Shown here: positions 1-64,000 of the stretch, in pieces
Layout of the letters: every line of letters starts with the position of its first letter
Position numbering within the stretch: the stretch's first letter is position 1
Assembly: GCF_002161675.1 (NCBI RefSeq)
Contig: NZ_NFIH01000012.1
Coordinates: 1 to 64,000 of the forward strand
Length of the DNA stretch: 64,000 nucleotides
Direction: 5' to 3'
Origin: Pseudoflavonifractor sp. An44
Lineage (GTDB): Bacteria > Bacillota > Clostridia > Oscillospirales > Oscillospiraceae
Program-made: the position numbers and the translations under genes
Notes under the pieces: generated by a model
Database searches by the model: none
What the model was told of the DNA's origin: nothing
The model's input: the letters and a program-made list of their open reading frames with translations, nothing else

Positions 1-59
1 CTACGGCCCCACCGCACAAAACAAAATAAAATCATTGGGGTTTCAAAAGGGGCGGGCCC

Positions 60-165
60 CTTTTGTGGCTTTTCGTCCATTTTGGCCAGTCAAAATGGAC
101 CCCAGCGGAGCGTCCCCGGGCGGGGCGCTGGTCTGCGCCTGAGAAATTGGAGAAGAGCAATCTCT
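60..165 (+). repeat. partial copy of a dispersed intergenic repeat (R1, 3' end)
   Basis: This stretch contains the inverted repeat TCCATTTTGGCC / GTCAAAATGGA followed by CCCAGCGGAGCGTCCC and a GCGCCTGAGAAAT block. The same pieces recur near 24480-24520 (opposite strand) and 59330-59545. It carries no gene. It looks like the right-hand end of the larger repeat described at 24480-24725. Confidence 0.7.
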
Positions 166-193
166 CAGTTTGCCCTGCGGGTAGTGGAAGCAA

Positions 194-233
194 CAAAAAA
201 CCGGAGAAGCAGAAGATTTCTGCCTCTCCGGTC
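194..233 (-). terminator. intrinsic terminator of the murE-argB fusion gene
   Basis: A 15-bp stem (200-214 with 218-232, one wobble pair) is followed on the minus strand by six T residues. It lies 17 bases past the stop codon of the fusion gene. Confidence 0.85.
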
Positions 234-249
234 GGTTTTTATTTGGCTT

Positions 250-2619
250 TTAGGGCGTGAGAATGGTGCCGGACACCCGCTGGTGCAGCACATCCAGCAG
301 CAGCACGTGCTCACAGTGTCCGTCCAAGATGGACACCTCGCCCACGCCGCTCTCCAGGGCGTGGAGGCAGCCCTGGACCTTGGGCACCATGCCCCCGGCG
401 ATGAGGCCGGCGTCCATGAGCTCTCTGGCCCGCTGGGCGTCCATGTGGGCCACGGCGGTCTTGGTGTTGTGGCTGTCAATGAGGATGCCTCCCACATCGG
501 TGAGGAACACCAGACGGTGGGCGTGGAGGGCCTCGGCGATGGCCTGGGCGGCGTCGTCGGCGTTGCAGTTGTACCCGGCCCCGTCGCCCCCGGCGATGGG
601 GGAGATGACGGGGAGGAAGCCAGCCCCCAGCAGAGTCTCCAGCAGGCGGGTGTCCACCTGGGTGATCTGACCCACCCGGCCCAGGGCGGGGTTCTTGCAC
701 TGGGCGGTGATGAGGTGGCCGTCCTTGCCGGACACACCCACCGCCGCCACGTCCAAATCGTTCAGGGCGGAGACAATGGACTTGTTCACCTGGGCGGACA
801 GGGCCATCTCCGCCACCCCCAGGGCGGCGTCGTCGGTGACCCGGTAGCCGTTTTCAAAGTGGGTGGGAACGTTGAGCCGCTCCAGCAGGGCGGTGATGTT
901 CTTGCCGCCGCCGTGGACCAGCACCACCCGCAGGCCCGCCATTTGCAGAGTGGCCACGTCCTGGAGGATGGAGTCCACCGCGCCGTCGGGGCCCAGGGCG
1001 GAGCCGCCGTACTTCACCACCACGGTCTGGCCTGCCATCTCCTTGAGGGCGGGGAGGACGGAGGAGATGGAGCGCACCTTCTCCAGGCCGTCCAGGCCGT
1101 GAATCACGTCATATTCTTGCAGGAAGGTCTTGGAGTAATCCACATCCGAGGGGGTGTCGATGTACTCCAGGCCCCGCTTCTGCCGGGTCTCTGCCCCCTT
1201 ACCGGTGATGAGAATCACGGTGGGCTTGTCGCAGCCCAAAATGGCCTGGCGAATGGCCTCGCCCCGGTTGGGCTGAATCTCATAGGCGCAGCCCTGCTCG
1301 GCCACATGGGTGGCGATCTCCTGGCAGATGGACACGGTGTCCTCCTCGCCGGAGTCCTCCTCAGTGAGCACCACCAGGTCGGAGTATTTGCCGGACACCT
1401 CACCCAGATCACGGCGGCGGTCCAGGGCCTTTTTGCCGGGACAGCCGAACACGGTGACAATGCGCCGCCCGGGGTACTCCTCCAGCACGGACTTGAACAG
1501 GGTCTCAAAGCTCATGCGGTTGTGGGCGTAGTCCACAATGGCGGTGATGTGGTCGTTGGCGTTGGTGTACACCTCCATGCGGCCGGGCACTCGGGCCTTC
1601 ATGAGGCCCACATAGATGCACTGCTGGGGGATGCCCAGGGCGTGGCACACGGCGATGGCGGCCAGGGCGTTCTCGGTGTTGAAGAGGCCCGGCATGGTCA
1701 GCTGGAACTCCCGGGACTGGCCCCCGGCGATGGTGACCCGGAAGATAATGTCGTTGCCCCGCTTGCGGATGTGGGAGCCGTACACGTCCGCCTTGGGGTT
1801 GGTGCGGGAGAAGGTGACCACCCGGCGGCAGTCCCGGCGGGCGGCCTCTTCCACCCGGTCGGCGTGGTCACAGTCCAGGTTGACGCAGGACACCTCCGCC
1901 TGGGCGAAGATCTTCAGCTTGGACTGGAAGTAGTCCTCAAAGTCGGGGTGCTCGATGGGGGAGATGTGGTCGGTGCCGATGTTCAAAAAACAGGCGGCGG
2001 CAAACCGGGTGCCCAGGGTGCGGTGGTACTTGAGCGCCTGGGAGGACACCTCCATGGTGAGATACCCCAGCCCCGAGGCCAGGGCATTGGCGAAGTGCTT
2101 TTGCAGCTCCAGAGGCTCGGGGGTGGTGAGGTGGGACTCGAACTCCTCCACGCCGTCGTAGGTGTCAATGGAGGAGATGACCCCGCAGCGCACCTTCCGG
2201 CTGGACAGATACTCGTCCAGGATATACTTGAGGTAGTAGGTGGTGGAGGACTTGCCCTTGGTTCCGGTGATGCCGATGACGTTCAGCAGCCGAGAGGGGT
2301 CATTGTAGTACAGCACCGCAAAGGGGGCGATGACCTGGCGCATGTCGGTGACATGGATGCAGGGCAGGTCCACCTCCGGGTAGGGGGTCTCACTGACATA
2401 GGCGAAAGCGCCCCGGTCGGCGGCCTGCTGCAGGTACTCGGGGCGGAAGTGGGCGCCCTTACACAGAAACAGGGTGCCGGGGACGACATTTTTGGAGTCG
2501 TAGGACACCAGCTCCACGGTGCGGGACAGGTCCAGCCCTGCGGGCAGGGGGGCGGCCAGTAGGTTTTTGGTGGTGAGGAGGGAGGTGTACTCCCCCAGGG
2601 AATATTTGGTCAGATTCAT
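250..2619 (-). CDS. murE/argB: MurE-type Mur ligase fused to acetylglutamate kinase (ArgB)
   Basis: A 789-aa protein with two complete enzyme halves. Residues about 1-505 are a MurE-type ligase (ADP-forming addition of the third stem-peptide amino acid to UDP-MurNAc-L-Ala-D-Glu). It has a P-loop GTKGKSS near residue 118, TTPEPLELQ, and the Mur C-terminal domain with DYAHN and FGCPGKKA. Residues about 512-789 are an acetylglutamate kinase, the second step towards ornithine, with KYGGS, HGGGKN, GYRVTD, NCNADDAA and GGMVPKV, so the kinase looks intact. The DNPR motif of diaminopimelate-adding MurE is replaced by EDSG around residue 421, which argues against DAP as substrate. The start is the ATG with GAGGTG seven bases upstream; upstream in-frame codons lack such a site. 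It is the last gene of a D-Asp ligase / racemase / fusion set. Both halves are clear by family motifs. Substrate choice is inference. Confidence 0.88.
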   Translation of the reverse strand: MNLTKYSLGEYTSLLTTKNLLAAPLPAGLDLSRTVELVSYDSKNVVPGTLFLCKGAHFRPEYLQQAADRGAFAYVSETPYPEVDLPCIHVTDMRQVIAPFAVLYYNDPSRLLNVIGITGTKGKSSTTYYLKYILDEYLSSRKVRCGVISSIDTYDGVEEFESHLTTPEPLELQKHFANALASGLGYLTMEVSSQALKYHRTLGTRFAAACFLNIGTDHISPIEHPDFEDYFQSKLKIFAQAEVSCVNLDCDHADRVEEAARRDCRRVVTFSRTNPKADVYGSHIRKRGNDIIFRVTIAGGQSREFQLTMPGLFNTENALAAIAVCHALGIPQQCIYVGLMKARVPGRMEVYTNANDHITAIVDYAHNRMSFETLFKSVLEEYPGRRIVTVFGCPGKKALDRRRDLGEVSGKYSDLVVLTEEDSGEEDTVSICQEIATHVAEQGCAYEIQPNRGEAIRQAILGCDKPTVILITGKGAETRQKRGLEYIDTPSDVDYSKTFLQEYDVIHGLDGLEKVRSISSVLPALKEMAGQTVVVKYGGSALGPDGAVDSILQDVATLQMAGLRVVLVHGGGKNITALLERLNVPTHFENGYRVTDDAALGVAEMALSAQVNKSIVSALNDLDVAAVGVSGKDGHLITAQCKNPALGRVGQITQVDTRLLETLLGAGFLPVISPIAGGDGAGYNCNADDAAQAIAEALHAHRLVFLTDVGGILIDSHNTKTAVAHMDAQRARELMDAGLIAGGMVPKVQGCLHALESGVGEVSILDGHCEHVLLLDVLHQRVSGTILTP

Positions 2620-2640
2620 ATCTAGACACCTCGATGATCG

Positions 2641-2795
2641 TCTTGGCAATGCCAGCATTGCCAAGAGAGAGTTGCAGCCCGCTGCGTCGCACGCGCAAAC
2701 GCGCACGCTTGCGGGCTGAGAAGTGTATTTTCCCATGCGCATGTCCTGGGAAAATACGTGATTTCAATTGATTTCCCCGCCTGCGGGCGGGGAAA
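2641..2795. repeat. three successive hairpins between racemase and murE-argB
   Basis: Perfect stems are TCTTGGCAATG (2641-2651 with 2656-2666), GTATTTTCCCA (2725-2735 with 2747-2757) and TTTCCCCGCC (2772-2781 with 2786-2795). A weaker GC-rich palindrome lies between the first two. The last stem could act as a weak terminator or mRNA stabiliser after the racemase gene, but it lacks a clear T-tract. Confidence 0.6.
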
Positions 2796-2827
2796 CTCTG
2801 CCGAGGGCTTTTTGGCCTACGGGGAAA

Positions 2828-3532
2828 TTAAATGGTGCGCAGCTGGTAGCCGCAGCGGGTGACGGCAGTCTCCGCCAACACCTCCATGGCATCCACATAG
2901 AAGGGGGGCAAGTTGTGGTAGGTGCGGAACACGGACAGCTCGGTGCAGGCCAGAATGGCGCAGTCACACCCGGCCTGACGCATGGCTTTGTCGATGGCGG
3001 CGAACTTCTCCCGGCTGCCCCGCTCGCCCTGCTTGATCTCGTCGTAGATAATGGACATCACCAGGGCCTGAATGGCGGCATCCGGGGCCACAGCCTCCAG
3101 CCCGTATTGGGCGCAGGCGGCCTGGTATAGCCCGGACTGGATGGTGCCGTCGGTGGCCAGAATGGCGGGACGGCGTCGGCCCTGGGCGTAGATGGCGGCG
3201 GCGGTCTCCCGAATCATGTGGAGAATGGGGGTGTGAAGCTCCCCTTGCAGCTTGTCCACAAAGTAGTGGGAGGTGTTGCAGGGGATGGCGATGGCGGTGC
3301 AGCCGCAGTCCTCCAGCAGCTTGGCGTCTCGAAGCAGCCGCTCATACAGGGCTTGGGTGTGCCCGGAAAGGATGGCGGCGGTGCGGTCGGGCATTTTGGT
3401 GTCGGACAGGATGAGAGTGGGCAGGTGCTCCTGGTCACAGCTGGCCTCGGTGCGGTCCAGCACATATTGATAGAAGACCTGGGTGGCCTGGGGGCCCATG
3501 CCCCCCAAAATGCCCAGCTTTTGTTCAGTCAT
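2828..3532 (-). CDS. aspartate/glutamate racemase family protein
   Basis: A 234-aa PLP-independent amino-acid racemase of the aspartate racemase type. The N-terminus has the family signature LGILGGMGPQAT. The two catalytic cysteines sit in PCNTSHYF (about residue 83) and ACTELS (about residue 193). Family length is about 230 aa, so it is complete. It follows the ATP-grasp ligase by 14 bases on the same strand. In Enterococcus faecium an aspartate racemase gene is paired with the D-aspartate ligase gene aslfm. By analogy this enzyme probably supplies D-aspartate to its neighbour. Glutamate or another acidic amino acid cannot be excluded from sequence alone. Confidence 0.85.
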   Translation of the reverse strand: MTEQKLGILGGMGPQATQVFYQYVLDRTEASCDQEHLPTLILSDTKMPDRTAAILSGHTQALYERLLRDAKLLEDCGCTAIAIPCNTSHYFVDKLQGELHTPILHMIRETAAAIYAQGRRRPAILATDGTIQSGLYQAACAQYGLEAVAPDAAIQALVMSIIYDEIKQGERGSREKFAAIDKAMRQAGCDCAILACTELSVFRTYHNLPPFYVDAMEVLAETAVTRCGYQLRTI

Positions 3533-3546
3533 ATTTGGAATCTCCC

Positions 3547-4764
3547 TTAGTTCTGGGGCTTTTTGCAGTACTGGCGGAAGCGGTGGATGTTGCCGATGTG
3601 GTTTTTCCACACCCGCAGGACTCGGCCCAGAGTGTAGTCGGGGCGGTACTCCATGGAGTGGTGGTCGGCCCCGGCCCGGATGAGGGCCTTCATCTGGGGG
3701 TGATAGTTCTTGGGGATGAACTCGTAGGCCAGAACCCGGGGAATCATCCGCCACAGGCTCTGGTTTTTCACCACGGTGAGGGGCAGGTCCTTGCCCTCGA
3801 TGAGATCCCCCACCAGGTAGGTGGCGATGTTGTGCCCCGACCCGGTGACATAGTAGTTGGAGCGGCCCTGGCGGCAGTTGATCTCAAAGGCCTTGTACTT
3901 GCCGTCCCGCTGGTCGTACTTGATGTCGAAGTTGGAGAAGCCCACGTACCCCAGGTCCTCCAGCATCCCCCGAATCTTGTCGCACAGCTCCTGCTGGTGC
4001 TCGGTGATGATGACGGCATGGTTGCCGATGCCGTGGGGGGAGTGCTCCTCCAGCAGCACGTGGCCCAGGCACATGAGCTTGACCTTGCCGTGCTGGTCGG
4101 AGTAGTTGGTCAGTACCCGCATGTAGGTGTCGTCCCCGGGAATGAACTCCTGGAGAATCATTTTGCCCGGATACCCGGCGGCGTACACCTCGTCCAGGGC
4201 GGCCAGCAGGTCCTCCCAGGTGTCGCACAGGTACACCTTCTTCAGCTCCCGGTGTCCGGTGGCCCAGTAGGCCACGCCGTCGGCGGGCTTGGCGATGTAG
4301 GGGGCGCCGAAGGGGGGCTTAAAGTCGTGGCCCATCTCTTTGGAGTAGACAAAGGTGGTGGGGTGGTCGATGCCGTAGCGGTCACACAGGGCGTAGAACT
4401 GCTCTTTGTCGGTGAGCTGGTCCAGCATCTCCCCGGAGATGTAGTTGCACTTGACGTTTTCGGGGAACTTGTCTTTCAGGTGGGCGGCCAGCTTCACATA
4501 GCTGTCGCCGCAGCCGATGACCAGCACCGTCTTGGGGTGTACTTCCCGGGCCACGTCGGTGACGTTTTTCAAAAAGGCGTCGGCGTCTTCATTCTCCAGA
4601 CAGGGGCGGTAGTCGATGATGGAGGAGAAGGCGCAGGGGAAGGTGGCGGCGAACTTGCCAAAGGCAATGCTCTTCACCCCATAGGCCTCGTGGAAGGCCC
4701 GGGCCACGCTGTATACGTTGATGTCCCCGCCGAAGAGCAGGGGCTGGAAGGAACAGGTTTCCAT
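3547..4764 (-). CDS. ATP-grasp D-aspartate ligase (Aslfm-like)
   Basis: A 405-aa ATP-grasp ligase. From memory it follows the Enterococcus faecium D-aspartate ligase closely: an N-terminal NVYSVARAFHEAYG block, VIGCGDSY, then FIPGDDTYMRV and MCLGHVLLEE in the ATP-grasp core, and the metal-binding end FEINCRQGRSNYY. Aslfm adds D-Asp to the side-chain amine of residue 3 of cytoplasmic UDP-MurNAc-pentapeptide, starting a cross-bridge. The ATG at 4764 was chosen because AAGGAG lies about ten bases upstream; a TTG at 4794 would be the longer alternative. It is first in a minus-strand set with the racemase and the MurE-ArgB fusion, which supports a cell-wall precursor role. The exact acceptor (Lys, Orn or other) is not visible in the sequence. 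Confidence 0.82.
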   Translation of the reverse strand: METCSFQPLLFGGDINVYSVARAFHEAYGVKSIAFGKFAATFPCAFSSIIDYRPCLENEDADAFLKNVTDVAREVHPKTVLVIGCGDSYVKLAAHLKDKFPENVKCNYISGEMLDQLTDKEQFYALCDRYGIDHPTTFVYSKEMGHDFKPPFGAPYIAKPADGVAYWATGHRELKKVYLCDTWEDLLAALDEVYAAGYPGKMILQEFIPGDDTYMRVLTNYSDQHGKVKLMCLGHVLLEEHSPHGIGNHAVIITEHQQELCDKIRGMLEDLGYVGFSNFDIKYDQRDGKYKAFEINCRQGRSNYYVTGSGHNIATYLVGDLIEGKDLPLTVVKNQSLWRMIPRVLAYEFIPKNYHPQMKALIRAGADHHSMEYRPDYTLGRVLRVWKNHIGNIHRFRQYCKKPQN

Positions 4765-4813
4765 GGGAATAGGACTCCTTACTATATATTTCAAATCAAT
4801 GCGATGGAGGAAA

Positions 4814-5057
4814 TAAATGAATAGTGAATAATGAAGAATGAATAATTATGGTGTGCCGCATGGCGGCACGGATTTTATTGGCAGGGCGTAGGGGAGGGGC
4901 TTGCCCCTCCCGAATTTCCCAGGGCAGCGCCAGGGAACCGGCGGGCCGGGCAAGCCCGGCCCCTACCCCCTCTACCGATGTCCACCCAATGACCTGGGAG
5001 AAACGACCAGACCGGAGGGCCTGCATTCTTCATTTTTCATTCTTCGTTCTTCATTAT
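4814..5057 (+). mobile_element. MITE-like repeat, copy 1
   Basis: About 244 bases without a gene. AT-rich arms built on ATGAAGAATG / CATTCTTCATT form imperfect terminal inverted repeats around GTGCCG..CGGCAC and a GC-rich core, GGGGAGGGGCTTGCCCCTCCC plus GGCCGGGCAAGCCCGGCC. The right arm abuts the rel stop codon. Copy 2 at 10290-10528 is nearly its reverse complement. No transposase is encoded, so it would be non-autonomous. Confidence 0.75.
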
Positions 5058-5058
5058 T

Positions 5059-7302
5059 TTATCCCTTTGCTCTCTGTACTAAGAACACGCCCTGAATCTG
5101 GGACAGCTTATTGATGACTCCGGTGAGCTCGTTGCGGTCCTTCACCGACAGCTCCAGGAAGATGGTGGCGTAGCCGTCGGGCTGGGAGCGGGCGGAGAGG
5201 TTGTTCACCTTCACCTTCTGAGTGGACAGGGCCATGGCCACGTCCAGGGCCAGGCCGTCCCGGTCCTTGGCGGAGATCTCCAGGGAGGTGCGGTAGTTGA
5301 TCTGATCGCCCTCCACCCAGGACACGGCCACCCAGCGGCCTGCCTCCTCCGGCTTGCGGCGCAGGGGGTCGGCGTTGGGGCAGTCTTTGCGGTGGATGGA
5401 CACGCCATAGCCCCGGGTGATGAAGCCCACCACCGGGTCTCCAGGGACGGGGGTGCAGCACTTGGAGAACTTGACGGTGCAGTTGTCCAGCCCCTCCACC
5501 AGAATGCCGCTGGAGGAGTGGCGGGGCTTTTGGCCCGTGGGAGTGGACACCTTGGCCGCGGCGGGGAAGATGGTGTCTCCCTTGGCCAGAGAGGCCTGGA
5601 GCACCTTCTGCTCCGCCTTGTGCTGGTCGTCCCGAATGATGCGCTGCAACTCCTCCTTGATGCGGGCCACCGCCTTCTGGGCGGACATGCCGCCGTAGCC
5701 GATGGCGGCGTATACCTCATCCAGGGACCCGTAGCGCAGCCGCCGCAGCAGAGCGTCGGTGACCTCGGGGGTGGTGGTGATGGAGGCCATGGTCAGGCCC
5801 ATGTGCTTCAGCTCGGTCTCAAAGGCGGCCCGTCCGGTGGCGATGTTCTCCTCCCGGCGCTCCTTTTTGAACCACTGGCGGATTTTGTTTCGCGCCTCGT
5901 TGGACTTACAGATTTTCATCCAGTCCCGGCTGGGGCCTCGGGCGGCCTTGGAGGTGATGATCTCCACAATGTCCCCGTTTTTCAGGGGGGTGTCATAGGT
6001 GACAATGCGCCCATTGACCCGGGCGCCCGTCATGGAGTTGCCCACGGCGGAGTGGATGGAGTAGGCAAAGTCGATGGGGGTGGCCCCGGCGGGCAGGCTC
6101 TTCACGTCTCCGTTGGGGGTGAACACGAACACCTCGTCGGCGAACATATCCACCTTCAAGGTGCTGACAAATTCCTCGGCGTCGGTGTCCTGCTGGCTCT
6201 CCAGCAGTTTGCGCACCCACTCAAACTCCTTCTCACTGCCCAGCTTGTCGTTGGCCAGCCCCTGCTTGTACTTCCAGTGGGCGGCCACGCCGTACTCGGC
6301 GGTCTGGTGCATCTCCCAGGTGCGGATTTGCACCTCGAAGGGGATGCCGTCCCGGCCAATGACGGTGGTGTGCAGGGACTGATAGCCGTTGGGCTTGGGG
6401 GTGCCGATGTAGTCTTTGAACCGGCCCAGCACCGGGTTATACATGTCGTGGATGGAGCCCAGCACATTATAGCAGCTGGGGATGTCTGGGACAATGACGC
6501 GGAAGGCATATAAATCAAAAATTTCCTTGAAATTTTTGTTCTGTGTGTACATCTTCCGGTACAGGGAGTAGATGTGCTTGACCCGGCCGTACACCTTGCA
6601 CTGGATGCCGTCGGCGGCCAGCCGCTCCTCCAGCTGCTGCTGGATGTTGGAGAAGAACTGGGCGTTGCGGGTGGTGATGCTCTCCAGCTCCTGCTCCACT
6701 TCCTCATAGCCGATGGGGTCCAGGTAGCGCAGGGAGATGTCCTCCAGCTCCCACTTGATGCGCTGCATACCTAAGCGGTGGGCGATGGGGGCGTAGATCT
6801 CCATGGTCTCCAGAGCCTTCTCCCGCTGCTTCTTCTCCGACTGGTACTGGAGGGTGCGCATGTTGTGCAGGCGGTCGCACAGCTTGATGAGGATGACCCG
6901 CACGTCCTGGGCCATGGCCATGAACATCTTGCGCAGGTTCTCCATCTGCTCCTCTTCCTTGGAGGTGTACTGCATCCGGGTCAGCTTGGTGACCCCCTCC
7001 ACCAGGTCCGCCACCGTGGAGCCAAAGAGTTTGGCAATGTCGTCGTGGGAGGCGTCGGTGTCCTCAATGCAGTCGTGGAGCAGGGCGGCGATGATGGAGT
7101 CCAAATCCAGGTCCAGCTCGTTGACAATCTCCGCCACCGCCAGGGGGTGGGTGATGTAGGGCTCTCCGCTCTTGCGCAGCTGGGTGCCGTGGTGGGCGTT
7201 GGCGTAGTCAAAGGCAGTGCGCAGCCGCTTCACATCGGCGTTGGGGTTGCGCTGAAGCACCTGTTGCTCCAGAGCCTGGTAGCGTGTTTCGATGGATTCC
7301 AT
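5059..7302 (-). CDS. relA: bifunctional (p)ppGpp synthetase/hydrolase
   Basis: A 747-aa long RSH protein that makes and degrades the stringent-response alarmone (p)ppGpp. The order is an N-terminal HD hydrolase domain with intact HDCIEDTD (about residue 54), a synthetase domain with RFKD (the RxKD form of bifunctional enzymes), GYQSLHTTV and EVQIRT, then TGS (VFVFTPNGD), a helical/Cys-containing segment with FSKCCTPVPGD and a C-terminal ACT domain. The ATG at 7302 has GGAGGT six bases upstream; the ATG six bases earlier would abut the ribosome site. recJ lies just upstream on the same strand, as in many Firmicutes, although the usual apt gene is not between them here. Its 3' end touches a MITE-like repeat. 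Confidence 0.96.
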   Translation of the reverse strand: MESIETRYQALEQQVLQRNPNADVKRLRTAFDYANAHHGTQLRKSGEPYITHPLAVAEIVNELDLDLDSIIAALLHDCIEDTDASHDDIAKLFGSTVADLVEGVTKLTRMQYTSKEEEQMENLRKMFMAMAQDVRVILIKLCDRLHNMRTLQYQSEKKQREKALETMEIYAPIAHRLGMQRIKWELEDISLRYLDPIGYEEVEQELESITTRNAQFFSNIQQQLEERLAADGIQCKVYGRVKHIYSLYRKMYTQNKNFKEIFDLYAFRVIVPDIPSCYNVLGSIHDMYNPVLGRFKDYIGTPKPNGYQSLHTTVIGRDGIPFEVQIRTWEMHQTAEYGVAAHWKYKQGLANDKLGSEKEFEWVRKLLESQQDTDAEEFVSTLKVDMFADEVFVFTPNGDVKSLPAGATPIDFAYSIHSAVGNSMTGARVNGRIVTYDTPLKNGDIVEIITSKAARGPSRDWMKICKSNEARNKIRQWFKKERREENIATGRAAFETELKHMGLTMASITTTPEVTDALLRRLRYGSLDEVYAAIGYGGMSAQKAVARIKEELQRIIRDDQHKAEQKVLQASLAKGDTIFPAAAKVSTPTGQKPRHSSSGILVEGLDNCTVKFSKCCTPVPGDPVVGFITRGYGVSIHRKDCPNADPLRRKPEEAGRWVAVSWVEGDQINYRTSLEISAKDRDGLALDVAMALSTQKVKVNNLSARSQPDGYATIFLELSVKDRNELTGVINKLSQIQGVFLVQRAKG

Positions 7303-7378
7303 GGTCATACCTCCTCGGGCGTCCGGGCAACGGACACGGGCGTGGGCCGGGCCCACACAAAACTCTCTCTCCATAGTC

Positions 7379-7395
7379 TGGACCAATCTGGTCCA
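7379..7395. promoter_or_regulatory. perfect inverted repeat upstream of rel
   Basis: TGGACCA-ATC-TGGTCCA, a 7-bp perfect inverted repeat in the 138-base gap between recJ and rel, about 80 bases before the rel start. It could be an operator or a small hairpin. No known binding protein is recognised. Confidence 0.35.
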
Positions 7396-7440
7396 GGGTC
7401 ATACCATAACATGGGGAATATACAGAAAATGGGGGCGGAT

Positions 7441-9513
7441 TTATCCCAAATCGTGGCGGAGCTGGCGCATCATGCCCGCCTGCTCCAAGTCCACCTTCTC
7501 CCGGGGGCGGCACAGCCGCACCGTGGCCTGCTGGTTTTGCACCGCCACCTGGATGAGCCCCCGCTCATCCATCACGTGCAGGCACACCAGGGCCTTGCCG
7601 TAGGAGCGGTGGCCGGAAAAGCTGCGGGTGACTTGGCGCAGCAGCTGGTCCATGGGGGCCTGGGCGGGCCCGGCGGCGCACAGCTGCTCCAAATACCGCC
7701 ACAGGTGGGCAAAGTCCCGGCGCTGGGGGAGCATCAGAGACGCCTCCCAGGGGGACAGGGTCTCCCCGGCCTGGAGCCGACGGAACAGGGAGCGCTCCAG
7801 CTGGGAGCGGGTGGGGGCGGGGCGCAGGTCGCACAGCTGCAATTGCACCGTGCGGTTGCCCCGGAACTGATTGATCTGTAACGTAAAGGCAATATCCAGC
7901 CGCTGGCCGTTTTCAATGCCGCAGGCGGCGGTGTTGGCGGAAAAGAAGATGGCGTCCATGGCCACCCCGTCCCGGCGCAGCCTCAATTTCAGGTGGCGGC
8001 CGCCCCCCACATCCGTGTGGGAGAGTACACACACCGAGCGCAGCAGAAACACCGGCTTGGGGTTGCCCGAGCCGAAGGGCTCCAGCAGGGACAGAGACTC
8101 TACGTCCTGGGTGGACAGCAGGGAACAGTGGGGAATCTCACAGTCCACGTCCAGGGAGGACTCCATGGGCTGGTGTCCGGCAAACTCCTCCACCAGCTGA
8201 CACAGGGCAGCGCGGAAGGCGGGGATGTTGTTCCGCCGGATGGAAAAGCCCGCGGCCAACTCGTGGCCGCCGTAGCTGTCCAGCAGAGGGGCGCAGCGCT
8301 CCAGAGCGCCGAACAGGTTGAAGCCGCCGAAGGAGCGGCAGGAGCCCTTGCCCTTGTCCCCGTCCAGGCTGATCATAAAGGCGGGGCAGGCGTATTTCTC
8401 CGCCAGCCGGGAGGCCACAATGCCGATGACCCCCTGGTGCCAGCCCTCCCCCGCCAGCACAATCACCGGGGCGGACAGGGCTGGGGTGTGGGTCAGCAGC
8501 TGGTCGCAGTGCTGGAAAATCTCCAATTCAATGGCCTGACGCAGGCGGTTGAGCTGGCACAGCTCCTGGGCCAGCTCCTGCCCCCGCTGGGGGTCCTGGG
8601 TGAGCAGCAGCTCCAGGGCGGTGCCCGCCTGCTCCATGCGCCCGGCGGCGTTGATGCGGGGGGCCAGGCCATAGCCGATGGTGACGGTGGTGGGCACCTG
8701 TCCCCGGGGGCAGCCCGCCTCCCGCAGCAGGGCCTGGAGGCCGGGGCGGGAGCAGTCGGCCAGCCGTTCCAGCCCCAAATGGACCAGGGCCCGGTTTTCT
8801 CCTTGCAGGAGCATCACGTCCGCCACTGTGCCGATGGCGGCCAGCTCCCCGTAGTCCAGCAGCACCTGGGGGCGCTGGGCCGGGGCGGTGAGGGCCAGGG
8901 CCAGCTTTAACGCCACCCCCACACCCGCCAGATCGGGGAAGGGGTAGGAGCAGTCGGGGCGGCGGGGGTCCACCACCGCCACGGCCTGGGGCAGGACCTC
9001 TTTGCACTGGTGGTGGTCGGTGATGACCACGTCCACCCCCAGGGCCCGGGCGTACTCCACCTCCTGGGCGGCGGTGATGCCGCAGTCCACCGTGACAATC
9101 AAGGTGACCCCCTGGCGGGCCAGGGCGTCAATGGCGTGGTTGTTCAGGCCGTACCCCTCTTCGGTACGGTCTGGGATGTAGCTGACCACCTGGCCACCCA
9201 GCGTGCGGAGAAACTGAGTGAGCAGACAGGTGGCGGTGATGCCGTCCACGTCGTAGTCGCCGTAGACGGCGACGGTCTCTTGCTCCCGGATGGCCCGGGA
9301 AATGCGCTCCACGGCCTTCTCCATATCCCGCAGGAGAAAGGGGTCGTGGAGCAGGTTGGGGCCATGGGCCAAAAAGGCCGAGGCCGCTGGGGCGGTGTCC
9401 ACCCCCCGGGCACACAAAACGGCGGCGCACAAGGGGGGTAACCCTGCCCGTTCCAGCTCCGCCCTGGACCCGGCTGGGCCGCTGGGGCGGAGATTCCACC
9501 GATCATACTTCAT
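7441..9513 (-). CDS. recJ: single-stranded-DNA-specific exonuclease RecJ
   Basis: A 690-aa 5'-3' single-strand exonuclease of the DHH family used in recombination and mismatch repair. The N-terminal metal motif GDYDVDGIT is near residue 83 and the DHH motif (TDHHQCKE) near residue 166. DHHA1 (GEGWHQGVIGIVASR, then GGHELAAGFS) and an OB-like C-terminal part follow. RecJ from Firmicutes ranges from about 570 to 790 aa. The start ATG has AAGGAA about nine bases upstream. It is divergent from lexA, with 178 bases between the two starts. Confidence 0.96.
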   Translation of the reverse strand: MKYDRWNLRPSGPAGSRAELERAGLPPLCAAVLCARGVDTAPAASAFLAHGPNLLHDPFLLRDMEKAVERISRAIREQETVAVYGDYDVDGITATCLLTQFLRTLGGQVVSYIPDRTEEGYGLNNHAIDALARQGVTLIVTVDCGITAAQEVEYARALGVDVVITDHHQCKEVLPQAVAVVDPRRPDCSYPFPDLAGVGVALKLALALTAPAQRPQVLLDYGELAAIGTVADVMLLQGENRALVHLGLERLADCSRPGLQALLREAGCPRGQVPTTVTIGYGLAPRINAAGRMEQAGTALELLLTQDPQRGQELAQELCQLNRLRQAIELEIFQHCDQLLTHTPALSAPVIVLAGEGWHQGVIGIVASRLAEKYACPAFMISLDGDKGKGSCRSFGGFNLFGALERCAPLLDSYGGHELAAGFSIRRNNIPAFRAALCQLVEEFAGHQPMESSLDVDCEIPHCSLLSTQDVESLSLLEPFGSGNPKPVFLLRSVCVLSHTDVGGGRHLKLRLRRDGVAMDAIFFSANTAACGIENGQRLDIAFTLQINQFRGNRTVQLQLCDLRPAPTRSQLERSLFRRLQAGETLSPWEASLMLPQRRDFAHLWRYLEQLCAAGPAQAPMDQLLRQVTRSFSGHRSYGKALVCLHVMDERGLIQVAVQNQQATVRLCRPREKVDLEQAGMMRQLRHDLG

Positions 9514-9611
9514 AGGGTCCCATTCCTTAAGAAAAATTATCTTTTATTATAGCAAAACATCCGGCTTATTTCAACCGCTCCCGGGGGAAATCCCTGGAAA
9601 CCGGACGAAAT

Positions 9612-9651
9612 GGAACAAATGTTTGACATCGTGGCGGGGACATGGTACAAT
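9612..9651 (+). promoter_or_regulatory. lexA promoter with overlapping SOS (LexA) box
   Basis: GGAACAAATGTTTG (9612-9625) matches the core of the Bacillus-type SOS box GAACRNRYGTTY. It overlaps a -35 TTGACA (9623-9628), which is 17 bases from a -10 TACAAT (9646-9651). LexA bound here would block its own promoter, the usual autoregulation. The promoter reads towards lexA at 9692. Confidence 0.88.
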
Positions 9652-9691
9652 GAAAAAAATAACGGAATCAGCGAGAAAGGGGCGGGGCCAT

Positions 9692-10291
9692 ATGAGTAAA
9701 TTGACCCACAAGCAGCAGGAGATTTACGACTACATTTTGTCCTTCGCCCAGGAGAACGGATACCCTCCCTCGGTGCGGGAGATTGCCCAGCATGTGGGGC
9801 TCAAATCCCCCTCCACGGTACACTTTCACCTGAAGGGCCTGCGGGAGGCGGGGCTCATCAGCCAGGCGGAGGGGAAGACCCGGGCCATCACCATCACCGA
9901 CGGCTGCCACAACCGCCGGGACCAGGTGCCTCTGGTGGGCTCGGTGGCTGCCGGCAGCCCCATTCTGGCCGAGGAGTGCATTGAGGACTACCTGACCTTT
10001 GACACCGGGGGCCGGGTGGGGGAACACTTTGCCCTGCGGGTGCGGGGGGAGTCCATGATCGAGGCGGGGATTCTCCCTGGCGATCTGGTGGTGGTGCACC
10101 AGCAGCCGGAGGTGAACCCCGGGGACATTGTGGTGGCGCTCTTTGAGGACGAGGCCACGGTAAAGACCTTCCGCCGGGAAAATGGCCACGTGTGGCTGTA
10201 CCCGGAGAACTCCAGCGGGGAGTACCAGCCCATTGACGGGGAAGGGTGCTCCATTCTGGGCCGGGTGGTGGCGGTAGTGCGCCGCTATTAA
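9692..10291 (+). CDS. lexA: SOS repressor LexA
   Basis: A 199-aa LexA, the usual length. The winged-helix DNA-binding part is at residues 1-65 (EIYDYILSF, GYPPSVREIA, KSPSTVHFHL). The autocleavage site Ala-Gly is in GSVAAGSP (about residue 86), the catalytic serine in GESMIEAG and the lysine in EATVKTFRR. It represses DNA-damage genes until RecA filaments trigger self-cleavage. The ATG at 9692 follows GGGGCGGGG. An in-frame upstream extension has no ribosome site and would run across the promoter. The stop codon merges with the left arm of a MITE-like repeat. Confidence 0.97.
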   Translation: MSKLTHKQQEIYDYILSFAQENGYPPSVREIAQHVGLKSPSTVHFHLKGLREAGLISQAEGKTRAITITDGCHNRRDQVPLVGSVAAGSPILAEECIEDYLTFDTGGRVGEHFALRVRGESMIEAGILPGDLVVVHQQPEVNPGDIVVALFEDEATVKTFRRENGHVWLYPENSSGEYQPIDGEGCSILGRVVAVVRRY

Positions 10292-10528
10292 ATGAATAAT
10301 GAAAAATGAAGAATGCAGGCATTCCAGGCTGGTTGTTCCTCCCGAGGCATTGGGTGGACATCGGTAGAAGTGGTAGGGGCCGGGCTTGCCCGGCCCGCCG
10401 ATTCCTTGGCGTTGCCCTGAGAAATTCGGGAGGGGCAAGCCCCTCCCCTACGCCCAATAAATCCAAATCCGTGCCGCCCCAGCGGCACACCATAATTATT
10501 CATTATTCACTATTCATTCTTCATTCCA
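10290..10528 (-). mobile_element. MITE-like repeat, copy 2
   Basis: This is nearly the reverse complement of the repeat at 4814-5057: the same ATGAATAATGAA arms, the CGGCAC/GTGCCG motif, and the two GC-rich palindromes GGCCGGGCTTGCCCGGCC and GGGAGGGGCAAGCCCCTCCC. It begins exactly at the lexA stop codon. Confidence 0.75.
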
Positions 10529-10550
10529 TAGTTGTCCACGAACCAGTCCC

Positions 10551-10582
10551 GAAAGCCCCTTCAAAAGGGGCTTTCTTTTTTT
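10551..10582 (+). terminator. intrinsic terminator upstream of proB
   Basis: An 11-bp stem GAAAGCCCCTT / AAGGGGCTTTC is followed by seven T residues. It ends rightward transcription from lexA through the repeat, before the proBA operon. Confidence 0.8.
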
Positions 10583-10637
10583 CTCCCCCCGTGGTATGAT
10601 AACTCCAATCTAACACACTAAAGCGAGAGGACATGTT

Positions 10638-11417
10638 ATGAGAATTGTGGTGAAAATCGGCACTTCCACCCTGGCACACCCCACGGGTTTGTTGAACATC
10701 CGCCATGTGGAGCAGCTGGTGAAGGTGCTGTCTGACTTGAAGAATGCAGGACACGAGACCATTTTGGTCTCCTCCGGCGCCATCGGCATGGGGGTGGGCA
10801 AGCTCAACCTGCCCGGCAAGCCCCAGGATATGCCCACCAAGCAGGCCGCCGCGGCGGTGGGCCAGTGTGAGCTGATGTACACCTACGACCGGCTTTTTGC
10901 CATGTACAACCACACCGTGGCCCAAATCCTCCTCACCGGGGAGGACATCGACCACCCGGACCGACGTGAGAACTTCCAGAATACCCTGGAGCGGCTGCTG
11001 GAGCTGGGGGTGCTCCCCGTCATCAATGAAAACGACACCGTAGCCACCGCCGAGATCAAGGTGGGGGACAACGACACCTTGGGGGCGGTGGTGGCCTGCT
11101 GCATCCATGCGGACGTGCTGGTGCTGCTCAGTGATATCCAAGGGCTGTACACCGCCGACCCCCACAAAGACCCCAATGCCCAACTCATCGACCGAGTGGA
11201 CCATATTTCCCCGGAAATACTGGCCCTGGCCGGAGGAGCGGGCACCACCCTGGGCACCGGCGGCATGGCCACCAAGCTGCGGGCGGCCCAGATGGTCATG
11301 GAGCAGGGCTGCGACATGGTCATCTCCCACGGCGAGCACCCGGAGCTGCTGTATGATCTGGCGGAGGGGAAGCCGGTGGGCACCCGATTCTGTGCCAAAA
11401 AGGAGGAACACGTATGA
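10638..11417 (+). CDS. proB: glutamate 5-kinase
   Basis: A 259-aa amino-acid kinase making gamma-glutamyl phosphate, the first step of proline synthesis. Motifs seen are VVKIGTSTL at the N-terminus, [20 protein letters not shown]-type VGDNDTLGA, and GTGGMATK. It lacks the C-terminal PUA domain of the 370-aa E. coli enzyme, as many Firmicutes forms do. The ATG follows AGAGGA. Its stop overlaps the proA start by four bases (ATGA), implying translational coupling. Confidence 0.96.
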
Positions 11418-12661
11418 CCACCCAGGAACTGCTGCGCCGCGCCAAGGCGGCCAAAAAACAGGTGGCAGCGGCCACCACGGAGGAGAAAAATCAGGCTCTG
11501 CTGTGTATGGCAGACCAGCTGGAGGCCCATGAGGCGGACATTCTGGCCGCCAACGCCCAGGACATGGAGCGGGCCAAGGGCACCATCGCCCCGGTGATGC
11601 TGGACCGCCTCCTCCTCACCCCCCAGCGCATTCAGGACATGGCCACAGGCATGCGGGAAGTGGCCCAGCTGCCCGACCCGGTGGGTCAGGTGCTGCGCCG
11701 GGAAGAGCGGCCCAACGGCCTGGTCATTGAAAAGACCGCCAGCCCCATGGGGGTCATCGCCATCATCTATGAGAGCCGCCCCAACGTCACCTCGGACGCC
11801 GCCGCCCTGGCCCTCAAGGCCGGGTCCGCCTGCGTGCTGCGCTGCGGCAAGGAGGCCCACCAGTCCGCCGCCGCCATTGTCTCGGCCCTGCAAGCTGGCC
11901 TGGAGCAGGCTGGGCTGCCGGGAGACAGCGTGGTGCTGGTGGAGGACACCACCCGGGCCTCGTCCACGGAACTGATGCAGGCCAACGGCCTGGTGGACCT
12001 GCTCATTCCCCGGGGCGGAGCGGGGCTCATTCGGGCCTGTGTGGAGCAGGCCACCGTCCCCGTCATCCAGACGGGCACCGGCATCTGCCATGTGTATGTG
12101 GACCAAGCGGCGGATTTGAATATGGCCCTGGACATTTTGGAGAATGCCAAGTGCTCCCGGCCCTCCGTGTGCAACGCCTGTGAGGTGTGCCTGGTGCACG
12201 TCGCTGTGGCCGAGCAGTTCCTGCCCATGGTCTATGCCAGACTGGTAAAAGGGCGGCAGGCCAACCCGGTGCAGCTGCGGCTGGACCCTCGGGCCGCCGC
12301 CATCATCCCCGGCACCCCGGCGGGAGACCAGGACTTCGACACGGAGTTTTTGGACTACATCCTGGCGGTGGGGGTGGTGGACAGCGTAAGCGAGGCCATC
12401 GACCACATCAACGCCCATTCCACCGGCCACAGCGAGGCCATCATCACCGCCGACGAGGCCGCCGCCCGGGCCTTCACCACCCAGGTGGACAGCTCCTCGG
12501 TGTACTGGAACGCCTCCACCCGATTCACCGATGGGGGCCAGTTCGGCCTGGGCTGTGAGATGGGCATCTCCACCCAGCGCCTCCACGCCCGTGGCCCCAT
12601 GGGCCTGGGCGAGCTGTGCACCTATAAGTACATCGTCCGGGGAGACGGACAGACTAGGTGA
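11414..12661 (+). CDS. proA: gamma-glutamyl phosphate reductase
   Basis: A 415-aa NADPH-dependent reductase giving glutamate-5-semialdehyde for proline synthesis. It has the aldehyde-dehydrogenase-like fold: substrate block [27 protein letters not shown], and the catalytic-cysteine region [11 protein letters not shown] (about residue 255). The C-terminal part has GCEMGISTQ and [10 protein letters not shown], which are typical of ProA. It is coupled to proB. The stop codon lies at the first bases of a degenerate MITE-like repeat. Confidence 0.97.
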
Positions 12662-12785
12662 ATGAAGAATGATAAATGAAAAATGAAGAATGAAGAATGC
12701 AGGCCCTCCGGTCTCCACCCCAAATTGAAATCCGTGCCGCAGGCACACCATACTTCTTCACGATTCATTCTTCGTTATTCACTTG
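12659..12785 (+). mobile_element. MITE-like repeat, short internal-deletion copy (copy 3)
   Basis: AT-rich arms (ATGAAGAATGATAAATG on the left, ATTCATTCTTCGTTATTCAC on the right) and the CGTGCCG..GGCACACC motif match copies 1 and 2. The GC-rich double palindrome is missing. It abuts the proA stop codon. Confidence 0.65.
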
Positions 12786-12792
12786 AACATGA

Positions 12793-12826
12793 AAAAAGGA
12801 TGCTCGCCAAAACGAGCATCCTTTTT
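12793..12826. terminator. bidirectional terminator between proA and a lipoprotein gene
   Basis: A 14-bp stem AAAAAGGATGCTCG / CGAGCATCCTTTTT with a 6-base loop is flanked by A and T runs on both sides. It serves convergent proA (plus) and the lipoprotein gene (minus). Confidence 0.85.
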
Positions 12827-12834
12827 GTCTGTTC

Positions 12835-13308
12835 TCAGTTCCCCAGCTGGTCCACCACGCCGGGCAGCTTGGAGGGGTCGCCCACGGCCAGCAGCACCGT
12901 GTTGCCCTGGCGGCGAATCACGCCGCCCTCCAGGCGGGGTACAGCGGCGGGGGTGTAGTTCTTGGCGGTTTTCAGCTGGTGGTCCAGCCGTTTCTCACAG
13001 GCGGTCTCGGCGGTTTTGGCGGCCTCTTCGTCGGTGAGGACCAGGATGGTCAGCTCGTCGGCGCTCACCGAGGTGTTGGAGGCCAGGTAGCTCACGCCGT
13101 CCTGAATGGTGTCCCGGTCAATGTCGTAGAGCATGGCCACGGTGTCCAGGTCGATCTGGCCCATCTCACCGTCAAACACCCCGGCGTCCAGCAGCACCTG
13201 GGCGTCGTCCACGGTGTAACCGGAGGAGGTTTTGGGGGCGCTGTTGGAGCAACCCACCAGGCTGACCGCCAGCAGGGCGGCGAACAATACGGCCAATTTC
13301 TTTCTCAT
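12835..13308 (-). CDS. DUF4358-type lipoprotein
   Basis: A 157-aa predicted lipoprotein with a short positive N-terminus, a hydrophobic core and lipobox LVGC (Cys about residue 20). The mature part has the look of DUF4358 proteins: SADELTILV around residue 84, a helix rich in A/K/E, then QGNTVLLAVGD near the C-terminus. The function is unknown. It sits immediately after a SGNH-hydrolase lipoprotein gene on the same strand, a pairing I recall near O-acetyltransferase systems in Clostridia. No MBOAT acyltransferase gene is present in this window. Confidence 0.75.
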   Translation of the reverse strand: MRKKLAVLFAALLAVSLVGCSNSAPKTSSGYTVDDAQVLLDAGVFDGEMGQIDLDTVAMLYDIDRDTIQDGVSYLASNTSVSADELTILVLTDEEAAKTAETACEKRLDHQLKTAKNYTPAAVPRLEGGVIRRQGNTVLLAVGDPSKLPGVVDQLGN

Positions 13309-13341
13309 AATGGATGCACTTCCTCTGATGGTTTTTGGGGG

Positions 13342-14085
13342 TTACTTCCGGCTGGCGTCAAAGCTCTGGAAGCTCAAGGTGTGGCTGGCCATGTAGTCCA
13401 CCCAGCGGCGGTAGGCGCTGGGGACAAAGTGGACGCCGTCGGAGGCCAGGTCTGCGGGCAGGGAGCCGTTTTGGTCCCGGTACACGGAGGCGGTGTCGAT
13501 GAGCGCCACCTTGTACTGGGCCGCCAGCTCTTTGATGATCTGGTTAAAGGTTGCCGCGTTGGTGTTGTTCAGAGAGGGGTCCAGCTTGTTTTTCTGGGCC
13601 ACCTCTTCATTCACCGGGGGCAGGGTCTGGAGGTAGATGACGGCATTGGGCTGAATCTCATTGACCCGCTGCAACAGCTTGGACAGCCCCGAGCGGAAGC
13701 TGGCCGCGGGATAACCCAGCTCATTGATGCCCATCATGATGTATACGCTCTGGTACTGCTTTCGGGCCAGAGCCTCCAAAATGGTGTATTTCTGGCCGTC
13801 AATGGTCACCACTTTGTAGTCTTCATCGTCCACCCGGAACACGTTCATTCCGCGGGAGTAGAAGAAATCGCCGTATTTCAGGCCGCTGTAGGCCTGGAGA
13901 CCCTCGGTGCGGGAGTCACCCAGGAAGGCGGCGGTGATGGCCGCCGGGCGTTGGGTCTGGACCGCCGTGCTGGCGGTGGGGGCTTCCGTATGCTCTGCAG
14001 TGGAACGGCCACAGCCGGACAGCAGAGAGATCAGACAGACGGTCGCCAATATATAATAAAATCCACAGTTTTTCTTTCTCATCAT
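13342..14085 (-). CDS. SGNH/GDSL-type hydrolase lipoprotein
   Basis: A 247-aa exported hydrolase-like protein. The signal sequence ends in a lipobox-like LLSGC (about residue 25), followed by a Thr/Ala/Pro-rich linker. The SGNH blocks are FLGDSRTEG (nucleophile Ser about residue 57), MMGINELG (block III) and the C-terminal DGVHF with Asp/His. These suggest an esterase or acyltransferase acting on surface polysaccharide. Substrate unknown. It is likely co-transcribed with the downstream DUF4358 lipoprotein (33 bases apart). Confidence 0.82.
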   Translation of the reverse strand: MMRKKNCGFYYILATVCLISLLSGCGRSTAEHTEAPTASTAVQTQRPAAITAAFLGDSRTEGLQAYSGLKYGDFFYSRGMNVFRVDDEDYKVVTIDGQKYTILEALARKQYQSVYIMMGINELGYPAASFRSGLSKLLQRVNEIQPNAVIYLQTLPPVNEEVAQKNKLDPSLNNTNAATFNQIIKELAAQYKVALIDTASVYRDQNGSLPADLASDGVHFVPSAYRRWVDYMASHTLSFQSFDASRK

Positions 14086-14219
14086 CCGAGATCTCCTTGT
14101 TTTCCGCTAAGCTCAACTCATGATATCACGGGGGTACAGGGGGGTCAACTACAAAGCGGTAACAAAGTATTATGAGAGTTTTAAGTTTGGCAAAAATATG
14201 TCAAAGATGTGGGGTTCGG

Positions 14220-14909
14220 TCATTCCAAAATGTGGATGATATCGTCGTAGGAGGCGGCGGTGTAGGTGGGCCGGGCGGGTCCGGTGAGGGGCTGGTTCTG
14301 GGGGTTATACCAGATGGTGTCGATACCGGAGCGATTGCCCCCTAAAATGTCGCTGCCCAGGCCGTCCCCCACCATGACTACGGTGGAGCGGTCGGTGATG
14401 TGCAGGGCGTCGCACACCTTATCAAAGAAGCCGGGCATGGGCTTTTGCACCCCCAGCTCCATGGAGATGAACAGATTGGGGATGAGGGTATTGAGGTGGG
14501 TGCCCTCATAGCGGCCCCGCTGGGCCGCCGGCATACCGTTGGTGGCAATGGCCAGAGTGAGACCCATGGCGTTGAGCTTCTCGCAGAACTCCCAGGCCCC
14601 GGGGAGCAGATAGGCCCCCTTGCCCACGGTGTTGATAAACTCCCAGTTCCAGGCCCGGGGGTCATGGTTCCCGCCCCGTACCCGCATGAAGGCGGCAAAC
14701 CGCTCCACCCCCAGAAAGTCCTGGTCGATCTCGCCCCGGGCGAAGGCGTCCCACAGGGCGTTGTTGATCTTCTGGTACAGGGCCTCCTCCTCGGGGCCGA
14801 AGTCGTAGCCCCGGCGGGTGAAGACCTCCCGCAGGGCCTCCTGCTCCGAGCGGTGGAAGTCCATCAGGGTCATATCGGCGTCCAACAGGACGGTTTGGTA
14901 GCGGCTCAT
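14220..14909 (-). CDS. HAD-superfamily hydrolase (YjjG-like nucleotidase)
   Basis: A 229-aa HAD phosphatase. Motif I is LLDADMTLMDF (nucleophile Asp near residue 10), motif II ATNG, motif III around GVQKPMPGFF, and motif IV VMVGDGLGSDILG. The helical cap between residues 15 and 85 and the size resemble YjjG-type non-canonical pyrimidine nucleotidases. The ATG at 14909 overlaps the stop of the upstream exporter gene (ATGA), so the two are translationally coupled. Confidence 0.85.
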   Translation of the reverse strand: MSRYQTVLLDADMTLMDFHRSEQEALREVFTRRGYDFGPEEEALYQKINNALWDAFARGEIDQDFLGVERFAAFMRVRGGNHDPRAWNWEFINTVGKGAYLLPGAWEFCEKLNAMGLTLAIATNGMPAAQRGRYEGTHLNTLIPNLFISMELGVQKPMPGFFDKVCDALHITDRSTVVMVGDGLGSDILGGNRSGIDTIWYNPQNQPLTGPARPTYTAASYDDIIHILE

Positions 14910-16144
14910 AGATGGGGTTTCTCCTTTCGGGTACAGTACATGCGCACGGCGGTGGACACCAGCAGGGTGCCCAGGGCGATGCAGCCGGAGATGCCGAAGG
15001 TGCGAATCATGGTCTCCAGAAACAGCTGGGATTCTCCCCGGATGCCGTAGTCCACCGCCTGATACACGGTGAAGCCGGGGACCAGGGGGAAGTAGGACAC
15101 CACCAGGTAGGAGATGGTGGGGCATTTGCGCAGCCGGGCCATGATCTCGGCGTAGATGGCCACCCCCACCGAGGCGGCCAGGTTGGAGATAAACACGTTG
15201 TTATCCGTCAGCCACATCACCGGCAGGTACACCGCCCACCCCAGAGCGCCGCCCAGGCAGCACAAAAAGGAGCCTATGCCCCGGACGTTGTAGAGTAGGC
15301 AGAAGCCCAGACACCCCATAAAGGCGAAGAAGCAGTACCCCAGGGGGGAGTAGACTGCCACAGCGGTGAGGGGGTTGGAGTTGGGGAAGAGGTTCTGACA
15401 CAGGGCCATGGCGGCGCCGGTGCCCAGGGCGATGGCCCCGGCGGTGAGCACCGCCCGGGTGAAGGTGGACAGGCCGGAGACAATGTCCCCGGTGAGCAGG
15501 TTGCTCATGAAGTTGGTGAACACCAGGCCGGGCACCAGCACCATGATGGAGCCCACCACGGCGGTGCCGGGGTTGATGGGCAGTCCCAGCCCCAGGGCCA
15601 CATACACCACCAGTGCCAGCACAAAGCCGCTGGCCATGGTGTTGATGAAGAAGTTGGAGCGGGTGCGGTTGAGGGCCAGCATACACATGCCGCACAGCAG
15701 GCCGGACAGGGCGGCCACCAGGGACTCCAGCCAGCCTCCCGAGAAGAACAGGGAGAAGAACAGAGAGCCCACAAAATAGCCCACCAGCTGGTAGTGGGCG
15801 GGGTAACGGCGGATGGAGGCAGCGGTCTGCCGCACCGCCAGCAGGAAGTCCTGGGGGTCCTGGGGCGGGTTGGCGCACAGGCGGCGGGACAGGGCGTTGT
15901 AGCGCTCAATGCCCTCGATGTCGGTGCCCGACACCGTGGCCTGGCGCATTCGGGTGTGGACCCGGCCCTCCGGGTCGGTGACCGAGACCATGAGACAGTT
16001 GGGAATGGCGAACACCTCACAGGTGAGGTGGTAGGCCCGGGCCAGACGGTGGAGGGTGTCCTCCACCCGGTAGATCTCTGCCCCCGAGTGGAGCAGTCCC
16101 AGGCCCAGCTCACACCAGCCTTCCAACAGTAATTCGTAATTCAT
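14906..16144 (-). CDS. ThrE/YjjP-type threonine/serine exporter
   Basis: A 412-aa membrane protein fusing the two ThrE halves: an N-terminal cytoplasmic domain (LLHSGAEIYRVEDT, FAIPNCLMVSVTD) plus five membrane spans (DUF1212 type), then a second five-span unit (DUF3815 type). In some species these are separate genes (YjjP and YjjB). The family exports small amino acids such as threonine and serine. The ATG at 16144 has AAAGGAG upstream. It is followed by the HAD gene with a 4-base overlap. Confidence 0.88.
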   Translation of the reverse strand: MNYELLLEGWCELGLGLLHSGAEIYRVEDTLHRLARAYHLTCEVFAIPNCLMVSVTDPEGRVHTRMRQATVSGTDIEGIERYNALSRRLCANPPQDPQDFLLAVRQTAASIRRYPAHYQLVGYFVGSLFFSLFFSGGWLESLVAALSGLLCGMCMLALNRTRSNFFINTMASGFVLALVVYVALGLGLPINPGTAVVGSIMVLVPGLVFTNFMSNLLTGDIVSGLSTFTRAVLTAGAIALGTGAAMALCQNLFPNSNPLTAVAVYSPLGYCFFAFMGCLGFCLLYNVRGIGSFLCCLGGALGWAVYLPVMWLTDNNVFISNLAASVGVAIYAEIMARLRKCPTISYLVVSYFPLVPGFTVYQAVDYGIRGESQLFLETMIRTFGISGCIALGTLLVSTAVRMYCTRKEKPHL

Positions 16145-16225
16145 TCTCCAGACTCCTTTCTGGAAACATAAGTGCCTGCATGAGTATACCATAGGATGTG
16201 TCAATTGCAAGGGATTTTACCGTGA

Positions 16226-16261
16226 AAAATCCGGCGGCTGCAACGTCCGTGCAGCCGCCGG
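16226..16261 (-). terminator. intrinsic terminator
   Basis: A 12-bp stem CCGGCGGCTGCA / TGCAGCCGCCGG (16231-16242 with 16250-16261) is followed on the minus strand by ATTTTTC. It terminates the lipoprotein gene at 16274. Confidence 0.85.
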
Positions 16262-16273
16262 GATTTGGTGAGA

Positions 16274-16927
16274 TCACTCCAAGGTGAGAGTGTCCAGCAT
16301 GGCCTTCTGAATGGCCTGATATTGGGGGGCGTTGGGGTCCTCCATGACGTAGGACTGCTCCACCAACAACGAGGAGTTGGGCCCCAGTTCCAGAATCCAG
16401 AACTGGCGGTAGATGCCGTCCTGGGGACTGACCACCAGGGTGTGGGCGGTGTAGGTTCCGCTGCCCACCTGGACCTGCTGGCCCAGGTCGGGAATCTCCT
16501 CCTGGAGGATCAGGCCCTGGCGGAGGGTGACGGCGTCCATGCCGTTGAGACGGTTTACCGACAGGTAGTTGCCCTCGCTGATCAGATAGGCGTCCCCGTT
16601 CTCCCAGCCCTGGCGGGTGAAGAGGTTGGGGTCATAGACGATGGAATAGCCCTGGAGGCTGTAATGGCGCAGCCCGTTGGCGGTGAGGACGGCGCCGTCG
16701 TACTCATAGGACAGGGGGGTCTCCACATCGGGCTGATAGGCGGGGATATCCCGGGACACATCGGGCAATGTGTCGGTCTCGTCGGAGTCGGGGGTACAGG
16801 TGCCCGTGAGAGACTGGCTGGAGGAGCCAATGGAGGCCGGGTCCGGGGAAGCAGCAGGGGCGGCAGTGCAGGCGGACAGCGCCATGCACATGAGCATGCA
16901 CAGGGTACACAGCAGGGTCCGACGCAT
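16274..16927 (-). CDS. lipoprotein of unknown function
   Basis: A 217-aa predicted lipoprotein with a signal peptide and lipobox LSAC (Cys about 20), then a Ser/Pro/Asp-rich low-complexity linker to about residue 70 and a compact domain. I do not recognise the family. The domain contains GYSIVYDPNLFTRQ and a C-terminal stretch MEDPNAPQYQAIQKAMLDTL, features I associate with small extracellular sensor or anchor lipoproteins. The start is well supported by GGAGGT eight bases upstream. Confidence 0.8.
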   Translation of the reverse strand: MRRTLLCTLCMLMCMALSACTAAPAASPDPASIGSSSQSLTGTCTPDSDETDTLPDVSRDIPAYQPDVETPLSYEYDGAVLTANGLRHYSLQGYSIVYDPNLFTRQGWENGDAYLISEGNYLSVNRLNGMDAVTLRQGLILQEEIPDLGQQVQVGSGTYTAHTLVVSPQDGIYRQFWILELGPNSSLLVEQSYVMEDPNAPQYQAIQKAMLDTLTLE

Positions 16928-17041
16928 ACAATTACCTCCTTCGTTCAGATATTATTATTATATCGACGCAAAAGCCCCGGTACAACAACAGAGGGGTTAA
17001 GAATGGTTACAATTTGTTTACGCCTTGGAAACATTCCACCG

Positions 17042-17070
17042 TTGACAGGGGGGAGGCCAGCGGCTACAAT
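17042..17070 (+). promoter_or_regulatory. sigma-A type promoter of the 134-aa tandem gene pair
   Basis: TTGACA (17042-17047), 17-base spacer, TACAAT (17065-17070). An ATG inside this -10 is in frame with the next gene but cannot be its start, so the ATG at 17114 is preferred. Confidence 0.85.
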
Positions 17071-17113
17071 GGAAGAAAATACCCTGTGGCCAGGGAGTTG
17101 GCGGGAGAACGAC

Positions 17114-17518
17114 ATGGAAGAATTACTCAGACTGTACCGGGAATATTTGGAGCAGGCGGCCCTGCCCCAGAACCAGAAGCGGCCGTTCCAGGGGGCCTAT
17201 GGACTCATCGGCGGCCCTGCCCCCAACTCCTTTCACCAGCAGTTTGTCCAGCAGGTGGAGGCGGCCCTGGCCCAGGTGCCGGAGACCGAGCGGCGGGAGG
17301 CGGTGGAGTACATCTTCCACCAGCCCCTGGAGCACAAGCGCAACCCCACGGTGTACTGGATGTTTGTGGCGGTGCACGGGGTGGTGATGCCCTACCTCAA
17401 GGACCTGACGGCGGAGGAGGCCCGGGACCTACAGTGGTGGTATGAGCGCTCCTATCCCCGCCGGGAGCAGACCCCGGTGCAGCGGCGGCTGGTGGCGCTG
17501 CTGAAGAAGATGCGATAA
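17114..17518 (+). CDS. unknown 134-aa protein, tandem paralogue A
   Basis: A soluble, highly charged 134-aa protein of no family I recognise. It begins MEELLRLYREYLEQ and shares the same layout and length as the next gene: an N-terminal helix, GAYGLIGGP, EAVEYIFHQPLEHK, a hydrophobic VYWMFVAVHG segment, WYERSYPRRE and a basic end LLKKMR. No signal peptide or convincing membrane span is seen. The start at 17114 is supported by a GGGAG ribosome site and by the promoter position. The next gene starts 15 bases downstream, so the two form an operon. Confidence 0.8.
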   Translation: MEELLRLYREYLEQAALPQNQKRPFQGAYGLIGGPAPNSFHQQFVQQVEAALAQVPETERREAVEYIFHQPLEHKRNPTVYWMFVAVHGVVMPYLKDLTAEEARDLQWWYERSYPRREQTPVQRRLVALLKKMR

Positions 17519-17533
17519 CGGCAGGTGACGGAC

Positions 17534-17938
17534 ATGGAAGAACTGGAACAGCTGTATGGAGCTTATCTGGACCTGGTGGCCCAACTGAACCGGGGGCGGA
17601 AGCTGTGGGACGGGGCCTTTGGCCTGGGGGGCGGTCCGGCGGACAACCCCTGCCATGAAAAGCTGGTGCGAGACGTGGAGGAGGCCTTGGCAGACTTGGA
17701 CCCGGCCCGGCGGCCCCAGGCGGTGGAGTATATCCTCCGTCAGCCCTTGGAGCACAAGGACGACCCGGTGGTGTACTACACCCTGATGGCGGCCCAGGGG
17801 GCCACCATCCCCTACCTGTCCCAGCTGCCTGTGGACCAGGCCAAGGCGCTGCGGGGCTGGTTTGAGCACACCTTTCCCCGCCGGGAGCGGATGCCCTGCC
17901 AGGACAAGGTGCTGGCAGCACTGAAAAAAGTAAAGTGA
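17534..17938 (+). CDS. unknown 134-aa protein, tandem paralogue B
   Basis: The second copy of the preceding gene, again 134 aa: MEELEQLYGAYLDL, GAFGLGGGP, QAVEYILRQPLEHK, VYYTLMAAQG, FEHTFPRRE, LAALKKVK. By eye about 45 percent of residues match paralogue A, so the duplication is old and both copies have been kept. A GTG nine bases upstream is in frame, but the ATG aligns with paralogue A. The function is unknown. Confidence 0.8.
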   Translation: MEELEQLYGAYLDLVAQLNRGRKLWDGAFGLGGGPADNPCHEKLVRDVEEALADLDPARRPQAVEYILRQPLEHKDDPVVYYTLMAAQGATIPYLSQLPVDQAKALRGWFEHTFPRRERMPCQDKVLAALKKVK

Positions 17939-17940
17939 GC

Positions 17941-17979
17941 AAACGGGCTGCGGAAACTTGGTCCGCAGCCCGTTTTTGC
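17941..17979 (+). terminator. intrinsic terminator of the tandem pair
   Basis: A 14-bp stem AAACGGGCTGCGGA / TCCGCAGCCCGTTT starts three bases after the stop codon and runs into TTTTT. Confidence 0.88.
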
Positions 17980-17995
17980 GCCGATGTTCGCCCAA

Positions 17996-18055
17996 TCAAC
18001 CGTTGGTTGAGGGGATAATCCCCATTTGGTTGAGCGGATTGGGGGCCACTCAACG
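17996..18055. promoter_or_regulatory. cluster of GTTGA half-sites upstream of the XRE regulator
   Basis: TCAACCGTTGGTTGA (17996-18010) is a perfect inverted repeat. It is followed by GGGGATAATCCCC, then GGTTGAGCGG and CCACTCAACGG in inverted orientation. Such a cluster 70-130 bases before a DNA-binding protein gene suggests its own operator. No binding data are implied. Confidence 0.5.
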
Positions 18056-18123
18056 GATGAGCCCTTCCGTTTTCCGGGGCCAGAGGGTAAGGTAAGGGTA
18101 GAAACGAAAAAGGAGAGATGGTT

Positions 18124-18627
18124 ATGGAGACCACGTTGGGAAAGAGAATTGCCGCCCTGCGCCGGGACAAGGGGCTGAAACAGGACGAACTGGCGCAGCA
18201 GCTGGGGGTGACTCCTCAGGCGGTGAGCAAGTGGGAGAACGACCAGACCTGCCCGGATATCACCCTGCTGCCCCAGCTGGCAAAAATCCTGGGGGTGAGC
18301 GTGGATGAGCTGCTGTCCGGCAAGGCCGAGCCGGAAGTCCCTGCCGTGCGGGTGCTGCCCGCCGAGCAGCGCAAGGACTTGAAGGACATGGTGCTGCGCA
18401 TTGTGGTGGACTCTGCCGAAGGGGACAAGGTGCGGGTGAATCTGCCCCTGGGCCTGGTGGAGGCGGCTTTGGATATGGGGATGGATGTGACCCAGTTTAC
18501 CGGAACCGACGCATTGAAGGGCATTGACCTGGGCAAGATTCTGGATTTGGTGCGCTGCGGCTCGGTGGGCAACCTGGTGGAAGTGGAGTCCGCCCAGGGG
18601 GACACCGTGCGCATCTTCGTGGAGTGA
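18124..18627 (+). CDS. XRE-family regulator with C-terminal SHOCT/YvlB-like domain
   Basis: A 167-aa protein. Residues 1-65 form a Cro/CI helix-turn-helix (LGKRIAALRRDKGLKQDELA, TPQAVSKWEND, LAKILGVSVDELL). Residues about 90-167 contain VRVNLPLGLVEAALDMG, IDLGKILDLV and a closing VRIFVE, a small alpha/beta module I associate with SHOCT-like / YvlB N-terminal families. The ATG at 18124 lies eight bases after AGGAG; an ATG two codons earlier would abut the ribosome site. The next gene starts four bases after the stop. The regulator probably controls its own operon through the repeats upstream. Confidence 0.82.
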   Translation: METTLGKRIAALRRDKGLKQDELAQQLGVTPQAVSKWENDQTCPDITLLPQLAKILGVSVDELLSGKAEPEVPAVRVLPAEQRKDLKDMVLRIVVDSAEGDKVRVNLPLGLVEAALDMGMDVTQFTGTDALKGIDLGKILDLVRCGSVGNLVEVESAQGDTVRIFVE

Positions 18628-18631
18628 GCCC

Positions 18632-18874
18632 ATGCGCATCATCGTCAAAGACAAGGACTCTCATCTCAACATCCCCATTCCCACCCGGCTGGTGTTCAAT
18701 GGCCTAACGGCGGGGCTGCTGTGCTGGGGGCTGGAGAAACACGGGACCCATATGACCCGGAAGCAGCTGATGGTGTTTGTCAAAGAGCTGCATCGGTTTC
18801 GACGCCGCCACCCCAGGTGGACCCTGGTGGAGGTGGAGGGCCATGAGGGCGAACAGGTGAAAATTGAGCTGTAA
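18632..18874 (+). CDS. small protein related to the regulator's C-terminal module
   Basis: An 80-aa basic protein, MRIIVKDKDSHLNIPIPTRL at the start and VKIEL at the end, with a short central hydrophobic stretch (LTAGLLCWGLE). The pattern of strand, IPIP and closing strand resembles the C-terminal module of the XRE protein just upstream, so it may be its partner. It is co-transcribed (4-base gap). The function is unknown. Confidence 0.75.
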   Translation: MRIIVKDKDSHLNIPIPTRLVFNGLTAGLLCWGLEKHGTHMTRKQLMVFVKELHRFRRRHPRWTLVEVEGHEGEQVKIEL

Positions 18875-18913
18875 AAAGGAGGACTCCGGCCCACTGGCCG
18901 GAGTCCTCCTTTT
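18874..18913 (+). terminator. intrinsic terminator of the XRE operon
   Basis: A perfect 18-bp stem AAAAGGAGGACTCCGGCC / GGCCGGAGTCCTCCTTTT starts at the last base of the stop codon. Confidence 0.9.
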
Positions 18914-18939
18914 AGTGCAGATAGAGTGGTTTTTATCAA

Positions 18940-19024
18940 CGGGCGTAGGGGCCGGGCTTGCCCGGCCCGCTGGTTTTCTGGCATTGCCCTGGGGACTCGG
19001 GAGGGGCAAGCCCCTCCCCTACAA
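18940..19024 (-). repeat. GC-rich core of the MITE-like repeat
   Basis: It contains GGCCGGGCTTGCCCGGCC and GGGAGGGGCAAGCCCCTCCC in the same order as copy 2 at 10290-10528, but without the AT-rich arms. It lies between the XRE operon terminator and the histidine kinase gene end. Confidence 0.7.
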
Positions 19025-19062
19025 CGGTCTGCCGACAGCCAGGCTGACGGCGGCAACACGTT

Positions 19063-20826
19063 TCACAACGTCACGGTGAAGACCACCCCGCCGGGGGTGG
19101 CGCTGGCCTGGCAGCTGCCCCCGTGGAGCTGCACAATGTGCCGCACAATGGCCAACCCCAGCCCGGTGCCCTCCCCGGGGGCGGCATCTTCCCGGCGGTA
19201 GAAGGGCTCAAAGAGCTGGTCCAGCTCCTCCTGGGGGATGGGCGGGCAGTCATTGGACACCCGCAGGGTGGTGTGGCGGTCCGTCTGGGCCACCTCCACC
19301 CCGATCTCACCCCCGGCGGGGGTATATTTAACGGCGTTGGTAAGCAGGTTCTCCACCACCTGGGCCATCCGGCCCCGGTCGGCCAGGACGGGGGCGGGGT
19401 CCTCCAGAGCGGTGGACAGCCGCAGCCCCTTGGCCTCCAGGGTGGGGGCCAGTTTTTCCAGGGTGGAGCGGGTGAGCTGGGACAGGGAGAAATTCTCCCG
19501 GCGCAGCTTCACCCGCCCCGCCTCCAGCCGGGACAGGTCCAGAAGCTCCAGCACCATGCCGTTCATCCGCTCCGCCTCGCTGCAAATGGTGGCCAGGTAC
19601 TTCTCCCGCTTGTCCTCGGCGATGTGCTCTTGCAGCCCCTGGGCGTAGCTGTGAATCACCGCCAAGGGGGTTTTCAGCTCGTGGGCCATGTGGCTGGTGA
19701 AGGTGCGGCGGTGCTCCTCGGCGGCCTGGGCATAGGTGAGGGCCTGGTTGAGCCGCTGAATCTCGTCCTTTTGTTCCCGATACTCGGCCCCGTGGGCCTG
19801 GAACTGCTCTTGAAGTTTGTGGCCTTCTTCCCAGCGGCACACCTGGCTGGGGCGCAGCAGCAGCCACTTCTGCCGGGTATCCAGGGCCTGGGACAGCTGC
19901 TGGATGGGGGAGAGCAGCTCACGGACCAGCACCCGCCGAAGAACCCCAAGGAGCACCACGCACAGGACCAGGGTGAGCAGGTACACCCACCACAGGCGTT
20001 CCCAGACCAGGGACCACAGGTCCGCCCACACCCCGCACACCAGAATGCCCTGGTCCGTGGAGACTGCTGTGGCCACCAGCAGGTTGGGCCAGCTCCACAG
20101 CTGCACCGGGACCTCAGCGTTCAGCAGGTCGGGCCCCAGGGCCTCCACCAGCTGGGACAGGCTGTCATACCGGGTTCCCCGGTAGGTGAGGGGGGAGGTT
20201 TCCGGGGGGCAGCAGGCGTGATACCGGGTGGCGTAGAGGGTGACGGTCTGTGCCTGTGGGTGGATGGCTGTGGGATCGTCGTAGATTTGGACCCAGGTGG
20301 GGTTCTGAGACCTTGTGGACCAGAAGGAAATGGTGCGGGGGGTGAAGATGGCATCCTCCAAGACCCCCTCCAGGCGCAGGGGCTGGGGGTGTAAGTCGAA
20401 ATAGCCTGTCTCCATGTCATTCCGTGCCCCCTCGGTGAGACAGGCCCGGTCCAGGATGGCCCGGGCATAGCGGCCCGAGGTCTCCACCTCCGCCTCATAT
20501 TCCTCCTGGGTGAGATACTCCAGGGCGAGGAAGTCCTGCCAGCTGCCCCCCAGGGGGTTGCCCATGGCATCGAAGAGGCCGGAGGCCCCCAGGAAGTAGC
20601 GGGCGCTCCACCCCCACCCATCCACCTGGCCCCAGGGCAGGGAGGACTGGATGACCTGCTGCCGGGCCTGGTCACTGTACCGGATGGCCAGGGCGTTGCC
20701 CTCCCCCTGGGCCACGGCTGCGGTGAGCAGCCCCATACAGAGAAGCCAGGGCACCAGCACCACCAGGCACAGAAGCCCGGTGAGGGTGGGCCGGGCACGG
20801 GGACGGCGTTTTTTGGTGTCTGCCAT
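19063..20826 (-). CDS. sensor histidine kinase
   Basis: A 587-aa membrane histidine kinase. A first transmembrane segment (LLCLVVLVPWLLCMGLLTAA, residues about 15-40) is followed by an extracellular sensor of about 270 residues and a second segment (WVYLLTLVLCVVLLGVL). Next are a HAMP-like linker, the phospho-acceptor H box HMAHELKTPL, N box NLLTNAVKYTP and G boxes GTGLGLAIVRHI. The ATG at 20826 has GGAGG six bases upstream; the ATG before it abuts that site. It starts two bases after the response-regulator stop, so the pair is co-transcribed. The signal sensed is unknown. Confidence 0.93.
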   Translation of the reverse strand: MADTKKRRPRARPTLTGLLCLVVLVPWLLCMGLLTAAVAQGEGNALAIRYSDQARQQVIQSSLPWGQVDGWGWSARYFLGASGLFDAMGNPLGGSWQDFLALEYLTQEEYEAEVETSGRYARAILDRACLTEGARNDMETGYFDLHPQPLRLEGVLEDAIFTPRTISFWSTRSQNPTWVQIYDDPTAIHPQAQTVTLYATRYHACCPPETSPLTYRGTRYDSLSQLVEALGPDLLNAEVPVQLWSWPNLLVATAVSTDQGILVCGVWADLWSLVWERLWWVYLLTLVLCVVLLGVLRRVLVRELLSPIQQLSQALDTRQKWLLLRPSQVCRWEEGHKLQEQFQAHGAEYREQKDEIQRLNQALTYAQAAEEHRRTFTSHMAHELKTPLAVIHSYAQGLQEHIAEDKREKYLATICSEAERMNGMVLELLDLSRLEAGRVKLRRENFSLSQLTRSTLEKLAPTLEAKGLRLSTALEDPAPVLADRGRMAQVVENLLTNAVKYTPAGGEIGVEVAQTDRHTTLRVSNDCPPIPQEELDQLFEPFYRREDAAPGEGTGLGLAIVRHIVQLHGGSCQASATPGGVVFTVTL

Positions 20827-20828
20827 GG

Positions 20829-21500
20829 TCATCCCTCCAATCGGTAGCCCGCCTTGATGACGGTGCGGATGTGCCCGGCCCAGGGGCCCAATTTCTCCCG
20901 CAGGCGGCGGATGTGGGTGTCCACCGCCCGGTTGTCCCCCTGGTAGTCGTAGCCCCAGCCGTGGCGCAGCAGCTGCTCCCGGCTCAAAACCTGGCCCCGG
21001 TGGGACATCAGGGTGTGGAGCAGGGCGTACTCCTTGGGAGTGAGGGGGATGTCCTGCCCCTCCAGGTACACCTTCTGGGCGGACAGGGACAGGGCCAGCC
21101 CGTCCAGCTCCATCCGGTCCCCAGCTCGCACACTGCCCCGGCTGCGGCGGATGAGGGCCATGGTCTTGGCGTACACCACCGATAGGTTGAAGGGCTTGGT
21201 GATGTAGTCGTCCGCCCCCAGCTCGTAGCCCAGCAGGGTGTCCTCCTCGTCGGACAGGGCGGTGAGGAAGAGGATGGGCACGTCCTGGGTGCGCCGCAGG
21301 GCCCGGCACACGCTGCGCCCGTCCAGCTTGGGCATCATAATGTCCAGCAAAACCGCGTCAAACTCCTCCTGTTGGGCCCATTCCAGGGCCTGCGCCCCGT
21401 TTTCCGCCTGGATGGGGCGGACGCCCTTGCTGGCAAAGTAGTCGCACAGGACCTCCCGCAGACGGGGGTCGTCCTCGGCGATCAAAATACGGGTCTCCAT
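20829..21500 (-). CDS. OmpR/PhoB-type response regulator
   Basis: A 223-aa response regulator. The receiver domain has acidic pocket EDD, phospho-acceptor Asp in LLDIMMPKLDG (about residue 53), conserved Thr in FLTALS and Lys in ITKPF. The C-terminal winged helix includes LTPKEYALLHTLM, RAVDTHIRRLREKLG and a closing TVIKAGYRLE. It is the partner of the downstream kinase. Confidence 0.95.
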   Translation of the reverse strand: METRILIAEDDPRLREVLCDYFASKGVRPIQAENGAQALEWAQQEEFDAVLLDIMMPKLDGRSVCRALRRTQDVPILFLTALSDEEDTLLGYELGADDYITKPFNLSVVYAKTMALIRRSRGSVRAGDRMELDGLALSLSAQKVYLEGQDIPLTPKEYALLHTLMSHRGQVLSREQLLRHGWGYDYQGDNRAVDTHIRRLREKLGPWAGHIRTVIKAGYRLEG

Positions 21501-21584
21501 GCTCCCGCCTCCTTTCCCCCTCAGGATACCCGGGGGATGTGTATTCTCTGTGTCATTGTAGCAGAAAATGTTTCGCCCGGATAC

Positions 21585-21623
21585 AAAAAAGGAGGGCCTG
21601 CCACAATCAGCGGCAAGCCCTCC
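21585..21623 (-). terminator. intrinsic terminator after thiW
   Basis: A 12-bp stem GGAGGGCCTGCC / GGCAAGCCCTCC (one wobble) is followed on the minus strand by TTTTTTG, eleven bases past the thiW stop. Confidence 0.85.
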
Positions 21624-21633
21624 AACTATGGAG

Positions 21634-22152
21634 TCAGGCGGAAATTTTATGCTGCATGCCCTTCAGGGCCCCGGCCTTGTCCAGGGAGAAGAGGATTACC
21701 CCGGACAGAATGGCGCCCCCGGCGGTGGACACCAGGAAGGGGATGATGTAGGCGTAAAAGGCCACCTGGGCGGCGTTGGCTCCCATAAAGAGGATGGCCA
21801 TGGGGTAGGCGCACAGGCCGCCCAGAATGGCGGTGCCGAACACCTCCGCCACCAGGGTGGGCAGCAGACGGCGGGTCTTCCAGTACACCACCCCGCACAG
21901 CAGCGCTCCGCACATGCTGCCCGGGAAGGCCAGCAGGGTGCCCAGGCTCAGCAGGTTGCGCAGCAGAGAGGCGGCAAAGGCCACGCCCACCCCGTACCAG
22001 GGGCCCAGAAGCACGGCGCAGAGGATGTTGACCATGTGCTGCACCGGGGCGCATTTGCTGCCGAAGACGGGGAAGGAGAAGATGCTGCCCACCACGGCCA
22101 CCGCGCACAGGATGCCCGCCAGGGTCAGCTTGAGAACTTTGGTATTTTTCAT
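21634..22152 (-). CDS. thiW: ECF-type thiamin-precursor transporter S component ThiW
   Basis: A 172-aa membrane protein with about five hydrophobic spans and ThiW signatures CAPVQHMVNILCAVLLGPWYG, LLSLGTLLAFPGSMCGALL and GTAILGGLCAYP. ThiW is the substrate-binding subunit of an energy-coupling-factor transporter, predicted to import a thiazole or other thiamin precursor. The TPP riboswitch upstream supports this. The ATG has GAGGTG eight bases upstream. The shared ECF energising module is not in this window. Confidence 0.92.
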   Translation of the reverse strand: MKNTKVLKLTLAGILCAVAVVGSIFSFPVFGSKCAPVQHMVNILCAVLLGPWYGVGVAFAASLLRNLLSLGTLLAFPGSMCGALLCGVVYWKTRRLLPTLVAEVFGTAILGGLCAYPMAILFMGANAAQVAFYAYIIPFLVSTAGGAILSGVILFSLDKAGALKGMQHKISA

Positions 22153-22361
22153 CTTGGTTACACCTCGTAACAGTTCCGGGAGAAACGGCATGAGACAGCG
22201 ACGCCCTCCGTAAGAACGTAAAATGGTCGGTCGAGACTTACTGGTCTCCTCTCACGCCGGAACACGGCTTCCCATCGCTGTCATACAGGCCCAGGGCGCT
22301 CCCCCTCAGCCCGCCACGGACTCACCGTGGATGCCAATTTCCCCCCTTTTGTTGAGGTATA
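22153..22361 (-). other. leader between riboswitch terminator and thiW
   Basis: About 210 bases of GC-rich sequence separate the riboswitch terminator from the thiW start. I see no convincing gene, known RNA or second riboswitch in it. It may be untranslated leader or a decayed coding fragment. Confidence 0.4.
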
Positions 22362-22396
22362 CAAAACCAGGAGACACCTGTGGGGATGTCTCCTGG
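22362..22396 (-). terminator. riboswitch expression-platform terminator
   Basis: A stem CCAGGAGACACC (22367-22378) pairs with GATGTCTCCTGG (22385-22396), followed on the minus strand by TTTTG. It sits directly downstream of the TPP aptamer and would stop transcription when TPP is bound. Confidence 0.8.
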
Positions 22397-22415
22397 TCAC
22401 AATAAGTTCCATATG

Positions 22416-22502
22416 ACTCCCTACGGCGGCATGATCCGCATCAGGTTCAAGGGTCGAAGCGATACGGCTTCCTCTCAGCTTGCCTCACAAGCTCCCCTGT
22501 GT
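22416..22502 (-). ncRNA. TPP (THI-element) riboswitch
   Basis: On the minus strand the order is CACAGGGGAGC, GCTGAGAGGAAG, GACCCTTGAACCTGAT, GCGGATCATGCCGC and GTAGGGAGT. This is the conserved THI-box core. It controls thiW by transcription termination: high TPP favours the terminator just downstream. Confidence 0.96.
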
Positions 22503-22556
22503 TTTGATTGCATCTTTGATAATACACCAAATATCTCCAAAATGCAATGGTTTTTT

Positions 22557-24026
22557 TCAAGTCCATGAGTGCGGGGAGGCCTCCATCAGGCTCAGGAGGT
22601 AGTCCCAGTCTACCTCCTGAGAAATATGGTAGTAGGTAGGGTAGCTATCATGGCCCAGCTCGGTCACCTCCATGACCTGGTGGGAGATGACGATGAGTTT
22701 GGAGTTGTCCGGGCCTTCCAGAAAGAAGGAGCAGTCCGTCTCTGGCAGGGTGTAGCTCCCCATCAGCCGGGACAGGGACAGCCCGGACAGGTAGTCGTGG
22801 AAGGCCTGGGGGTCGGTGAGGGTATATGGGGTGTTTTCCGCCTGGGCATGGGGCGGGCTCAGGTGGACGCCGTCCACCTGGTACTGGGCGGTGTCCCCGG
22901 CGGAGTAGAGCACCTGAGCGGCCGGGGCGGTATCATAGGACAGGGTGACGCTGCCACAGGTGATGGCCGCCAGGAAGAAGAGTACCCCCACCACAACGGC
23001 CCCGCTGGAGCGGGCGGCGGGGGAGAGCACCTGCTCCAGGCGGCGGCGCAGGGTGGCGGCGGAGGCGGACAGGCAGGTGGTGAAGCCCCGGGCATCCCCG
23101 GCGGTGTTCAGCAGCAGGGCGGCGTACTCCTTGCGCTGGGACTGGTGGGCGAAGAGGAGCACGGTCTCGTCACAGCTCAGCTCCAGGTCCTGGGCGCAGC
23201 GTTTCATGGCCACCCACATCAGGGGGTTAAACCAGCAGATGGCGGTGCAGAACAGGAGAAAAAACTTGCTCCAGCTGTCCTGACGGGCCAGGTGGATGAC
23301 CTCGTGGCGAATGACCCAGTACAGCTCCTCCCGGGTGTAGGAGCGGGTGGGCAGCACCACCCGGGTGCAGCGGGGCAGAAGGCCGATGGACAGGGGGGTC
23401 TTCACCTCCGGGGAGAGGACCAGCTGATATTTGGGGTTGCGGAAGCCCGCCTCCTTCAGGGCCTCCTCCCAGATGTACCGGGTCAGGGGGTCAGTGGCGG
23501 GGACGGCGGGGGCCAGGATGCGGCGGCGGAAGCGCAGGTGCTGGACGATGTGAAAGGCCAGCACCCCCACCAGGCCCACCAGCCATACCCACAACAGCAG
23601 GGTCCACCCGTGTCCCGGCAGGAGGATGATGAGCCAGGGCCGGGGCGGGGTAAAGGTGGAGTAGGTGGTGAGGTAGAGCACGTTGGGGATGACCCACAGC
23701 ATGGCGCAGGTCCGGGCGCTGATGCGGCCTCGGAGGTGGGGCATCAGGGCCAGGAGCACCAGATAATACAGGCTGACGTGGAGAAACAACCCACCATAGG
23801 AGGAAAAGGTAATGTCCGCTGCCCGGGCAAAGCCGATGAAAGGGGTGAGAAGCACTGGGCATAGCGTGACCATCACCAGCAGCAGCATAGCGGGGTAGTA
23901 GGGCAGGTAAGAGGGGTGGTTGCCCAGGTCGGGGATGCCGTCATTGCCCATCAGGGCATCGTAGCGAGAGTAGGCGGTTCCTGCCATGAGCAGGGACAGG
24001 ACCAGGAAAATGAGGATGCGCAACAT
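22557..24026 (-). CDS. M56-family (BlaR1/MecR1-like) membrane metallopeptidase
   Basis: A 489-aa membrane peptidase with four predicted spans in the first 270 residues, a gluzincin motif HEVIH preceded by EELYWVIR, and SIGLLPRCTRVVLPT before it, as in BlaR1/MecR1/M56 proteins. After a last span near residue 350 there is only a 135-residue external tail with no penicillin-binding SxxK/SxN/KTG set, so a beta-lactam sensor is not supported. It is coupled to a BlaI-type repressor gene (two bases apart). In known systems the peptidase triggers inactivation of the repressor. The inducer here is unknown. Confidence 0.88.
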   Translation of the reverse strand: MLRILIFLVLSLLMAGTAYSRYDALMGNDGIPDLGNHPSYLPYYPAMLLLVMVTLCPVLLTPFIGFARAADITFSSYGGLFLHVSLYYLVLLALMPHLRGRISARTCAMLWVIPNVLYLTTYSTFTPPRPWLIILLPGHGWTLLLWVWLVGLVGVLAFHIVQHLRFRRRILAPAVPATDPLTRYIWEEALKEAGFRNPKYQLVLSPEVKTPLSIGLLPRCTRVVLPTRSYTREELYWVIRHEVIHLARQDSWSKFFLLFCTAICWFNPLMWVAMKRCAQDLELSCDETVLLFAHQSQRKEYAALLLNTAGDARGFTTCLSASAATLRRRLEQVLSPAARSSGAVVVGVLFFLAAITCGSVTLSYDTAPAAQVLYSAGDTAQYQVDGVHLSPPHAQAENTPYTLTDPQAFHDYLSGLSLSRLMGSYTLPETDCSFFLEGPDNSKLIVISHQVMEVTELGHDSYPTYYHISQEVDWDYLLSLMEASPHSWT

Positions 24027-24028
24027 AC

Positions 24029-24403
24029 TCAGTCACCTTCTTTCAGAAGCTCCCGAAGCTCTTCCAGTTCCTCCTTACTCAGTCCGCTGTCACACAACGC
24101 CGAGGCAAAGGTGGACAGGCTGCCCCCACACAGCTTCTGGATGAAGCTGCGGCTCTGGGCGGCCAGATAGTCCTCCCGGGTGACCAGGGGGGCGTAGAGG
24201 CTCTTACGGCCCTCTTTGTCCACTCGGACAAAGCCCTTTTCACTCAGCCGGGACAGCAGGGTCAGAAGGGTGGTGGTGGCCATGGGGTGGGTCTGGGCCA
24301 AACGCTCTTCCAGTTGGGCACGGGGGACGGGGGTGTCGCTGGCCCACAGGGCCTGCATCACCTCCAGCTCCGTGTCGGGTAAGCGGCGGATGGTGTGGCT
24401 CAT
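24029..24403 (-). CDS. BlaI/MecI-family transcriptional repressor
   Basis: A 124-aa winged-helix repressor of the usual BlaI size: LPDTELEVMQALWAS at the N-terminus, TTLLTLLSRLSEKGFV as recognition region, then a helical dimerisation end (LSKEELEELRELL). It is the first gene of the repressor-peptidase operon. Two TACA/TGTA-type operators lie in its own promoter, so autorepression is likely. Confidence 0.93.
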   Translation of the reverse strand: MSHTIRRLPDTELEVMQALWASDTPVPRAQLEERLAQTHPMATTTLLTLLSRLSEKGFVRVDKEGRKSLYAPLVTREDYLAAQSRSFIQKLCGGSLSTFASALCDSGLSKEELEELRELLKEGD

Positions 24404-24416
24404 AATATCCCTCCTT

Positions 24417-24468
24417 CTACACTTGTAGTATCTAACTGTATTCTACAACTGTAGAATGAAATTGTCAA
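24417..24468 (-). promoter_or_regulatory. blaI-like promoter with two BlaI-type operators
   Basis: On the minus strand TTGACA (24468-24463), a 17-base spacer and TAGAAT (24445-24440) form a promoter. The palindrome TTCTACA-AC-TGTAGAA (24441-24456) covers the spacer and -10. A second one, CTACA-CT-TGTAG (24417-24428), lies at the start of the transcript. Both match the TACA..TGTA form of BlaI/MecI operators. Confidence 0.85.
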
Positions 24469-24479
24469 GGAAAACGCTG

Positions 24480-24725
24480 CCCGCTGGGGGTCCATTTTGA
24501 GTGGCCAAAATGGACGAAAAGCCACTTAGGGCGTTCCCCCCTAAGGACCTCCCTTTGGGTACGAGGCTGGACCTGCGTCAAGCTGGTGTTCGGCCCGTTA
24601 CCCTTGCTGTGACGCCTAGTTCTGCCACTACACCAGGCCACACGGGGCAGCTGGCCCGATCGCCAGGTGGTTTCCACAGCCGGGCCTACCCTGGCCAAGC
24701 GGCGTTCCCGCCGCCGAAAGTTTCT
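24480..24725 (-). repeat. dispersed repeat R1, full copy
   Basis: About 245 bases that closely match, as reverse complement, 59136-59380. Shared blocks include GGCGGCGGGAACGCCGCTT, GGTAGGCCCGG, TGGCAGAACTAGGC, CAAGGGTAACGGGCC, TTGACGCAGG and CCTTAGGGGGGAACGCCCTAA. There is no coding capacity. Confidence 0.8.
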
Positions 24726-24746
24726 GCCGCACTATCCTGTTGCGCT

Positions 24747-24837
24747 GTGGTAGGGGCCGTGGCTTGCCCGGCCCGTGGCTACCCTGGCATTGCCCTGGGA
24801 AATTCGGGAGGGGCAAGCCCCTCCCCTACGCCCATCA
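24747..24837 (-). repeat. GC-rich core of the MITE-like repeat nested between R1 and R2
   Basis: It carries TAGGGGCCGTGGCTTGCCC and GGGAGGGGCAAGCCCCTCCC in the order of copies 1 and 2. It separates the R1 and R2 blocks here; it is absent from between the matching blocks at 58.9-59.4 kb. Confidence 0.7.
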
Positions 24838-24904
24838 ATCCAAGAAATGCGGCAATTTTCAAGGTCTTTTTGTGTCCAGCCCTTCCAGAACTGCATTGAC
24901 ACGC

Positions 24905-25010
24905 CCCCCCAGTACCGCGGGGTGGATTCCACAAGGCGGGGGAAGGCCCCGCCTTTGGCGATTCTTTCCCCGATTTCTCATCGGGGAGAAATCGGGCATA
25001 AGCGGAGCGT
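24905..25010 (-). repeat. dispersed repeat R2
   Basis: About 105 bases, nearly identical as reverse complement to 58885-58995: CCCGATTTCTCCCCGATGAG, AAGAATCGCCAAAGGCGGGG and GTGGAATCCACCCCGCGGT are shared. It cuts into a coding remnant for a sorting signal. Confidence 0.8.
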
Positions 25011-25178
25011 CCCCGGCGGCCGCGGCGGCCAGGGCCAGATACAGGCCCAGCTGGGCCTGGTCTCCGGTCTCAGGGGGCGTCACCGGCTCCTTGGTGGGCT
25101 TGGCCTCCGGGACAGCGGTGGGCTGGGTCTCGGGGGCGTCGGTGGGAGCGGCAGTGGGGGCCGGGGGAAGATTTTGGG
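25008..25178 (-). pseudogene. stranded cell-wall sorting tail, cut by repeat R2
   Basis: On the minus strand this encodes a Pro/Thr/Ala/Glu-rich linker (PPAPTAAPTDAPETQP), a PPETGD sorting motif and the start of a membrane span (LGLYLALAAAAA). It then runs into repeat R2 before any basic tail. No start codon with a ribosome site and no domain precede it. It lies 150 bases beyond the stop of the giant protease, whose own end reads PSPAPTAEVK. It could be the lost anchor of that protease or of another surface protein. Confidence 0.6.
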
Positions 25179-25274
25179 GAATTTCTATCACTTTAACATG
25201 GAAAAGAAAAATCCTGGGATTCCCGTATTGTGGAAGAATGAGACGGAGAAAGGGAGCGCTGGAGGTTTTTCTCA

Positions 25275-25315
25275 CAAAAAAGACATGGCCCGGACGGAAC
25301 ATCCGTCCGGGCCAT
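25275..25315 (-). terminator. intrinsic terminator of the protease operon
   Basis: A 14-bp stem ATGGCCCGGACGGA / TCCGTCCGGGCCAT (25285-25298 with 25302-25315) is followed on the minus strand by a run of T residues. Confidence 0.88.
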
Positions 25316-25327
25316 AGTTGAGGTGAA

Positions 25328-28300
25328 TTACTTCACTTCGGCGGTGGGAGCGGGGGAGGGGGCTGCGCCCTCCACCAGCAGCAGGTCCACCACGTCCTTG
25401 GTCCAAGCGCCGTCGCCCAGGTGGGTGATGGTGCCGGACAGGGGATCGACCATGTACAGGGTCTGCTCACCGGTGCCGTAGTAGGTGTCCACGGTCATGA
25501 TAAACAAGCGCTGATAGGTCTGGCTGTACACCATGGAGAAGGTGTCCGCATCGGCGCTCATGGACTGCTGGGCCCAGAGCACGCTGGTGACGGTGGTGCC
25601 GTCCAGGGTGGACAGGTAGATGTAGTCCATGAAGGCTTCGTACACGTAGAAGGTGTCAGCACTGTTGAAGGCGATGCTCACGGGCGTGTCGATGTCCCGG
25701 GACACGGGGTAGGCCTGGCCCAGGGTGGCATCTTCGGTGCTCAGCTCCTGGACGGTGTAGGTGGTCTCCATGGTCTCTGCATTCACAGAGGTGGTGAGCA
25801 CATACAGGGTGTCGTTGTAGCTGTTGTAGGCCAGATCCAGGATGTCGGCATCCTGGGTGTCCACGGTGCCCAGGGTCTCAGACCAGCTCAGGTCCAGGGC
25901 CAGCTTGTACAGGGTATTGTTCTCATCCAGAGCGTACACATAGCCGTCGTCGGAGTTGTACACCGCCTGGGCGATGGTGAAGCCCAGAGTGTCGGACACG
26001 GCCTCCTCCAGGGTCTCGGAGGGGTCCAGCAGCTTGGTGGTCTCCCAACCGGACTGGTTGAAGGCGTACATCTGGACGGTGTCGTCCACCACGGACACGG
26101 AGCAGGTGACGGACAGGTCACCGGCGGAGACGGTGATCTGAGCCACGCCCAGGCCTACGGCGGTGATGTTGCCCTCACGGTCCACGGTGGCCACAGCCTC
26201 GTTGTCGGAGGTGAAGGTGACCTCGCTCACACCCTCCAGCTGGCTGACGCTCACAGGCAGCACCAGAGCGGAGAGCTGGGCGGTCTCACCCTTGTTCAGC
26301 AGCAGGGAGGTGGGATTGACCACCAGACTGTCGGCCTTCACGGTGTCGGGCACCTGGGGCTCGTTGTCCGTGGGGAAGTACAGGCCGGAGAGCATGCATC
26401 CGGTGTCGCCCACCTTCACCACAGAGGCGTCGGTGGTGTCCACCACATACACAGCGGTATCCCGGTTCTGGATGCCAGCCCACGGGTCAGAGTACACGTT
26501 GGAGTAGGCCCAGTACAGGCAGTCGGTGTCGAAGTCGAAGGCCAGGGACTGGTAGCCGCAGGGGTCCACACCGGTGTCACCGATGACGGTGATCTCGCCG
26601 GTGCGCTTGTCCATGGTGCACAGGTTGCCGTCAAAGTCCACGGCGTAGAGGGTGCCGTTCTCGTCGGCAGCCAGGCCTACCACGTAGCGGTCCAGAGCGG
26701 CCACAGCATACAGCTGGCCGGTGGTGGTGTCCATGGTGTACAGGGTGGAGTTGCCGGTGGAGTTCTTGGCGTTGCCCACCACGTACAAAGCGCCGTCGGT
26801 GTAGTCGAAGGTCATGTCACACAGGTTGGTGAAGTAGTCGTATCCGGTGACATCCATCTCCATCTTGCCGGTCTCGGCGTCGATGACGAAGAAGTGCATG
26901 CCGTCGGTCTGGTAGTCCTCTGCCTGGGGGTTCTCGCCGTAGGCGTACACCTTGCCGTTGTAGTAGGTGGCGGCGTACACGTCGTAGTCAGAGGCATACA
27001 GGGCGTCAGCGGCGCCGGGGTTGTGCAGGTCATAGTCCATCTCGCTCAGCCAGAAGCCCATGGCCATGGTGGCCAGGTCCTGGAGCACGAAGCCGCGCAT
27101 CTCGCCGGAGCTGACCAGCACGTTGATGGTCACCTCTACGGTGAACTCACCCAGGGTGCCGGTGGCGGTGGTGGTGCCTTGCTTCAGGCCGGTGACCATG
27201 CCGTTTTCAATGGTGGCCACGGTCTCATCGGCCACGGTCCACTGGACGTTCCGGTTGGTGGCGTTGGAGGGCTCCACCTTCACGGGCATGGCGTTGGAGG
27301 CACCTTCCAGGATGTTGATGCTGTCACTGGTGGTGGTGACGCTGGTCACAGGCACCTCGGGGGTCTCGGGGGCGTTCTCAGGCACAATGTGCAGGCCCAC
27401 GATCTGGCTGCCCGCGTCCACAGCGCCCAGGTCCAGGGCGGCGGCGGTGTTCAGGTCGATGTACATCAGGTCGAACTGGGTGGCGGTCATAGCGGACCAG
27501 TACAGCTCGCCAGTGTCATGGTCAAAGGCCATGGACTGGTTGTAAGCGGCGGGGTAGCAGCCGGTCAGGCCCAGGTTCTCGGTGGTCTGGGTGTCCACGT
27601 CATAGGTGCACAGGAAGCCGTAGCCCTGGGTGACGAAGTACACCAGGCCGTCGTTGTCCACGGCGAAGGCGCAGGCGGGCTCGTTGTAGGAGTCCACCAG
27701 GGTGCCCACCTTGGTGACCTGGCCGTCCATGGTGTCCACGGTCACCAGGTCGGTGGCGCCGGAGTTGGCGTCCTGAGCCAGGCCGTACAGGTAGCCGGTG
27801 GAGTAGTCATAGGACAGGTCCTTCATGGAGTAAGAGGTGGTCTTGGAGGCAACCTTCTGGTAGCTGTAGTCGGTGGGGTCCACGGTGTAGAAGTTGCCCT
27901 GCTCGTCGTAGGCGTAGAGGGTGCCGCCGACGTACTCGGCGCACATGTAGTCCAGAGCCTGGGTCTCGTTGAGGGTCTGGTAGTCAGCGGGGTTGCTGGC
28001 GTTGAAGGTGGTCCACTGGGAGGTCAGACCGTCGTCGCCTATGCTGGCGATGACAAAGCCGTTGATCTGGCTGTCGGGGGCCACCACGTTGATGGTAGCG
28101 GTGCCGGTGACACCGGTGAGGGTGTCGGTGACGGTGATGGTGGCAGTGCCCACGCCGGTGGCGGTGACAGTGCCCTCATTGACCACGGCCACATTGGCAT
28201 CGCTGGTGGACCAGGTCAGCTGGGTGTCGCAGTACCAGGGGTCGGGGGTGACAGCCAGGGTGGCGGAGTTGCCCTCCAGCAAAGCCACCTCATTGGGGGA

Positions 28301-31300
28301 CACCTTCAGGGCCTGGAGGTCGGTGTCGGGCCACTCCAGCTGGTTGGTGTCCAAAAACAGCAGGCCAACCACCTCGGCGTTGCCGGCCATGGCGCCGCAG
28401 TTGTCCATGGTCCAGGTGCCGGACTCATCCTGGCTCAGAGCGTACAGCTGGCCATAGGAGCCGAAGTTGGGCATGTTGTACTGGGCCCAGTAGATGGTGC
28501 CGTCCTTCCAGGTCATGGACTGACCGTAGTAGGAGCCGGGCATGTCGCTGCCCTCGCCGCCCATGAGGGTCTCGCCCCACACGCCGGAGGCGGTGTCAAT
28601 GGTGCGCAGCTCGGCGGGCTGGCTGCCGTAGCTGGGGCCATAGATGCCGTACAGGGTGCCCTGGTCGTCACAGGTGATGGCGGTGGCAGAGGCCAGGTTG
28701 TTGTCGGCGTTGACGTACTCCAGCTGGCCGGAAATCATGTCGATGGTCACCAGCTGGGGACGGGTGTCGCTGGTCAGGCCGTACAGGGTCTGGGTGGCGG
28801 GGTCAAAGGCCAGATCCCGGATGCCCACGCTCAGATCGGTGATCTCGGTGCGCTCATCCCAGTAGCCGGGCTGGATGACCACCAGCTTGTTGTTGGCGTC
28901 CACGGCCAGGATGTAGCCGCCCACCTGCTCAGCGGCGGTGAGGGCGTAGTCCATGTAGTACTCGCTGGAGCAGGCGGTGGCGGTCACGGTCTCGCCGCTC
29001 AGGTCCATGCCAATCCAGCCGTACAGGGAGTCGTCGCTGATTTCGTTGTCCGCCACCCGGTAGCCATACAGCAGGGTGTCGTCCAGGGCAATGTCGTTGC
29101 CGGGCACCTTGATGGAGTAGTAGGACTCGTTCAAGGCGTAGTCGCCCAGCACCAGGGTGAAGTGGTCGCCCATGCCGGTGACATCGTAGGTCTGCTTCCA
29201 CACCCGGTTGCCGTTTTCGTCCACGGTGGCCTGGGCGTCATCGGCGGCGTACTGGGCGTAGATGTTGGTCACGTTGCTGTTGCAGAAGTTGATGCCGGCC
29301 ACAGACAGGTTGTCGGAGAAGGTCAGGGTCAGCAGGCTCTTGCCGTCCTCCTGGGTCAGCTCGGTGCCCAGCAGTTCAGGGGCGGTGGTGTCCACGGTGA
29401 AGCTCACGGACTTCTCCTCCACGGGGGAGTTGGGGTAGTCCAGGGTGGCGGAGATGGTGAGGGTCACGTTGGTGTTGTTGGGCAGGGTGTTGCCCTGAGC
29501 GTCGGTGAGCTTATAGGGAGTGCCGTACCAGGAATAGACATAGGGCACGCACATGTCGTAGCCGGCCACGTAGTTGCTCTTCTGCACGTGGTCAACCGTC
29601 TGGCTGAAATACTCCTCACCGGTGTTGGTGTCGGTGTAGGTGAAGGTGAGGGTGGCGGCGTTGCGCAGCAGAGAGACGTACATGTCGTCCAGATAGTCCC
29701 CGTTGCCATCCCCGTTGGGAGACAGGGAGACGTGGCTGAGATCAAAGGTCTCCTCCACATAGGGGTTCAGGCCGGGCACCCAGCCGGAGGTCTGGCCGCC
29801 GATGTTGGTCCACAGCGCGCTGATGTACTGGCTGTAGTCCATAATGCTGTCGTCGCCCCAGTAGAAGCCGTGGGTGTCGGGGCTGTCGTTGTCGCCGTCA
29901 AAGATGGGGGCGTCGGTCCAGTCGCCGTAGAAGCCCAGGTAGGGCAGGGACAGGTCGGTGCCATTGGCATTGAGAGCCGTGAGGAAGGTGAAGCCCTCCA
30001 CATAGCCGCCGTTGGGGTAGTTGTCGGCGAAGTAGGTGCGGTCGGAGTCGGCCAGGGTCACGTTGACGTTGACGGTCTCGGTGGCGCCGGGGGCCACGGC
30101 CATCACCTGGGCGGCCAGGTCGGTGTCGGAGTCCAGACCCACCAGGGCGTTGAGGTAGGACTGCACATCGGCGTCGTTTACCACGTCATCGCCGTTGGTG
30201 TTGTAACGGAACTCCACGTCGGTCCAGTTCTCGTCCATGGCGGCACCCGCCACAGCGGAGCGGTAGATCCAGTAGGCGTCGTGGGAGTCGCACACGCCGC
30301 TGTCGGTGACGTCAAACTTGGGGGCCATGGCGGAGGTGGACTCGCCGGTGGAGGCGGCCAGAGCCATGGGGGAGTGGGACATGAACAGATGGCCCTGATC
30401 GGCGTAGTCGGAGTTCACACCCTCGGTCTGGGCCACGGTGTTCAGGTCATAGAACAGGGTGGCGTCCCCGAAGTTGGTGACGTTGAAGGAGTAGTTGTAG
30501 CTGCCGGTCTGGTCGGGATCGTCGTACAGCTCCACCTTGGGCACGTCGCAGCCGTCCACGGTGAGGTAGGCCTGGGTGGTCACAGCGCCGTAGGCGTCTG
30601 CCAGACCAGAGCCCTGGCTGCGGGGAGAGTAGTACAGGCCCTCCTGATTCTGGTACACCAGGGGCTTGGAGGTGCTCATGAGCAGGGCACGCACCAGGGA
30701 GTTGGTGTCAGCCCCGTCGGCCTTGCCCAGGCCGTCCTCAGACATCACATACTCCTTGACCAGAGCGGAGATACCGGACAGGTTGGGGGCGGCCATGGAG
30801 GTGCCGCTCATCAGGCCGTAGGTGCCGTCGTCCATGGTGGAGTAGATGTTGCCGCCGGGGGTGGTGATGTCAGGCTCCAGGGTCAGGGAGGGGGTGACGC
30901 CCCAGGAGGAGAAGTCGCTCATCTGGTAGGCGGTGTCGCTGGCGATGAGGGTCTGGTCCGCGCCCACGGTGAGGGTCAGGTCGGGGTTCTCCTCCAGAGC
31001 GGAGAGGATGTAGGCGCCGTCTGCCATGGTGATGGAGGCACAGGGCATGGTGACGGGGCTGTCCGTCATGTCCATGATGATGGTGCCGCTCTCATTGTTG
31101 TACACCAGGCAGGCCACAGCCCCAGCGTCCTGGGCGTTCTGGCACTTCTCGGTGAAGGCGATGACGCCGCGCTGCACCAGAGCGATCTTGCCGGACACGT
31201 CCACGGAGGCGAAGTCCTCCACGGTGCCGGTGCCGGGCACAACCACCACCTCATAGGGGGTGTCGGCCAGGGTGTTCAGGGGGGCGTTGACGCCGCTGCC

Positions 31301-32665
31301 ACCGTTCTGATAGGCGATCTTGTAGTTGTCGCCCACGGTGATGTAGTCGGACATGTAGTAGGCGTTCTCCACGCTGGCCACAGACATGGCGTTGGCGTAG
31401 GCACCGGGAGTACCCAGCACGCCGTTGTCCGGGTTGGAGGTGAGGTTGGCGTTGGTGCCCCAGGCGTTGCCCTGGCCCATGGTGTCGGAGTTACCGGCGG
31501 AGATGCACAGCACAGTGCCGGTCTCGGCCACCCGGTCAAACACCTCATCCACCCAGTCCACGTCGGTGGTGAAGCCTGAGTCAGAGCCCAAGCTCATGTT
31601 GATCACATCGGCGCCCAGCATCATGGCGTCTTCCATGCCGGCCACCCAGTCCTCGGTGTAGGCGCCGCCGTTGGCGCCGAACACCTTCATCACCATCAGC
31701 TGGGCGTTGGGGGCCACACCCACCACTTCGGACTCGTCCACCTTGTTGGCGGCGGCGATGCCGGCCACGTGGGTGCCGTGGTCGCCCTCGGTGTCGTTGT
31801 CATGGGTGATGTCCAGGCTGTTGTCCACGTAGTTGAAGCCGTAGGCAACCTTGGTGTTGTAGTACAGATCGGCGCTGGTCAGGCCACTGTAGCGCTCATA
31901 GGCGTTGAGGCTGGTGAGCACGCCGTCAATGTCGGCCTGGGTCAGGCTGGTGTCGGTGAGCACTTCGTCGGGGAGAGCGGCGAAGTTCTGGTGATCGGTG
32001 TCCAGTCCGGTGTCGATGATGGCAATTTTCATGCCCTCACCCTTGTAACCCTGGGCCCAGGTGTCCTCACGGCCAATCATCTGGCCGTCGGAGATGGTCC
32101 GGGGATAGACAATGTTGGAAGAAGTGGTCTCGTCGGTGGAGCAGGGCTCGTACACGGTCTGCATGACCACCTGGTCCACGCCGTCCACGGACTCAATGTC
32201 GGACAGCTTGCCATAGGGCACGGTGGCAGCCACGCCGTTGACCAGCCAGCTGTACTGGTAGGACACGGTGAGGTCGTCCCCGTCCAGAGCGGTCTCCTCG
32301 ATGTCGGCGATGACCTTATCCTGGGCGGCCTTGATCTCTTCCATCTGGGCTGCGGTGTCGTTGGAGTACACAGCGGCGCTGTTGGCGGAGACCACGGAGT
32401 CGCCGTCCATGACAATGATGACCCGCACATCCTCGTCAGGAGCGATGGCGTCGTCCAGATTGTCCTGGGTCACGGCGTCGTCCCGGGTCAGGTCCAGGTC
32501 GTAGTCGGAGCCGTCCAGCTGCTCCACTTCCACACCGTTGGTCTGGGAGGTGGAAGTCTCGTTGGAGTCCGCGCTGGCGGCAAAGGCGAAGGGGGCATTG
32601 CCCACGGTGACAGAAAGGGCCAGGCTCCCGGAGAGAACCAGGGCCAACAAACGGTTCAGTTTCAT
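25328..32665 (-). CDS. giant S8 subtilisin-family surface protease with dockerin-like segment
   Basis: A 2445-aa secreted protease with a signal peptide at residues 1-30 and an inhibitor-I9-like propeptide to about 190. The subtilase triad is Asp in IIDTGLDTDH (about 218), His in GDHGTHVAGIA (about 296) and Ser in GTSMAAP (about 620). A PA-like insert lies between His and Ser. A Fn3-like lactocepin-type region contains a dockerin-like EF-hand NTNGDDVVNDADVQSYL (about 819-842) and a calcium-type SPNGDGNGD near 977. From about 1270 onwards four YLYGL/YVYAL-rich propeller-like modules alternate with three bacterial Ig-like (Big2) domains. It ends PSPAPTAEVK with no sorting signal. It overlaps the upstream anchor gene by four bases. 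Confidence 0.93.
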   Translation of the reverse strand: MKLNRLLALVLSGSLALSVTVGNAPFAFAASADSNETSTSQTNGVEVEQLDGSDYDLDLTRDDAVTQDNLDDAIAPDEDVRVIIVMDGDSVVSANSAAVYSNDTAAQMEEIKAAQDKVIADIEETALDGDDLTVSYQYSWLVNGVAATVPYGKLSDIESVDGVDQVVMQTVYEPCSTDETTSSNIVYPRTISDGQMIGREDTWAQGYKGEGMKIAIIDTGLDTDHQNFAALPDEVLTDTSLTQADIDGVLTSLNAYERYSGLTSADLYYNTKVAYGFNYVDNSLDITHDNDTEGDHGTHVAGIAAANKVDESEVVGVAPNAQLMVMKVFGANGGAYTEDWVAGMEDAMMLGADVINMSLGSDSGFTTDVDWVDEVFDRVAETGTVLCISAGNSDTMGQGNAWGTNANLTSNPDNGVLGTPGAYANAMSVASVENAYYMSDYITVGDNYKIAYQNGGSGVNAPLNTLADTPYEVVVVPGTGTVEDFASVDVSGKIALVQRGVIAFTEKCQNAQDAGAVACLVYNNESGTIIMDMTDSPVTMPCASITMADGAYILSALEENPDLTLTVGADQTLIASDTAYQMSDFSSWGVTPSLTLEPDITTPGGNIYSTMDDGTYGLMSGTSMAAPNLSGISALVKEYVMSEDGLGKADGADTNSLVRALLMSTSKPLVYQNQEGLYYSPRSQGSGLADAYGAVTTQAYLTVDGCDVPKVELYDDPDQTGSYNYSFNVTNFGDATLFYDLNTVAQTEGVNSDYADQGHLFMSHSPMALAASTGESTSAMAPKFDVTDSGVCDSHDAYWIYRSAVAGAAMDENWTDVEFRYNTNGDDVVNDADVQSYLNALVGLDSDTDLAAQVMAVAPGATETVNVNVTLADSDRTYFADNYPNGGYVEGFTFLTALNANGTDLSLPYLGFYGDWTDAPIFDGDNDSPDTHGFYWGDDSIMDYSQYISALWTNIGGQTSGWVPGLNPYVEETFDLSHVSLSPNGDGNGDYLDDMYVSLLRNAATLTFTYTDTNTGEEYFSQTVDHVQKSNYVAGYDMCVPYVYSWYGTPYKLTDAQGNTLPNNTNVTLTISATLDYPNSPVEEKSVSFTVDTTAPELLGTELTQEDGKSLLTLTFSDNLSVAGINFCNSNVTNIYAQYAADDAQATVDENGNRVWKQTYDVTGMGDHFTLVLGDYALNESYYSIKVPGNDIALDDTLLYGYRVADNEISDDSLYGWIGMDLSGETVTATACSSEYYMDYALTAAEQVGGYILAVDANNKLVVIQPGYWDERTEITDLSVGIRDLAFDPATQTLYGLTSDTRPQLVTIDMISGQLEYVNADNNLASATAITCDDQGTLYGIYGPSYGSQPAELRTIDTASGVWGETLMGGEGSDMPGSYYGQSMTWKDGTIYWAQYNMPNFGSYGQLYALSQDESGTWTMDNCGAMAGNAEVVGLLFLDTNQLEWPDTDLQALKVSPNEVALLEGNSATLAVTPDPWYCDTQLTWSTSDANVAVVNEGTVTATGVGTATITVTDTLTGVTGTATINVVAPDSQINGFVIASIGDDGLTSQWTTFNASNPADYQTLNETQALDYMCAEYVGGTLYAYDEQGNFYTVDPTDYSYQKVASKTTSYSMKDLSYDYSTGYLYGLAQDANSGATDLVTVDTMDGQVTKVGTLVDSYNEPACAFAVDNDGLVYFVTQGYGFLCTYDVDTQTTENLGLTGCYPAAYNQSMAFDHDTGELYWSAMTATQFDLMYIDLNTAAALDLGAVDAGSQIVGLHIVPENAPETPEVPVTSVTTTSDSINILEGASNAMPVKVEPSNATNRNVQWTVADETVATIENGMVTGLKQGTTTATGTLGEFTVEVTINVLVSSGEMRGFVLQDLATMAMGFWLSEMDYDLHNPGAADALYASDYDVYAATYYNGKVYAYGENPQAEDYQTDGMHFFVIDAETGKMEMDVTGYDYFTNLCDMTFDYTDGALYVVGNAKNSTGNSTLYTMDTTTGQLYAVAALDRYVVGLAADENGTLYAVDFDGNLCTMDKRTGEITVIGDTGVDPCGYQSLAFDFDTDCLYWAYSNVYSDPWAGIQNRDTAVYVVDTTDASVVKVGDTGCMLSGLYFPTDNEPQVPDTVKADSLVVNPTSLLLNKGETAQLSALVLPVSVSQLEGVSEVTFTSDNEAVATVDREGNITAVGLGVAQITVSAGDLSVTCSVSVVDDTVQMYAFNQSGWETTKLLDPSETLEEAVSDTLGFTIAQAVYNSDDGYVYALDENNTLYKLALDLSWSETLGTVDTQDADILDLAYNSYNDTLYVLTTSVNAETMETTYTVQELSTEDATLGQAYPVSRDIDTPVSIAFNSADTFYVYEAFMDYIYLSTLDGTTVTSVLWAQQSMSADADTFSMVYSQTYQRLFIMTVDTYYGTGEQTLYMVDPLSGTITHLGDGAWTKDVVDLLLVEGAAPSPAPTAEVK

Positions 32666-33309
32666 TTTGCAGCCCTCCTCTTAGCGTAGATGCCGAAGCC
32701 GGCCAGGACGGCCACACACACGGCAACCAGGGCCACATACAGGGTCAGGTTGGCGGTGTCGCCGGTCTCGGGGCGCTCGGTGTTGTCCCCGTCGTCACCG
32801 CCCTCGGGGGTGTTGGTGGGGTTGGCGCTGGGGGCGGGCTCGGTGGGCTCCTGGCCCACGGCCACGGCCTCACCCTGGGCGTCGTTGGCGGTGCCGGAGA
32901 CAGTCAGGTCGTCCGCGGCCACGTCGGTGCCCTGGAAGTTCACCTGGAACAGGGCGGTGAGGTCCTCCTGGGCCTGATAAGTATCCGGGGCCACCCAAGA
33001 GATCTTGAGCACGCCCTGGTCAGCCTGGGTGTCATTGACGGCGTACATGGCCACGTACTGGGAGTACTGGTCGTTGTCGCCCTCAAAGTCACAGCCCACA
33101 TAGGTCAGCTTGTCTGCGTCGAAGGTCACGTCGATGACGCCGTCGGTGACCACAGCGTTGGTCTCGATCACGGCGACGACTTCGCCGGAAGTCTCGTCCA
33201 CATCGGCCCACAGCGCGTCGCCGCTGGCGGCAGAGGCCTGGCCCGCCAACACAGCGCAGCTCAAGGCGGCCGTCAGCATCAGGCTGAGTGCTTTGTTGAT
33301 GCGTTTCAT
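32662..33309 (-). CDS. cohesin-like domain protein with PETGD sorting signal
   Basis: A 215-aa surface protein with a signal peptide to about residue 28 (ending ASA). Residues about 30-145 form a beta-sandwich with cohesin-like spacing: VIDVTFDADKLTYVG, VLKISWVAPD, LTALFQVNFQG and LTVSGTANDAQGE. A Pro/Thr/Glu/Asp linker, the sorting motif RPETGD, a membrane span and KRRAAK end follow. AAGGAGG lies seven bases before the ATG. The stop codon overlaps the protease start (ATGA), so the two are co-translated. The cohesin call rests on pattern only; a related CBM2/3-type fold is possible. Confidence 0.78.
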   Translation of the reverse strand: MKRINKALSLMLTAALSCAVLAGQASAASGDALWADVDETSGEVVAVIETNAVVTDGVIDVTFDADKLTYVGCDFEGDNDQYSQYVAMYAVNDTQADQGVLKISWVAPDTYQAQEDLTALFQVNFQGTDVAADDLTVSGTANDAQGEAVAVGQEPTEPAPSANPTNTPEGGDDGDNTERPETGDTANLTLYVALVAVCVAVLAGFGIYAKRRAAK

Positions 33310-33456
33310 TGGTATCCTCCTTATGTATATTTTTGTATCAAAAGGTCTGCACGAAACCGGGCCAGGGCGTCTATCCTCTCTCTTCTCCCTGAGGGTATAT
33401 GCCCAGGCTCTGTCTGGCGTTCCTTGGTACAAACAAAATAGAACTCCCGCCGATGG

Positions 33457-34029
33457 TCAGTACTTCACCGCATCGGAGGACAGGGCGGGGTTGGACACCG
33501 TCCAGGTGCCCTCAATCCCAGCGTCCACCTCGGCCCACAGCAGCCAGGTGGCCATGTCGGCGGTGCCCGCCTGATCGTCCCCGGGGGCGCTGTGGTAGAG
33601 CACCACCTGGTTTCCGGTGTCAGTTTGGCGGATGGAGTCGATTTCCACGTCCACGGAGCCGGAGGACACCGACTCGGTGACCACCACCAAGGCGTGGTCC
33701 TGGAAGTAGTCCTCGTCGTATTCCTTCAGCTCCTCATAGGCGGGCAGCTGATCCACGGAGGTGATGTAGTGCACCGAGCTCTCATTGCCATTGTAGGTGA
33801 TGCGCAGCTTGCCCCGGGCCTCCTCGTCCACGGCGTCGCCGGGTATGGGGGCGAAGTCGTTGCCGCCAATGACGTTGCCCACCCCAGGGGTGCTGGTGGG
33901 CTGGCTGGAGGTGTTGGCGGAATCGGACGCCGCCGTGCCGGGGGATGGGGTCTGGCTGGGCTGGGAACAGCCGGAGAGCAGCAGGCAGAGCACACACCCT
34001 GCGCTGAGTAGAGATTTCAAAGGAACCAT
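33457..34029 (-). CDS. PrcB-like lipoprotein, possible protease partner
   Basis: A 190-aa predicted lipoprotein with lipobox LLSGC (Cys about 20), a Ser/Thr/Pro-rich linker to residue 60, and a domain with YDEDYFQDHALVVV, SGSVDVEIDSI and TADMATWLLWAEVD. This resembles the C-terminal domain of PrcB-type proteins. In Treponema denticola PrcB is encoded first in an operon with the subtilase PrtP and is needed for the protease complex. Here it is likewise upstream of a subtilase, 147 bases before the anchor gene. CAGGAGG five bases upstream supports the start. The family assignment is moderate. Confidence 0.6.
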   Translation of the reverse strand: MVPLKSLLSAGCVLCLLLSGCSQPSQTPSPGTAASDSANTSSQPTSTPGVGNVIGGNDFAPIPGDAVDEEARGKLRITYNGNESSVHYITSVDQLPAYEELKEYDEDYFQDHALVVVTESVSSGSVDVEIDSIRQTDTGNQVVLYHSAPGDDQAGTADMATWLLWAEVDAGIEGTWTVSNPALSSDAVKY

Positions 34030-34371
34030 GACAGCCTCCTGTAAAAATATGCATATGTATTCATTCAACCGATGTTTAATCTATCACTGGGGCCTACCCC
34101 TGTCAATCGTGTTCTGACAATTCATGGCCGATTCTTACAATTTTGTCCATTGTGCGCATAAAGTGTGGAGGATAACCAAAGAAAAAGGTCCATCGGAAAC
34201 TTTCCGATGGACCTTGCAAGATAAAAATTTAGCATTTTATCACTTTATCAAAAAGAAGAAGGGCGATATGCCAAGATATGGGGGGAAGTGGGTATTTGGG
34301 CAAAAATACTAGGGGGGTGGGGACAGTCTGTATAAAACAAGGAATAGCAGACAAGTGCCCCATCGGCAGTT
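34030..34371. other. AT-rich gap at the left edge of the accessory island
   Basis: Base composition drops sharply here. Apart from the terminator at 34182-34215 I see no gene or RNA. It separates the GC-rich protease operon from the AT-rich island. Confidence 0.5.
34182..34215 (-). terminator. intrinsic terminator
   Basis: AAGGTCCATCGGAAA / TTTCCGATGGACCTT folds into a long stem followed on the minus strand by TTTTTC and TTT. It would end transcription from the gene at 34372-34956. Confidence 0.8.
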
Positions 34372-34956
34372 TCACATTTTTGTTGCCTCATACTGTTGCT
34401 TTCGCCACTCACCTTCCAGCAAGTCTCGAATTTCGTTAAAAATTTCCACTTGGTATGTATGGATAATGGAACATCGCAGAAGGTGAATTTTTTCCCGTGC
34501 TTGGGTGACCACTGGTTGACGTTCTATATCGCTTTCTGTGAAATGTTGGGCCAGTAATTCTCTGTATTGTTGCTTTATGAGGTTGTTCTGCTTCACAATT
34601 TCAAAGGCCTTGTTTCGAAGAATATACATGTTATCATTTATTTCTTGATCTTGTTGGAATAACAGCAAGGCGATTGCAAAGTGATATCGTGTCAATTCAT
34701 TATAAATTCCCTCTAAATCGGCCTCGTTCCCGTTGCATATGCGTTCAATTTGAGTGAAATATAAGGAAGCATTTTCTCGCAAGGAATTGGACCACTTATC
34801 GCGGCTGGCGGTGATTGTGGTTAAATATCCAGATCTCTGAGCCGCTTTGTTGGAATATCGCATGGATATAATAGAAACGATGACAGCCGCAATGGAGGCC
34901 AAAAAAGTGAGGCCGATTCCAACCGAAGAGAAAATATTAAATACTTCATTGGACAT
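34372..34956 (-). CDS. membrane-anchored protein of unknown function
   Basis: A 194-aa protein of AT-rich codon use. One N-terminal membrane span (VGIGLTFLASIAAVIVSIIS, about residues 12-32) is followed by a charged, mostly helical cytoplasmic part (RDKWSNSLRENASLYF, YNELTRYHFAIALLLF). No enzyme motif is seen. Single-span proteins with helical tails like this are common in phage and defence islands, but I do not recognise the family. The neighbours are a decayed brnQ and a TIR gene. Confidence 0.7.
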   Translation of the reverse strand: MSNEVFNIFSSVGIGLTFLASIAAVIVSIISMRYSNKAAQRSGYLTTITASRDKWSNSLRENASLYFTQIERICNGNEADLEGIYNELTRYHFAIALLLFQQDQEINDNMYILRNKAFEIVKQNNLIKQQYRELLAQHFTESDIERQPVVTQAREKIHLLRCSIIHTYQVEIFNEIRDLLEGEWRKQQYEATKM

Positions 34957-34996
34957 GTTCCATCACCTGAGTTCAAAAGATTATTTGGGGAAAAGA

Positions 34997-35505
34997 TTAA
35001 CTCCTCCGATTCATGGGCCAGAACGGCAGCAGTCCCACACATACCCCAATCAGAGCCGGAACTACCCAGCCCAGCCCCAGGGTGTACAGGGGCAGAAATT
35101 CTTTCGCCCACTGGGTGAACATGAAGGAAATCCCGGCGGTGTCCAGGGCGTGGATAAAGGAGGCGAAAAACGCCATGACCATGCCGCCAAGGAGGCGCTT
35201 CCCGTGCGGGACATGGCAAACAGGGGGCCAATGAGTAAGTAAATGCCCACGGAGAGACACAGGGCGAATTTCTTGCTCACCAGGGACCCCAGGTCACTCA
35301 TGGAGGAGCCCACCAGCACCACGGCAATCATGCCCAAAATGGCGATGCCAGCGTCGGTGGTGACAAATCCGGCCAGAGCGGGGGCGAAGTTGGACCCGGC
35401 TAGCTGGCCCATGGCCGGGGGGAAGATCATGTTTCCCGCCCCGAAGAAGATGGCAAACAGGGTCAGGGAGACGGAGAGGAGTTGTTTGAGGTTGAGGTTT
35501 TTCAT
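34997..35505 (-). pseudogene. brnQ: brnQ branched-chain amino-acid transporter remnant
   Basis: The first ~105 codons (MKNLNLKQLL, FFGAGNMIFPPAMGQ, IGPLFAMSRTGSASL) are the N-terminus of a BrnQ permease (usual length about 430 aa). The reading then jumps frame near 35200 to the C-terminal end (GGMVMAFFASFIHALD, LGLGWVVPALIGV). Roughly 250 internal codons are missing. GC content here is higher than in the flanking island genes, so it is probably a wrecked resident gene. Confidence 0.85.
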
Positions 35506-35657
35506 AGTGAGTTCCTTTTGCAGTTTTTAAAATGGACAGAGAAGGGGGCGTTGTTTGTGTATGACGGATTTAATATGGAAGGGACGGCCACAGTAAATGG
35601 TGTTTGATATAGAACGGGATTTGCTGGTAACTGCTTTGCTGTCCGACTACTGTAGAA

Positions 35658-36632
35658 TTATTCTATGGTTAGGTTTTTAACCTCAAAATGTCCGATAAGA
35701 GAAGATTTTCGGCGAACTAAGAATTTAATTTCTTTCAAAGCTACCCACTCCGACACATCGGCGGGGAACTCTGAGAGTCGAAACTGGTAGTGCGTCCAAA
35801 GCTCTGATGTGGGGAAGGAAATACGAGAATCGCGGTTTCTGAGTCGGCACTCAACCTCAAGAGTTTTGATAGAAGCAGAAGCTTTCAAATCGAAACTCAA
35901 GATGGCACCCGCTTGCCATTGGCGAGTCAAATTCCGTTCTCCGGTATAAATTACAGCAGAACAAATCTCGGCTTCCGTCAAATGAAAGTCAATGTATGCA
36001 CAGAGTGTGCTTGTATGTGTATCAAATGTGACTTTACTGCCTTCGTGTGTATACTGTCCAATGCAAAAGCCTTCGTGATTTCTCATATTAATTGGATTAG
36101 TGACAGGCACATGAGATTGAATGGCTGAGATAAACTCATCCCGTCGTCTCTCCCAGAGTTGGAGCGGTTTCAGTGAGAAGATGTCCTCGAGTTCGGTATG
36201 AAAGTGATTTAAATCTGCTTTTAGATTTTTTAGCGTATGCTCGGATTGGCAATCCAGCGAAATCCCACGTTTGCGGGGATTGATGGCACCTTTTATTTGG
36301 GAGAAGGTGAATCCAGGGAGCAAAAAGAAAAAATAATCCGTCTGCTTTATCCAAACGGCCCCCATTTCGTTTAGACATGCAGGACTTTTGTAGTAATTAT
36401 CGGATAGCATAAAAATGGGGATTACTCCCTTGGAGTCCAAGGTGTTTCGCAAATAATCGTAAATTTCCACCTTCAGAGGAACGCCAAGTTCAGAAATGGA
36501 ACTGCATAGAATGGATTTTTCAGATATACCCATGTCAAGAAGTAAATCAACAAATTTTTCCACAATGGAAATGTCTTTCTCTGCGTGGCTGATAAACAGC
36601 ATCTTTTTGTTCTTATTGCGTGCTTGGGACAT
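35658..36632 (-). CDS. TIR-domain protein with C-terminal jelly-roll-like domain
   Basis: A 324-aa protein. Residues about 10-150 form a TIR domain: KMLFISHAEKD at the start, VIPIFMLSDNYYKS, and CLNEMGAVW, whose Glu fits the catalytic residue of NAD-cleaving TIR proteins. Residues about 185-324 are all-beta, with GQWQAGAILSFDLKA-like strands, WTHYQFRLSEF, EWVALKEIKFLV and closing GHFEVKNLTIE, the pattern of a carbohydrate-binding type jelly roll. The TIR half suggests an abortive-infection effector; the beta half could be a ligand sensor. GGAGG lies nine bases before the ATG. Codon use is AT-rich, unlike the core genes. Confidence 0.78.
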   Translation of the reverse strand: MSQARNKNKKMLFISHAEKDISIVEKFVDLLLDMGISEKSILCSSISELGVPLKVEIYDYLRNTLDSKGVIPIFMLSDNYYKSPACLNEMGAVWIKQTDYFFFLLPGFTFSQIKGAINPRKRGISLDCQSEHTLKNLKADLNHFHTELEDIFSLKPLQLWERRRDEFISAIQSHVPVTNPINMRNHEGFCIGQYTHEGSKVTFDTHTSTLCAYIDFHLTEAEICSAVIYTGERNLTRQWQAGAILSFDLKASASIKTLEVECRLRNRDSRISFPTSELWTHYQFRLSEFPADVSEWVALKEIKFLVRRKSSLIGHFEVKNLTIE

Positions 36633-36741
36633 ACTTGGGTTCCTCCATTTCTTTGAAAAGTTTGGGGTAGAAGCTGCGCGGTTTTGAATGGAAAATGGGT
36701 GGAGTCAATGCAAGGAATTCACAATTTCTAGGATATTAAGA

Positions 36742-37773
36742 TTATAATGCTTTAGTATCACCGCTATTCTCTTCCCCCGTTTTGCCAGCTTCCAACGCTT
36801 GATATTCCTGATTTAATTCTCGTAGCAATTCTTCCTCACTTGGTAAATACAATTTGTATTTTGAGGCAAAAATCTGTGTTTCATTTTCTGGCAACGTATA
36901 TTTGACCACAGATTCGCTTTTGTCCGCACATAACACAATACCGATCGGTGGATTATCTCCCTCATTCATAAGCTCTCGTTCATAATAATGAACATACATC
37001 TGCATCTGTCCTAAATCCTGATGTGTTAAGTCTCCAACTTTTAAATCAATCAAGACAAAACATTTTAAGATATAATTATAAAATACAAGGTCAATTCTAA
37101 AATGACGTCCATCAAACGTTATTCTTTTCTGTCTTGCGACAAATGAAAAACCTCTGCCAAGTTCCAAAAGGAATTTCTGCAAATGTGTAATTAACGCTTG
37201 TTCTAAATCACTTTCATAAAAATCATCATTAGGTGTCAGCCCAAGAAATTCCAACACATACGGGTCACGAATAACATCTTCCGGTTTCTTCGCAGGCTCT
37301 AATGTCTGTATTTCCTCTGCAACTTGCTCTTTATTTTTACTGGATAATAATCTTTCATAGAAAAATGAATTTATCTGACGTTCAAGTTGTCTGGTACTCC
37401 ATTGGGATTTTACAGCTTCCTGCATATAAAATTCTCGTGCGTTTTCATTCTCCACTCGCATCAAAAGCCGATAATGCGTCCAACTCAATTCGCTACGCAG
37501 TGCGTAGCCATTTGGAAATGTTAAATAAAACTGTCGCATATTTTTCAAATTGGCAACGGTAAATCCTTTCCCAAAATCTTGAGTCATTTGCTTTGACAAT
37601 TCTTTCAATAAGCCTGTCCCATACTCAGCTTTTTCATTGCCGCCTTGTTCTTCAATGATTGATTTTCCTATATTCCAGTAGGCTTCAACCATTGCAAAAT
37701 TGGCCGTTTGATAGACTTTATTTCTCGCTGTGGTTAAAATATTTTTGATTCCTTCATAGAAATTTTGATTCAT
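36742..37773 (-). CDS. YhcG-family (DUF1016) PD-(D/E)XK nuclease
   Basis: A 343-aa protein of the YhcG type. The N-terminal DUF1016 part contains VEAYWNIGKSI, GFTVANLKNMRQFY and LSWTHYRLLMRV. The C-terminal nuclease part has FRIDLVFYN and LIDLKVGDL, the D...DxK form of the catalytic motif, then GQMQMYVHYYERE. These nucleases are common in mobile and defence loci and near restriction systems. The ATG at 37773 has GGGGAG upstream. It lies 22 bases after the DUF6414 gene on the same strand, so the two are probably co-transcribed. Confidence 0.88.
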   Translation of the reverse strand: MNQNFYEGIKNILTTARNKVYQTANFAMVEAYWNIGKSIIEEQGGNEKAEYGTGLLKELSKQMTQDFGKGFTVANLKNMRQFYLTFPNGYALRSELSWTHYRLLMRVENENAREFYMQEAVKSQWSTRQLERQINSFFYERLLSSKNKEQVAEEIQTLEPAKKPEDVIRDPYVLEFLGLTPNDDFYESDLEQALITHLQKFLLELGRGFSFVARQKRITFDGRHFRIDLVFYNYILKCFVLIDLKVGDLTHQDLGQMQMYVHYYERELMNEGDNPPIGIVLCADKSESVVKYTLPENETQIFASKYKLYLPSEEELLRELNQEYQALEAGKTGEENSGDTKAL

Positions 37774-37795
37774 AAAAAGCTCCCCATTTTTTATA

Positions 37796-38677
37796 TCAAT
37801 CATCATAATAAATTGCAACCGGATGCACAATATACATCTCATCTATATTTTCAAAGAATAATTTCGTCAATGTATTCATAGAATTTCCTATACCTGAGAA
37901 AGTTGAAATCGGGGAATTAGCCTGAGCCATGACTTTATTCGTAATATATCCTACAACAGTTATTTTTCCACCGTACTTAAAAGCTGCTGTTGATATATTA
38001 TCTCTCATATATTTTTCATCTAAAACCACAGCATAATTCGAAATACACAGTATTCTCGGATATGGAATAATGGCAGCCAACATTTCAACCATCTTTTTTA
38101 ATGAATCCCAATTTTCATGATTTTTATCAAGAGCTTCTTGTACCGTTTCATTTACTTTACCTTGTACAATTTTACTTCGGCGCTGTTCTCTTGCAAATTC
38201 TTCTGTTTGTTTTTCTGCCTCTTTTCTTGTATTCATATCTTGAATCTGTGTAAGCATATCAACAAATCCATCTTTTACAAACAGTTTTTGATAAAACGCA
38301 ATATCAAAAATATAAAATTCGTCTTTTACAATAAGGAAATCACCAACATCTGCCCCCTTTAACAAATTATGCTCATGTAAATAATTCATAAATTGGTCAA
38401 ACGCATTATCATGCATTATCTTTGTCTGCACATCTCGAACCATTTCGTCATCAGCAACTGTTTTCAAATGTTGATACGTTGCTTGAGCATTTGCATCTAC
38501 TCCCTTTCCAAATAGTTTAAGAGCTATTTTCCCAGCAAGGCTAGTCGTAACAGAATTTTGCTTATTCACTTTTTTCTGATGCTGCGTTTCTGAATCTTCA
38601 CTTTGAATCAAGCCATCAAATATTTGTGCCAGATAAGAATTCAATGTATCAGTATCCAGATAAATAAACCTTCTCAT
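37796..38677 (-). CDS. DUF6414-family protein
   Basis: A 293-aa protein starting MRRFIYLDTDTLNSYLAQIFDG, the signature I associate with DUF6414. A helical middle (EKQTEEFAREQRRSKIVQGK) and a C-terminal alpha/beta part (YPRILCISNYAVVLDEKYM, GKITVVGYITNKV) follow. Biochemical role unknown; members occur in accessory and defence-rich regions. It begins 22 bases after the rlmD stop and precedes the YhcG-type nuclease. AAGGAG supports the start. Codon use is strongly AT-rich. Confidence 0.7.
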   Translation of the reverse strand: MRRFIYLDTDTLNSYLAQIFDGLIQSEDSETQHQKKVNKQNSVTTSLAGKIALKLFGKGVDANAQATYQHLKTVADDEMVRDVQTKIMHDNAFDQFMNYLHEHNLLKGADVGDFLIVKDEFYIFDIAFYQKLFVKDGFVDMLTQIQDMNTRKEAEKQTEEFAREQRRSKIVQGKVNETVQEALDKNHENWDSLKKMVEMLAAIIPYPRILCISNYAVVLDEKYMRDNISTAAFKYGGKITVVGYITNKVMAQANSPISTFSGIGNSMNTLTKLFFENIDEMYIVHPVAIYYDD

Positions 38678-38699
38678 CAGCTTCTCCTTCCAATTTATA

Positions 38700-40361
38700 T
38701 TACGAAATATTCTCAAAATGCCTCAATGCATCCTTTATCGCTTCCACCTTCTCTACTGTCGGATGTTTTCTCGGCTGTTTCAATTCTTCTACCGCATTAG
38801 GGGCATCATACATTGGCAAGCCCAAACTTCTTTTTACCTCTGCTATATAAGCAGTATGTACCTTGAAGCCATATTTAGCTTCTATGTATTCCTTTATCAT
38901 TTTGTAGGTAACTCGCTCTTTCGGCTTGTACGCCTCAGCTCTTTTAGCGATATTATCAAGCGGCACTTTGCCCTCTCCCTCGCCAAACTCCACTTTTACA
39001 CTGATTGTGCTGTCAGGTTTTTTGTGGGAAAGCAGTACTACCGTCTCCACATGTGCCGTTCTCGGGAACAAGTCCACAGCCTCCGCCCGCTGGGCCACAT
39101 AGCCCAGGGCGGCAAATCGCTTCAAATCCCGGCCCAGGGTGGCGGGGTCACAGGATACATACACCACCCGGGGGGGCGCCATGCGGGCGATGGTGTCCAC
39201 CACGTCGGGGGCCAACCCCTTCCGGGGCGGGTCCACCACAATGACGTCGGGGGTGATGCCCTCCTGCTCCAGCTGGAGCGCCAGCTGGGAGGCGTCGCCG
39301 CACAGGAAACGGGTCTTGTCCGCCAATCCGTTGCGGCGTGCGTTCTCCTTGGCGTCCTCAATAGCCTGGGGCACCACTTCCACCCCGATGACGTTTGCGG
39401 CGTGTTCCGCCATGGTCAGGGAGATGGTGCCGATGCCACAGTACAGGTCCACCACCGTCTCGTTGCCCGTGAGGCCCGCAAACTCCACGGCCCGGCTGTA
39501 TAACACCTGGGTCTGGGGCTGGTTGATCTGGAAGAAGGAGGGGACGGACAGCCGGAAGGTGTGGCCGCACAGGGTCTCCTCCAGCCAGTCCTGGCCCCAC
39601 AGCGTGTGGTACTCCGTGCCCAAAATCACGTTGGTTTTCCGGGTGTTTGCCGACAAAACTACCCCCACCAGAGCAGGCACGGCAGCTCTCAAGGCCTCCA
39701 CCAGCTCTTGAGCGTGGGGCAGTTTTTTCCCGTTGATAATGAGGCAGCACAGCACTTCCCCGGCCTGATTGGTGCGCAGATACAGGTGGCGCACCAGCCC
39801 CTTTCCCGTCTTTTCCTGGTAGGGAGGAATGTGGTACTGATTCATCCAGCCTGCCACCACCTGGCGGCACAAGCTGTCCACCTGGGGCTGGAGGTGACAG
39901 TGGGGAATGTCAATGACCTGGTGGGTGCGGGAGCGGTAGTAGCCGATGCCGTCCCCGCTCACCGGAAATTGTACCTTATTGCGGTAGCCCTGGGTGTTTT
40001 CTGCCCCGTATATGGCGGACACAGGCAGGTCCAGACCGCCCAGGCGGTGGAGGGCGTCCTCCACCCGCTGGCGCTTGGCGCAGAGCTCTTCCTCATAGGT
40101 CATGTGGCGGAACTGACAGCCCCCGCACTGGCGGTAGTGGGGACAGTCCGGCTCGATGCGGGCGGGGGATGGGGTGCGCAGGGTGGCGATGTGGGCCCAG
40201 GCGGCGTTGTGGCCCACGTGCTCGATGCACACGTCCGCCTCTTCGCCCCGGACCGCTCCGTGGACAAAGACCACCATGCCGTCAATGCGGGCCACGCCGG
40301 TGCCGTCGCTGGCATAGCTTTCAATATGGGCGGGGTAAATCTTCTCTTCTTGCAGTGCCAT
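38700..40361 (-). CDS. rlmD: 23S rRNA (uracil-5)-methyltransferase, with swapped C-terminal tail
   Basis: A 553-aa RlmD/RumA-type enzyme that methylates uracil in 23S rRNA using SAM. Features in order: an N-terminal TRAM domain, iron-sulfur cysteines CPHYRQCGGC, QINQPQTQVLY, SAM motif DLYCGIGTISL, VVDPPRKG and catalytic Cys in YVSCDPATL. The normal end HVETVVLLS (about residue 444) is followed by about 105 extra residues (VTYKMIKEYIEAKYGF, AYIAEVKRSLG) in AT-rich codons. I have seen such tails on Clostridia RumA proteins. The tail marks the edge of an integrated island. The start is the ATG at 40361, nine bases after AGGGAG; an ATG at 40370 overlaps the queH stop. Confidence 0.92.
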   Translation of the reverse strand: MALQEEKIYPAHIESYASDGTGVARIDGMVVFVHGAVRGEEADVCIEHVGHNAAWAHIATLRTPSPARIEPDCPHYRQCGGCQFRHMTYEEELCAKRQRVEDALHRLGGLDLPVSAIYGAENTQGYRNKVQFPVSGDGIGYYRSRTHQVIDIPHCHLQPQVDSLCRQVVAGWMNQYHIPPYQEKTGKGLVRHLYLRTNQAGEVLCCLIINGKKLPHAQELVEALRAAVPALVGVVLSANTRKTNVILGTEYHTLWGQDWLEETLCGHTFRLSVPSFFQINQPQTQVLYSRAVEFAGLTGNETVVDLYCGIGTISLTMAEHAANVIGVEVVPQAIEDAKENARRNGLADKTRFLCGDASQLALQLEQEGITPDVIVVDPPRKGLAPDVVDTIARMAPPRVVYVSCDPATLGRDLKRFAALGYVAQRAEAVDLFPRTAHVETVVLLSHKKPDSTISVKVEFGEGEGKVPLDNIAKRAEAYKPKERVTYKMIKEYIEAKYGFKVHTAYIAEVKRSLGLPMYDAPNAVEELKQPRKHPTVEKVEAIKDALRHFENIS

Positions 40362-40366
40362 GGCGG

Positions 40367-40960
40367 TCATCTCCCTTCTGCGGCGGCCTGGGCCGCCTGC
40401 TGCTTGTGCAGCTTGTGGAGCTGCTTTTTCCGGCGGTTGGAGAAGCGGTCCTCCTCGCTGTAAATGCAGCCGCAGTATTTTTGCATATACAGGCCCAACG
40501 CCCGGGCCTGCTCCTGTCCGTCCTTAAACCGGGGGCGGAAGTCATAGGGAAGAAAATCCACCCCGTATTTTTTGCCCACTTTTTCCCCAATCTCGCACAT
40601 CAGCTCCCGGTTTTGATAGGGAGAGATGAGCAGGGTGGAGGTGAAGGCGGAAAAGCCCCGCTCAGCCGCGGTTTTGGCGGTCTCCTCAAAGCGGCGGGCG
40701 TAGCACCAGGAGCACCGGGCGTCGGAATTGGCGGCCACGGCGGCGGTGAACTCCCGCAGGCCGTAGTCGTCCAGCTCCACCAGGGGCAAATCAATGTCTT
40801 GGGCGTACTGGCGCAGGGTGTCCCGGCGGGCCTTGTACTCCAGGAAGGGGTGAATGTTGGGGTTGTACCAGAATCCGGTGGGGGCGTGGCCCTCCTCCCG
40901 GAGTTGCTGAATGCAGGCCACCGAACAGGGGGCACAGCAGATGTGAAGAAAAATATTCAT
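40367..40960 (-). CDS. queH: epoxyqueuosine reductase QueH
   Basis: A 197-aa QueH, the cobalamin-independent enzyme for the last step of queuosine tRNA modification. It has cysteine pairs HICCAPCSV at the N-terminus, CSWCYARRF (about residue 83) and YCGCIYSEED (about residue 163). The STLLISPYQN block is also typical. The start follows AGGAGC. Its stop lies next to the rlmD start, so the two form an operon. Confidence 0.95.
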   Translation of the reverse strand: MNIFLHICCAPCSVACIQQLREEGHAPTGFWYNPNIHPFLEYKARRDTLRQYAQDIDLPLVELDDYGLREFTAAVAANSDARCSWCYARRFEETAKTAAERGFSAFTSTLLISPYQNRELMCEIGEKVGKKYGVDFLPYDFRPRFKDGQEQARALGLYMQKYCGCIYSEEDRFSNRRKKQLHKLHKQQAAQAAAEGR

Positions 40961-41210
40961 AGACGCTCCTTTAAGCCCATGGCAGTGGGATGAATGGGCC
41001 TTTTTGACGTGTTTTCTGTCATTATACCATGTCCCTTCTCACCCCGCAACAAAGAGGACGGGGCAGAAGGGCAGGGCTTCCCAGAAACATACATTTACTT
41101 TTGCATGCAAAAGTGTTAGGATAGAGTTACCCGAAATTTGTGGAAGAAACACGAGTGCGGACAACCAGGCCCGCCGACGGGAAGCGGAGCCCAACAGAGG
41201 AGGAGATAAC

Positions 41211-42443
41211 ATGCGGTTTTGTGAGTATTGCGGCGCACCCCTGGAGGATGGGAAGCTGTGCACCTGCCCCCAGGCCCAGCAACAGCAGCAGGAGCCACCC
41301 ACGACCCAGTCGGAGAGCGCTCCGGTGGAGCAGACCCCGCCCCAGCAGCCCGCCACCCCGCCGGAAGAGCAGGGGGACAGCTACGGACAGCCCCAGGGCG
41401 ACCAGACAACCCCCGAAGAGCAGCAGCCGGAGCCCACGGTCCAGCCGTCGGAACCCAGCGGCCAACCGCCGGAGTACAACTACCAGCAGCCGGGAGCTGA
41501 CACCCAGCAGAATAGCTATGGGTATCAACAGCAGCCCTCTGGGTACGGCTATCAACAGCCCGGACCGCAGCAGCAGTCCAGTTATGGATATCAGCAGCAG
41601 CCCGGCGGATATGGCTACCAGCCCCAGGGCGGGCAGGGCCAGCCGGGGAGCCAGAACGCCCAGCAGTTCGCCCAGATGGGCCGACAGGTGCGGGACACCA
41701 CGGTCCACGCAGCCAAGAGCCTGAAACCCTTCTTTGCCCAGTATTGGGCTTCCCCCGTCCAGGCCATCCGCACCGCTGTGGCAGAGAAGAACCTCACCGT
41801 GGCGGTGACTCTCTCGGTGATTCGAGTGGTGGTGGTCATCGCCCTGCTGTGGAATGTGGTGGGCCAAGTGGCTGGCAGCATCCGCAGCACAATCGGGCCT
41901 TTGAGCAGTCTGGGTAATCTGATGGGCAGCAGCTCCGTTATGACGGTGCGGGGCAACCCCCTGGGCAGCATCCTGTTTGGCCTCATCATTGCAGTGGTGG
42001 GCATGGCCCTGTTTACTCTGGTGCTCTTGGCTCTCACCCGCATCTTTAAAAGTGGCGGCAGCATTCTGGACATGTACATCGCCAACAGCGCCAACGGCGG
42101 CGTGACCACTGTGGTGCTGTTTCTGGCCTTTGTGTGCGCCTTCTTCTCTATGAATGTGGCCGTGGGCCTGGTGGTTCTGGCCTGCTTCACAGCGGTGGTG
42201 TGCGGTAGCTTGTCTGCCCAAGCGGTGTGCGGTGACCAGAGCAGCGGAATGTTCTGGCTGTGCTACCTGGGCGGTATGCTGGTGATCCTGGCGGTGAGCT
42301 GGTGGATTGTTCCCCCCTGTGTGATTCAGACGGTGGGCGGCATCACCCTGACCCTGGATGGCAGTAGTATCACCATCCGGGAGTTCCTGGAGAGATTCCT
42401 GTCCAACGGGCTGGCTGGCCTGTTCTCTCAGTTGTTCTACTAA
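41211..42443 (+). CDS. zinc-ribbon membrane protein with Gln/Tyr/Gly-rich linker
   Basis: A 410-aa protein. An N-terminal zinc ribbon (FCEYCGAPLEDGKLCTC) is followed by a 150-residue low-complexity linker rich in Gln, Pro, Gly and Tyr with repeated SYGYQQQP-like units. About five membrane spans (residues 210-400) follow, in a Yip1-like arrangement, including LTVAVTLSVIRVVVVIALLW and WLCYLGGMLVILAVSWWI. The function is unknown. GAGGAGG precedes the ATG. It converges on typA with a shared terminator between. Confidence 0.8.
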   Translation: MRFCEYCGAPLEDGKLCTCPQAQQQQQEPPTTQSESAPVEQTPPQQPATPPEEQGDSYGQPQGDQTTPEEQQPEPTVQPSEPSGQPPEYNYQQPGADTQQNSYGYQQQPSGYGYQQPGPQQQSSYGYQQQPGGYGYQPQGGQGQPGSQNAQQFAQMGRQVRDTTVHAAKSLKPFFAQYWASPVQAIRTAVAEKNLTVAVTLSVIRVVVVIALLWNVVGQVAGSIRSTIGPLSSLGNLMGSSSVMTVRGNPLGSILFGLIIAVVGMALFTLVLLALTRIFKSGGSILDMYIANSANGGVTTVVLFLAFVCAFFSMNVAVGLVVLACFTAVVCGSLSAQAVCGDQSSGMFWLCYLGGMLVILAVSWWIVPPCVIQTVGGITLTLDGSSITIREFLERFLSNGLAGLFSQLFY

Positions 42444-42450
42444 TAATAAA

Positions 42451-42486
42451 ATGGGGACGTTGCCGAGGCAACGTCCCCATTTTTTG
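42451..42486. terminator. bidirectional terminator between the zinc-ribbon gene and typA
   Basis: A 14-bp stem ATGGGGACGTTGCC / GGCAACGTCCCCAT with a 2-base loop is followed by six T on the plus strand and flanked by an A-run on the other side. Confidence 0.88.
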
Positions 42487-42494
42487 AGACGATA

Positions 42495-44321
42495 TTAGGA
42501 CTTTTTACCCTTCTGGGCCTTCATGCGCTGCTCGTGGTTGAGGATGCGCTTGCGCAGACGCAGGTTCTCGGGGGTGACCTCCAGAATCTCGTCGTCGGCC
42601 AGGAACTCCAGGCACTGCTCCAGGGAGAGAATGCGGGGGGGCACCAGGCGCAGGGCCTCGTCGGAACCGGAGGCACGCATGTTGGTCAGCTGCTTTTTAC
42701 GGCAGACGTTGACGGTGATGTCCTCCATCTTGGGACACACACCTACCACCATGCCCTCATACACGGGCACGCCGGCGCCGATGAACAGAGCGCCACGGTC
42801 CTGGGCGGAGAACAGGCCGTAGGCCACGGACTCGCCGGTCTCATGGGCCACCAGGGAACCGGTGTTGCGGCGCTGAATCTCGCCCTTGTAGGGCACGTAC
42901 TTCTCAAAGACGGAGGCCATGATGCCCTCGCCCTTGGTGTCGGTCAAGAACTCGTTGCGATAGCCGAACAGGCCACGGGAGGGAACCAGGAACTCCAGCT
43001 TCATGCGGCTGCCCACGGGGGTCATGGAGAGGAACTCAGCCTTGCGGGCGCCCAGCTTCTCCATGACGGCGCCCACGTTGTCGGCGGGCACGTCGGTGAC
43101 CACGCGCTCCACGGGCTCGCACTTGACCCCGTCAATCTCCTGGTAGAGCACACGGGGGGGAGAGACCTGGAACTCGTAGCCTTCCCGGCGCATGGTCTCG
43201 ATGAGGATGGACAGGGACATCTCGCCACGGCCCGCCACGTTGAAGGAGTCGGTGGAGTTCTCCACCTCGGTCACCCGCAGGGACACGTCCTTGAGGGTTT
43301 CCCGGAACAGGCGGTCCCGGAGCTGGCGGCTGGTGACGAACTTGCCCTCACGGCCAGCAAAGGGAGAGTCGTTGACGGAGAAGGTCATCTCCAGGGTGGG
43401 GGCGGAGATCTTCACAAACTCGATGGGCTCCACGGCGGAGGGGGCACAGATGGTGTCGCCGATGGTGATGTCGCCGATGCCGCTCATGGCGATGATCTCA
43501 CCGGCGGCGGCCTCGGTGACGGGGGTGCGGGCCAGGCCGTCGAAGGTGTACAGGCTCACGGCCTTGGCCTTCTTGGACTCGTCGGGGTTGTGGTAGTTGC
43601 ACACCACGATCTCCTGGTTCTGCTTGATGGTACCACGCTCAATGCGGCCGATGGCAATACGGCCCACAAAGTCGTTGTAGTCGATGGAGGAGACCAGCAT
43701 CTGGAAGGGAGCCTCGGTGTCGCACTCGGGGGCGGGAATGTACTCCAGAATGGTCTCGAACAGGGGCACCAGGTCGGTGCCCACCACGTCGGGGGAGTAG
43801 GAGGCGGTGCCCTGACGGCCGGAGCAGAAGAGGGTGGGGGAGTCCAGCTGCTCGTCGGTGGCGTCCAGGTCCATCAGCAGCTCCAGCACCTCGTCCACTA
43901 CCTCGTGGATACGCTGGTCGGGGCGGTCAATCTTGTTGACCACCACGATCACCCGGTGGCCCAGCTCCAGGGCACGGGAGAGCACGAAGCGGGTCTGAGG
44001 CATGGGGCCCTCGGCGGCGTCCACCAGCAGGATGACGCCGTTGACCATCTTCAGAATACGCTCCACCTCGCCGCCGAAGTCGGCGTGGCCCGGGGTGTCT
44101 ACGATGTTGATTTTGGTATCCTTATAGTGGACGGCGGTATTCTTGGCCAGAATGGTGATGCCGCGCTCACGCTCCAGGTCGTTGGAGTCCATGACACGCT
44201 CCACCGTGGCCTGATTCTCCCGGTAGATGCCGCCCTGCTTGAGCATCTCGTCCACCAGGGTGGTCTTGCCGTGGTCAACGTGGGCAATGATGGCTACGTT
44301 TCTCAATTTCTCGTTTCGCAT
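42495..44321 (-). CDS. typA: ribosome-associated GTPase TypA/BipA
   Basis: A 608-aa translational GTPase, the usual length. G1 [10 protein letters not shown]2 RERGITI, G3 [13 protein letters not shown]4 NKIDRPDQ, then EF-G-like domains II, III and V and the BipA-specific C-terminus ([18 protein letters not shown]). It is involved in ribosome assembly and stress adaptation. A good promoter lies upstream at 44419-44447. Confidence 0.97.
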
Positions 44322-44418
44322 CTCTCGTTCTCCTTATTGTCTGGCTGTTTTGCACAGCCCATAAACTACCATGGGAATGTGGACACAATTCCCACATCCG
44401 ATCAAAACACAGTCACTT

Positions 44419-44447
44419 ATTATATCCCGAAATGTGTTGGATTGCAA
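44419..44447 (-). promoter_or_regulatory. typA promoter
   Basis: On the minus strand: TTGCAA (44447-44442), 17-base spacer, TATAAT (44424-44419), about 100 bases before the typA start. Confidence 0.75.
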
Positions 44448-44499
44448 CGGCAGAAGGGGAGAAAAACCCGCCCGATTCCAGAAAAGTTCTTGTGCCGCA

Positions 44500-44528
44500 T
44501 TGACAGTATCGGTGGAATTGGGTAGAAT
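44500..44528 (+). promoter_or_regulatory. tRNA-Arg promoter
   Basis: TTGACA (44500-44505), 17-base spacer, TAGAAT (44523-44528), 37 bases before the tRNA gene. Confidence 0.82.
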
Positions 44529-44565
44529 ATACCAAGCGGCCATGGGCCGCCGGACAATTGCATAG

Positions 44566-44640
44566 GCCTCCGTAGTTAAATGGATATAACAAGCCCCTCC
44601 TAAGGGTTAGTTGTGAGTTCGATTCTCGCCGGGGGTGCCA
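44566..44640 (+). tRNA. tRNA-Arg (anticodon CCT), CCA encoded
   Basis: A 75-base cloverleaf. Acceptor GCCTCCG pairs with CGGGGGT (two wobbles), D arm GTTAAATGGATATAAC, anticodon stem AGCCC/GGGTT around loop CTCCTAA, T arm GTGAG-TTCGATT-CTCGC, and 3' CCA. The two wobble pairs in the acceptor stem would fit a 3' half replaced by an integrated element. AT-rich accessory DNA begins right after it. Confidence 0.92.
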
Positions 44641-44645
44641 AAACA

Positions 44646-44687
44646 ACCGCTGTAAGCCGTTTTTTCGCTGGTTTACAGCGGTTTTTG
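44646..44687 (+). terminator. terminator after tRNA-Arg
   Basis: ACCGCTGTAAGCC / GGTTTACAGCGGT (one wobble) is followed by TTTTTG. Confidence 0.8.
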
Positions 44688-44744
44688 TTTTAAAGAAAAA
44701 GCGTATAGCAAAGGGGGAGTTTCTATTCAATTTTGTTGTATGTT

Positions 44745-44804
44745 TGCTAATTGGATTTGAACGGTTTACACGCACTTGCTAAGAAAAATCGCGTCCCTGC
44801 TAAT
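44745..44804. repeat. TGCTAAT repeats, left end of the element
   Basis: TGCTAAT at 44745-44751 and 44798-44804, and TGCTAAG at 44777-44783. The same heptamer is dense at 47867-48373 and recurs at 48707. Sites like these at both ends of an element resemble integrase/excisionase arm sites. Confidence 0.55.
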
Positions 44805-44818
44805 TCGATTTTTCGGAC

Positions 44819-45382
44819 TCATTTGCTGCCGGGTGTTGCGGAGAGCAGCGCCGCCAGAGTATTTGCCAGTTCCGGCGACTTGCGAAGCTGTTCCACCAGG
44901 GCCTCCAAATCCAATGCGGCGGGTGCCGGTTCCTTTTTTTCTTCTGGGGGACGAACCGAACGCAAGTCGGGATTTGCGTAGAAGGCACTCTCAAACTTCT
45001 GGGCGTTGATCTTATCCATATCCGGGTTTTCCGTATCTGGACAAGCCGTATCCGGCTCGTCCTCACACGGCTGGCCCGTGTCCGGGGGATGAGGCGTCTC
45101 GTAGATGACATACTCCACATCCACGATCTTGCCCTTGCTGTCCCGCAGCCGATTGCGGACTATGTATCCGGCGTGCTCCAGTTCCTTCAGAGCTGATCCA
45201 ATGCTGTCCGTGCCCTCCTTGCAGATTTTGGCCAGGCCCCTGGTGGTGTAGTTCCAGTCCTCCGGTAAGGACAGCATCATGGAGAGCAGCCCTTTGGATT
45301 TCAGCGACAGCCCCGCATTCCGCAGGTGGTGGTTGGACATCACCGTGTAGTCACGGGTTTTCTCAATGCGAAATACCGCCAT
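44819..45382 (-). CDS. replication-initiator-like HTH protein of an integrative element
   Basis: A 187-aa protein. The N-terminal part (FRIEKTRDYTVMSNHHLR, SLKSKGLLSMMLSLPEDWNY, DSIGSALKELEHAGYIVR) is a winged-helix domain common in Tn916/Tn1549-type integrative elements and phages, often next to replication proteins. The middle is acidic and the C-terminus ends with LVEQLRKSPELANTLAALL. The start context is weak but the translated N-terminus matches the family pattern. It points towards the tRNA gene. Confidence 0.82.
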   Translation of the reverse strand: MAVFRIEKTRDYTVMSNHHLRNAGLSLKSKGLLSMMLSLPEDWNYTTRGLAKICKEGTDSIGSALKELEHAGYIVRNRLRDSKGKIVDVEYVIYETPHPPDTGQPCEDEPDTACPDTENPDMDKINAQKFESAFYANPDLRSVRPPEEKKEPAPAALDLEALVEQLRKSPELANTLAALLSATPGSK

Positions 45383-45786
45383 GGTATCACCTCCTTTCAG
45401 CGGTCTAAGAAAGTGTTCGTTTTTGGGGAAAAGACGGCCTCTACGCCGCCCGGATACCCCGGAGGGAAAAACCTATGGGCGGTGGCCTTTTGGCTGACTG
45501 CGGAAGAAAAACATGAGATTTTCGACTCCTGTCGGGGCAGTTTTGAGATAATATAGGTTACATAAATTGTGACCACGCTTTATGGCAGAGAATAAAATAA
45601 AAGCCATAGGTAAAAACCTATGGGTGACAGATAGTGTATTTTTGTGGAATAAACTATTAGCTGTATTGTTGATTTCGCAAAATATGGTATAATGTACTTG
45701 ATTATAATTGGATGCTGGTTTTCAAAAATGGAAAAATTTCCTGCGTTTAGCCGCTTATTTATATGACATGAAATGAGGTAAAGCAA
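45383..45786. other. gap with inverted repeat CCATAGG / CCTATGG
   Basis: About 400 bases without a gene. It contains CCATAGG-TAAAAA-CCTATGG at 45604-45623, a half of the same motif near 45469, and AT-rich sequence before the ATPase gene. A GAGGT ribosome site precedes the next start. Confidence 0.55.
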
Positions 45787-47082
45787 ATGCATAAACTTAT
45801 TATTCATAAACTAGGACCGATACGGCATTGCGAATTAACTTGCTCTCAGTTTATGACTTTCACCGGATTTCAAGCCTCAGGAAAAAGTACAATAGCAAAA
45901 GCTGTTTATTATTTTAGAACAATCAAAAATGATATTTATTCCACACTTGAAGATATTGCTTTAAGTCTGTATTCCGATTCAGACCAGAATCAAAATATTT
46001 CTAAAAACAAATATTTAACAGACTTCCTAAGAGAAAAATTTTTGAGAGTGTTTGGTTCCTCTTGGGGAATGGATAATGATATGTCAATGGAATATTATTT
46101 TTCTGAAGACTGCTTTGTAAAAGTCTACCTCAAAGAGGAAAATTTTTATTCCACTCCTAATTATGTATGGATTGAGTTATGCCCCGCCATAACATCTTTT
46201 TTGCGCGATAATAGTTTGAGAGTAGATGCTTTGGGTGTTCCTGCGACTGAACGAAAGAGAATTCAGGAAAGACTAGTTCAGCTTTTTAACGATAATTATG
46301 AAACAGTCTATATCCCAGCAGGCCGTAGCATGATTACACTATTATCCCAACAAATGAGTTATATTTATACCACCATGAAAGATGCTCAGAAACGAGCGAT
46401 TGACTATTGTACTCAAGATTATATTGAGAGAATACTAAGTTTGAAATCTGAATTCTCAGATGGATTAAATGGGCTCGCTGCATATGAGGGACCTAAAAAC
46501 AATATACCCAGATCCGTAACAAGCCTTGCAATGGATCTTGTCCAAAAGGTTTTAAGAGGCAGTTATAGGTTCGCCGATAACGAAGAGAGAATAGTACTGG
46601 ATAATAACAAGTATGTAAAAATAAACTTTGCATCCTCTGGCCAGCAAGAATCAGTTTGGATCCTAAATCTGTTGTTTTACTATCTTGTTCATGGTACACC
46701 TGTAAATTTCATAATTGAGGAGCCGGAATCACATCTTTTCCCAGAATCCCAAAAGTATATAACAGAATTAATCACTTTGATTTTTAATTTGGGCCACTCT
46801 GTATTGGTCACTACCCACAGCCCGTATGTACTGGGAACATTAAATAATTTGCTTTATGCTGACAATATTCCGAAGAAGTTGAAAGATACTGCATCATCGA
46901 TTATTCCTTCCGAATTTTGGATTAATGGCAATCAGTTTTCCGCATGGTTTGTGAAAAATGGTAGCATCGAAGATTGCATAGATCAAGAGATACATTTAAT
47001 TCAAAATGAAAAACTTGATCAGATTTCTAAAGTGATTAATAGGGATTTTGACAAGTTGTTTGATTTGGAAATGGATGAATAA
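45787..47082 (+). CDS. AAA/ABC-type ATPase (AAA15/OLD-like), defence candidate
   Basis: A 431-aa ATPase. Walker A is in GFQASGKST (about residue 31); a long helical/insert region follows, then an ABC-type signature ASSGQQES (about 281), Walker B FIIEEPESHLFPE (about 308) and the H-loop LVTTHSPY (about 342). This is the layout of OLD/AAA15/RecF-like ATPases used in Septu, Gabija and PARIS-type phage defence. It has no TOPRIM nuclease of its own. A small nuclease-like gene follows 13 bases later, so the two likely act together. Codon use is AT-rich, as in the rest of the element. Confidence 0.82.
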   Translation: MHKLIIHKLGPIRHCELTCSQFMTFTGFQASGKSTIAKAVYYFRTIKNDIYSTLEDIALSLYSDSDQNQNISKNKYLTDFLREKFLRVFGSSWGMDNDMSMEYYFSEDCFVKVYLKEENFYSTPNYVWIELCPAITSFLRDNSLRVDALGVPATERKRIQERLVQLFNDNYETVYIPAGRSMITLLSQQMSYIYTTMKDAQKRAIDYCTQDYIERILSLKSEFSDGLNGLAAYEGPKNNIPRSVTSLAMDLVQKVLRGSYRFADNEERIVLDNNKYVKINFASSGQQESVWILNLLFYYLVHGTPVNFIIEEPESHLFPESQKYITELITLIFNLGHSVLVTTHSPYVLGTLNNLLYADNIPKKLKDTASSIIPSEFWINGNQFSAWFVKNGSIEDCIDQEIHLIQNEKLDQISKVINRDFDKLFDLEMDE

Positions 47083-47095
47083 GAAGGTGTAGAAA

Positions 47096-47521
47096 ATGCC
47101 AATTGCGGGATACATGTCCCTTTGTAAAGAAAGAGCTCCCATTATTAGTTCACGAGATAAAGGAGGATCGCAAACACATATAGCGTATAATAGAGGTTCA
47201 TCCTTTGTGACCCACTATCAAGTCGATGGAGTCATAATAAAGAGTGGAAATAAGTGTGATTTTCTTCTTATTAACGAGGACAAAAAAACAGCCTACCTCA
47301 TAGAATTGAAAGGCTCAGATTTAAGCTGGGCTGCCATGCAATTGCAGGCAACAGAACAAACATTGTCAGAGCAACTTGCACCGTATCAACCATTGCAATA
47401 TAGAATCGTTGCTAATAAATGTCGAACTAACGAAATTGAAACGGCGGAGTTCAAAAAATACAGAAAGCTCTGGAAAAAACGGCTTGTTTACAAATCTGTA
47501 AAGTATGAGGAAAACATTTAG
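47096..47521 (+). CDS. small PD-(D/E)XK nuclease-like protein
   Basis: A 141-aa protein. The core motif is D in NKCDFLLINEDK followed by the strand AYLIELKGSDL (ExK), then Gln-rich helix WAAMQLQATEQ. This is the D...ExK...Q order of PD-(D/E)XK nucleases such as Holliday-junction resolvases and restriction-like proteins. It is encoded 13 bases after the ATPase and has no other neighbour on its strand, so it is most likely the effector partner. I do not recognise a named system with exactly this pair. Confidence 0.7.
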   Translation: MPIAGYMSLCKERAPIISSRDKGGSQTHIAYNRGSSFVTHYQVDGVIIKSGNKCDFLLINEDKKTAYLIELKGSDLSWAAMQLQATEQTLSEQLAPYQPLQYRIVANKCRTNEIETAEFKKYRKLWKKRLVYKSVKYEENI

Positions 47522-47591
47522 CTTATATGTATGCTGCAAAAAGCTGTAATCTAACATAGCCTATACTTATATTATTTGCAAATTATATTGT

Positions 47592-47622
47592 GAGCGCCAT
47601 AGGTTTGAATCCTATGGCGCTC
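47592..47622. terminator. bidirectional hairpin between nuclease and excisionase genes
   Basis: A perfect 12-bp stem GAGCGCCATAGG / CCTATGGCGCTC. The inner CCATAGG/CCTATGG is the same as in the hairpin at 45604-45623, on the other side of the ATPase-nuclease cassette. Confidence 0.65.
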
Positions 47623-47629
47623 CTACCTG

Positions 47630-47848
47630 TTATTCAGTTTCGTCGTCCAGCCCCTCCGTCTTCAGCCAATCCTCAAAGGACTTTCTGGAGATGCGGATCA
47701 TGTTGCCGATGTGGATCGTCTTGAACGCTCCGGAGTTAGCAAGTTTATAGGCCGTGGCGCGGCCGATACCGAGAATGGCTGCGATGTCATTCACGGTGTA
47801 TGTTTTGCTTTGGGGCGTTCCTTTTTCGTTGGGTGTGTTGGTGCTCAT
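47630..47848 (-). CDS. excisionase-like helix-turn-helix protein
   Basis: A 72-aa MerR/HTH_17-type DNA-binding protein with YTVNDIAAILGIGRATAYKL, then IRISRKSFEDWL, as in Xis proteins of Tn916-like elements. The ATG at 47848 follows GGAGGA. In such elements an integrase gene usually follows xis; here the next DNA in that direction is the convergent nuclease/ATPase cassette and no recombinase is visible. Confidence 0.82.
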   Translation of the reverse strand: MSTNTPNEKGTPQSKTYTVNDIAAILGIGRATAYKLANSGAFKTIHIGNMIRISRKSFEDWLKTEGLDDETE

Positions 47849-48068
47849 AAGATTATCCTCCATCTGTGCTAATAGCATTTTGAAATGGTCCCTGGAAGCC
47901 CTCTGTCACAAGGGGTTTCTGCTAATACCTTGCTAATACGACATTTGAAAAGCCGTTGTAAGGCAGCATATTTCAGGGGAATTTGTGCAAATTGACCTGC
48001 CTCCAGGCAGCACAATTTGAGAAGAAACAACACGGGAAGATATGATATGAACAACTTACGAAATGGTA

Positions 48069-48120
48069 CGCCGTACTCCTAAGCGGTAGGTCGGGTGTTC
48101 GAATCACCTCGGGAACGCCA
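48069..48120 (+). other. partial tRNA-Arg-like 3' half, candidate attachment-site remnant
   Basis: It has an anticodon-loop-like CTCCTAAG, a T arm GGGTG-TTCGAAT-CACCT and a 3' end CGGGAACGCCA, but no 5' half that could pair with this acceptor. It is similar to, not identical with, the 3' half of tRNA-Arg at 44566. It fits a tRNA-gene fragment carried or left by an integrating element. Confidence 0.55.
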
Positions 48121-48127
48121 AAAACTC

Positions 48128-48169
48128 CGCCGGAAAACCCAGTAAAATCAAGGGTTTCCGGCGTTTTTT
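48128..48169 (+). terminator. terminator after the partial tRNA
   Basis: CGCCGGAAAACCC / GGGTTTCCGGCG (one bulge) is followed by TTTTTT. Confidence 0.78.
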
Positions 48170-48488
48170 CATTTTTACGGGAAAAGAGAAAAATCGTGAA
48201 ATTCACAGATTTTCATTAGCAAATTCTCCGTCAGCTAATGGAAATTAGAACTAATGTCGTCCGCCTTTCAGGTGTACGGCTTGCTAATAAAAATTAGCAG
48301 AATTTTTGCCATTTTGCTAATGAAAATGCCCTCTCTGCTAATTGGAGAAAAATCGAGCAAAATTTCTGCTAATGAAAAAGGCGGTTGTTACCCTGTTAAT
48401 TTGTTCATTTAGGGGTGGCGAGCGACAATCGCACACTACCTCTATGCCCTTTCTTATTATATAATTGCGGTAACAGGAGGTGGTTGTT

Positions 48489-48668
48489 TTGAAAGAACAG
48501 AAATATCATTTATATCTTTCCGATGAAAAATACAGGAGAGTTTTGCAATCACTTATCCGTTTGAAAAACAGCCTGATAGCACAAGGCAGATACACCGATG
48601 GAGTTGATGATATTCTCTGCAAGATGATTTCAGCCAAGAAAAGAAAGTTCAAAATCAAATATATCTGA
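48489..48668 (+). CDS. small mobile-element protein, unknown function
   Basis: A 59-aa basic protein (KYHLYLSDEKYRRVLQSLIR, ISAKKRKFKIKYI at the end). Short proteins of this kind are frequent cargo of Clostridia integrative elements. The likely start is TTG at 48489, eight bases after AGGAGG; a GTG at 48480 lies inside that ribosome site. Confidence 0.65.
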   Translation: MKEQKYHLYLSDEKYRRVLQSLIRLKNSLIAQGRYTDGVDDILCKMISAKKRKFKIKYI

Positions 48669-48677
48669 ACATAGAAC

Positions 48678-48707
48678 AAGACCGCCTACACAATGTAAGT
48701 GGTCTTT
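48678..48707 (+). terminator. intrinsic terminator
   Basis: AAGACCGCCTAC / GTAAGTGGTCTT with two weak pairs, ending in TTTG; ten bases after the small gene. Confidence 0.55.
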
Positions 48708-48741
48708 GCTAATTTTGAGTAAGTTCGACAAACTGGAATTT

Positions 48742-49167
48742 CTATTTGTGTTGCCATGTCATTACATAATCTTTTTCTCCGGTAGCCTCATCTAAGCCAC
48801 TATGCTGAATCTCAAATCCTTCTCTCTTATAAAAAGATATTGCCCGTGCGTTCTTTTGGTATACGTTCAAGTGCAACTTGTTCCTTTTATCCTTTGCATA
48901 ATTCAGCAGAATTTTACCTATACCCTGCGATTGCATTTCACCAGAAACAAAAATGCCCTCAACATATTCATCATTTAACCCTATAAAACCCTGTATTTCT
49001 GTATCATACTCATACACATAAACCTCTGCTAGTAACAACGCTTCTTTTACTGATTTGAAATTGCTTTTCCAGTATTCGGCGGGGATAAAATTATGTGCCT
49101 TTATATTTGTATCCAACCATATATCTGCAACTTTATTTATATCATCCCTTTGAAATTCTCTAATCAT
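48742..49167 (-). CDS. GNAT-family N-acetyltransferase
   Basis: A 141-aa acetyltransferase with the GNAT pattern: REFQRDDINKVADIW, strand IQGFIGLNDEYVEGIFV, the acetyl-CoA loop QSQGIGKILLNYA (about residue 80), and LNVYQKNARAISFYKREGF. The substrate is unknown. ATG at 49167 has GGAG ten bases upstream; an extension to 49200 has no better site. AT-rich codons place it in the accessory segment. Confidence 0.9.
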   Translation of the reverse strand: MIREFQRDDINKVADIWLDTNIKAHNFIPAEYWKSNFKSVKEALLLAEVYVYEYDTEIQGFIGLNDEYVEGIFVSGEMQSQGIGKILLNYAKDKRNKLHLNVYQKNARAISFYKREGFEIQHSGLDEATGEKDYVMTWQHK

Positions 49168-49225
49168 AACGGTGACGCTCCATAAACTTGAATTTTCCAA
49201 TTTAACAAACTTGAATTTGACTTGC

Positions 49226-49549
49226 CTATTTTCTTAAAATCTCATGTGGAGCTTCTATTTCATTTGCCAAGGTATGCTCTGTTAATTCTGACATCAATTT
49301 CAATTTTTTATTAATCAATGGTCGCATACAATTAGGAACATGTTCCTGATGCGCTCTGTGGATTGCTACACATTCCTTACAGTTTCCGTGATAACGACAG
49401 GCTTTCAGGCAAGGACAGTGATCTTTGTCTTTATACTCCTTACGAAATTCCGCTGCAAATTCTTCTTGCAGTCTCAGCCCCTCGACACGGTTTCCCTTAT
49501 GAAATTCTACCATTGCATCCAGTTCTTTCTGGTTCCCTTCAATCTTCAT
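49226..49549 (-). CDS. Cys/His-rich small protein
   Basis: A 107-aa protein with a central cluster CPCLKACRYHGNCKECVAIH and a later HVPNC, which could bind metal (zinc or iron-sulfur). Helical charged ends flank it. Similar small cysteine-rich proteins of unknown role occur in many gut Firmicutes. GGAGG lies about 12 bases before the ATG. Confidence 0.75.
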   Translation of the reverse strand: MKIEGNQKELDAMVEFHKGNRVEGLRLQEEFAAEFRKEYKDKDHCPCLKACRYHGNCKECVAIHRAHQEHVPNCMRPLINKKLKLMSELTEHTLANEIEAPHEILRK

Positions 49550-49646
49550 GTTATTATAGCGCCTCCATTTCAACTATTCCTCATTTTCTGATAAATTCAA
49601 ATTTGTCTTTTTCTCTTATACACCAAAACTATGAATATTTCTACCC

Positions 49647-49691
49647 GCCGTCTATTGACCTCAGTTACGAGGAAAATAGGCGGCTTTTTTT
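49647..49691 (+). terminator. hairpin with T-tract in an intergenic region
   Basis: GCCGTCTATT / AATAGGCGGC (one wobble) is followed by TTTTTTT on the plus strand. No plus-strand gene directly upstream is recognised, so it may be a leftover of the accessory element. Confidence 0.6.
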
Positions 49692-49832
49692 ATTTTCAAA
49701 AAAATTTTCAAGAAATTTTTGAAAAACACCCCCCAAAAACGCTCTCCCATTTCAAACAAGTGAAGGGGTTAATTCCGAACCACGAAAACGGAAGCCTTTC
49801 ACTTGAACTTTGACAACTGAATAAGTCATTCA

Positions 49833-49952
49833 CTAAGACTTTATTTCTGATGATTTTAGCCACCTTATCGGGTACGCCGAGACTTCTGCATTGCAGAACA
49901 GCGAGAACTCCCGGTATAGGGATAGGAATGATACTGCGAGTTGTTTTTTCAT
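49833..49952 (-). CDS. possible 39-aa peptide
   Basis: A 39-codon frame, MKKQLAVSFLSLYREFSLF at the start and KSSEIKS at the end, with one Cys. It is preceded by a strong AGAGGAGGAG ribosome site ten bases before the ATG. It sits alone in an AT-rich gap next to the MATE gene. The amphipathic N-terminus and basic start recall small signalling or leader peptides, but there is no processing enzyme nearby. It may also be a chance or decayed frame. Confidence 0.35.
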   Translation of the reverse strand: MKKQLAVSFLSLYREFSLFCNAEVSAYPIRWLKSSEIKS

Positions 49953-50071
49953 GGGTTCTTCTCCTCCTCTGCTTGTTAGACGTGGACGACCTTCTATTTC
50001 ATCATTATATACATACAAAGCAGGTGGAGGTGTCAAACTGGGAAGTGGCAATAGTGCTGACGTGTTGCGGG

Positions 50072-51382
50072 TTAAGCGGGCCGGGGATCGGGAGCACCCA
50101 GCCCCTGGGGTCTGCCCAGCACCAGGCCCAGCAGCAGGGTGAACAGCTCGGCGGCGGGGAAGGCCAGCCACACCCCGGTGATGCCAAACAGGTGGGAGAG
50201 GAGGAAGGCGAAGGCCACAATGGCCACCACACCCCGGCACAGGGCCAGGATGGAGGACTCTCTGCCCCGGCCCGTGGCGCTATAAAAGCCGGATTTGACA
50301 ATGTTGGCCCCGGCGAAGAGGAAGCCCAGAAAGTACAGGCGCAGGCCGGGGATGGCGTAGTCGGCCAGCTGGGCGGAGTGCTGGCTGTTGAACACCGCCA
50401 CCAGGGTCCCGGCGAAGGTGACCACCACGGCCACCACCACGGCGGACACACACAGGCCGATGAACATGGAGTGGCGGTAGATGCGGCTCTGGCCCTGGGT
50501 GTCGCCGGAGCCGTGGCAGGCGCTGGCCAGGGGCTGGAGCCCCTGGGAGATGCCGTTGAAGAGGGCGACCCCCACCAGGGCGATGTTGGCCACGATGCCG
50601 TAGGCGGCCACAGCCGCATTGCCCGCCAGGTGGAGAAGGATGAAGTTAAAGACCATGGTGGTCACGCCGCTGGACATCTCCCCCACAAAGGCCACCACCC
50701 CCAGCTGGCAGGCGGAGAGCAGGCGGCGCAGAGAGGGCAGGGTGGGGGTGAGGCGGATGGTGTTGCGGGGGGAGAGGTAGTGGAGCAGGCAGATGGACAT
50801 GCTCACCACCGGGGAGAAGCCGGTGGCCAGGGCGGCCCCGGTCATGCCCAGTCCCAAGGGGAACATGAGCAGGTAGTCAAAGAGGATGTTGAACAGGCCG
50901 CTGAGCAGAGTGGCGGCCATGGCGATGCGGGGGGCGCCATCGTTGCGCACAAAGGCGGTACAGGTGAAGTTGAGCATGAACAGGGGGGCAAAACACAGCA
51001 CAATGCGGATGTAATTGTGTCCTACCTGCAAAATGGTGTCGTCCGCCCCCATCAGCCGCAGCACCCCGTCAGGCACGGCCACACCCAGAGCCACAAACAC
51101 CGCCCCCACCAGCAGGGTCCAGGCGATGGAGTTGGAGAAGTAGAGGTGGTAGTCGGGGGTGTTGCTCCCTTTCCCTAAGGCGTAGCGGGTGGCGGAGCCG
51201 ATGCCGATCATGGAGCCCAGGGCGAAGATGAGCCCGTAGAGGGGGAGCACCAGGTTCAGGGCGGTGATGCCGTTGGGGCCCTGGGACAGGGAGATAAAAA
51301 AGGTATCGGCCAGGATGTAGCAGGAGGTGCCGATCATGGCCAGAATGTTGGGAAGCAGATAGCGTCTGAGCTGTTTTTCCAT
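50072..51382 (-). CDS. MATE-family efflux transporter
   Basis: A 436-aa multidrug/toxin extrusion-type transporter with about twelve membrane spans in two similar halves. NILAMIGTSCYILADTFFIS near the start and VGEMSSGVTTMVFNFI at the start of the second half are typical. It is predicted to export drugs or metabolites by Na+ or H+ antiport. GC-rich codons return here, so this is core or core-like DNA. Confidence 0.92.
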   Translation of the reverse strand: MEKQLRRYLLPNILAMIGTSCYILADTFFISLSQGPNGITALNLVLPLYGLIFALGSMIGIGSATRYALGKGSNTPDYHLYFSNSIAWTLLVGAVFVALGVAVPDGVLRLMGADDTILQVGHNYIRIVLCFAPLFMLNFTCTAFVRNDGAPRIAMAATLLSGLFNILFDYLLMFPLGLGMTGAALATGFSPVVSMSICLLHYLSPRNTIRLTPTLPSLRRLLSACQLGVVAFVGEMSSGVTTMVFNFILLHLAGNAAVAAYGIVANIALVGVALFNGISQGLQPLASACHGSGDTQGQSRIYRHSMFIGLCVSAVVVAVVVTFAGTLVAVFNSQHSAQLADYAIPGLRLYFLGFLFAGANIVKSGFYSATGRGRESSILALCRGVVAIVAFAFLLSHLFGITGVWLAFPAAELFTLLLGLVLGRPQGLGAPDPRPA

Positions 51383-51691
51383 GTTTCTTTAGTCCTTTCG
51401 CACAAAAACTTCATGCGTAAAACACGCACCACGAAAATCAAGCAAGATTAGCTGCGCATGAAGTTTTGCGCAGCATTTCCGGTTGCCCCGAAGGGGCGAG
51501 GAAATGGCGCATCTGTTATTTTTGCTATGCTTTTACATAGCAAAATGCACCCTTGTCTACGGCTTCTAAGACCTAACGCCGTAAACGAAGAATGCATTCT
51601 ACATTCCACTACCCGGTGGCAGTTGATATCCAAGAAAGTATACCCCAGAATGGTGGAGAAGGCAAGGGGGAGTGTGGCAAAATCCAAGGGC
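51383..51691. other. intergenic region with two perfect inverted repeats
   Basis: AAAACTTCATGCG (51405-51417) pairs with CGCATGAAGTTTT (51455-51467), and TTTTGCTATG (51520-51529) pairs with CATAGCAAAA (51536-51545). GGTTGCCCCGAAGGGGC adds a further short hairpin. No gene is seen. Confidence 0.55.
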
Positions 51692-52564
51692 TTATGGCTG
51701 TGCCAGTTCCACCAAAACGCCACTGGCATCGTCGCTGGGTTTCAGGCGGGGAAATTGGCGCAAGTCCTGGTCTGCGTGTTCCACGGCCCGCAGGCGGGAG
51801 AGGAGGGAGGAGAGGCCCTGGGTGCAGGCAGCATGCAGATATTCCTGGGGCCCGGGCTCCAGGTGGTAGCTCTGGTACCCGGCGGCCAGCCCGTCGGACA
51901 TCAAAAAGACATGGTGTACCCCTTGCCCGGACAGGGAGAGGTGGGCGCCGTACTGGGCCAGCCCGGTGTGAGGGGCCAAAACGGTGTAGCCATCCGGCTG
52001 TTCCGGATGGTTTTTCTTTTCCCGGTGCTCCAGAAGCTTTGCCCGCATGGCGGGGCTTTGAATGACCTCGGCGGGTGGTTGCCCGGTGGTGTCAGACAGG
52101 TGCATACACAGTTGGATGGCCCGGTCGTCCAAGCGAGAGACCGCCGGATCATGGTACACGCCGCCGTCCCAGATGGCGGTGCAGTCGCCCAGAAGGAACA
52201 GCTCTGGGCCACTCTCCTGGGTATTTCGGAAAATAGCCAGGGAGGCGGAGGGCTCATAGGAAAAGCCCCGCAAGTGGTCCGCAATGGGAATGGCCTGGTA
52301 TTGCTGCTCCACCAGGGCCAGGGCTTGCTCCACCGCCGTGGGAAGGGGAGTGGAGGGCTGCTCTACCTGGGCGAAGGCGTGGGCAAAGGTGTGCACAAAC
52401 CACTGGGCATCACTTTGAAAGCGGCCCTGCAAATAGGGCACCAACACATTGGGCATCAGGCCCGAGGAGCCATCCAGAAGCATAGCCCAGCGGTTGGGCT
52501 GGAGGTGTATGAAATCTTCGTTGACCTTGCGTCCTGTGGAGGACAGAGTGCTGACAACATCCAT
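51692..52564 (-). CDS. PP2C-like protein phosphatase
   Basis: A 290-aa protein with the spaced acidic motifs of PPM/PP2C phosphatases: GRKVNEDFI at the N-terminus, MLLDGSSGL, LFLLGDCTAIW, FLMSDGLA and SDDASGV near the C-terminus. Sequence elsewhere is diverged, so it is a family outlier. The target is unknown; no Ser/Thr kinase is nearby. The ATG at 52564 lies eight bases after GGGAGG. Confidence 0.78.
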   Translation of the reverse strand: MDVVSTLSSTGRKVNEDFIHLQPNRWAMLLDGSSGLMPNVLVPYLQGRFQSDAQWFVHTFAHAFAQVEQPSTPLPTAVEQALALVEQQYQAIPIADHLRGFSYEPSASLAIFRNTQESGPELFLLGDCTAIWDGGVYHDPAVSRLDDRAIQLCMHLSDTTGQPPAEVIQSPAMRAKLLEHREKKNHPEQPDGYTVLAPHTGLAQYGAHLSLSGQGVHHVFLMSDGLAAGYQSYHLEPGPQEYLHAACTQGLSSLLSRLRAVEHADQDLRQFPRLKPSDDASGVLVELAQP

Positions 52565-52708
52565 GGCCAGTACCTCCCTATCGTTTGCTTGTCCGTATTC
52601 TACCATGGAAGATGGGGAATGTATAGCGGCTGGAGTGGAAAAAGGGGGCATACACGTTGGGAGAGGTGTGGTATAATAAACGTATCCCAAAGACAAGGAG
52701 AGACTGTC

Positions 52709-53629
52709 ATGAAACGACTGCTTGACTGTACCGCCTCGGACTTTCGCACCATGAATAAGGAGGAGCTACTGGCCTCCATTGCCGGCTCGGAGGGCCGGGT
52801 GCTGGCCTGCGAGTCCATCGGCTATATCCAGCCCATGCTGGGCAACGTCACCAACGCCGAGTTTACCGCTGCCATGGGGGCGGATATTCTGCTTTTGAAC
52901 ATGTTTGACGTACAAAAACCCGTCATCCAGGGCCTGCCCAAGTGCGAGCCCATGGAGGTGGTGGCCAAGCTCAAGGCCCTCACCGGCCGCCCCATCGGCA
53001 TCAACCTGGAGCCGGTGGACCAGCCCCTGGAGCAGGAGGAGGGGGACCTGTGGGCCATGACCGACGGGCGGAAGGCCACCCTGGAAAATGCCCGCCGGGC
53101 CGCGGACATGGGGGTGAACTTCATCCTCCTCACCGGAAATCCCGGGGTGGGTGTGACCAATGAGGCCATTGTGCGCACCTTGAAGGAGTACAAGGCGGAG
53201 CTGGGAGACCGGCTCATTCTGGCCGCCGGCAAGATGCACGCCTCCGGCATCCTCACCGAGGGGGCCGAGCACATCATCACCACCGCTGACATTGACGCCT
53301 TCGCCCAGGCCGGGGCGGACATCATTCTGCTCCCCGCCCCCGGCACCGTGCCCGGCATCACCGTGGAGTATGTCAGAGGCCTGGTCACCCACGCCCACTC
53401 CCTGGGCTGCCTGACCATCACCGCCATCGGCACCTCTCAGGAGGGGGCGGACGTGGACACCATCCGCCAGATTGCTCTGATGTGCAAGATGACCGGCACC
53501 GACATCCACCATCTGGGGGATGCGGGCTACGCGGGCATGTCCCTGCCGGAGAACATCCAGGCCTATTCTGTGGCCATCCGTGGCATCCGCCACACCTATC
53601 ACCGGATGGCCTGTTCCGTGAACCGCTGA
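52709..53629 (+). CDS. TIM-barrel-like protein of unknown function (DUF7916-like)
   Basis: A 306-aa soluble protein beginning MKRLLDCTASDFRTMNKEEL. Beta-alpha repeats typical of a TIM barrel follow: GADILLLNMFDV, GVNFILLTGNPGVGVT, AGADIILLPAPGTVPGI, CLTITAIGTSQEGAD and a late GDAGYAGMSLPENI. From memory such proteins are often misnamed haloacid-dehalogenase-like and occur near PTS sugar systems. No PTS gene is present here. AAGGAG lies about 8-10 bases before the ATG, and a TATAAT lies about 40 bases upstream. Confidence 0.7.
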   Translation: MKRLLDCTASDFRTMNKEELLASIAGSEGRVLACESIGYIQPMLGNVTNAEFTAAMGADILLLNMFDVQKPVIQGLPKCEPMEVVAKLKALTGRPIGINLEPVDQPLEQEEGDLWAMTDGRKATLENARRAADMGVNFILLTGNPGVGVTNEAIVRTLKEYKAELGDRLILAAGKMHASGILTEGAEHIITTADIDAFAQAGADIILLPAPGTVPGITVEYVRGLVTHAHSLGCLTITAIGTSQEGADVDTIRQIALMCKMTGTDIHHLGDAGYAGMSLPENIQAYSVAIRGIRHTYHRMACSVNR

Positions 53630-53653
53630 GGGCCACATCCAAAATTTCGGAGA

Positions 53654-53686
53654 AAAGCGTCGGAGCATGGCTCCGGCGCTTTTTTA
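53654..53686 (+). terminator. intrinsic terminator
   Basis: A 13-bp stem AAAGCGTCGGAGC / GCTCCGGCGCTTT (one wobble) is followed by TTTT, 25 bases after the stop. Confidence 0.88.
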
Positions 53687-53869
53687 GTAAAAAACCCACA
53701 AAATGGGGTGTGGGCAATTGGCATAAAAGCGAATTGAAATAAACGAGTTTATATGGTAAAACTGTTGAGAAAGATGGGGGAACCCCCATGAGCGGAGCGG
53801 GTACGGGAGCGCGGCAGTGTGGGCGGCTCCGGTACCCCTTATACACGAGAAGGGAAAGGAGAAAGCGCA

Positions 53870-56800
53870 ATGAGACACTTGAGCAAACGCCTGCTGGCAC
53901 TGGCACTCATCGCCGTGATGCTGTTGGGGATGGTCCCCGCCGTCACCACGGCCTCGGCCCAGAGCGGTACCGCCACCCAAAGCGGCACCAGCCAGGGCGG
54001 GAGAACCGTTCTGAACTTCAACAACGACTGGCGATTCTACGAAGGGGACTGGCCGGACGCCGACCAGGTAGACGCCGACGACAGCCAGTGGCTGTACGTC
54101 AACGCCCCCCACAGCACCATTCAGTACACCCCCGAGAACTACTACCATGAGGACCTGGGCGTGTTCTGGTATCGTCGCCACTTCACCATGGACCCCGCCA
54201 TGGAGGGTCAGCAGATCATCCTCACCTTTGAAGGTGCCATGCAGGAGGCCACTGTGTGGCTCAACGGCGAAGAGCTGGGCGTCCACCAGGGCGGCTACAC
54301 CGAATTCGCCTTTGACATCTCCGACCAGGTGAAGTTTGACGGGGAGAACGTGCTGGCGGTGAAGCTGGACACCCGTCCCAACACCTCCTTCGCCCCCGGC
54401 AAGACCAACCCGGACTTCCAGTACTTCGGCGGCCTGTACCGGGACGTGTATGTCACCGTCACCGGGGACGTGCACATCACTGACGCCATTGAGTCCGACA
54501 CCGTGGCCGGTGGCGGCGTGTTCCTCACCGCTCCCAGCGTGGCCAAGGATTCCGCCACCGTCAACGCCAAGACTGAGGTGGAGAACAGCGGCTCTGCGGA
54601 CACTTCCGTGACCATGGTCACCGAGATCGTGGACGGGGACAGCGTGGTGGCCTCCAAGGAGGACACCCAGACCGTGGCCGGTGGTGAGAAGTACTCCTTC
54701 AGCCAGGACCTCACCGTGTCCAACCCCCGCCTGTGGTCGGTGGACACCCCCGAGCTGTACACCGTGCGCTCCATCCTGAAGATGGACGGCACCGTCATCG
54801 ACACCGTGGAGACCACCTACGGCATCCGCAAGGTGGAGTGGAAGCGGGACGGCTGCTACATCAACGATGAGCGCGTGGAGCTGGTGGGTACCAACCTCCA
54901 CTCCGAGACCTACATGCTGGGCAACGCCCAGAGCAACGACTCCATTTTTGAAGATGTGAAGCGGCTCAAGGAGTACGGCTTCAACTTCATCCGCATGAGC
55001 CACTACCCCCACGACCCCGCCTTCTATGAGGCCTGCGACCGCTACGGCGTGGCCGTGCTGGACTGTCTGGCTGGCTGGCAGAACTACAGCGATTCCGAGG
55101 CCTTCAAGAACAACACCTATGAGCAGATGCGGGATCAGATGCGGGTCAACCGCAACCACTGCTCCGTGGTGGCCTGGGAGCCCAGCTTGAACGAGAGCTC
55201 CTTCACCACTGCCTGGGCCCAGAACATGCACAACCTGGTGAAGGAGGAGTACCCCGAGGTGGGCGACTCCAAGGCCTACACCAGCGGCTGGATCAACTGG
55301 AACGTGTTTGACATCGGCGTGGGCACGCCCCAGGCCAACGTGGTGGGCGACGCCTCCAAGTATTCCGACAAGCCCGTCATCGTCAGCGAGTACGGCGACT
55401 GGAACTTCGGCGGCTTTGACTCCACCACCCGTGTCACCCGGGAGCCCAAGCACTACTCCGACGCCGAGGGCGGCGATAAGGGTATGCTCACCCAGTGTGA
55501 CAACATCCAGTCCTCCTTTGCCTTTAACCGCGGCCAGTCCTGGTACGGCGCCACTGCCTACTGGGATTACGCCGACTACGCCGGATTTGACGTGGACAAG
55601 CTCACCTTCTGCGGCGTGGTAGACGTGGCCCGCATTGCCAAGCACGGCGCTTACTTCTTCCAGTCCCAGACCGATCCCAACCTGGATATGTCCAAGTACG
55701 GTCTGGACACCGGTGCCATGGTGTACATCGCCAACACCTGGGCCAGCGATTCCCCCGACCAGGTGCGGGTGTACTCCAACTGTGACGAGGTGGAGCTGTA
55801 TCTGGACGACCAGCTCATCGCCCGTCAGACCCCTGACACCCAGATGTGGGCTCCCCACGGTGACACCGACAACCCCACCGGCTACCCCACGGCCGACTCC
55901 GGGGCCTACGTGTCCACCGAGAATCTGGCCCATCCCCCCTTCACCTTTGATCTCAGCGGCTACACCCCCGGCCAGGGCACCCTGAAAGCGGTGGCCTACC
56001 TCAACGGTGAGGCCGTGGAGACCTACATCCGTCAGGCCCCCGGCACCGCCTCCCAGATCACCCTCACCGCCGAGAACGACGAGGCCCTGAAGCTGGACGG
56101 CAGCACCGCCAAGCTGGTGTGGGTGGACGTGCGGGATGAAAACGGCACCGTGGTCAACACCGCCGACCACACCATCAACTTCACCACTGAGGGCCCCGGT
56201 TTTGTCATCGGCGAGAAGGCGGTCCAGGTGCGGGGCGGTCAGTGGGCCGTGTGGGTGCGCTCCACCCGTGGCGAGGGTGACATCACCCTGAAGGCTACCT
56301 GTGACGGGCTCACCGCCGCCACCATCACCATTCCCACCCAGACCGTGGAGGGCCTGCCCGAAGTGCCCGAGGGCGGCGACGCCGACGAGACCGGCTTTGT
56401 GCATCCCGAGCCCCCCGCCGCTCCCGTGAACATTTTCCTGAACAAGACCGCCTCTGCCAGCTCCATCAACATCAACGCCCAGGGCGAGGAGAAGGCGGAG
56501 TGGGCCAACGACGGCGACACCTCCACCAAGTGGTGCGCCAAGAACCCCAGCCCCAGCGATGCCTTCGGCACCCACTGGTGGCAGGTGGATCTGGGCCGCA
56601 GCTACACCGTGGAAGAGATGGAGATCATCTTTGACGCCGCCGGCAACTGGAAGTACCATGTGGCCGTGTCCGATGACCCCCACTTTGAGGGCTACACCAT
56701 CCCCGACGACGGCATCCTCACCACCACTGCTGACCGCACCACGGTGACCGTGGGCCAGCAGGGCCGCTATGTGCGCGTCTACCTCAACTGCCCTGCCAAT

Positions 56801-58762
56801 AACCTGTGGCCCTGCCTGCGGGAAGTCAGCGGCACCGGATACACCGACAACGTGGCTCTGAACAAGACCGCCAAGGCCTCCTCCGGCTCTGAGGTCGCTC
56901 TGGCCGTGGACGGCAACGTGGACACCTTCTGGAACTCCGGCGCCATGAGCCCCGCCTGGTATCAGGTGGACCTGGGCCAGGCCTACCAGCTCTCTGGGGC
57001 CTCCCTCACCTTCGCCTGGGCCAATCCCGGCGACACCGGCGGAATCCCCATCCGCCACTCCTTCACCATCCAGGGCTCTCTGGACGGTACCACCTGGTAT
57101 GACATGGCCACTTGGTCCGACATGGACCAGGGGGACAACAACCCCAACGTCACCGCCACTGTGGAGCTCGACGGTGCTGCCCGCTACGTGAAGGTCAACA
57201 ACCTGAAGGCCTACAAGGGCGGCACCTCCAACCAGTGGGCGGAGATCGCCGAGCTGGAAGTGTACGGCAAGGTTCTGGGCGAGGCCATCCGTCTGGACTA
57301 CGGCGCTCCCACCTCTGCCACCTCTTCTGCTGAGGGCTCTGACCCCGCCTACGGCAACGACGGCGATCCCGCCAAGTACTGGATTCCCGCTGCGGACGAC
57401 CAGGCTCCTGCCTGGCAGTTCGACTCCGAAGGCCTGTACAACATCGCCGCTGTGTCCCTGACCTGGAACAACGACGGCACCCACAAGTACGCCATCGACC
57501 TGTCCACCGATGGCCAGAACTGGACCACCGCTGTGGACCATCTGGCTAGTGGCGTGGCAGGCACCACCACCAACGACGCCCTCAGCGGCCTGACCCGCTA
57601 TGTGCGCATCCGCCTCACCGCCGGCACCACCGACGGTCTGTGGATCAACTCCACCGGCTTTGCCCTGGGCACCGCCCTGGAGGCGGTCTCTGTGGCCGAC
57701 CAGCAGGGCGTGACCGCCGCCGTGGGCACCGCCTTTGATCAGCTGGGTCTGCCCAGCACCGTCCTGGCCACCCTGGACGGCGAGATTCAGACTTCCCTGG
57801 CTGTGACCTGGAATAAGGAGGGCTATGACCCCGCCTCCACCCAGGCTCAGACCATCACCGGAACCCTCACCGCCATCCCCGGCGTCACCGTGCCCGATAC
57901 CCTCACCGCCTCCGTCATCGTGACCCTGGAGGGCAGCGCTCAGGAGGCCAACAAGGTTCTGCTGCAAAAGACCTATGACTACGCCGTGACTCTGGACACC
58001 ACCGGTGTGGTGCAGGCCGCTGTGGACGCATTCCAGAAGGCCCTGGACGAGGCCAAGGCCGTGCTGGACAACCCCAACGCCACCCAGGAGCAGGTGAACA
58101 CCGCTTGGGACAACCTGCTGGAGGGCATCTGGGCTCTGGGCCTGACCCAGGGCGACAAGACCATGCTGGAGCTGCTCATCGCCCGTGCCGACGACATGGT
58201 GGCCAACGCCGACAAGTACGTGGAAGCCAACTGGCAGCAGCTGGTGGACGCTCTGGAGGCTGCTAAGACCGTGATGGAGGACGGCAACGCCCTGCAAAAC
58301 GACGTGGATAAGGCTGCCGAGACTCTGCTGAATGCCATTCTGGCCCAGCGCTTCAAGGCGGACAAGTCCATCCTGGAGGACCTCATCGGCAAGGCTGAGG
58401 GCATGGACCTCTCCAGCTACACCGCTGAGTCTGTGGCCACCTTCCGCATGGCTCTGGCCAACGCCCAGGCCGTGATGGCGGACAACAGCCTCACCGAGGA
58501 CGATCAGGCCAAGGTCAATGACGCTGTGGCTGCTCTCACTTCTGCCATGGACGGCCTCACCGCCGGTGGCGCTCCCGAGACCACCGACAAGCCCGAGACC
58601 TCTCAGGAGCCTGAGACCACTGACAAGCCCCAGGCCACTGAGAAGCCCGAGAACGTGCCTCAGACGAGCGATTCCGCTCAGCTGATGGTGTACGTGGCCG
58701 CTCTGGCCGCCGCTGCTGTGCTGATGGGTATCACCGTGGTGGTGCGCCGTCGCCGCAGCTAA
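53870..58762 (+). CDS. wall-anchored multidomain GH2 glycoside hydrolase
   Basis: A 1630-aa surface enzyme with a signal peptide to about residue 31. The GH2 sugar-binding, Ig-like and TIM-barrel domains follow; acid/base Glu442 is in VVAWEPSLNES and the nucleophile Glu507 in PVIVSEYGDW. A DUF4982/Ig-like part runs to about 840. Three F5/8-type C (CBM32-like) domains start near 853, 993 and 1135. A bacterial Ig-like domain is near 1270, and about three FIVAR-type helical repeats (1360-1565) follow. The end has a TDKPETSQEPE linker, sorting motif PQTSD, a membrane span and RRRRS. The most likely activity is a beta-galactosidase or related exo-glycosidase on host or plant glycans. AAAGGAG precedes the ATG. 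Confidence 0.93.
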   Translation: MRHLSKRLLALALIAVMLLGMVPAVTTASAQSGTATQSGTSQGGRTVLNFNNDWRFYEGDWPDADQVDADDSQWLYVNAPHSTIQYTPENYYHEDLGVFWYRRHFTMDPAMEGQQIILTFEGAMQEATVWLNGEELGVHQGGYTEFAFDISDQVKFDGENVLAVKLDTRPNTSFAPGKTNPDFQYFGGLYRDVYVTVTGDVHITDAIESDTVAGGGVFLTAPSVAKDSATVNAKTEVENSGSADTSVTMVTEIVDGDSVVASKEDTQTVAGGEKYSFSQDLTVSNPRLWSVDTPELYTVRSILKMDGTVIDTVETTYGIRKVEWKRDGCYINDERVELVGTNLHSETYMLGNAQSNDSIFEDVKRLKEYGFNFIRMSHYPHDPAFYEACDRYGVAVLDCLAGWQNYSDSEAFKNNTYEQMRDQMRVNRNHCSVVAWEPSLNESSFTTAWAQNMHNLVKEEYPEVGDSKAYTSGWINWNVFDIGVGTPQANVVGDASKYSDKPVIVSEYGDWNFGGFDSTTRVTREPKHYSDAEGGDKGMLTQCDNIQSSFAFNRGQSWYGATAYWDYADYAGFDVDKLTFCGVVDVARIAKHGAYFFQSQTDPNLDMSKYGLDTGAMVYIANTWASDSPDQVRVYSNCDEVELYLDDQLIARQTPDTQMWAPHGDTDNPTGYPTADSGAYVSTENLAHPPFTFDLSGYTPGQGTLKAVAYLNGEAVETYIRQAPGTASQITLTAENDEALKLDGSTAKLVWVDVRDENGTVVNTADHTINFTTEGPGFVIGEKAVQVRGGQWAVWVRSTRGEGDITLKATCDGLTAATITIPTQTVEGLPEVPEGGDADETGFVHPEPPAAPVNIFLNKTASASSININAQGEEKAEWANDGDTSTKWCAKNPSPSDAFGTHWWQVDLGRSYTVEEMEIIFDAAGNWKYHVAVSDDPHFEGYTIPDDGILTTTADRTTVTVGQQGRYVRVYLNCPANNLWPCLREVSGTGYTDNVALNKTAKASSGSEVALAVDGNVDTFWNSGAMSPAWYQVDLGQAYQLSGASLTFAWANPGDTGGIPIRHSFTIQGSLDGTTWYDMATWSDMDQGDNNPNVTATVELDGAARYVKVNNLKAYKGGTSNQWAEIAELEVYGKVLGEAIRLDYGAPTSATSSAEGSDPAYGNDGDPAKYWIPAADDQAPAWQFDSEGLYNIAAVSLTWNNDGTHKYAIDLSTDGQNWTTAVDHLASGVAGTTTNDALSGLTRYVRIRLTAGTTDGLWINSTGFALGTALEAVSVADQQGVTAAVGTAFDQLGLPSTVLATLDGEIQTSLAVTWNKEGYDPASTQAQTITGTLTAIPGVTVPDTLTASVIVTLEGSAQEANKVLLQKTYDYAVTLDTTGVVQAAVDAFQKALDEAKAVLDNPNATQEQVNTAWDNLLEGIWALGLTQGDKTMLELLIARADDMVANADKYVEANWQQLVDALEAAKTVMEDGNALQNDVDKAAETLLNAILAQRFKADKSILEDLIGKAEGMDLSSYTAESVATFRMALANAQAVMADNSLTEDDQAKVNDAVAALTSAMDGLTAGGAPETTDKPETSQEPETTDKPQATEKPENVPQTSDSAQLMVYVAALAAAAVLMGITVVVRRRRS

Positions 58763-58772
58763 TCTCCAATCA

Positions 58773-58816
58773 AGCAAAAAAGTACGGTCAGCGAGAGCTG
58801 GCCGTACTTTTTTGCT
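58773..58816 (+). terminator. intrinsic terminator of the GH2 gene
   Basis: A 20-bp stem AGCAAAAAAGTACGGTCAGC / GCTGGCCGTACTTTTTTGCT (one wobble), ten bases after the stop codon. Confidence 0.9.
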
Positions 58817-58884
58817 GTTTTTGAGTTTCGATAGGTAAGTGCTGTCTTCTCCGATATCTCGGTTCAGGCTTGCCAGCCTGGCGG

Positions 58885-58995
58885 GGACGCTCCGCTGGGC
58901 CCGATTTCTCCCCGATGAGAAATCGGGGAAAGAATCGCCAAAGGCGGGGCCTTCCCCCGCCTTGTGGAATCCACCCCGCGGTGCTGGGCGGAGGG
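58885..58995 (+). repeat. dispersed repeat R2, second copy
   Basis: This is the inverted copy of 24905-25010, again just downstream of a surface-protein gene end. Confidence 0.8.
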
Positions 58996-59129
58996 TGCGC
59001 CTTTCTCTTTTCGGCCCTTGGACTGGTGGGGTCACATAGAAGGCGTGGAAATTCTACAGGAAGTATCTACTCCTCTGACAAATACTACTTCTATCGCCAG
59101 GGCTTTACCCTAGTGAGTCGCTGTTCCCA

Positions 59130-59395
59130 GCGATCGGCGGCGGGAACGCCGCTTCTCCGGGGTAGGCCCGGATGTGAAAATCACCAGGCTGTAGGGCCAG
59201 TTGCCCAGGGTGGCCTGGTGTGGTGGCAGAACTAGGCACCACAGCAAGGGTAACGGGCCGAATTTAGACTTGACGCAGGCCCAGCCTCGTACCCCAGGGA
59301 GGTCCTTAGGGGGGAACGCCCTAAGCGGGTTTTGGTTTCTTTTGCCCGCTCAAAAGAAACCCCCAGCGGGAAGCGTCCCCACCAGGCTGGCAAGC
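59130..59395 (+). repeat. dispersed repeat R1, second full copy
   Basis: This is the inverted copy of 24480-24725. It is followed at 59491-59545 by the CCCAGCGGAGCGTCCC..GCGCCTGAGAAATC block also seen at 110-160. The 58763-59606 gap holds only these repeats and two terminators. Confidence 0.8.
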
Positions 59396-59554
59396 CAGAG
59401 CTAGGCCACTTAGACCGTCAATCCCTCCGTCACGGCTACGCCGCGCCACCTCCCTTTACACAAGGGAGGCATTGGGCCTGGAAATCACTGAGGCCCAGCG
59501 GAGCGTCCCTGGCAGGGACGATGGTTTGCGCCTGAGAAATCATTGCAGCACACC

Positions 59555-59599
59555 AAAAAGAGCCAATACAGACCCTTGGGGCCTGCATTGGCTCTTATT
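59555..59599 (-). terminator. intrinsic terminator of citrate synthase
   Basis: AAGAGCCAAT / ATTGGCTCTT plus an inner ACAG/CTGC stem is followed on the minus strand by TTTTT. Confidence 0.82.
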
Positions 59600-59606
59600 T
59601 CTGTTC

Positions 59607-60989
59607 TTACCGATTTTCCAGGGGCACATAGTCCCGCATGGGGCACACCGCCTTGTAGGCGGGACGAATGATGCGGCCGGAGGGGTTGTAGACCTCCTCC
59701 ACCCGGTGGGCACACCAGCCCACAATGCGGGCGATGGCAAACAGGGGGGTGTACAGCTCGGGGGGAATGCCCATCATCTTGTACACCAGGCCGGAGTACA
59801 AGTCTACGTTGGCGCACATGACCTTGTTCTGGCCGGTGACCCGGTGGAACACCTCCGGGGCCAGCTTTTCCACCCGTTCAAACAGCTCCAGCTCCTCCAC
59901 GAAGCCCCGCTCTTCCGCCACTTCTCGGGCAAACCGTTTCAGCATCACAGCACGGGGGTCGGAGAGGGTGTAGATGGCGTGGCCCATGCCGTAGATGAGC
60001 CCGGAGCGGTCTCCCGCCTCTTTCTTGAGGATCTTCTCTAAGTAGGCGGCCACCTCGTCGTCGCTGGACCAGTCCTTCACGTCCCGCTCAATGTGGCCGA
60101 ACATCTCCATGACCTTCTTGTTGGCACCGCCGTGCCGGGGGCCTTTCAGAGAGCCTACGGCAGCGGCAATGGCGGAATAGATGTCGGTGCCGGAGGAGGA
60201 GAGGACACGGCAGGCGAAGGCGGAGTTGTTGCCGCCGCCGTGGTCCATGTGCAGCACCAGACACAAATCCAGCAGCCGGGCCTCGGCCTGGCTGAACTTC
60301 TTATCCGGGCGGATGGAGCACAGGAAGTTCTCCGCCACGCTCAGCCCATCCTGGGGCCGGTGGAGCACCAGAGACTCATTGTCGAAGTAGTGGCGCTTAC
60401 AGGCGTAGGCGTGGGCCACAATGACAGGGAACCGGGCAATGAGCTGGATGGCCTGGAACAGCTCCACGTCCAGGTTGTTGTTGTCCGGGTCCGGGTCATA
60501 GGAGTATAGGGACAGGGTGGAGCGGGCCAGCTTGTTCATCAGGTCCCGACTGGGCCCCTTCAAAATCATGTCCTCGGTGAATCCGGGGGGCAGATTGCGG
60601 TAGTGGTTGAGCATACCCTGGAAGGTGGACAGCTCCTCCTTGGAGGGCAGGGAGCCGAAGAGAAGCAGATAGGCGGTCTCCTCGTAGCCGAAGCGGCCCT
60701 CCTTCAAAAAGCCCTCAATGAGCTCACACACGTCAATGCCACGGTAGATGAGCTGGCCGGGGGCGGGGACACGCTCGCCGTCCTGGAGGTAATAGCCCCG
60801 TACGTTGGCGATGTTGGTGATGCCCGCCATGACACCGGTGCCATCAGCGTTACGCAGCCCCCGCTTTACCCCGTACTTCTCATACAGAGAGGCAGGGATT
60901 TGGTGCTGAGGAGCATACTCGCTGCATATATGTTGAAGGAAGGACAGGGAACGTCCATCCATGAGGTCGAAGGAATTGATGGAATACAT
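59607..60989 (-). CDS. gltA: citrate synthase
   Basis: A 460-aa citrate synthase joining acetyl-CoA and oxaloacetate. Motifs seen are YRGIDVCELI, LVLHMDHGGGNNSAF (catalytic His), GSLKGPRHGGAN, YGMGHAIYTLSDPR (second His) and VMCANVDLYSGLVYKMMGIP (catalytic Asp). The N-terminal extension of about 40 residues and length match the long Clostridia form. A complete TCA cycle is not implied; such anaerobes use it to make glutamate precursors. Confidence 0.96.
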   Translation of the reverse strand: MYSINSFDLMDGRSLSFLQHICSEYAPQHQIPASLYEKYGVKRGLRNADGTGVMAGITNIANVRGYYLQDGERVPAPGQLIYRGIDVCELIEGFLKEGRFGYEETAYLLLFGSLPSKEELSTFQGMLNHYRNLPPGFTEDMILKGPSRDLMNKLARSTLSLYSYDPDPDNNNLDVELFQAIQLIARFPVIVAHAYACKRHYFDNESLVLHRPQDGLSVAENFLCSIRPDKKFSQAEARLLDLCLVLHMDHGGGNNSAFACRVLSSSGTDIYSAIAAAVGSLKGPRHGGANKKVMEMFGHIERDVKDWSSDDEVAAYLEKILKKEAGDRSGLIYGMGHAIYTLSDPRAVMLKRFAREVAEERGFVEELELFERVEKLAPEVFHRVTGQNKVMCANVDLYSGLVYKMMGIPPELYTPLFAIARIVGWCAHRVEEVYNPSGRIIRPAYKAVCPMRDYVPLENR

Positions 60990-61106
60990 GGTGCACCTCC
61001 TAAATAGCCGCGGGGGTGGAAGGACCCGGAATGGGCCTCGGGCGGTTTCTATTCAGTATAGCGTATTAAAGTGCAACAGTCAAGACGAAACGAGGAGGAG
61101 AGGCTC

Positions 61107-62150
61107 GTGGGACGATGGCCCATTGACCGGGAGGCCACCCGGATTTTTGCCGCAGGAGTGCTGATGGGGGTCGCAACCCTGTTTTTATTTCCACTTTTGG
61201 CCCTGGGACAGGCTGAGGGAGAACAGGGCCTGTTGGAGACCCTGCCCGCCAATCCCACCCCGGTGGTGTCCCAGACCGCCCAGGCAGACCAGACCTGGGA
61301 CAACAGCCAGAAGGTCCGGGTGCTGGTGGGGGAGGGGAAGGTGGAGGAGATGACCATGGCCGACTACCTGTGGCGGGTGGTGGCCGCCGAGATGCCCGCC
61401 TCCTTTGAGCCCCAGGCCCTGCGGGCCCAGGCGGTGTGCGCCCGCACCTACTCCCTGTGGAAGATGGGTGCCAACGCCCATAAGGACCAGGAGGCGGACA
61501 TCTGCGCCGACTCCGGGTGCTGTCAGGCCTACATAGACCCCCAGAAGGCCAAAGAGAATTGGAAAGACAACGCCCAGAGCTACACCGAGAAGATCACCCA
61601 GGCGGTGTCCGACACCGCGGGCCAGGTGATGACCTACGACGGCAAGCCCATACAGGCGGTGTTCTTCTCCTCCTCCACCGCCTCCACCGAGGACGCCCAG
61701 GCGGTGTGGGGCAACAGTCTGCCCTACCTGGTGTCCGTGTCCAGCCCCGAGGGGGAGGAGGTGCCCAACTACTACTCCACCGTCACCCTCACCCGGGAGG
61801 AGGTGGAGAAGAAGGTGAAGGAGGCCTATCCCGATGCCGACCTGTCCGGGGACCCGGCGGGATGGCTATCCGGCATGACCCTCACCGCCTCCGGCCGGGT
61901 AGGGAGCATGAAGGTGGGGGGCGTGGAGATGTCCGGGGGTGCGGTGCGCACCCTGTTTGGTCTGCGCTCGGCCTGTTTCCAGGTCACCTACCAGGAGAAC
62001 AAATTCACCTTTTCCGTCACCGGATACGGCCACGGGGTGGGTATGAGCCAGTACGGGGCCAACGCCATGGCCGCCCAGGGGAGCAGCTGGGAGGATATTC
62101 TGAAGCACTATTACACGGGGGTGGAGATAGAAATGAAGAGTGAAAAATGA
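61107..62150 (+). CDS. spoIID: stage II sporulation protein D
   Basis: A 347-aa lytic transglycosylase used in engulfment during sporulation. An N-terminal membrane anchor (residues about 14-36) is followed by the SpoIID domain: MADYLWRVVAAEMPASFEPQ, LRAQAVCARTYSL, VFFSSSTASTEDAQAVWG, and the end motif GYGHGVGMSQYGANAMA. The start is GTG at 61107, eight bases after GAGGAGG; a GTG at 61071 lacks a site. The last residues MKSEK and the stop are encoded by the arm of a MITE-like repeat. It marks the organism as a spore-former. Confidence 0.95.
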   Translation: MGRWPIDREATRIFAAGVLMGVATLFLFPLLALGQAEGEQGLLETLPANPTPVVSQTAQADQTWDNSQKVRVLVGEGKVEEMTMADYLWRVVAAEMPASFEPQALRAQAVCARTYSLWKMGANAHKDQEADICADSGCCQAYIDPQKAKENWKDNAQSYTEKITQAVSDTAGQVMTYDGKPIQAVFFSSSTASTEDAQAVWGNSLPYLVSVSSPEGEEVPNYYSTVTLTREEVEKKVKEAYPDADLSGDPAGWLSGMTLTASGRVGSMKVGGVEMSGGAVRTLFGLRSACFQVTYQENKFTFSVTGYGHGVGMSQYGANAMAAQGSSWEDILKHYYTGVEIEMKSEK

Positions 62151-62190
62151 AGAATGAAGAATGGTGGTGTGCCGCCGAAGCGGCACAAAG
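62132..62190 (+). mobile_element. MITE-like repeat, partial copy 4
   Basis: The arm ATGAAGAGTGAAAAATGAAG and GTGTGCCGCC..CGGCAC are shared with copies 1-3; the rest is missing. It contributes the end of spoIID. Confidence 0.55.
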
Positions 62191-62193
62191 TTC

Positions 62194-62224
62194 AAAAAAC
62201 GCCCCGGCGTATTGCCGGGGCGTT
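62194..62224 (-). terminator. intrinsic terminator
   Basis: An 11-bp stem AACGCCCCGGC / GCCGGGGCGTT is followed on the minus strand by TTTTTTG; twelve bases after the permease stop. Confidence 0.88.
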
Positions 62225-62235
62225 GGTGTGCAGTA

Positions 62236-63354
62236 TTAGGGTAAAACCACCCACAGGATCAGCAGCACCACCAAGAAAGCCACATTGAGGCCGGTGAACT
62301 GGCCCAGGTACTTCCCCTTCTTCTCGGGGAAGGTGCGGGCGATGTATTTATAGGAGATCAGGCTGGCCATGGAGGCGATGAGGGTACCCAAACCGCCCAG
62401 ATTCACACCCAGCAGCAGCCCAGCGCCGTTGTCCGTGAATCCGGACAGGAGCAGGGCGGCGGGGACGTTGGAAATAATCTGGCTGGCTACCACGCCGCAC
62501 AGCACCTCCTGGCCCTGGATGAGGGACTGGAAGAGGGCGGTGAGGGCGGGGATGCGGCCCAAGTTGCCCACAAAGAGGAAGAAGCCCACAAAGGTGGCCA
62601 GCAGGGCGTAGTCCACGTGGAGCAGCACCTGTTTGTCAGCCATCAGCACCACGATCAGCACCAAGGGGCACAGCACGTACAGGGGCACCGCTTTGGCTAC
62701 GCCACCCAGGCACAGGGCGAAGAGCACCCCGTAGGCGGCCACTCGGGCCCCGGACAGGGGCCGTACCTCCCCGGACACCTGGGGCACCTCCAGGGGCTGA
62801 GAGGGGCGCACCATCAAAAATACCGCCAGCAGCACCAGGCAGGCCCCGGCATAGGGGAGCACCGTGGCGAAAAAGGACCCCAGGTCCATCTCATAGCAGG
62901 AGTACAGGTACAGGTTTTGGGGGTTGCCGATGGGGGTGGCCATGCTGCCCAGGTTGGCGGCGATGGTCTGCATCACCACCACCGGCACCACCCGCTGGGT
63001 CTGGCCTGCCAGGGCCAGCACCTCCAGGGCGAAGGGGACAAAGGTGATGAGGGCCACGTCATTGGTCACCGCCATGCTCACAAAGAAGGGCAGCAGGATG
63101 AGCACCCCTTCCAGCTGTCGGGTGGTGTGGGTGCGCTCCAGCATGGCCCGGCCCAGGCGGAAGAAGAGGCCCTGCCGCTGGAGTCCCCCCATCACCGCCA
63201 TGAGGGCAAAGAGCATCCCCAGGGTGTGCAGGTCCACATAGTTGATATATTGGGCATCGGGGGGGACGAGAACAGCGGTAACCAGGGCCAAGACCCAGGC
63301 CACACACAGCACCGTCTCCCCACGCAGCCATTGCAGCATTCGCTTCACAGTCAA
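62236..63354 (-). CDS. ArsB/NhaD/citrate-type permease
   Basis: A 372-aa integral membrane protein of the ion-transporter (ArsB/NhaD/SLC13) superfamily with about ten spans. Typical loops are FFVSMAVTNDVALITFVPF and GSMATPIGNPQNLYLYS (first half), then ASQIISNVPAALLLS and GVNLGGLGTLIASMASLIS (second half). Likely substrates are an anion, dicarboxylate or Na+/H+; not decidable here. The start is uncertain: TTG at 63354 has GGAG five bases upstream, GTG at 63348 and ATG at 63339 are alternatives. Confidence 0.85.
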   Translation of the reverse strand: MTVKRMLQWLRGETVLCVAWVLALVTAVLVPPDAQYINYVDLHTLGMLFALMAVMGGLQRQGLFFRLGRAMLERTHTTRQLEGVLILLPFFVSMAVTNDVALITFVPFALEVLALAGQTQRVVPVVVMQTIAANLGSMATPIGNPQNLYLYSCYEMDLGSFFATVLPYAGACLVLLAVFLMVRPSQPLEVPQVSGEVRPLSGARVAAYGVLFALCLGGVAKAVPLYVLCPLVLIVVLMADKQVLLHVDYALLATFVGFFLFVGNLGRIPALTALFQSLIQGQEVLCGVVASQIISNVPAALLLSGFTDNGAGLLLGVNLGGLGTLIASMASLISYKYIARTFPEKKGKYLGQFTGLNVAFLVVLLILWVVLP

Positions 63355-63453
63355 ACACGCTCCTTTTTGCGTCTGACATGGTAGCACAGGCGGAGCAAAA
63401 ATGCAATGTTTTCCAGGGGGAAAAGAGAAAAAACCGAAAAGATTTGTCAAAGA

Positions 63454-63482
63454 TTGAAAAAGATTGTCTATCGTGGTAAAGT
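63454..63482 (+). promoter_or_regulatory. promoter of the probable LTA synthase gene
   Basis: TTGAAA (63454-63459), 17-base spacer, TAAAGT (63477-63482), about 58 bases before the start codon. Confidence 0.6.
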
Positions 63483-63539
63483 GTAGACAATGAAACCCTC
63501 ACCGCCGGGTGAGGCGAGAAGAGAAATGAGGGGATAGCC

Positions 63540-64000
63540 ATGGCAGAACCCAAGCGGCTGGCTCCCAAGGAGCCAGGGGTGTTTTCGAAATGGAAGGAAA
63601 CGTGCAAAGAGAAGTGGAAACATGTGCAACTTCCATCCATTCGGGTTCCCAAGCCCCAGATCTCCTCTGGGCCCAAAACCCAGACCCGTCGGCGGCGGGT
63701 GAGCGGGTCGCCCCTCCGGTCGGCGGTGAGCCTGCCGCTGATGCTGCTCTACCACGAGGTGCTGCTGCGGCTGTTTGACGGGGACAGCACCTTCTTCTCT
63801 ATGGGGCTGCTGCGTATTTTCCTGTTCTCCCTGGCGGCGGGACTGGCGGTCTTTCTGGTGCTGGACCTCATTCCCAACCGGAAGGTGTCCCGCATTCTGG
63901 GCGGCGTGCTGGTGGCGGGGTGGACGGTGTTCACCTGCGTAGAGTACTGCTGCAAGAGCTTTTTCAAGATCTATTTCGGCCTGGGATACATGCAGGGCAT
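63540..64000 (+). CDS. probable LTA synthase family sulfatase-fold protein, N-terminal part
   Basis: An open frame from ATG at 63540 (GAGGGG upstream) runs off the window after 153 codons. The first 65 residues are basic and cytoplasmic (PKRLAPKEPG, KTQTRRRRVSG). Membrane spans follow (AVSLPLMLLYHEVLLRLF, LLRIFLFSLAAGLAVFLVLD, ILGGVLVAGWTVFTCVEY). The order of spans and the YFGLGYMQG end resemble the membrane half of LTA-synthase-type proteins, whose catalytic sulfatase domain would lie beyond the window. Confidence 0.6.
   Translation, partial: MAEPKRLAPKEPGVFSKWKETCKEKWKHVQLPSIRVPKPQISSGPKTQTRRRRVSGSPLRSAVSLPLMLLYHEVLLRLFDGDSTFFSMGLLRIFLFSLAAGLAVFLVLDLIPNRKVSRILGGVLVAGWTVFTCVEYCCKSFFKIYFGLGYMQG

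Follow-up and report, generated by a model that had tools for sequence, protein, structure and literature searches.

A three-gene cassette on the minus strand of the analysed window (64,000 nucleotides of a Pseudoflavonifractor sp. An44 contig) is well supported as encoding a predicted A4-type (Lys or Orn)-D-Asp branch of peptidoglycan synthesis beside a DAP branch. This reading rests on the motif and tree position of MurE, ligase homology, gene order and co-occurrence at the genome level, and the same evidence supports the non-DAP stem with a D-Asp bridge proposed in the first-pass annotation. The ligase, racemase and MurE-ArgB genes, which had been described as lying in a row on one strand, are indeed all minus-strand ORFs at that place:

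3547..4764, minus strand: ATP-grasp ligase, Aslfm/AslA-like, predicted D-aspartate ligase (lactobacilli homologues, ATP-grasp model)
2828..3535, minus strand: Asp/Glu-family racemase (TIGR00035), predicted aspartate racemase (Pfam, NCBIfam, PDB, Cys motifs)
250..2619, minus strand: MurE-ArgB fusion protein of 789 aa, counted from the likely start (Pfam, NCBIfam, relatives, model)
1108..2619, minus strand: MurE domain, predicted Lys/Orn-type (without DNPR; tree placement)
1342..1365, minus strand: MurE specificity motif TEEDSGEE replacing T.DNPR.E
253..1092, minus strand: ArgB (N-acetylglutamate kinase, NAG kinase) domain (TIGR00761, PDB matches, catalytic residues)
274..294, minus strand: lost arginine site in the ArgB domain (alignment)
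199..233, minus strand: intrinsic-terminator-like hairpin directly 3' of the fusion (consensus match only; 10 such sites in the window vs 3.5 expected)

A promoter scan found none. In the proposed mechanism the cassette would provide an alternative precursor for A4-type peptidoglycan, with D-Asp coming from the racemase and the ATP-grasp ligase activating it and joining it to the side-chain amine of the stem residue as the D-Asp bridge. The MurE-fused ArgB would be an active NAG kinase that escapes arginine feedback and so maintains the carbon flux towards ornithine; arginine itself would be served by the ordinary ArgB. A separate DNPR-type MurE would make the precursor with DAP, plausibly destined for the spore cortex. 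We consider this explanation as a whole, the alternative precursor together with a feedback-free ArgB, to be moderately probable.

Ligase, racemase and their co-occurrence with a second MurE

The ligase ORF ends at 3547 and probably starts at an ATG at 4764 behind AGGAG. Its product shares 34%–36% identity over 92%–95% coverage (E 2e-66 to 3e-67) with proteins of Limosilactobacillus fermentum and L. curvatus, annotated as carboxylate--amine ligases, and of L. crispatus, annotated as hypothetical. L. curvatus and L. crispatus are D-Asp-walled; the full-length homology to ligases of D-Asp-walled bacteria was found via the lactobacilli, not via the Aslfm and AslA sequences themselves. D-Asp or D-Asn bridges occur in most lactobacilli, according to a passage of PMC4155827. 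Sequence searches with the ligase found nothing in Pfam (E 0.001) or in the PDB (E 1), and its NCBIfam matches were weak, carbamoyl-phosphate-synthase-like and far under cut-off. Its structure model (mean pLDDT 88.6) matched ATP-grasp enzymes in PDB, including PylC, at TM-scores of about 0.5, which suggests the ATP-grasp fold of Aslfm/AslA D-aspartate ligases. Over 29 ligases, the three of the lactobacilli among them, 47 positions were invariant.

The racemase matched Pfam Asp_Glu_race, exceeded the NCBIfam asp_race cut-off and had aspartate racemase 1jfl as its best PDB match. Both catalytic Cys patterns of the Asp/Glu racemase family, searched for as simple patterns, were present in 23 of 25 racemases, including that of the window. 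Racemase-ligase pairs also occur in L. curvatus and in a Subdoligranulum variabile record. In Lactococcus lactis the ligase gene adjoins the Asp-racemase gene, as here, and a section of the same source (PMC4155827) describes aslA and racD as one operon.

Among 150 genomes of the family, a second, non-DNPR MurE was found in 32, all of which also carry the ligase (32/32), whereas the ligase occurs in only 4 of the 118 genomes without a second MurE. Of the three-gene co-occurrence that the first-pass annotation had suggested looking for in Oscillospiraceae, the coupling of ligase and second MurE is thus present. Counted from the ligase, the second MurE is present in 32/36 ligase genomes vs 0/114 ligase-free genomes; these numbers combine two draws of 150 with agreeing genome handles, the second of which listed all but 94 genomes that had no ligase match, and Fisher's test on them ignores genome relatedness. 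In three genomes (G064, G068 and G143) ligase and second MurE are clearly unlinked. MurE has DNPR in the three read of the four ligase genomes without a second copy, so relatives of the ligase may act on other stems.

Since the racemase also passes the cut-off for cysteate racemase (CuyB; 197.5 vs 190) and ATP-grasp enzymes are diverse, racemase and ligase could instead make a D-Asp-containing small peptide outside the wall, with the second MurE in that path. Such a system is very improbable, given the pairing with MurE in all 32 genomes and the homologues in lactobacilli, a group in which D-Asp or D-Asn bridges are present in most members.

Two types of MurE

The fusion ORF spans 250-2742 (830 codons), with a likely ATG start at 2619, from which close relatives align. 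Pfam Mur_ligase_M, Mur_ligase_C and AA_kinase lie together in this ORF, and NCBIfam murE (TIGR01085) and argB (TIGR00761) both exceed their cut-offs in the single protein. The model of the fusion has a mean pLDDT of 87.2 and a pTM of 0.63, leaving the domain arrangement uncertain. The fusion is not due to chance: 13 full fusions were found in the 150 family genomes, and an ArgB match lay within the ORF of MurE in 65 of the best 80 of 341 loci from a search with the fusion alignment, two of these (L106 and L137) being cut by contig ends. The other 15 of the best 80 loci lack the kinase domain or have a truncated one, with the MurE motif unchanged; therefore, the kinase is not essential to the branch. 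Cultured carriers include [Clostridium] viride DSM 6836, with a full fusion, and Flintibacter muris DSM 110149, whose kinase domain is truncated.

DNPR was missing from every second MurE read, and the position equivalent to Asp-406 of the Staphylococcus aureus enzyme is acidic, as in Lys/Orn-type MurE. The fused MurE groups with the L. curvatus enzyme and with that of Enterococcus faecalis, which is annotated as an L-lysine ligase, at a FastTree support of 1.0. The NCBIfam equivalogs leave its specificity undecided, as it missed the cut-offs of both the L-lysine ligase NF010628 (323.3 bits vs 536) and the best DAP model NF001129 (340.9 vs 762). At the Asp-406 position the fused clade has Glu, and E. 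faecalis and L. curvatus have Asp. In the S. aureus enzyme, as described in a section of PMC3829189, Asp-406 and Glu-460 contact the Lys amine, and L-Orn is taken with 400-fold lower specificity. Glu for Asp at the residue meeting the lysine amine would plausibly suit the shorter ornithine. The same Glu occurs without the fusion (L059, L061 and L073) and in Collinsella, and so does not exactly track the kinase. Against the ornithine reading of this residue, two plasmid-borne MurEs of Deinococcus, a genus with Orn walls, carry TEADHR instead.

A separate MurE was found in all 32 genomes with a second MurE, with DNPR in 30/30 read; DNPR is also present in 19/19 tandem partner MurEs. The gene for this DAP-type MurE either neighbours that of a sporulation-type PBP or forms a tandem with the fusion gene. 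Its motif agrees with the earlier suggestion of a normal DAP wall alongside the alternative one. A single MurE of altered specificity was rejected, since 32/32 genomes carry two copies (the second being a fragment in G050).

The fused N-acetylglutamate kinase domain

The ArgB domain scores 228.2 against TIGR00761 (cut-off 151.3), and matches 2jj4 with 216 bits and 2bty with 202; its alignment with hexameric NAG kinases begins at their N-terminal helix. Catalytic residues are kept in 67/67 distinct fused domains, which together with the score assigns the domain to NAG kinases. The triplet typical of arginine-sensitive enzymes, (Glu or Gln)-19, Glu-281 and Gly-287, mapped by alignment and spacing with the Corynebacterium glutamicum kinase itself outside the alignment, was found in 0/67 fused vs 34/35 standalone ArgBs. 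In the window, Asp takes the place of Glu-281 (292-294) and Val that of Gly-287 (274-276). Before counting, 114 ArgB rows were reduced to 102 by removing those that were identical or shorter than 240 aa; some of the 67 fused rows are closely related to one another, and the 35 standalone ones are a non-random sample, 20 of them from genomes among the matches listed and the remainder from the genome of the window, fused genomes, G128 and G133.

The argB mutants E19R, H268N and G287D are among those raising L-ornithine in C. glutamicum, as stated in part of PMC6962107, and a table in PMC10464499 seems to rate them as only moderate in effect. Judged from the alignment, the feedback positions lost in nature are those that engineers mutate for more ornithine. 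The domain thus seems to be freed from the usual arginine brake, probably supplying ornithine for the wall, and we read the fusion as a putative arginine-insensitive, wall-dedicated and ornithine-committing kinase. The ornithine idea of the first-pass annotation is independently supported by the kept catalytic residues together with the lost arginine site. NAG kinase acts several steps before ornithine, so that its term 'ornithine-making kinase' can mean commitment, not product, and there is no evident channelling to MurE.

This genome also has an arg operon (argG, H, J, B, D and F were found) that includes a separate argB, which makes the fused ArgB an additional copy. Standalone ArgB exceeded the cut-off in 12/13 fused genomes, with none found in G037, and argJ was matched in 13/13, partially and below cut-off in G037. 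That the fused domain is the only NAG kinase of its genome was accordingly rejected.

The branch could be of the Lys-D-Asp type, with MurE adding L-lysine and ArgB being a tag-along kinase or regulatory domain with no role in supplying the third residue. The grouping with the E. faecalis and L. curvatus MurEs, the relatives that lose the kinase with no change in the MurE motif and a LysA-like gene in this genome (below cut-off) are compatible with this. A passive domain fits poorly with catalytic residues kept throughout and an erased feedback site, and with purifying selection (dN/dS <0.3 in both domains in five pairs measured), and the Glu that replaces Asp where the amine binds also speaks against lysine. 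We regard this alternative as rather unlikely and infer that the stem residue is ornithine, not lysine, and that the branch is used in growing cells, not in spores.

HGGGK, beside the substrate loop, is found in 64/67 fused ArgBs vs HGGGP in 35/35 standalone ones. A new role, in which the kinase acts on the nucleotide substrate instead of N-acetyl-L-Glu, would be compatible with this change, with the loss of the arginine site (as would any new role) and with direct fusion to a ligase acting on N-acyl-Glu. Yet the equivalents of Arg-66 and Asn-158, which we take to be NAG-binding, are unchanged in 67/67 fused domains, and MurE itself activates the gamma-carboxyl, making this role improbable.

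Relation to known systems and significance for the wall

In Enterococcus faecium (Aslfm) and L. lactis (AslA/RacD), both with Lys-D-Asp walls, the ligase likewise works with a non-DAP MurE; the present system differs in that its second MurE is fused to ArgB and that the genome has a DAP-type MurE as well, a comparison drawn at the level of genes rather than of E. faecium and L. lactis sequences. L. fermentum, whose ligase homologue is 34% identical, has L-ornithine in its wall according to a passage of PMC4155827; no MurE or ArgB match was found in the 17-kb stretch searched. Compared with hexameric NAG kinases (Thermotoga maritima 2bty, Pseudomonas aeruginosa 2buf), the domain shares family, N-terminal helix and catalytic residues but is fused to MurE and has lost the arginine-site residues.

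In Lysinibacillus sphaericus, of a different clade, growing cells have Lys-D-Asp and the cortex has DAP, and this two-wall scheme resembles the two MurE types in spore-marker genomes here. Part of PMC10257616 gives a Lys-D-Asp wall for the genus; the literature search returned no direct statement of the cortex wall type of L. sphaericus. That search, with most subscription journals outside its scope, found among the papers listed none that by title concerns a MurE-NAG kinase fusion or a second MurE of this kind, nothing usable on Intestinimonas or Flavonifractor wall chemistry, and no conclusive statement on the Collinsella wall type. A Streptacidiphilus genome-mining study mentions 'two murE genes' (PMC7601586), and Oscillibacter is blank in a peptidoglycan table of PMC11382707.

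Wall types of these gut bacteria are barely known. Tentatively, members of this family may have a two-wall system in which a bifunctional protein would commit glutamate to ornithine without arginine control and load it into the wall, leaving the DAP enzyme for the cortex. If true, the fusion of a ligase with a feedback-free kinase from the pathway of its own substrate would tie amino-acid supply to wall chemistry in an unusually direct way; it would be consistent with S. aureus MurE, where, as stated in the abstract of PMC3829189, the choice of lysine rests on the cytoplasmic pool and not on enzyme specificity. If present, a Lys/Orn-D-Asp wall would alter the muropeptides released by these bacteria, as well as the action of lysins and of DAP-based assays.

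Gene content of the cassette and its genomic setting

ORF prediction and Pfam/NCBIfam matches confirmed the row of ligase, racemase, and MurE-ArgB genes on one strand described in the first-pass annotation.

3547-4764, minus strand, ATP-grasp ligase
2828-3535, minus strand, racemase
250-2619, minus strand, MurE-ArgB fusion
233-199, minus strand, terminator-like hairpin directly after the fusion

The ligase had no match in Pfam and none among PDB sequences. Its model, built from 22 sequences (pLDDT 88.6), matched ATP-grasp enzymes with TM-scores of ~0.5, namely PylC, L-amino acid ligases, and carbamoyl phosphate synthetase. Homologs were found by tblastn in L. fermentum, L. curvatus, and L. crispatus (34-36% identity over 92-95%); a further one, from a Subdoligranulum variabile record, was 46% identical. 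Next to the L. curvatus homolog is an amino acid racemase, and next to that of S. variabile a racemase match; the L. crispatus homolog adjoins an asparagine synthase gene. Passages of a review (PMC4155827) describe AslA as an ATP-grasp enzyme acting via beta-aspartyl phosphate, place aslA and racD of L. lactis in one operon, and mention L-ornithine in L. fermentum. The window racemase also exceeds the NCBIfam cut-off for cysteate racemase CuyB.

The window belongs to a genome assembled into 51 contigs (2.75 Mb, 100% complete), of which it is contig 4; the contig stops just past the fusion. Genes upstream of the cassette (neighbor clusters 3 and 4), common to many relatives, appear by eye to be RecJ-like and RelA/SpoT-like. 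Pseudoflavonifractor sp. An85, P. capillosus An386a, and Candidatus Enterenecus avicola have fusions with 95-98% identity in their records, so that the organism is probably a gut-dwelling member of Oscillospiraceae. In locus L091 of a close relative, the fusion is followed by a ~770-base spacer (8368-9137) and a MurE gene of the DNPR type. Since the DNPR MurE of the window genome sits at the start of contig 8, it probably follows the window's fusion as well. This tandem arrangement was seen in 19 of the best 80 of 341 loci from the fusion alignment; the rest were ended by contig breaks or had no DNPR MurE within reach. A piece of the L091 spacer was found again at the window edge (1-250), where the window-genome contigs break.

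Co-occurrence of the ligase with a second MurE

We searched 150 Oscillospiraceae genomes with the fusion; the ligase search likewise covered 150, which, judging by their handles, were the same draw. The second MurE (identity of at least 48%) was present in 32 genomes as 13 full fusions, one fusion whose kinase has decayed (G128), and 18 unfused enzymes. The first-pass annotation had proposed co-occurrence of the three genes in Oscillospiraceae as a check: the ligase was found in 32/32 of these genomes vs. relatives of 38-43% identity in 4 of the 118 others (G005, G071, G115, and G121; Fisher's p = 1.3e-28, ignoring relatedness of the genomes). Ligase, racemase, and MurE genes lie side by side in 22/32 (21 of 31 fetched loci and the window); the remainder comprise three ligase-MurE pairs, one racemase-MurE pair at a contig end, and six solitary MurE genes. 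Because the ligase and MurE genes of G064, G068, and G143 are on separate contigs, with MurE flanked by other genes, their link is more than inherited synteny; in G056 and G045, MurE is so close to a contig end that linkage is unreadable there. Among the named loci (best 80 of 341), 64 have all three genes together, and the exceptions include both loci broken by contig ends and intact ones (e.g., L131, L132, and L134). Order-wide, the ligase was detected at E 1e-50 or better in 37 of 245 genomes.

In G005, G071, and G115 (loci L248-L250 and L242-L244), the MurE read is of the DNPR type, and their ligase relatives (37-38% identity) may add D-Asp to a different acceptor. Members of one protein cluster, alanine-racemase-like as judged from the one member searched (L049:11078-12145), are encoded upstream of the ligase in L049, L050, L055, L057, L058, and L059.

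MurE specificity and the fused kinase domain

According to passages of PMC3829189, Asn and Arg of the DNPR motif bind the DAP carboxylate, S. aureus MurE has DNPA and binds the lysine amine by Asp-406 and Glu-460, and Arg introduced into this enzyme gave no DAP activity; thus, specificity does not depend on the motif alone. The second MurEs, without the DNPR Arg, carry TEED(S/P/A)G in 80/80 named loci (best 80 of 341), and unfused family members carry TEDDP(G/A) in 14 of 18 cases (three others with Glu, one partly unread). The partner MurE had DNPR in all 30 sequences read from the 32 genomes. In a midpoint-rooted FastTree phylogeny, 34 DNPR rows (two repeats) split with support 1.0 from a group in which the second MurEs stood together with those of Vescimonas, Collinsella, E. 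faecalis, and L. curvatus; a single origin of the fusion was weakly supported (0.69).

The main unfused clade shares Asp at the Asp-406 position with E. faecalis and L. curvatus; the fused clade and loci L059, L061, and L073 have Glu, which may suggest a longer side chain reaching the shorter ornithine. However, Collinsella MurE likewise has Glu, and the MurEs of two Deinococcus depart from this pattern. Three of the 32 genomes (G034, G014, and G116), all with unfused MurEs, had no argB above cut-off and no argJ match; the position is Asp in the two of them where it was read, weakly consistent with Glu for ornithine.

We compared 67 distinct fused ArgB domains with 35 standalone sequences. Equivalents of the catalytic residues Lys-8, Gly-44, Gly-45, Arg-66, Asn-158, Asp-162, and Lys-217 (E. 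coli numbering) were retained in 67/67 fused domains; two of the 35 standalone proteins (L203 and L204) lacked most of them. The arginine site was mapped by alignment to 2bty and 2buf and by residue spacings (13 and 19, matching the published pairs H271/E284 and H268/G287). The fused domains have lost this site: among the equivalents, Gly-287 is conserved in 0/67 fused vs. 34/35 standalone sequences, Glu-281 in 22/67 vs. 35/35, Glu-19 in 5/67 vs. 26/35 (the other nine have Gln), and the triplet (E or Q)-E-G in 0/67 vs. 34/35. His-268 discriminates poorly, being absent from all fused domains but present in just 10/35 standalone ones. Passages of PMC10464499 describe C. glutamicum NAG kinase mutations at these sites, some apparently moderate in effect, and those of PMC6962107 include E19R, H268N, and G287D among mutants with improved ornithine production.

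All fused domains formed one clade separate from the 35 standalone sequences (midpoint-rooted tree), and dN/dS was <0.3 in both domains (five pairs). The kinase domain is missing in 12 and truncated in three of the best 80 of 341 loci; that of Flintibacter muris is truncated. The fusion is not needed for arginine synthesis, since argG, argH, argJ, argB, argD, and argF are consecutive in the window genome. The best single reading, at roughly even odds, is that the fused kinase supplies ornithine insensitively to arginine.

The standalone ArgB-like proteins at L203:~5463 (G128) and L204:~1584 (G133) lost the equivalents of Lys-8, Gly-44, Arg-66, Asn-158, and Asp-162 and retained those of Glu-281 and Gly-287; judged by these residues, they are possible arginine-sensing pseudokinases.

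A possible scheme with two cell wall types

The literature searched on MurE with N-acetylglutamate kinase or on a second MurE yielded no report of a MurE-ArgB fusion; the cassette is a new arrangement of known parts. The MurE motif and tree, ligase homology, and co-occurrence make a second wall branch of the A4 type likely, an Orn/Lys stem with a D-Asp bridge, as the first-pass annotation had proposed, possibly beside a DAP wall. The window genome also encodes a DAP epimerase family protein and a LysA-like protein scoring below cut-off. SpoIVA was present in 21/21 genomes tested, a subset of the 32 selected by completeness. Four loci from other members of the family place the DNPR MurE beside a PASTA-bearing transpeptidase (4/4) and an MraY-family gene (3/4), resembling the Bacillus order spoVD-murE-mraY. 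L. sphaericus has a D-Asp wall in growing cells and a DAP cortex. Given SpoIVA and these neighbors of the DNPR MurE, a similar scheme, with a D-Asp wall in growing cells and a DAP cortex in spores, would be reasonable by analogy, although the two MurEs, being in tandem in the window's clade, might equally be expressed together.
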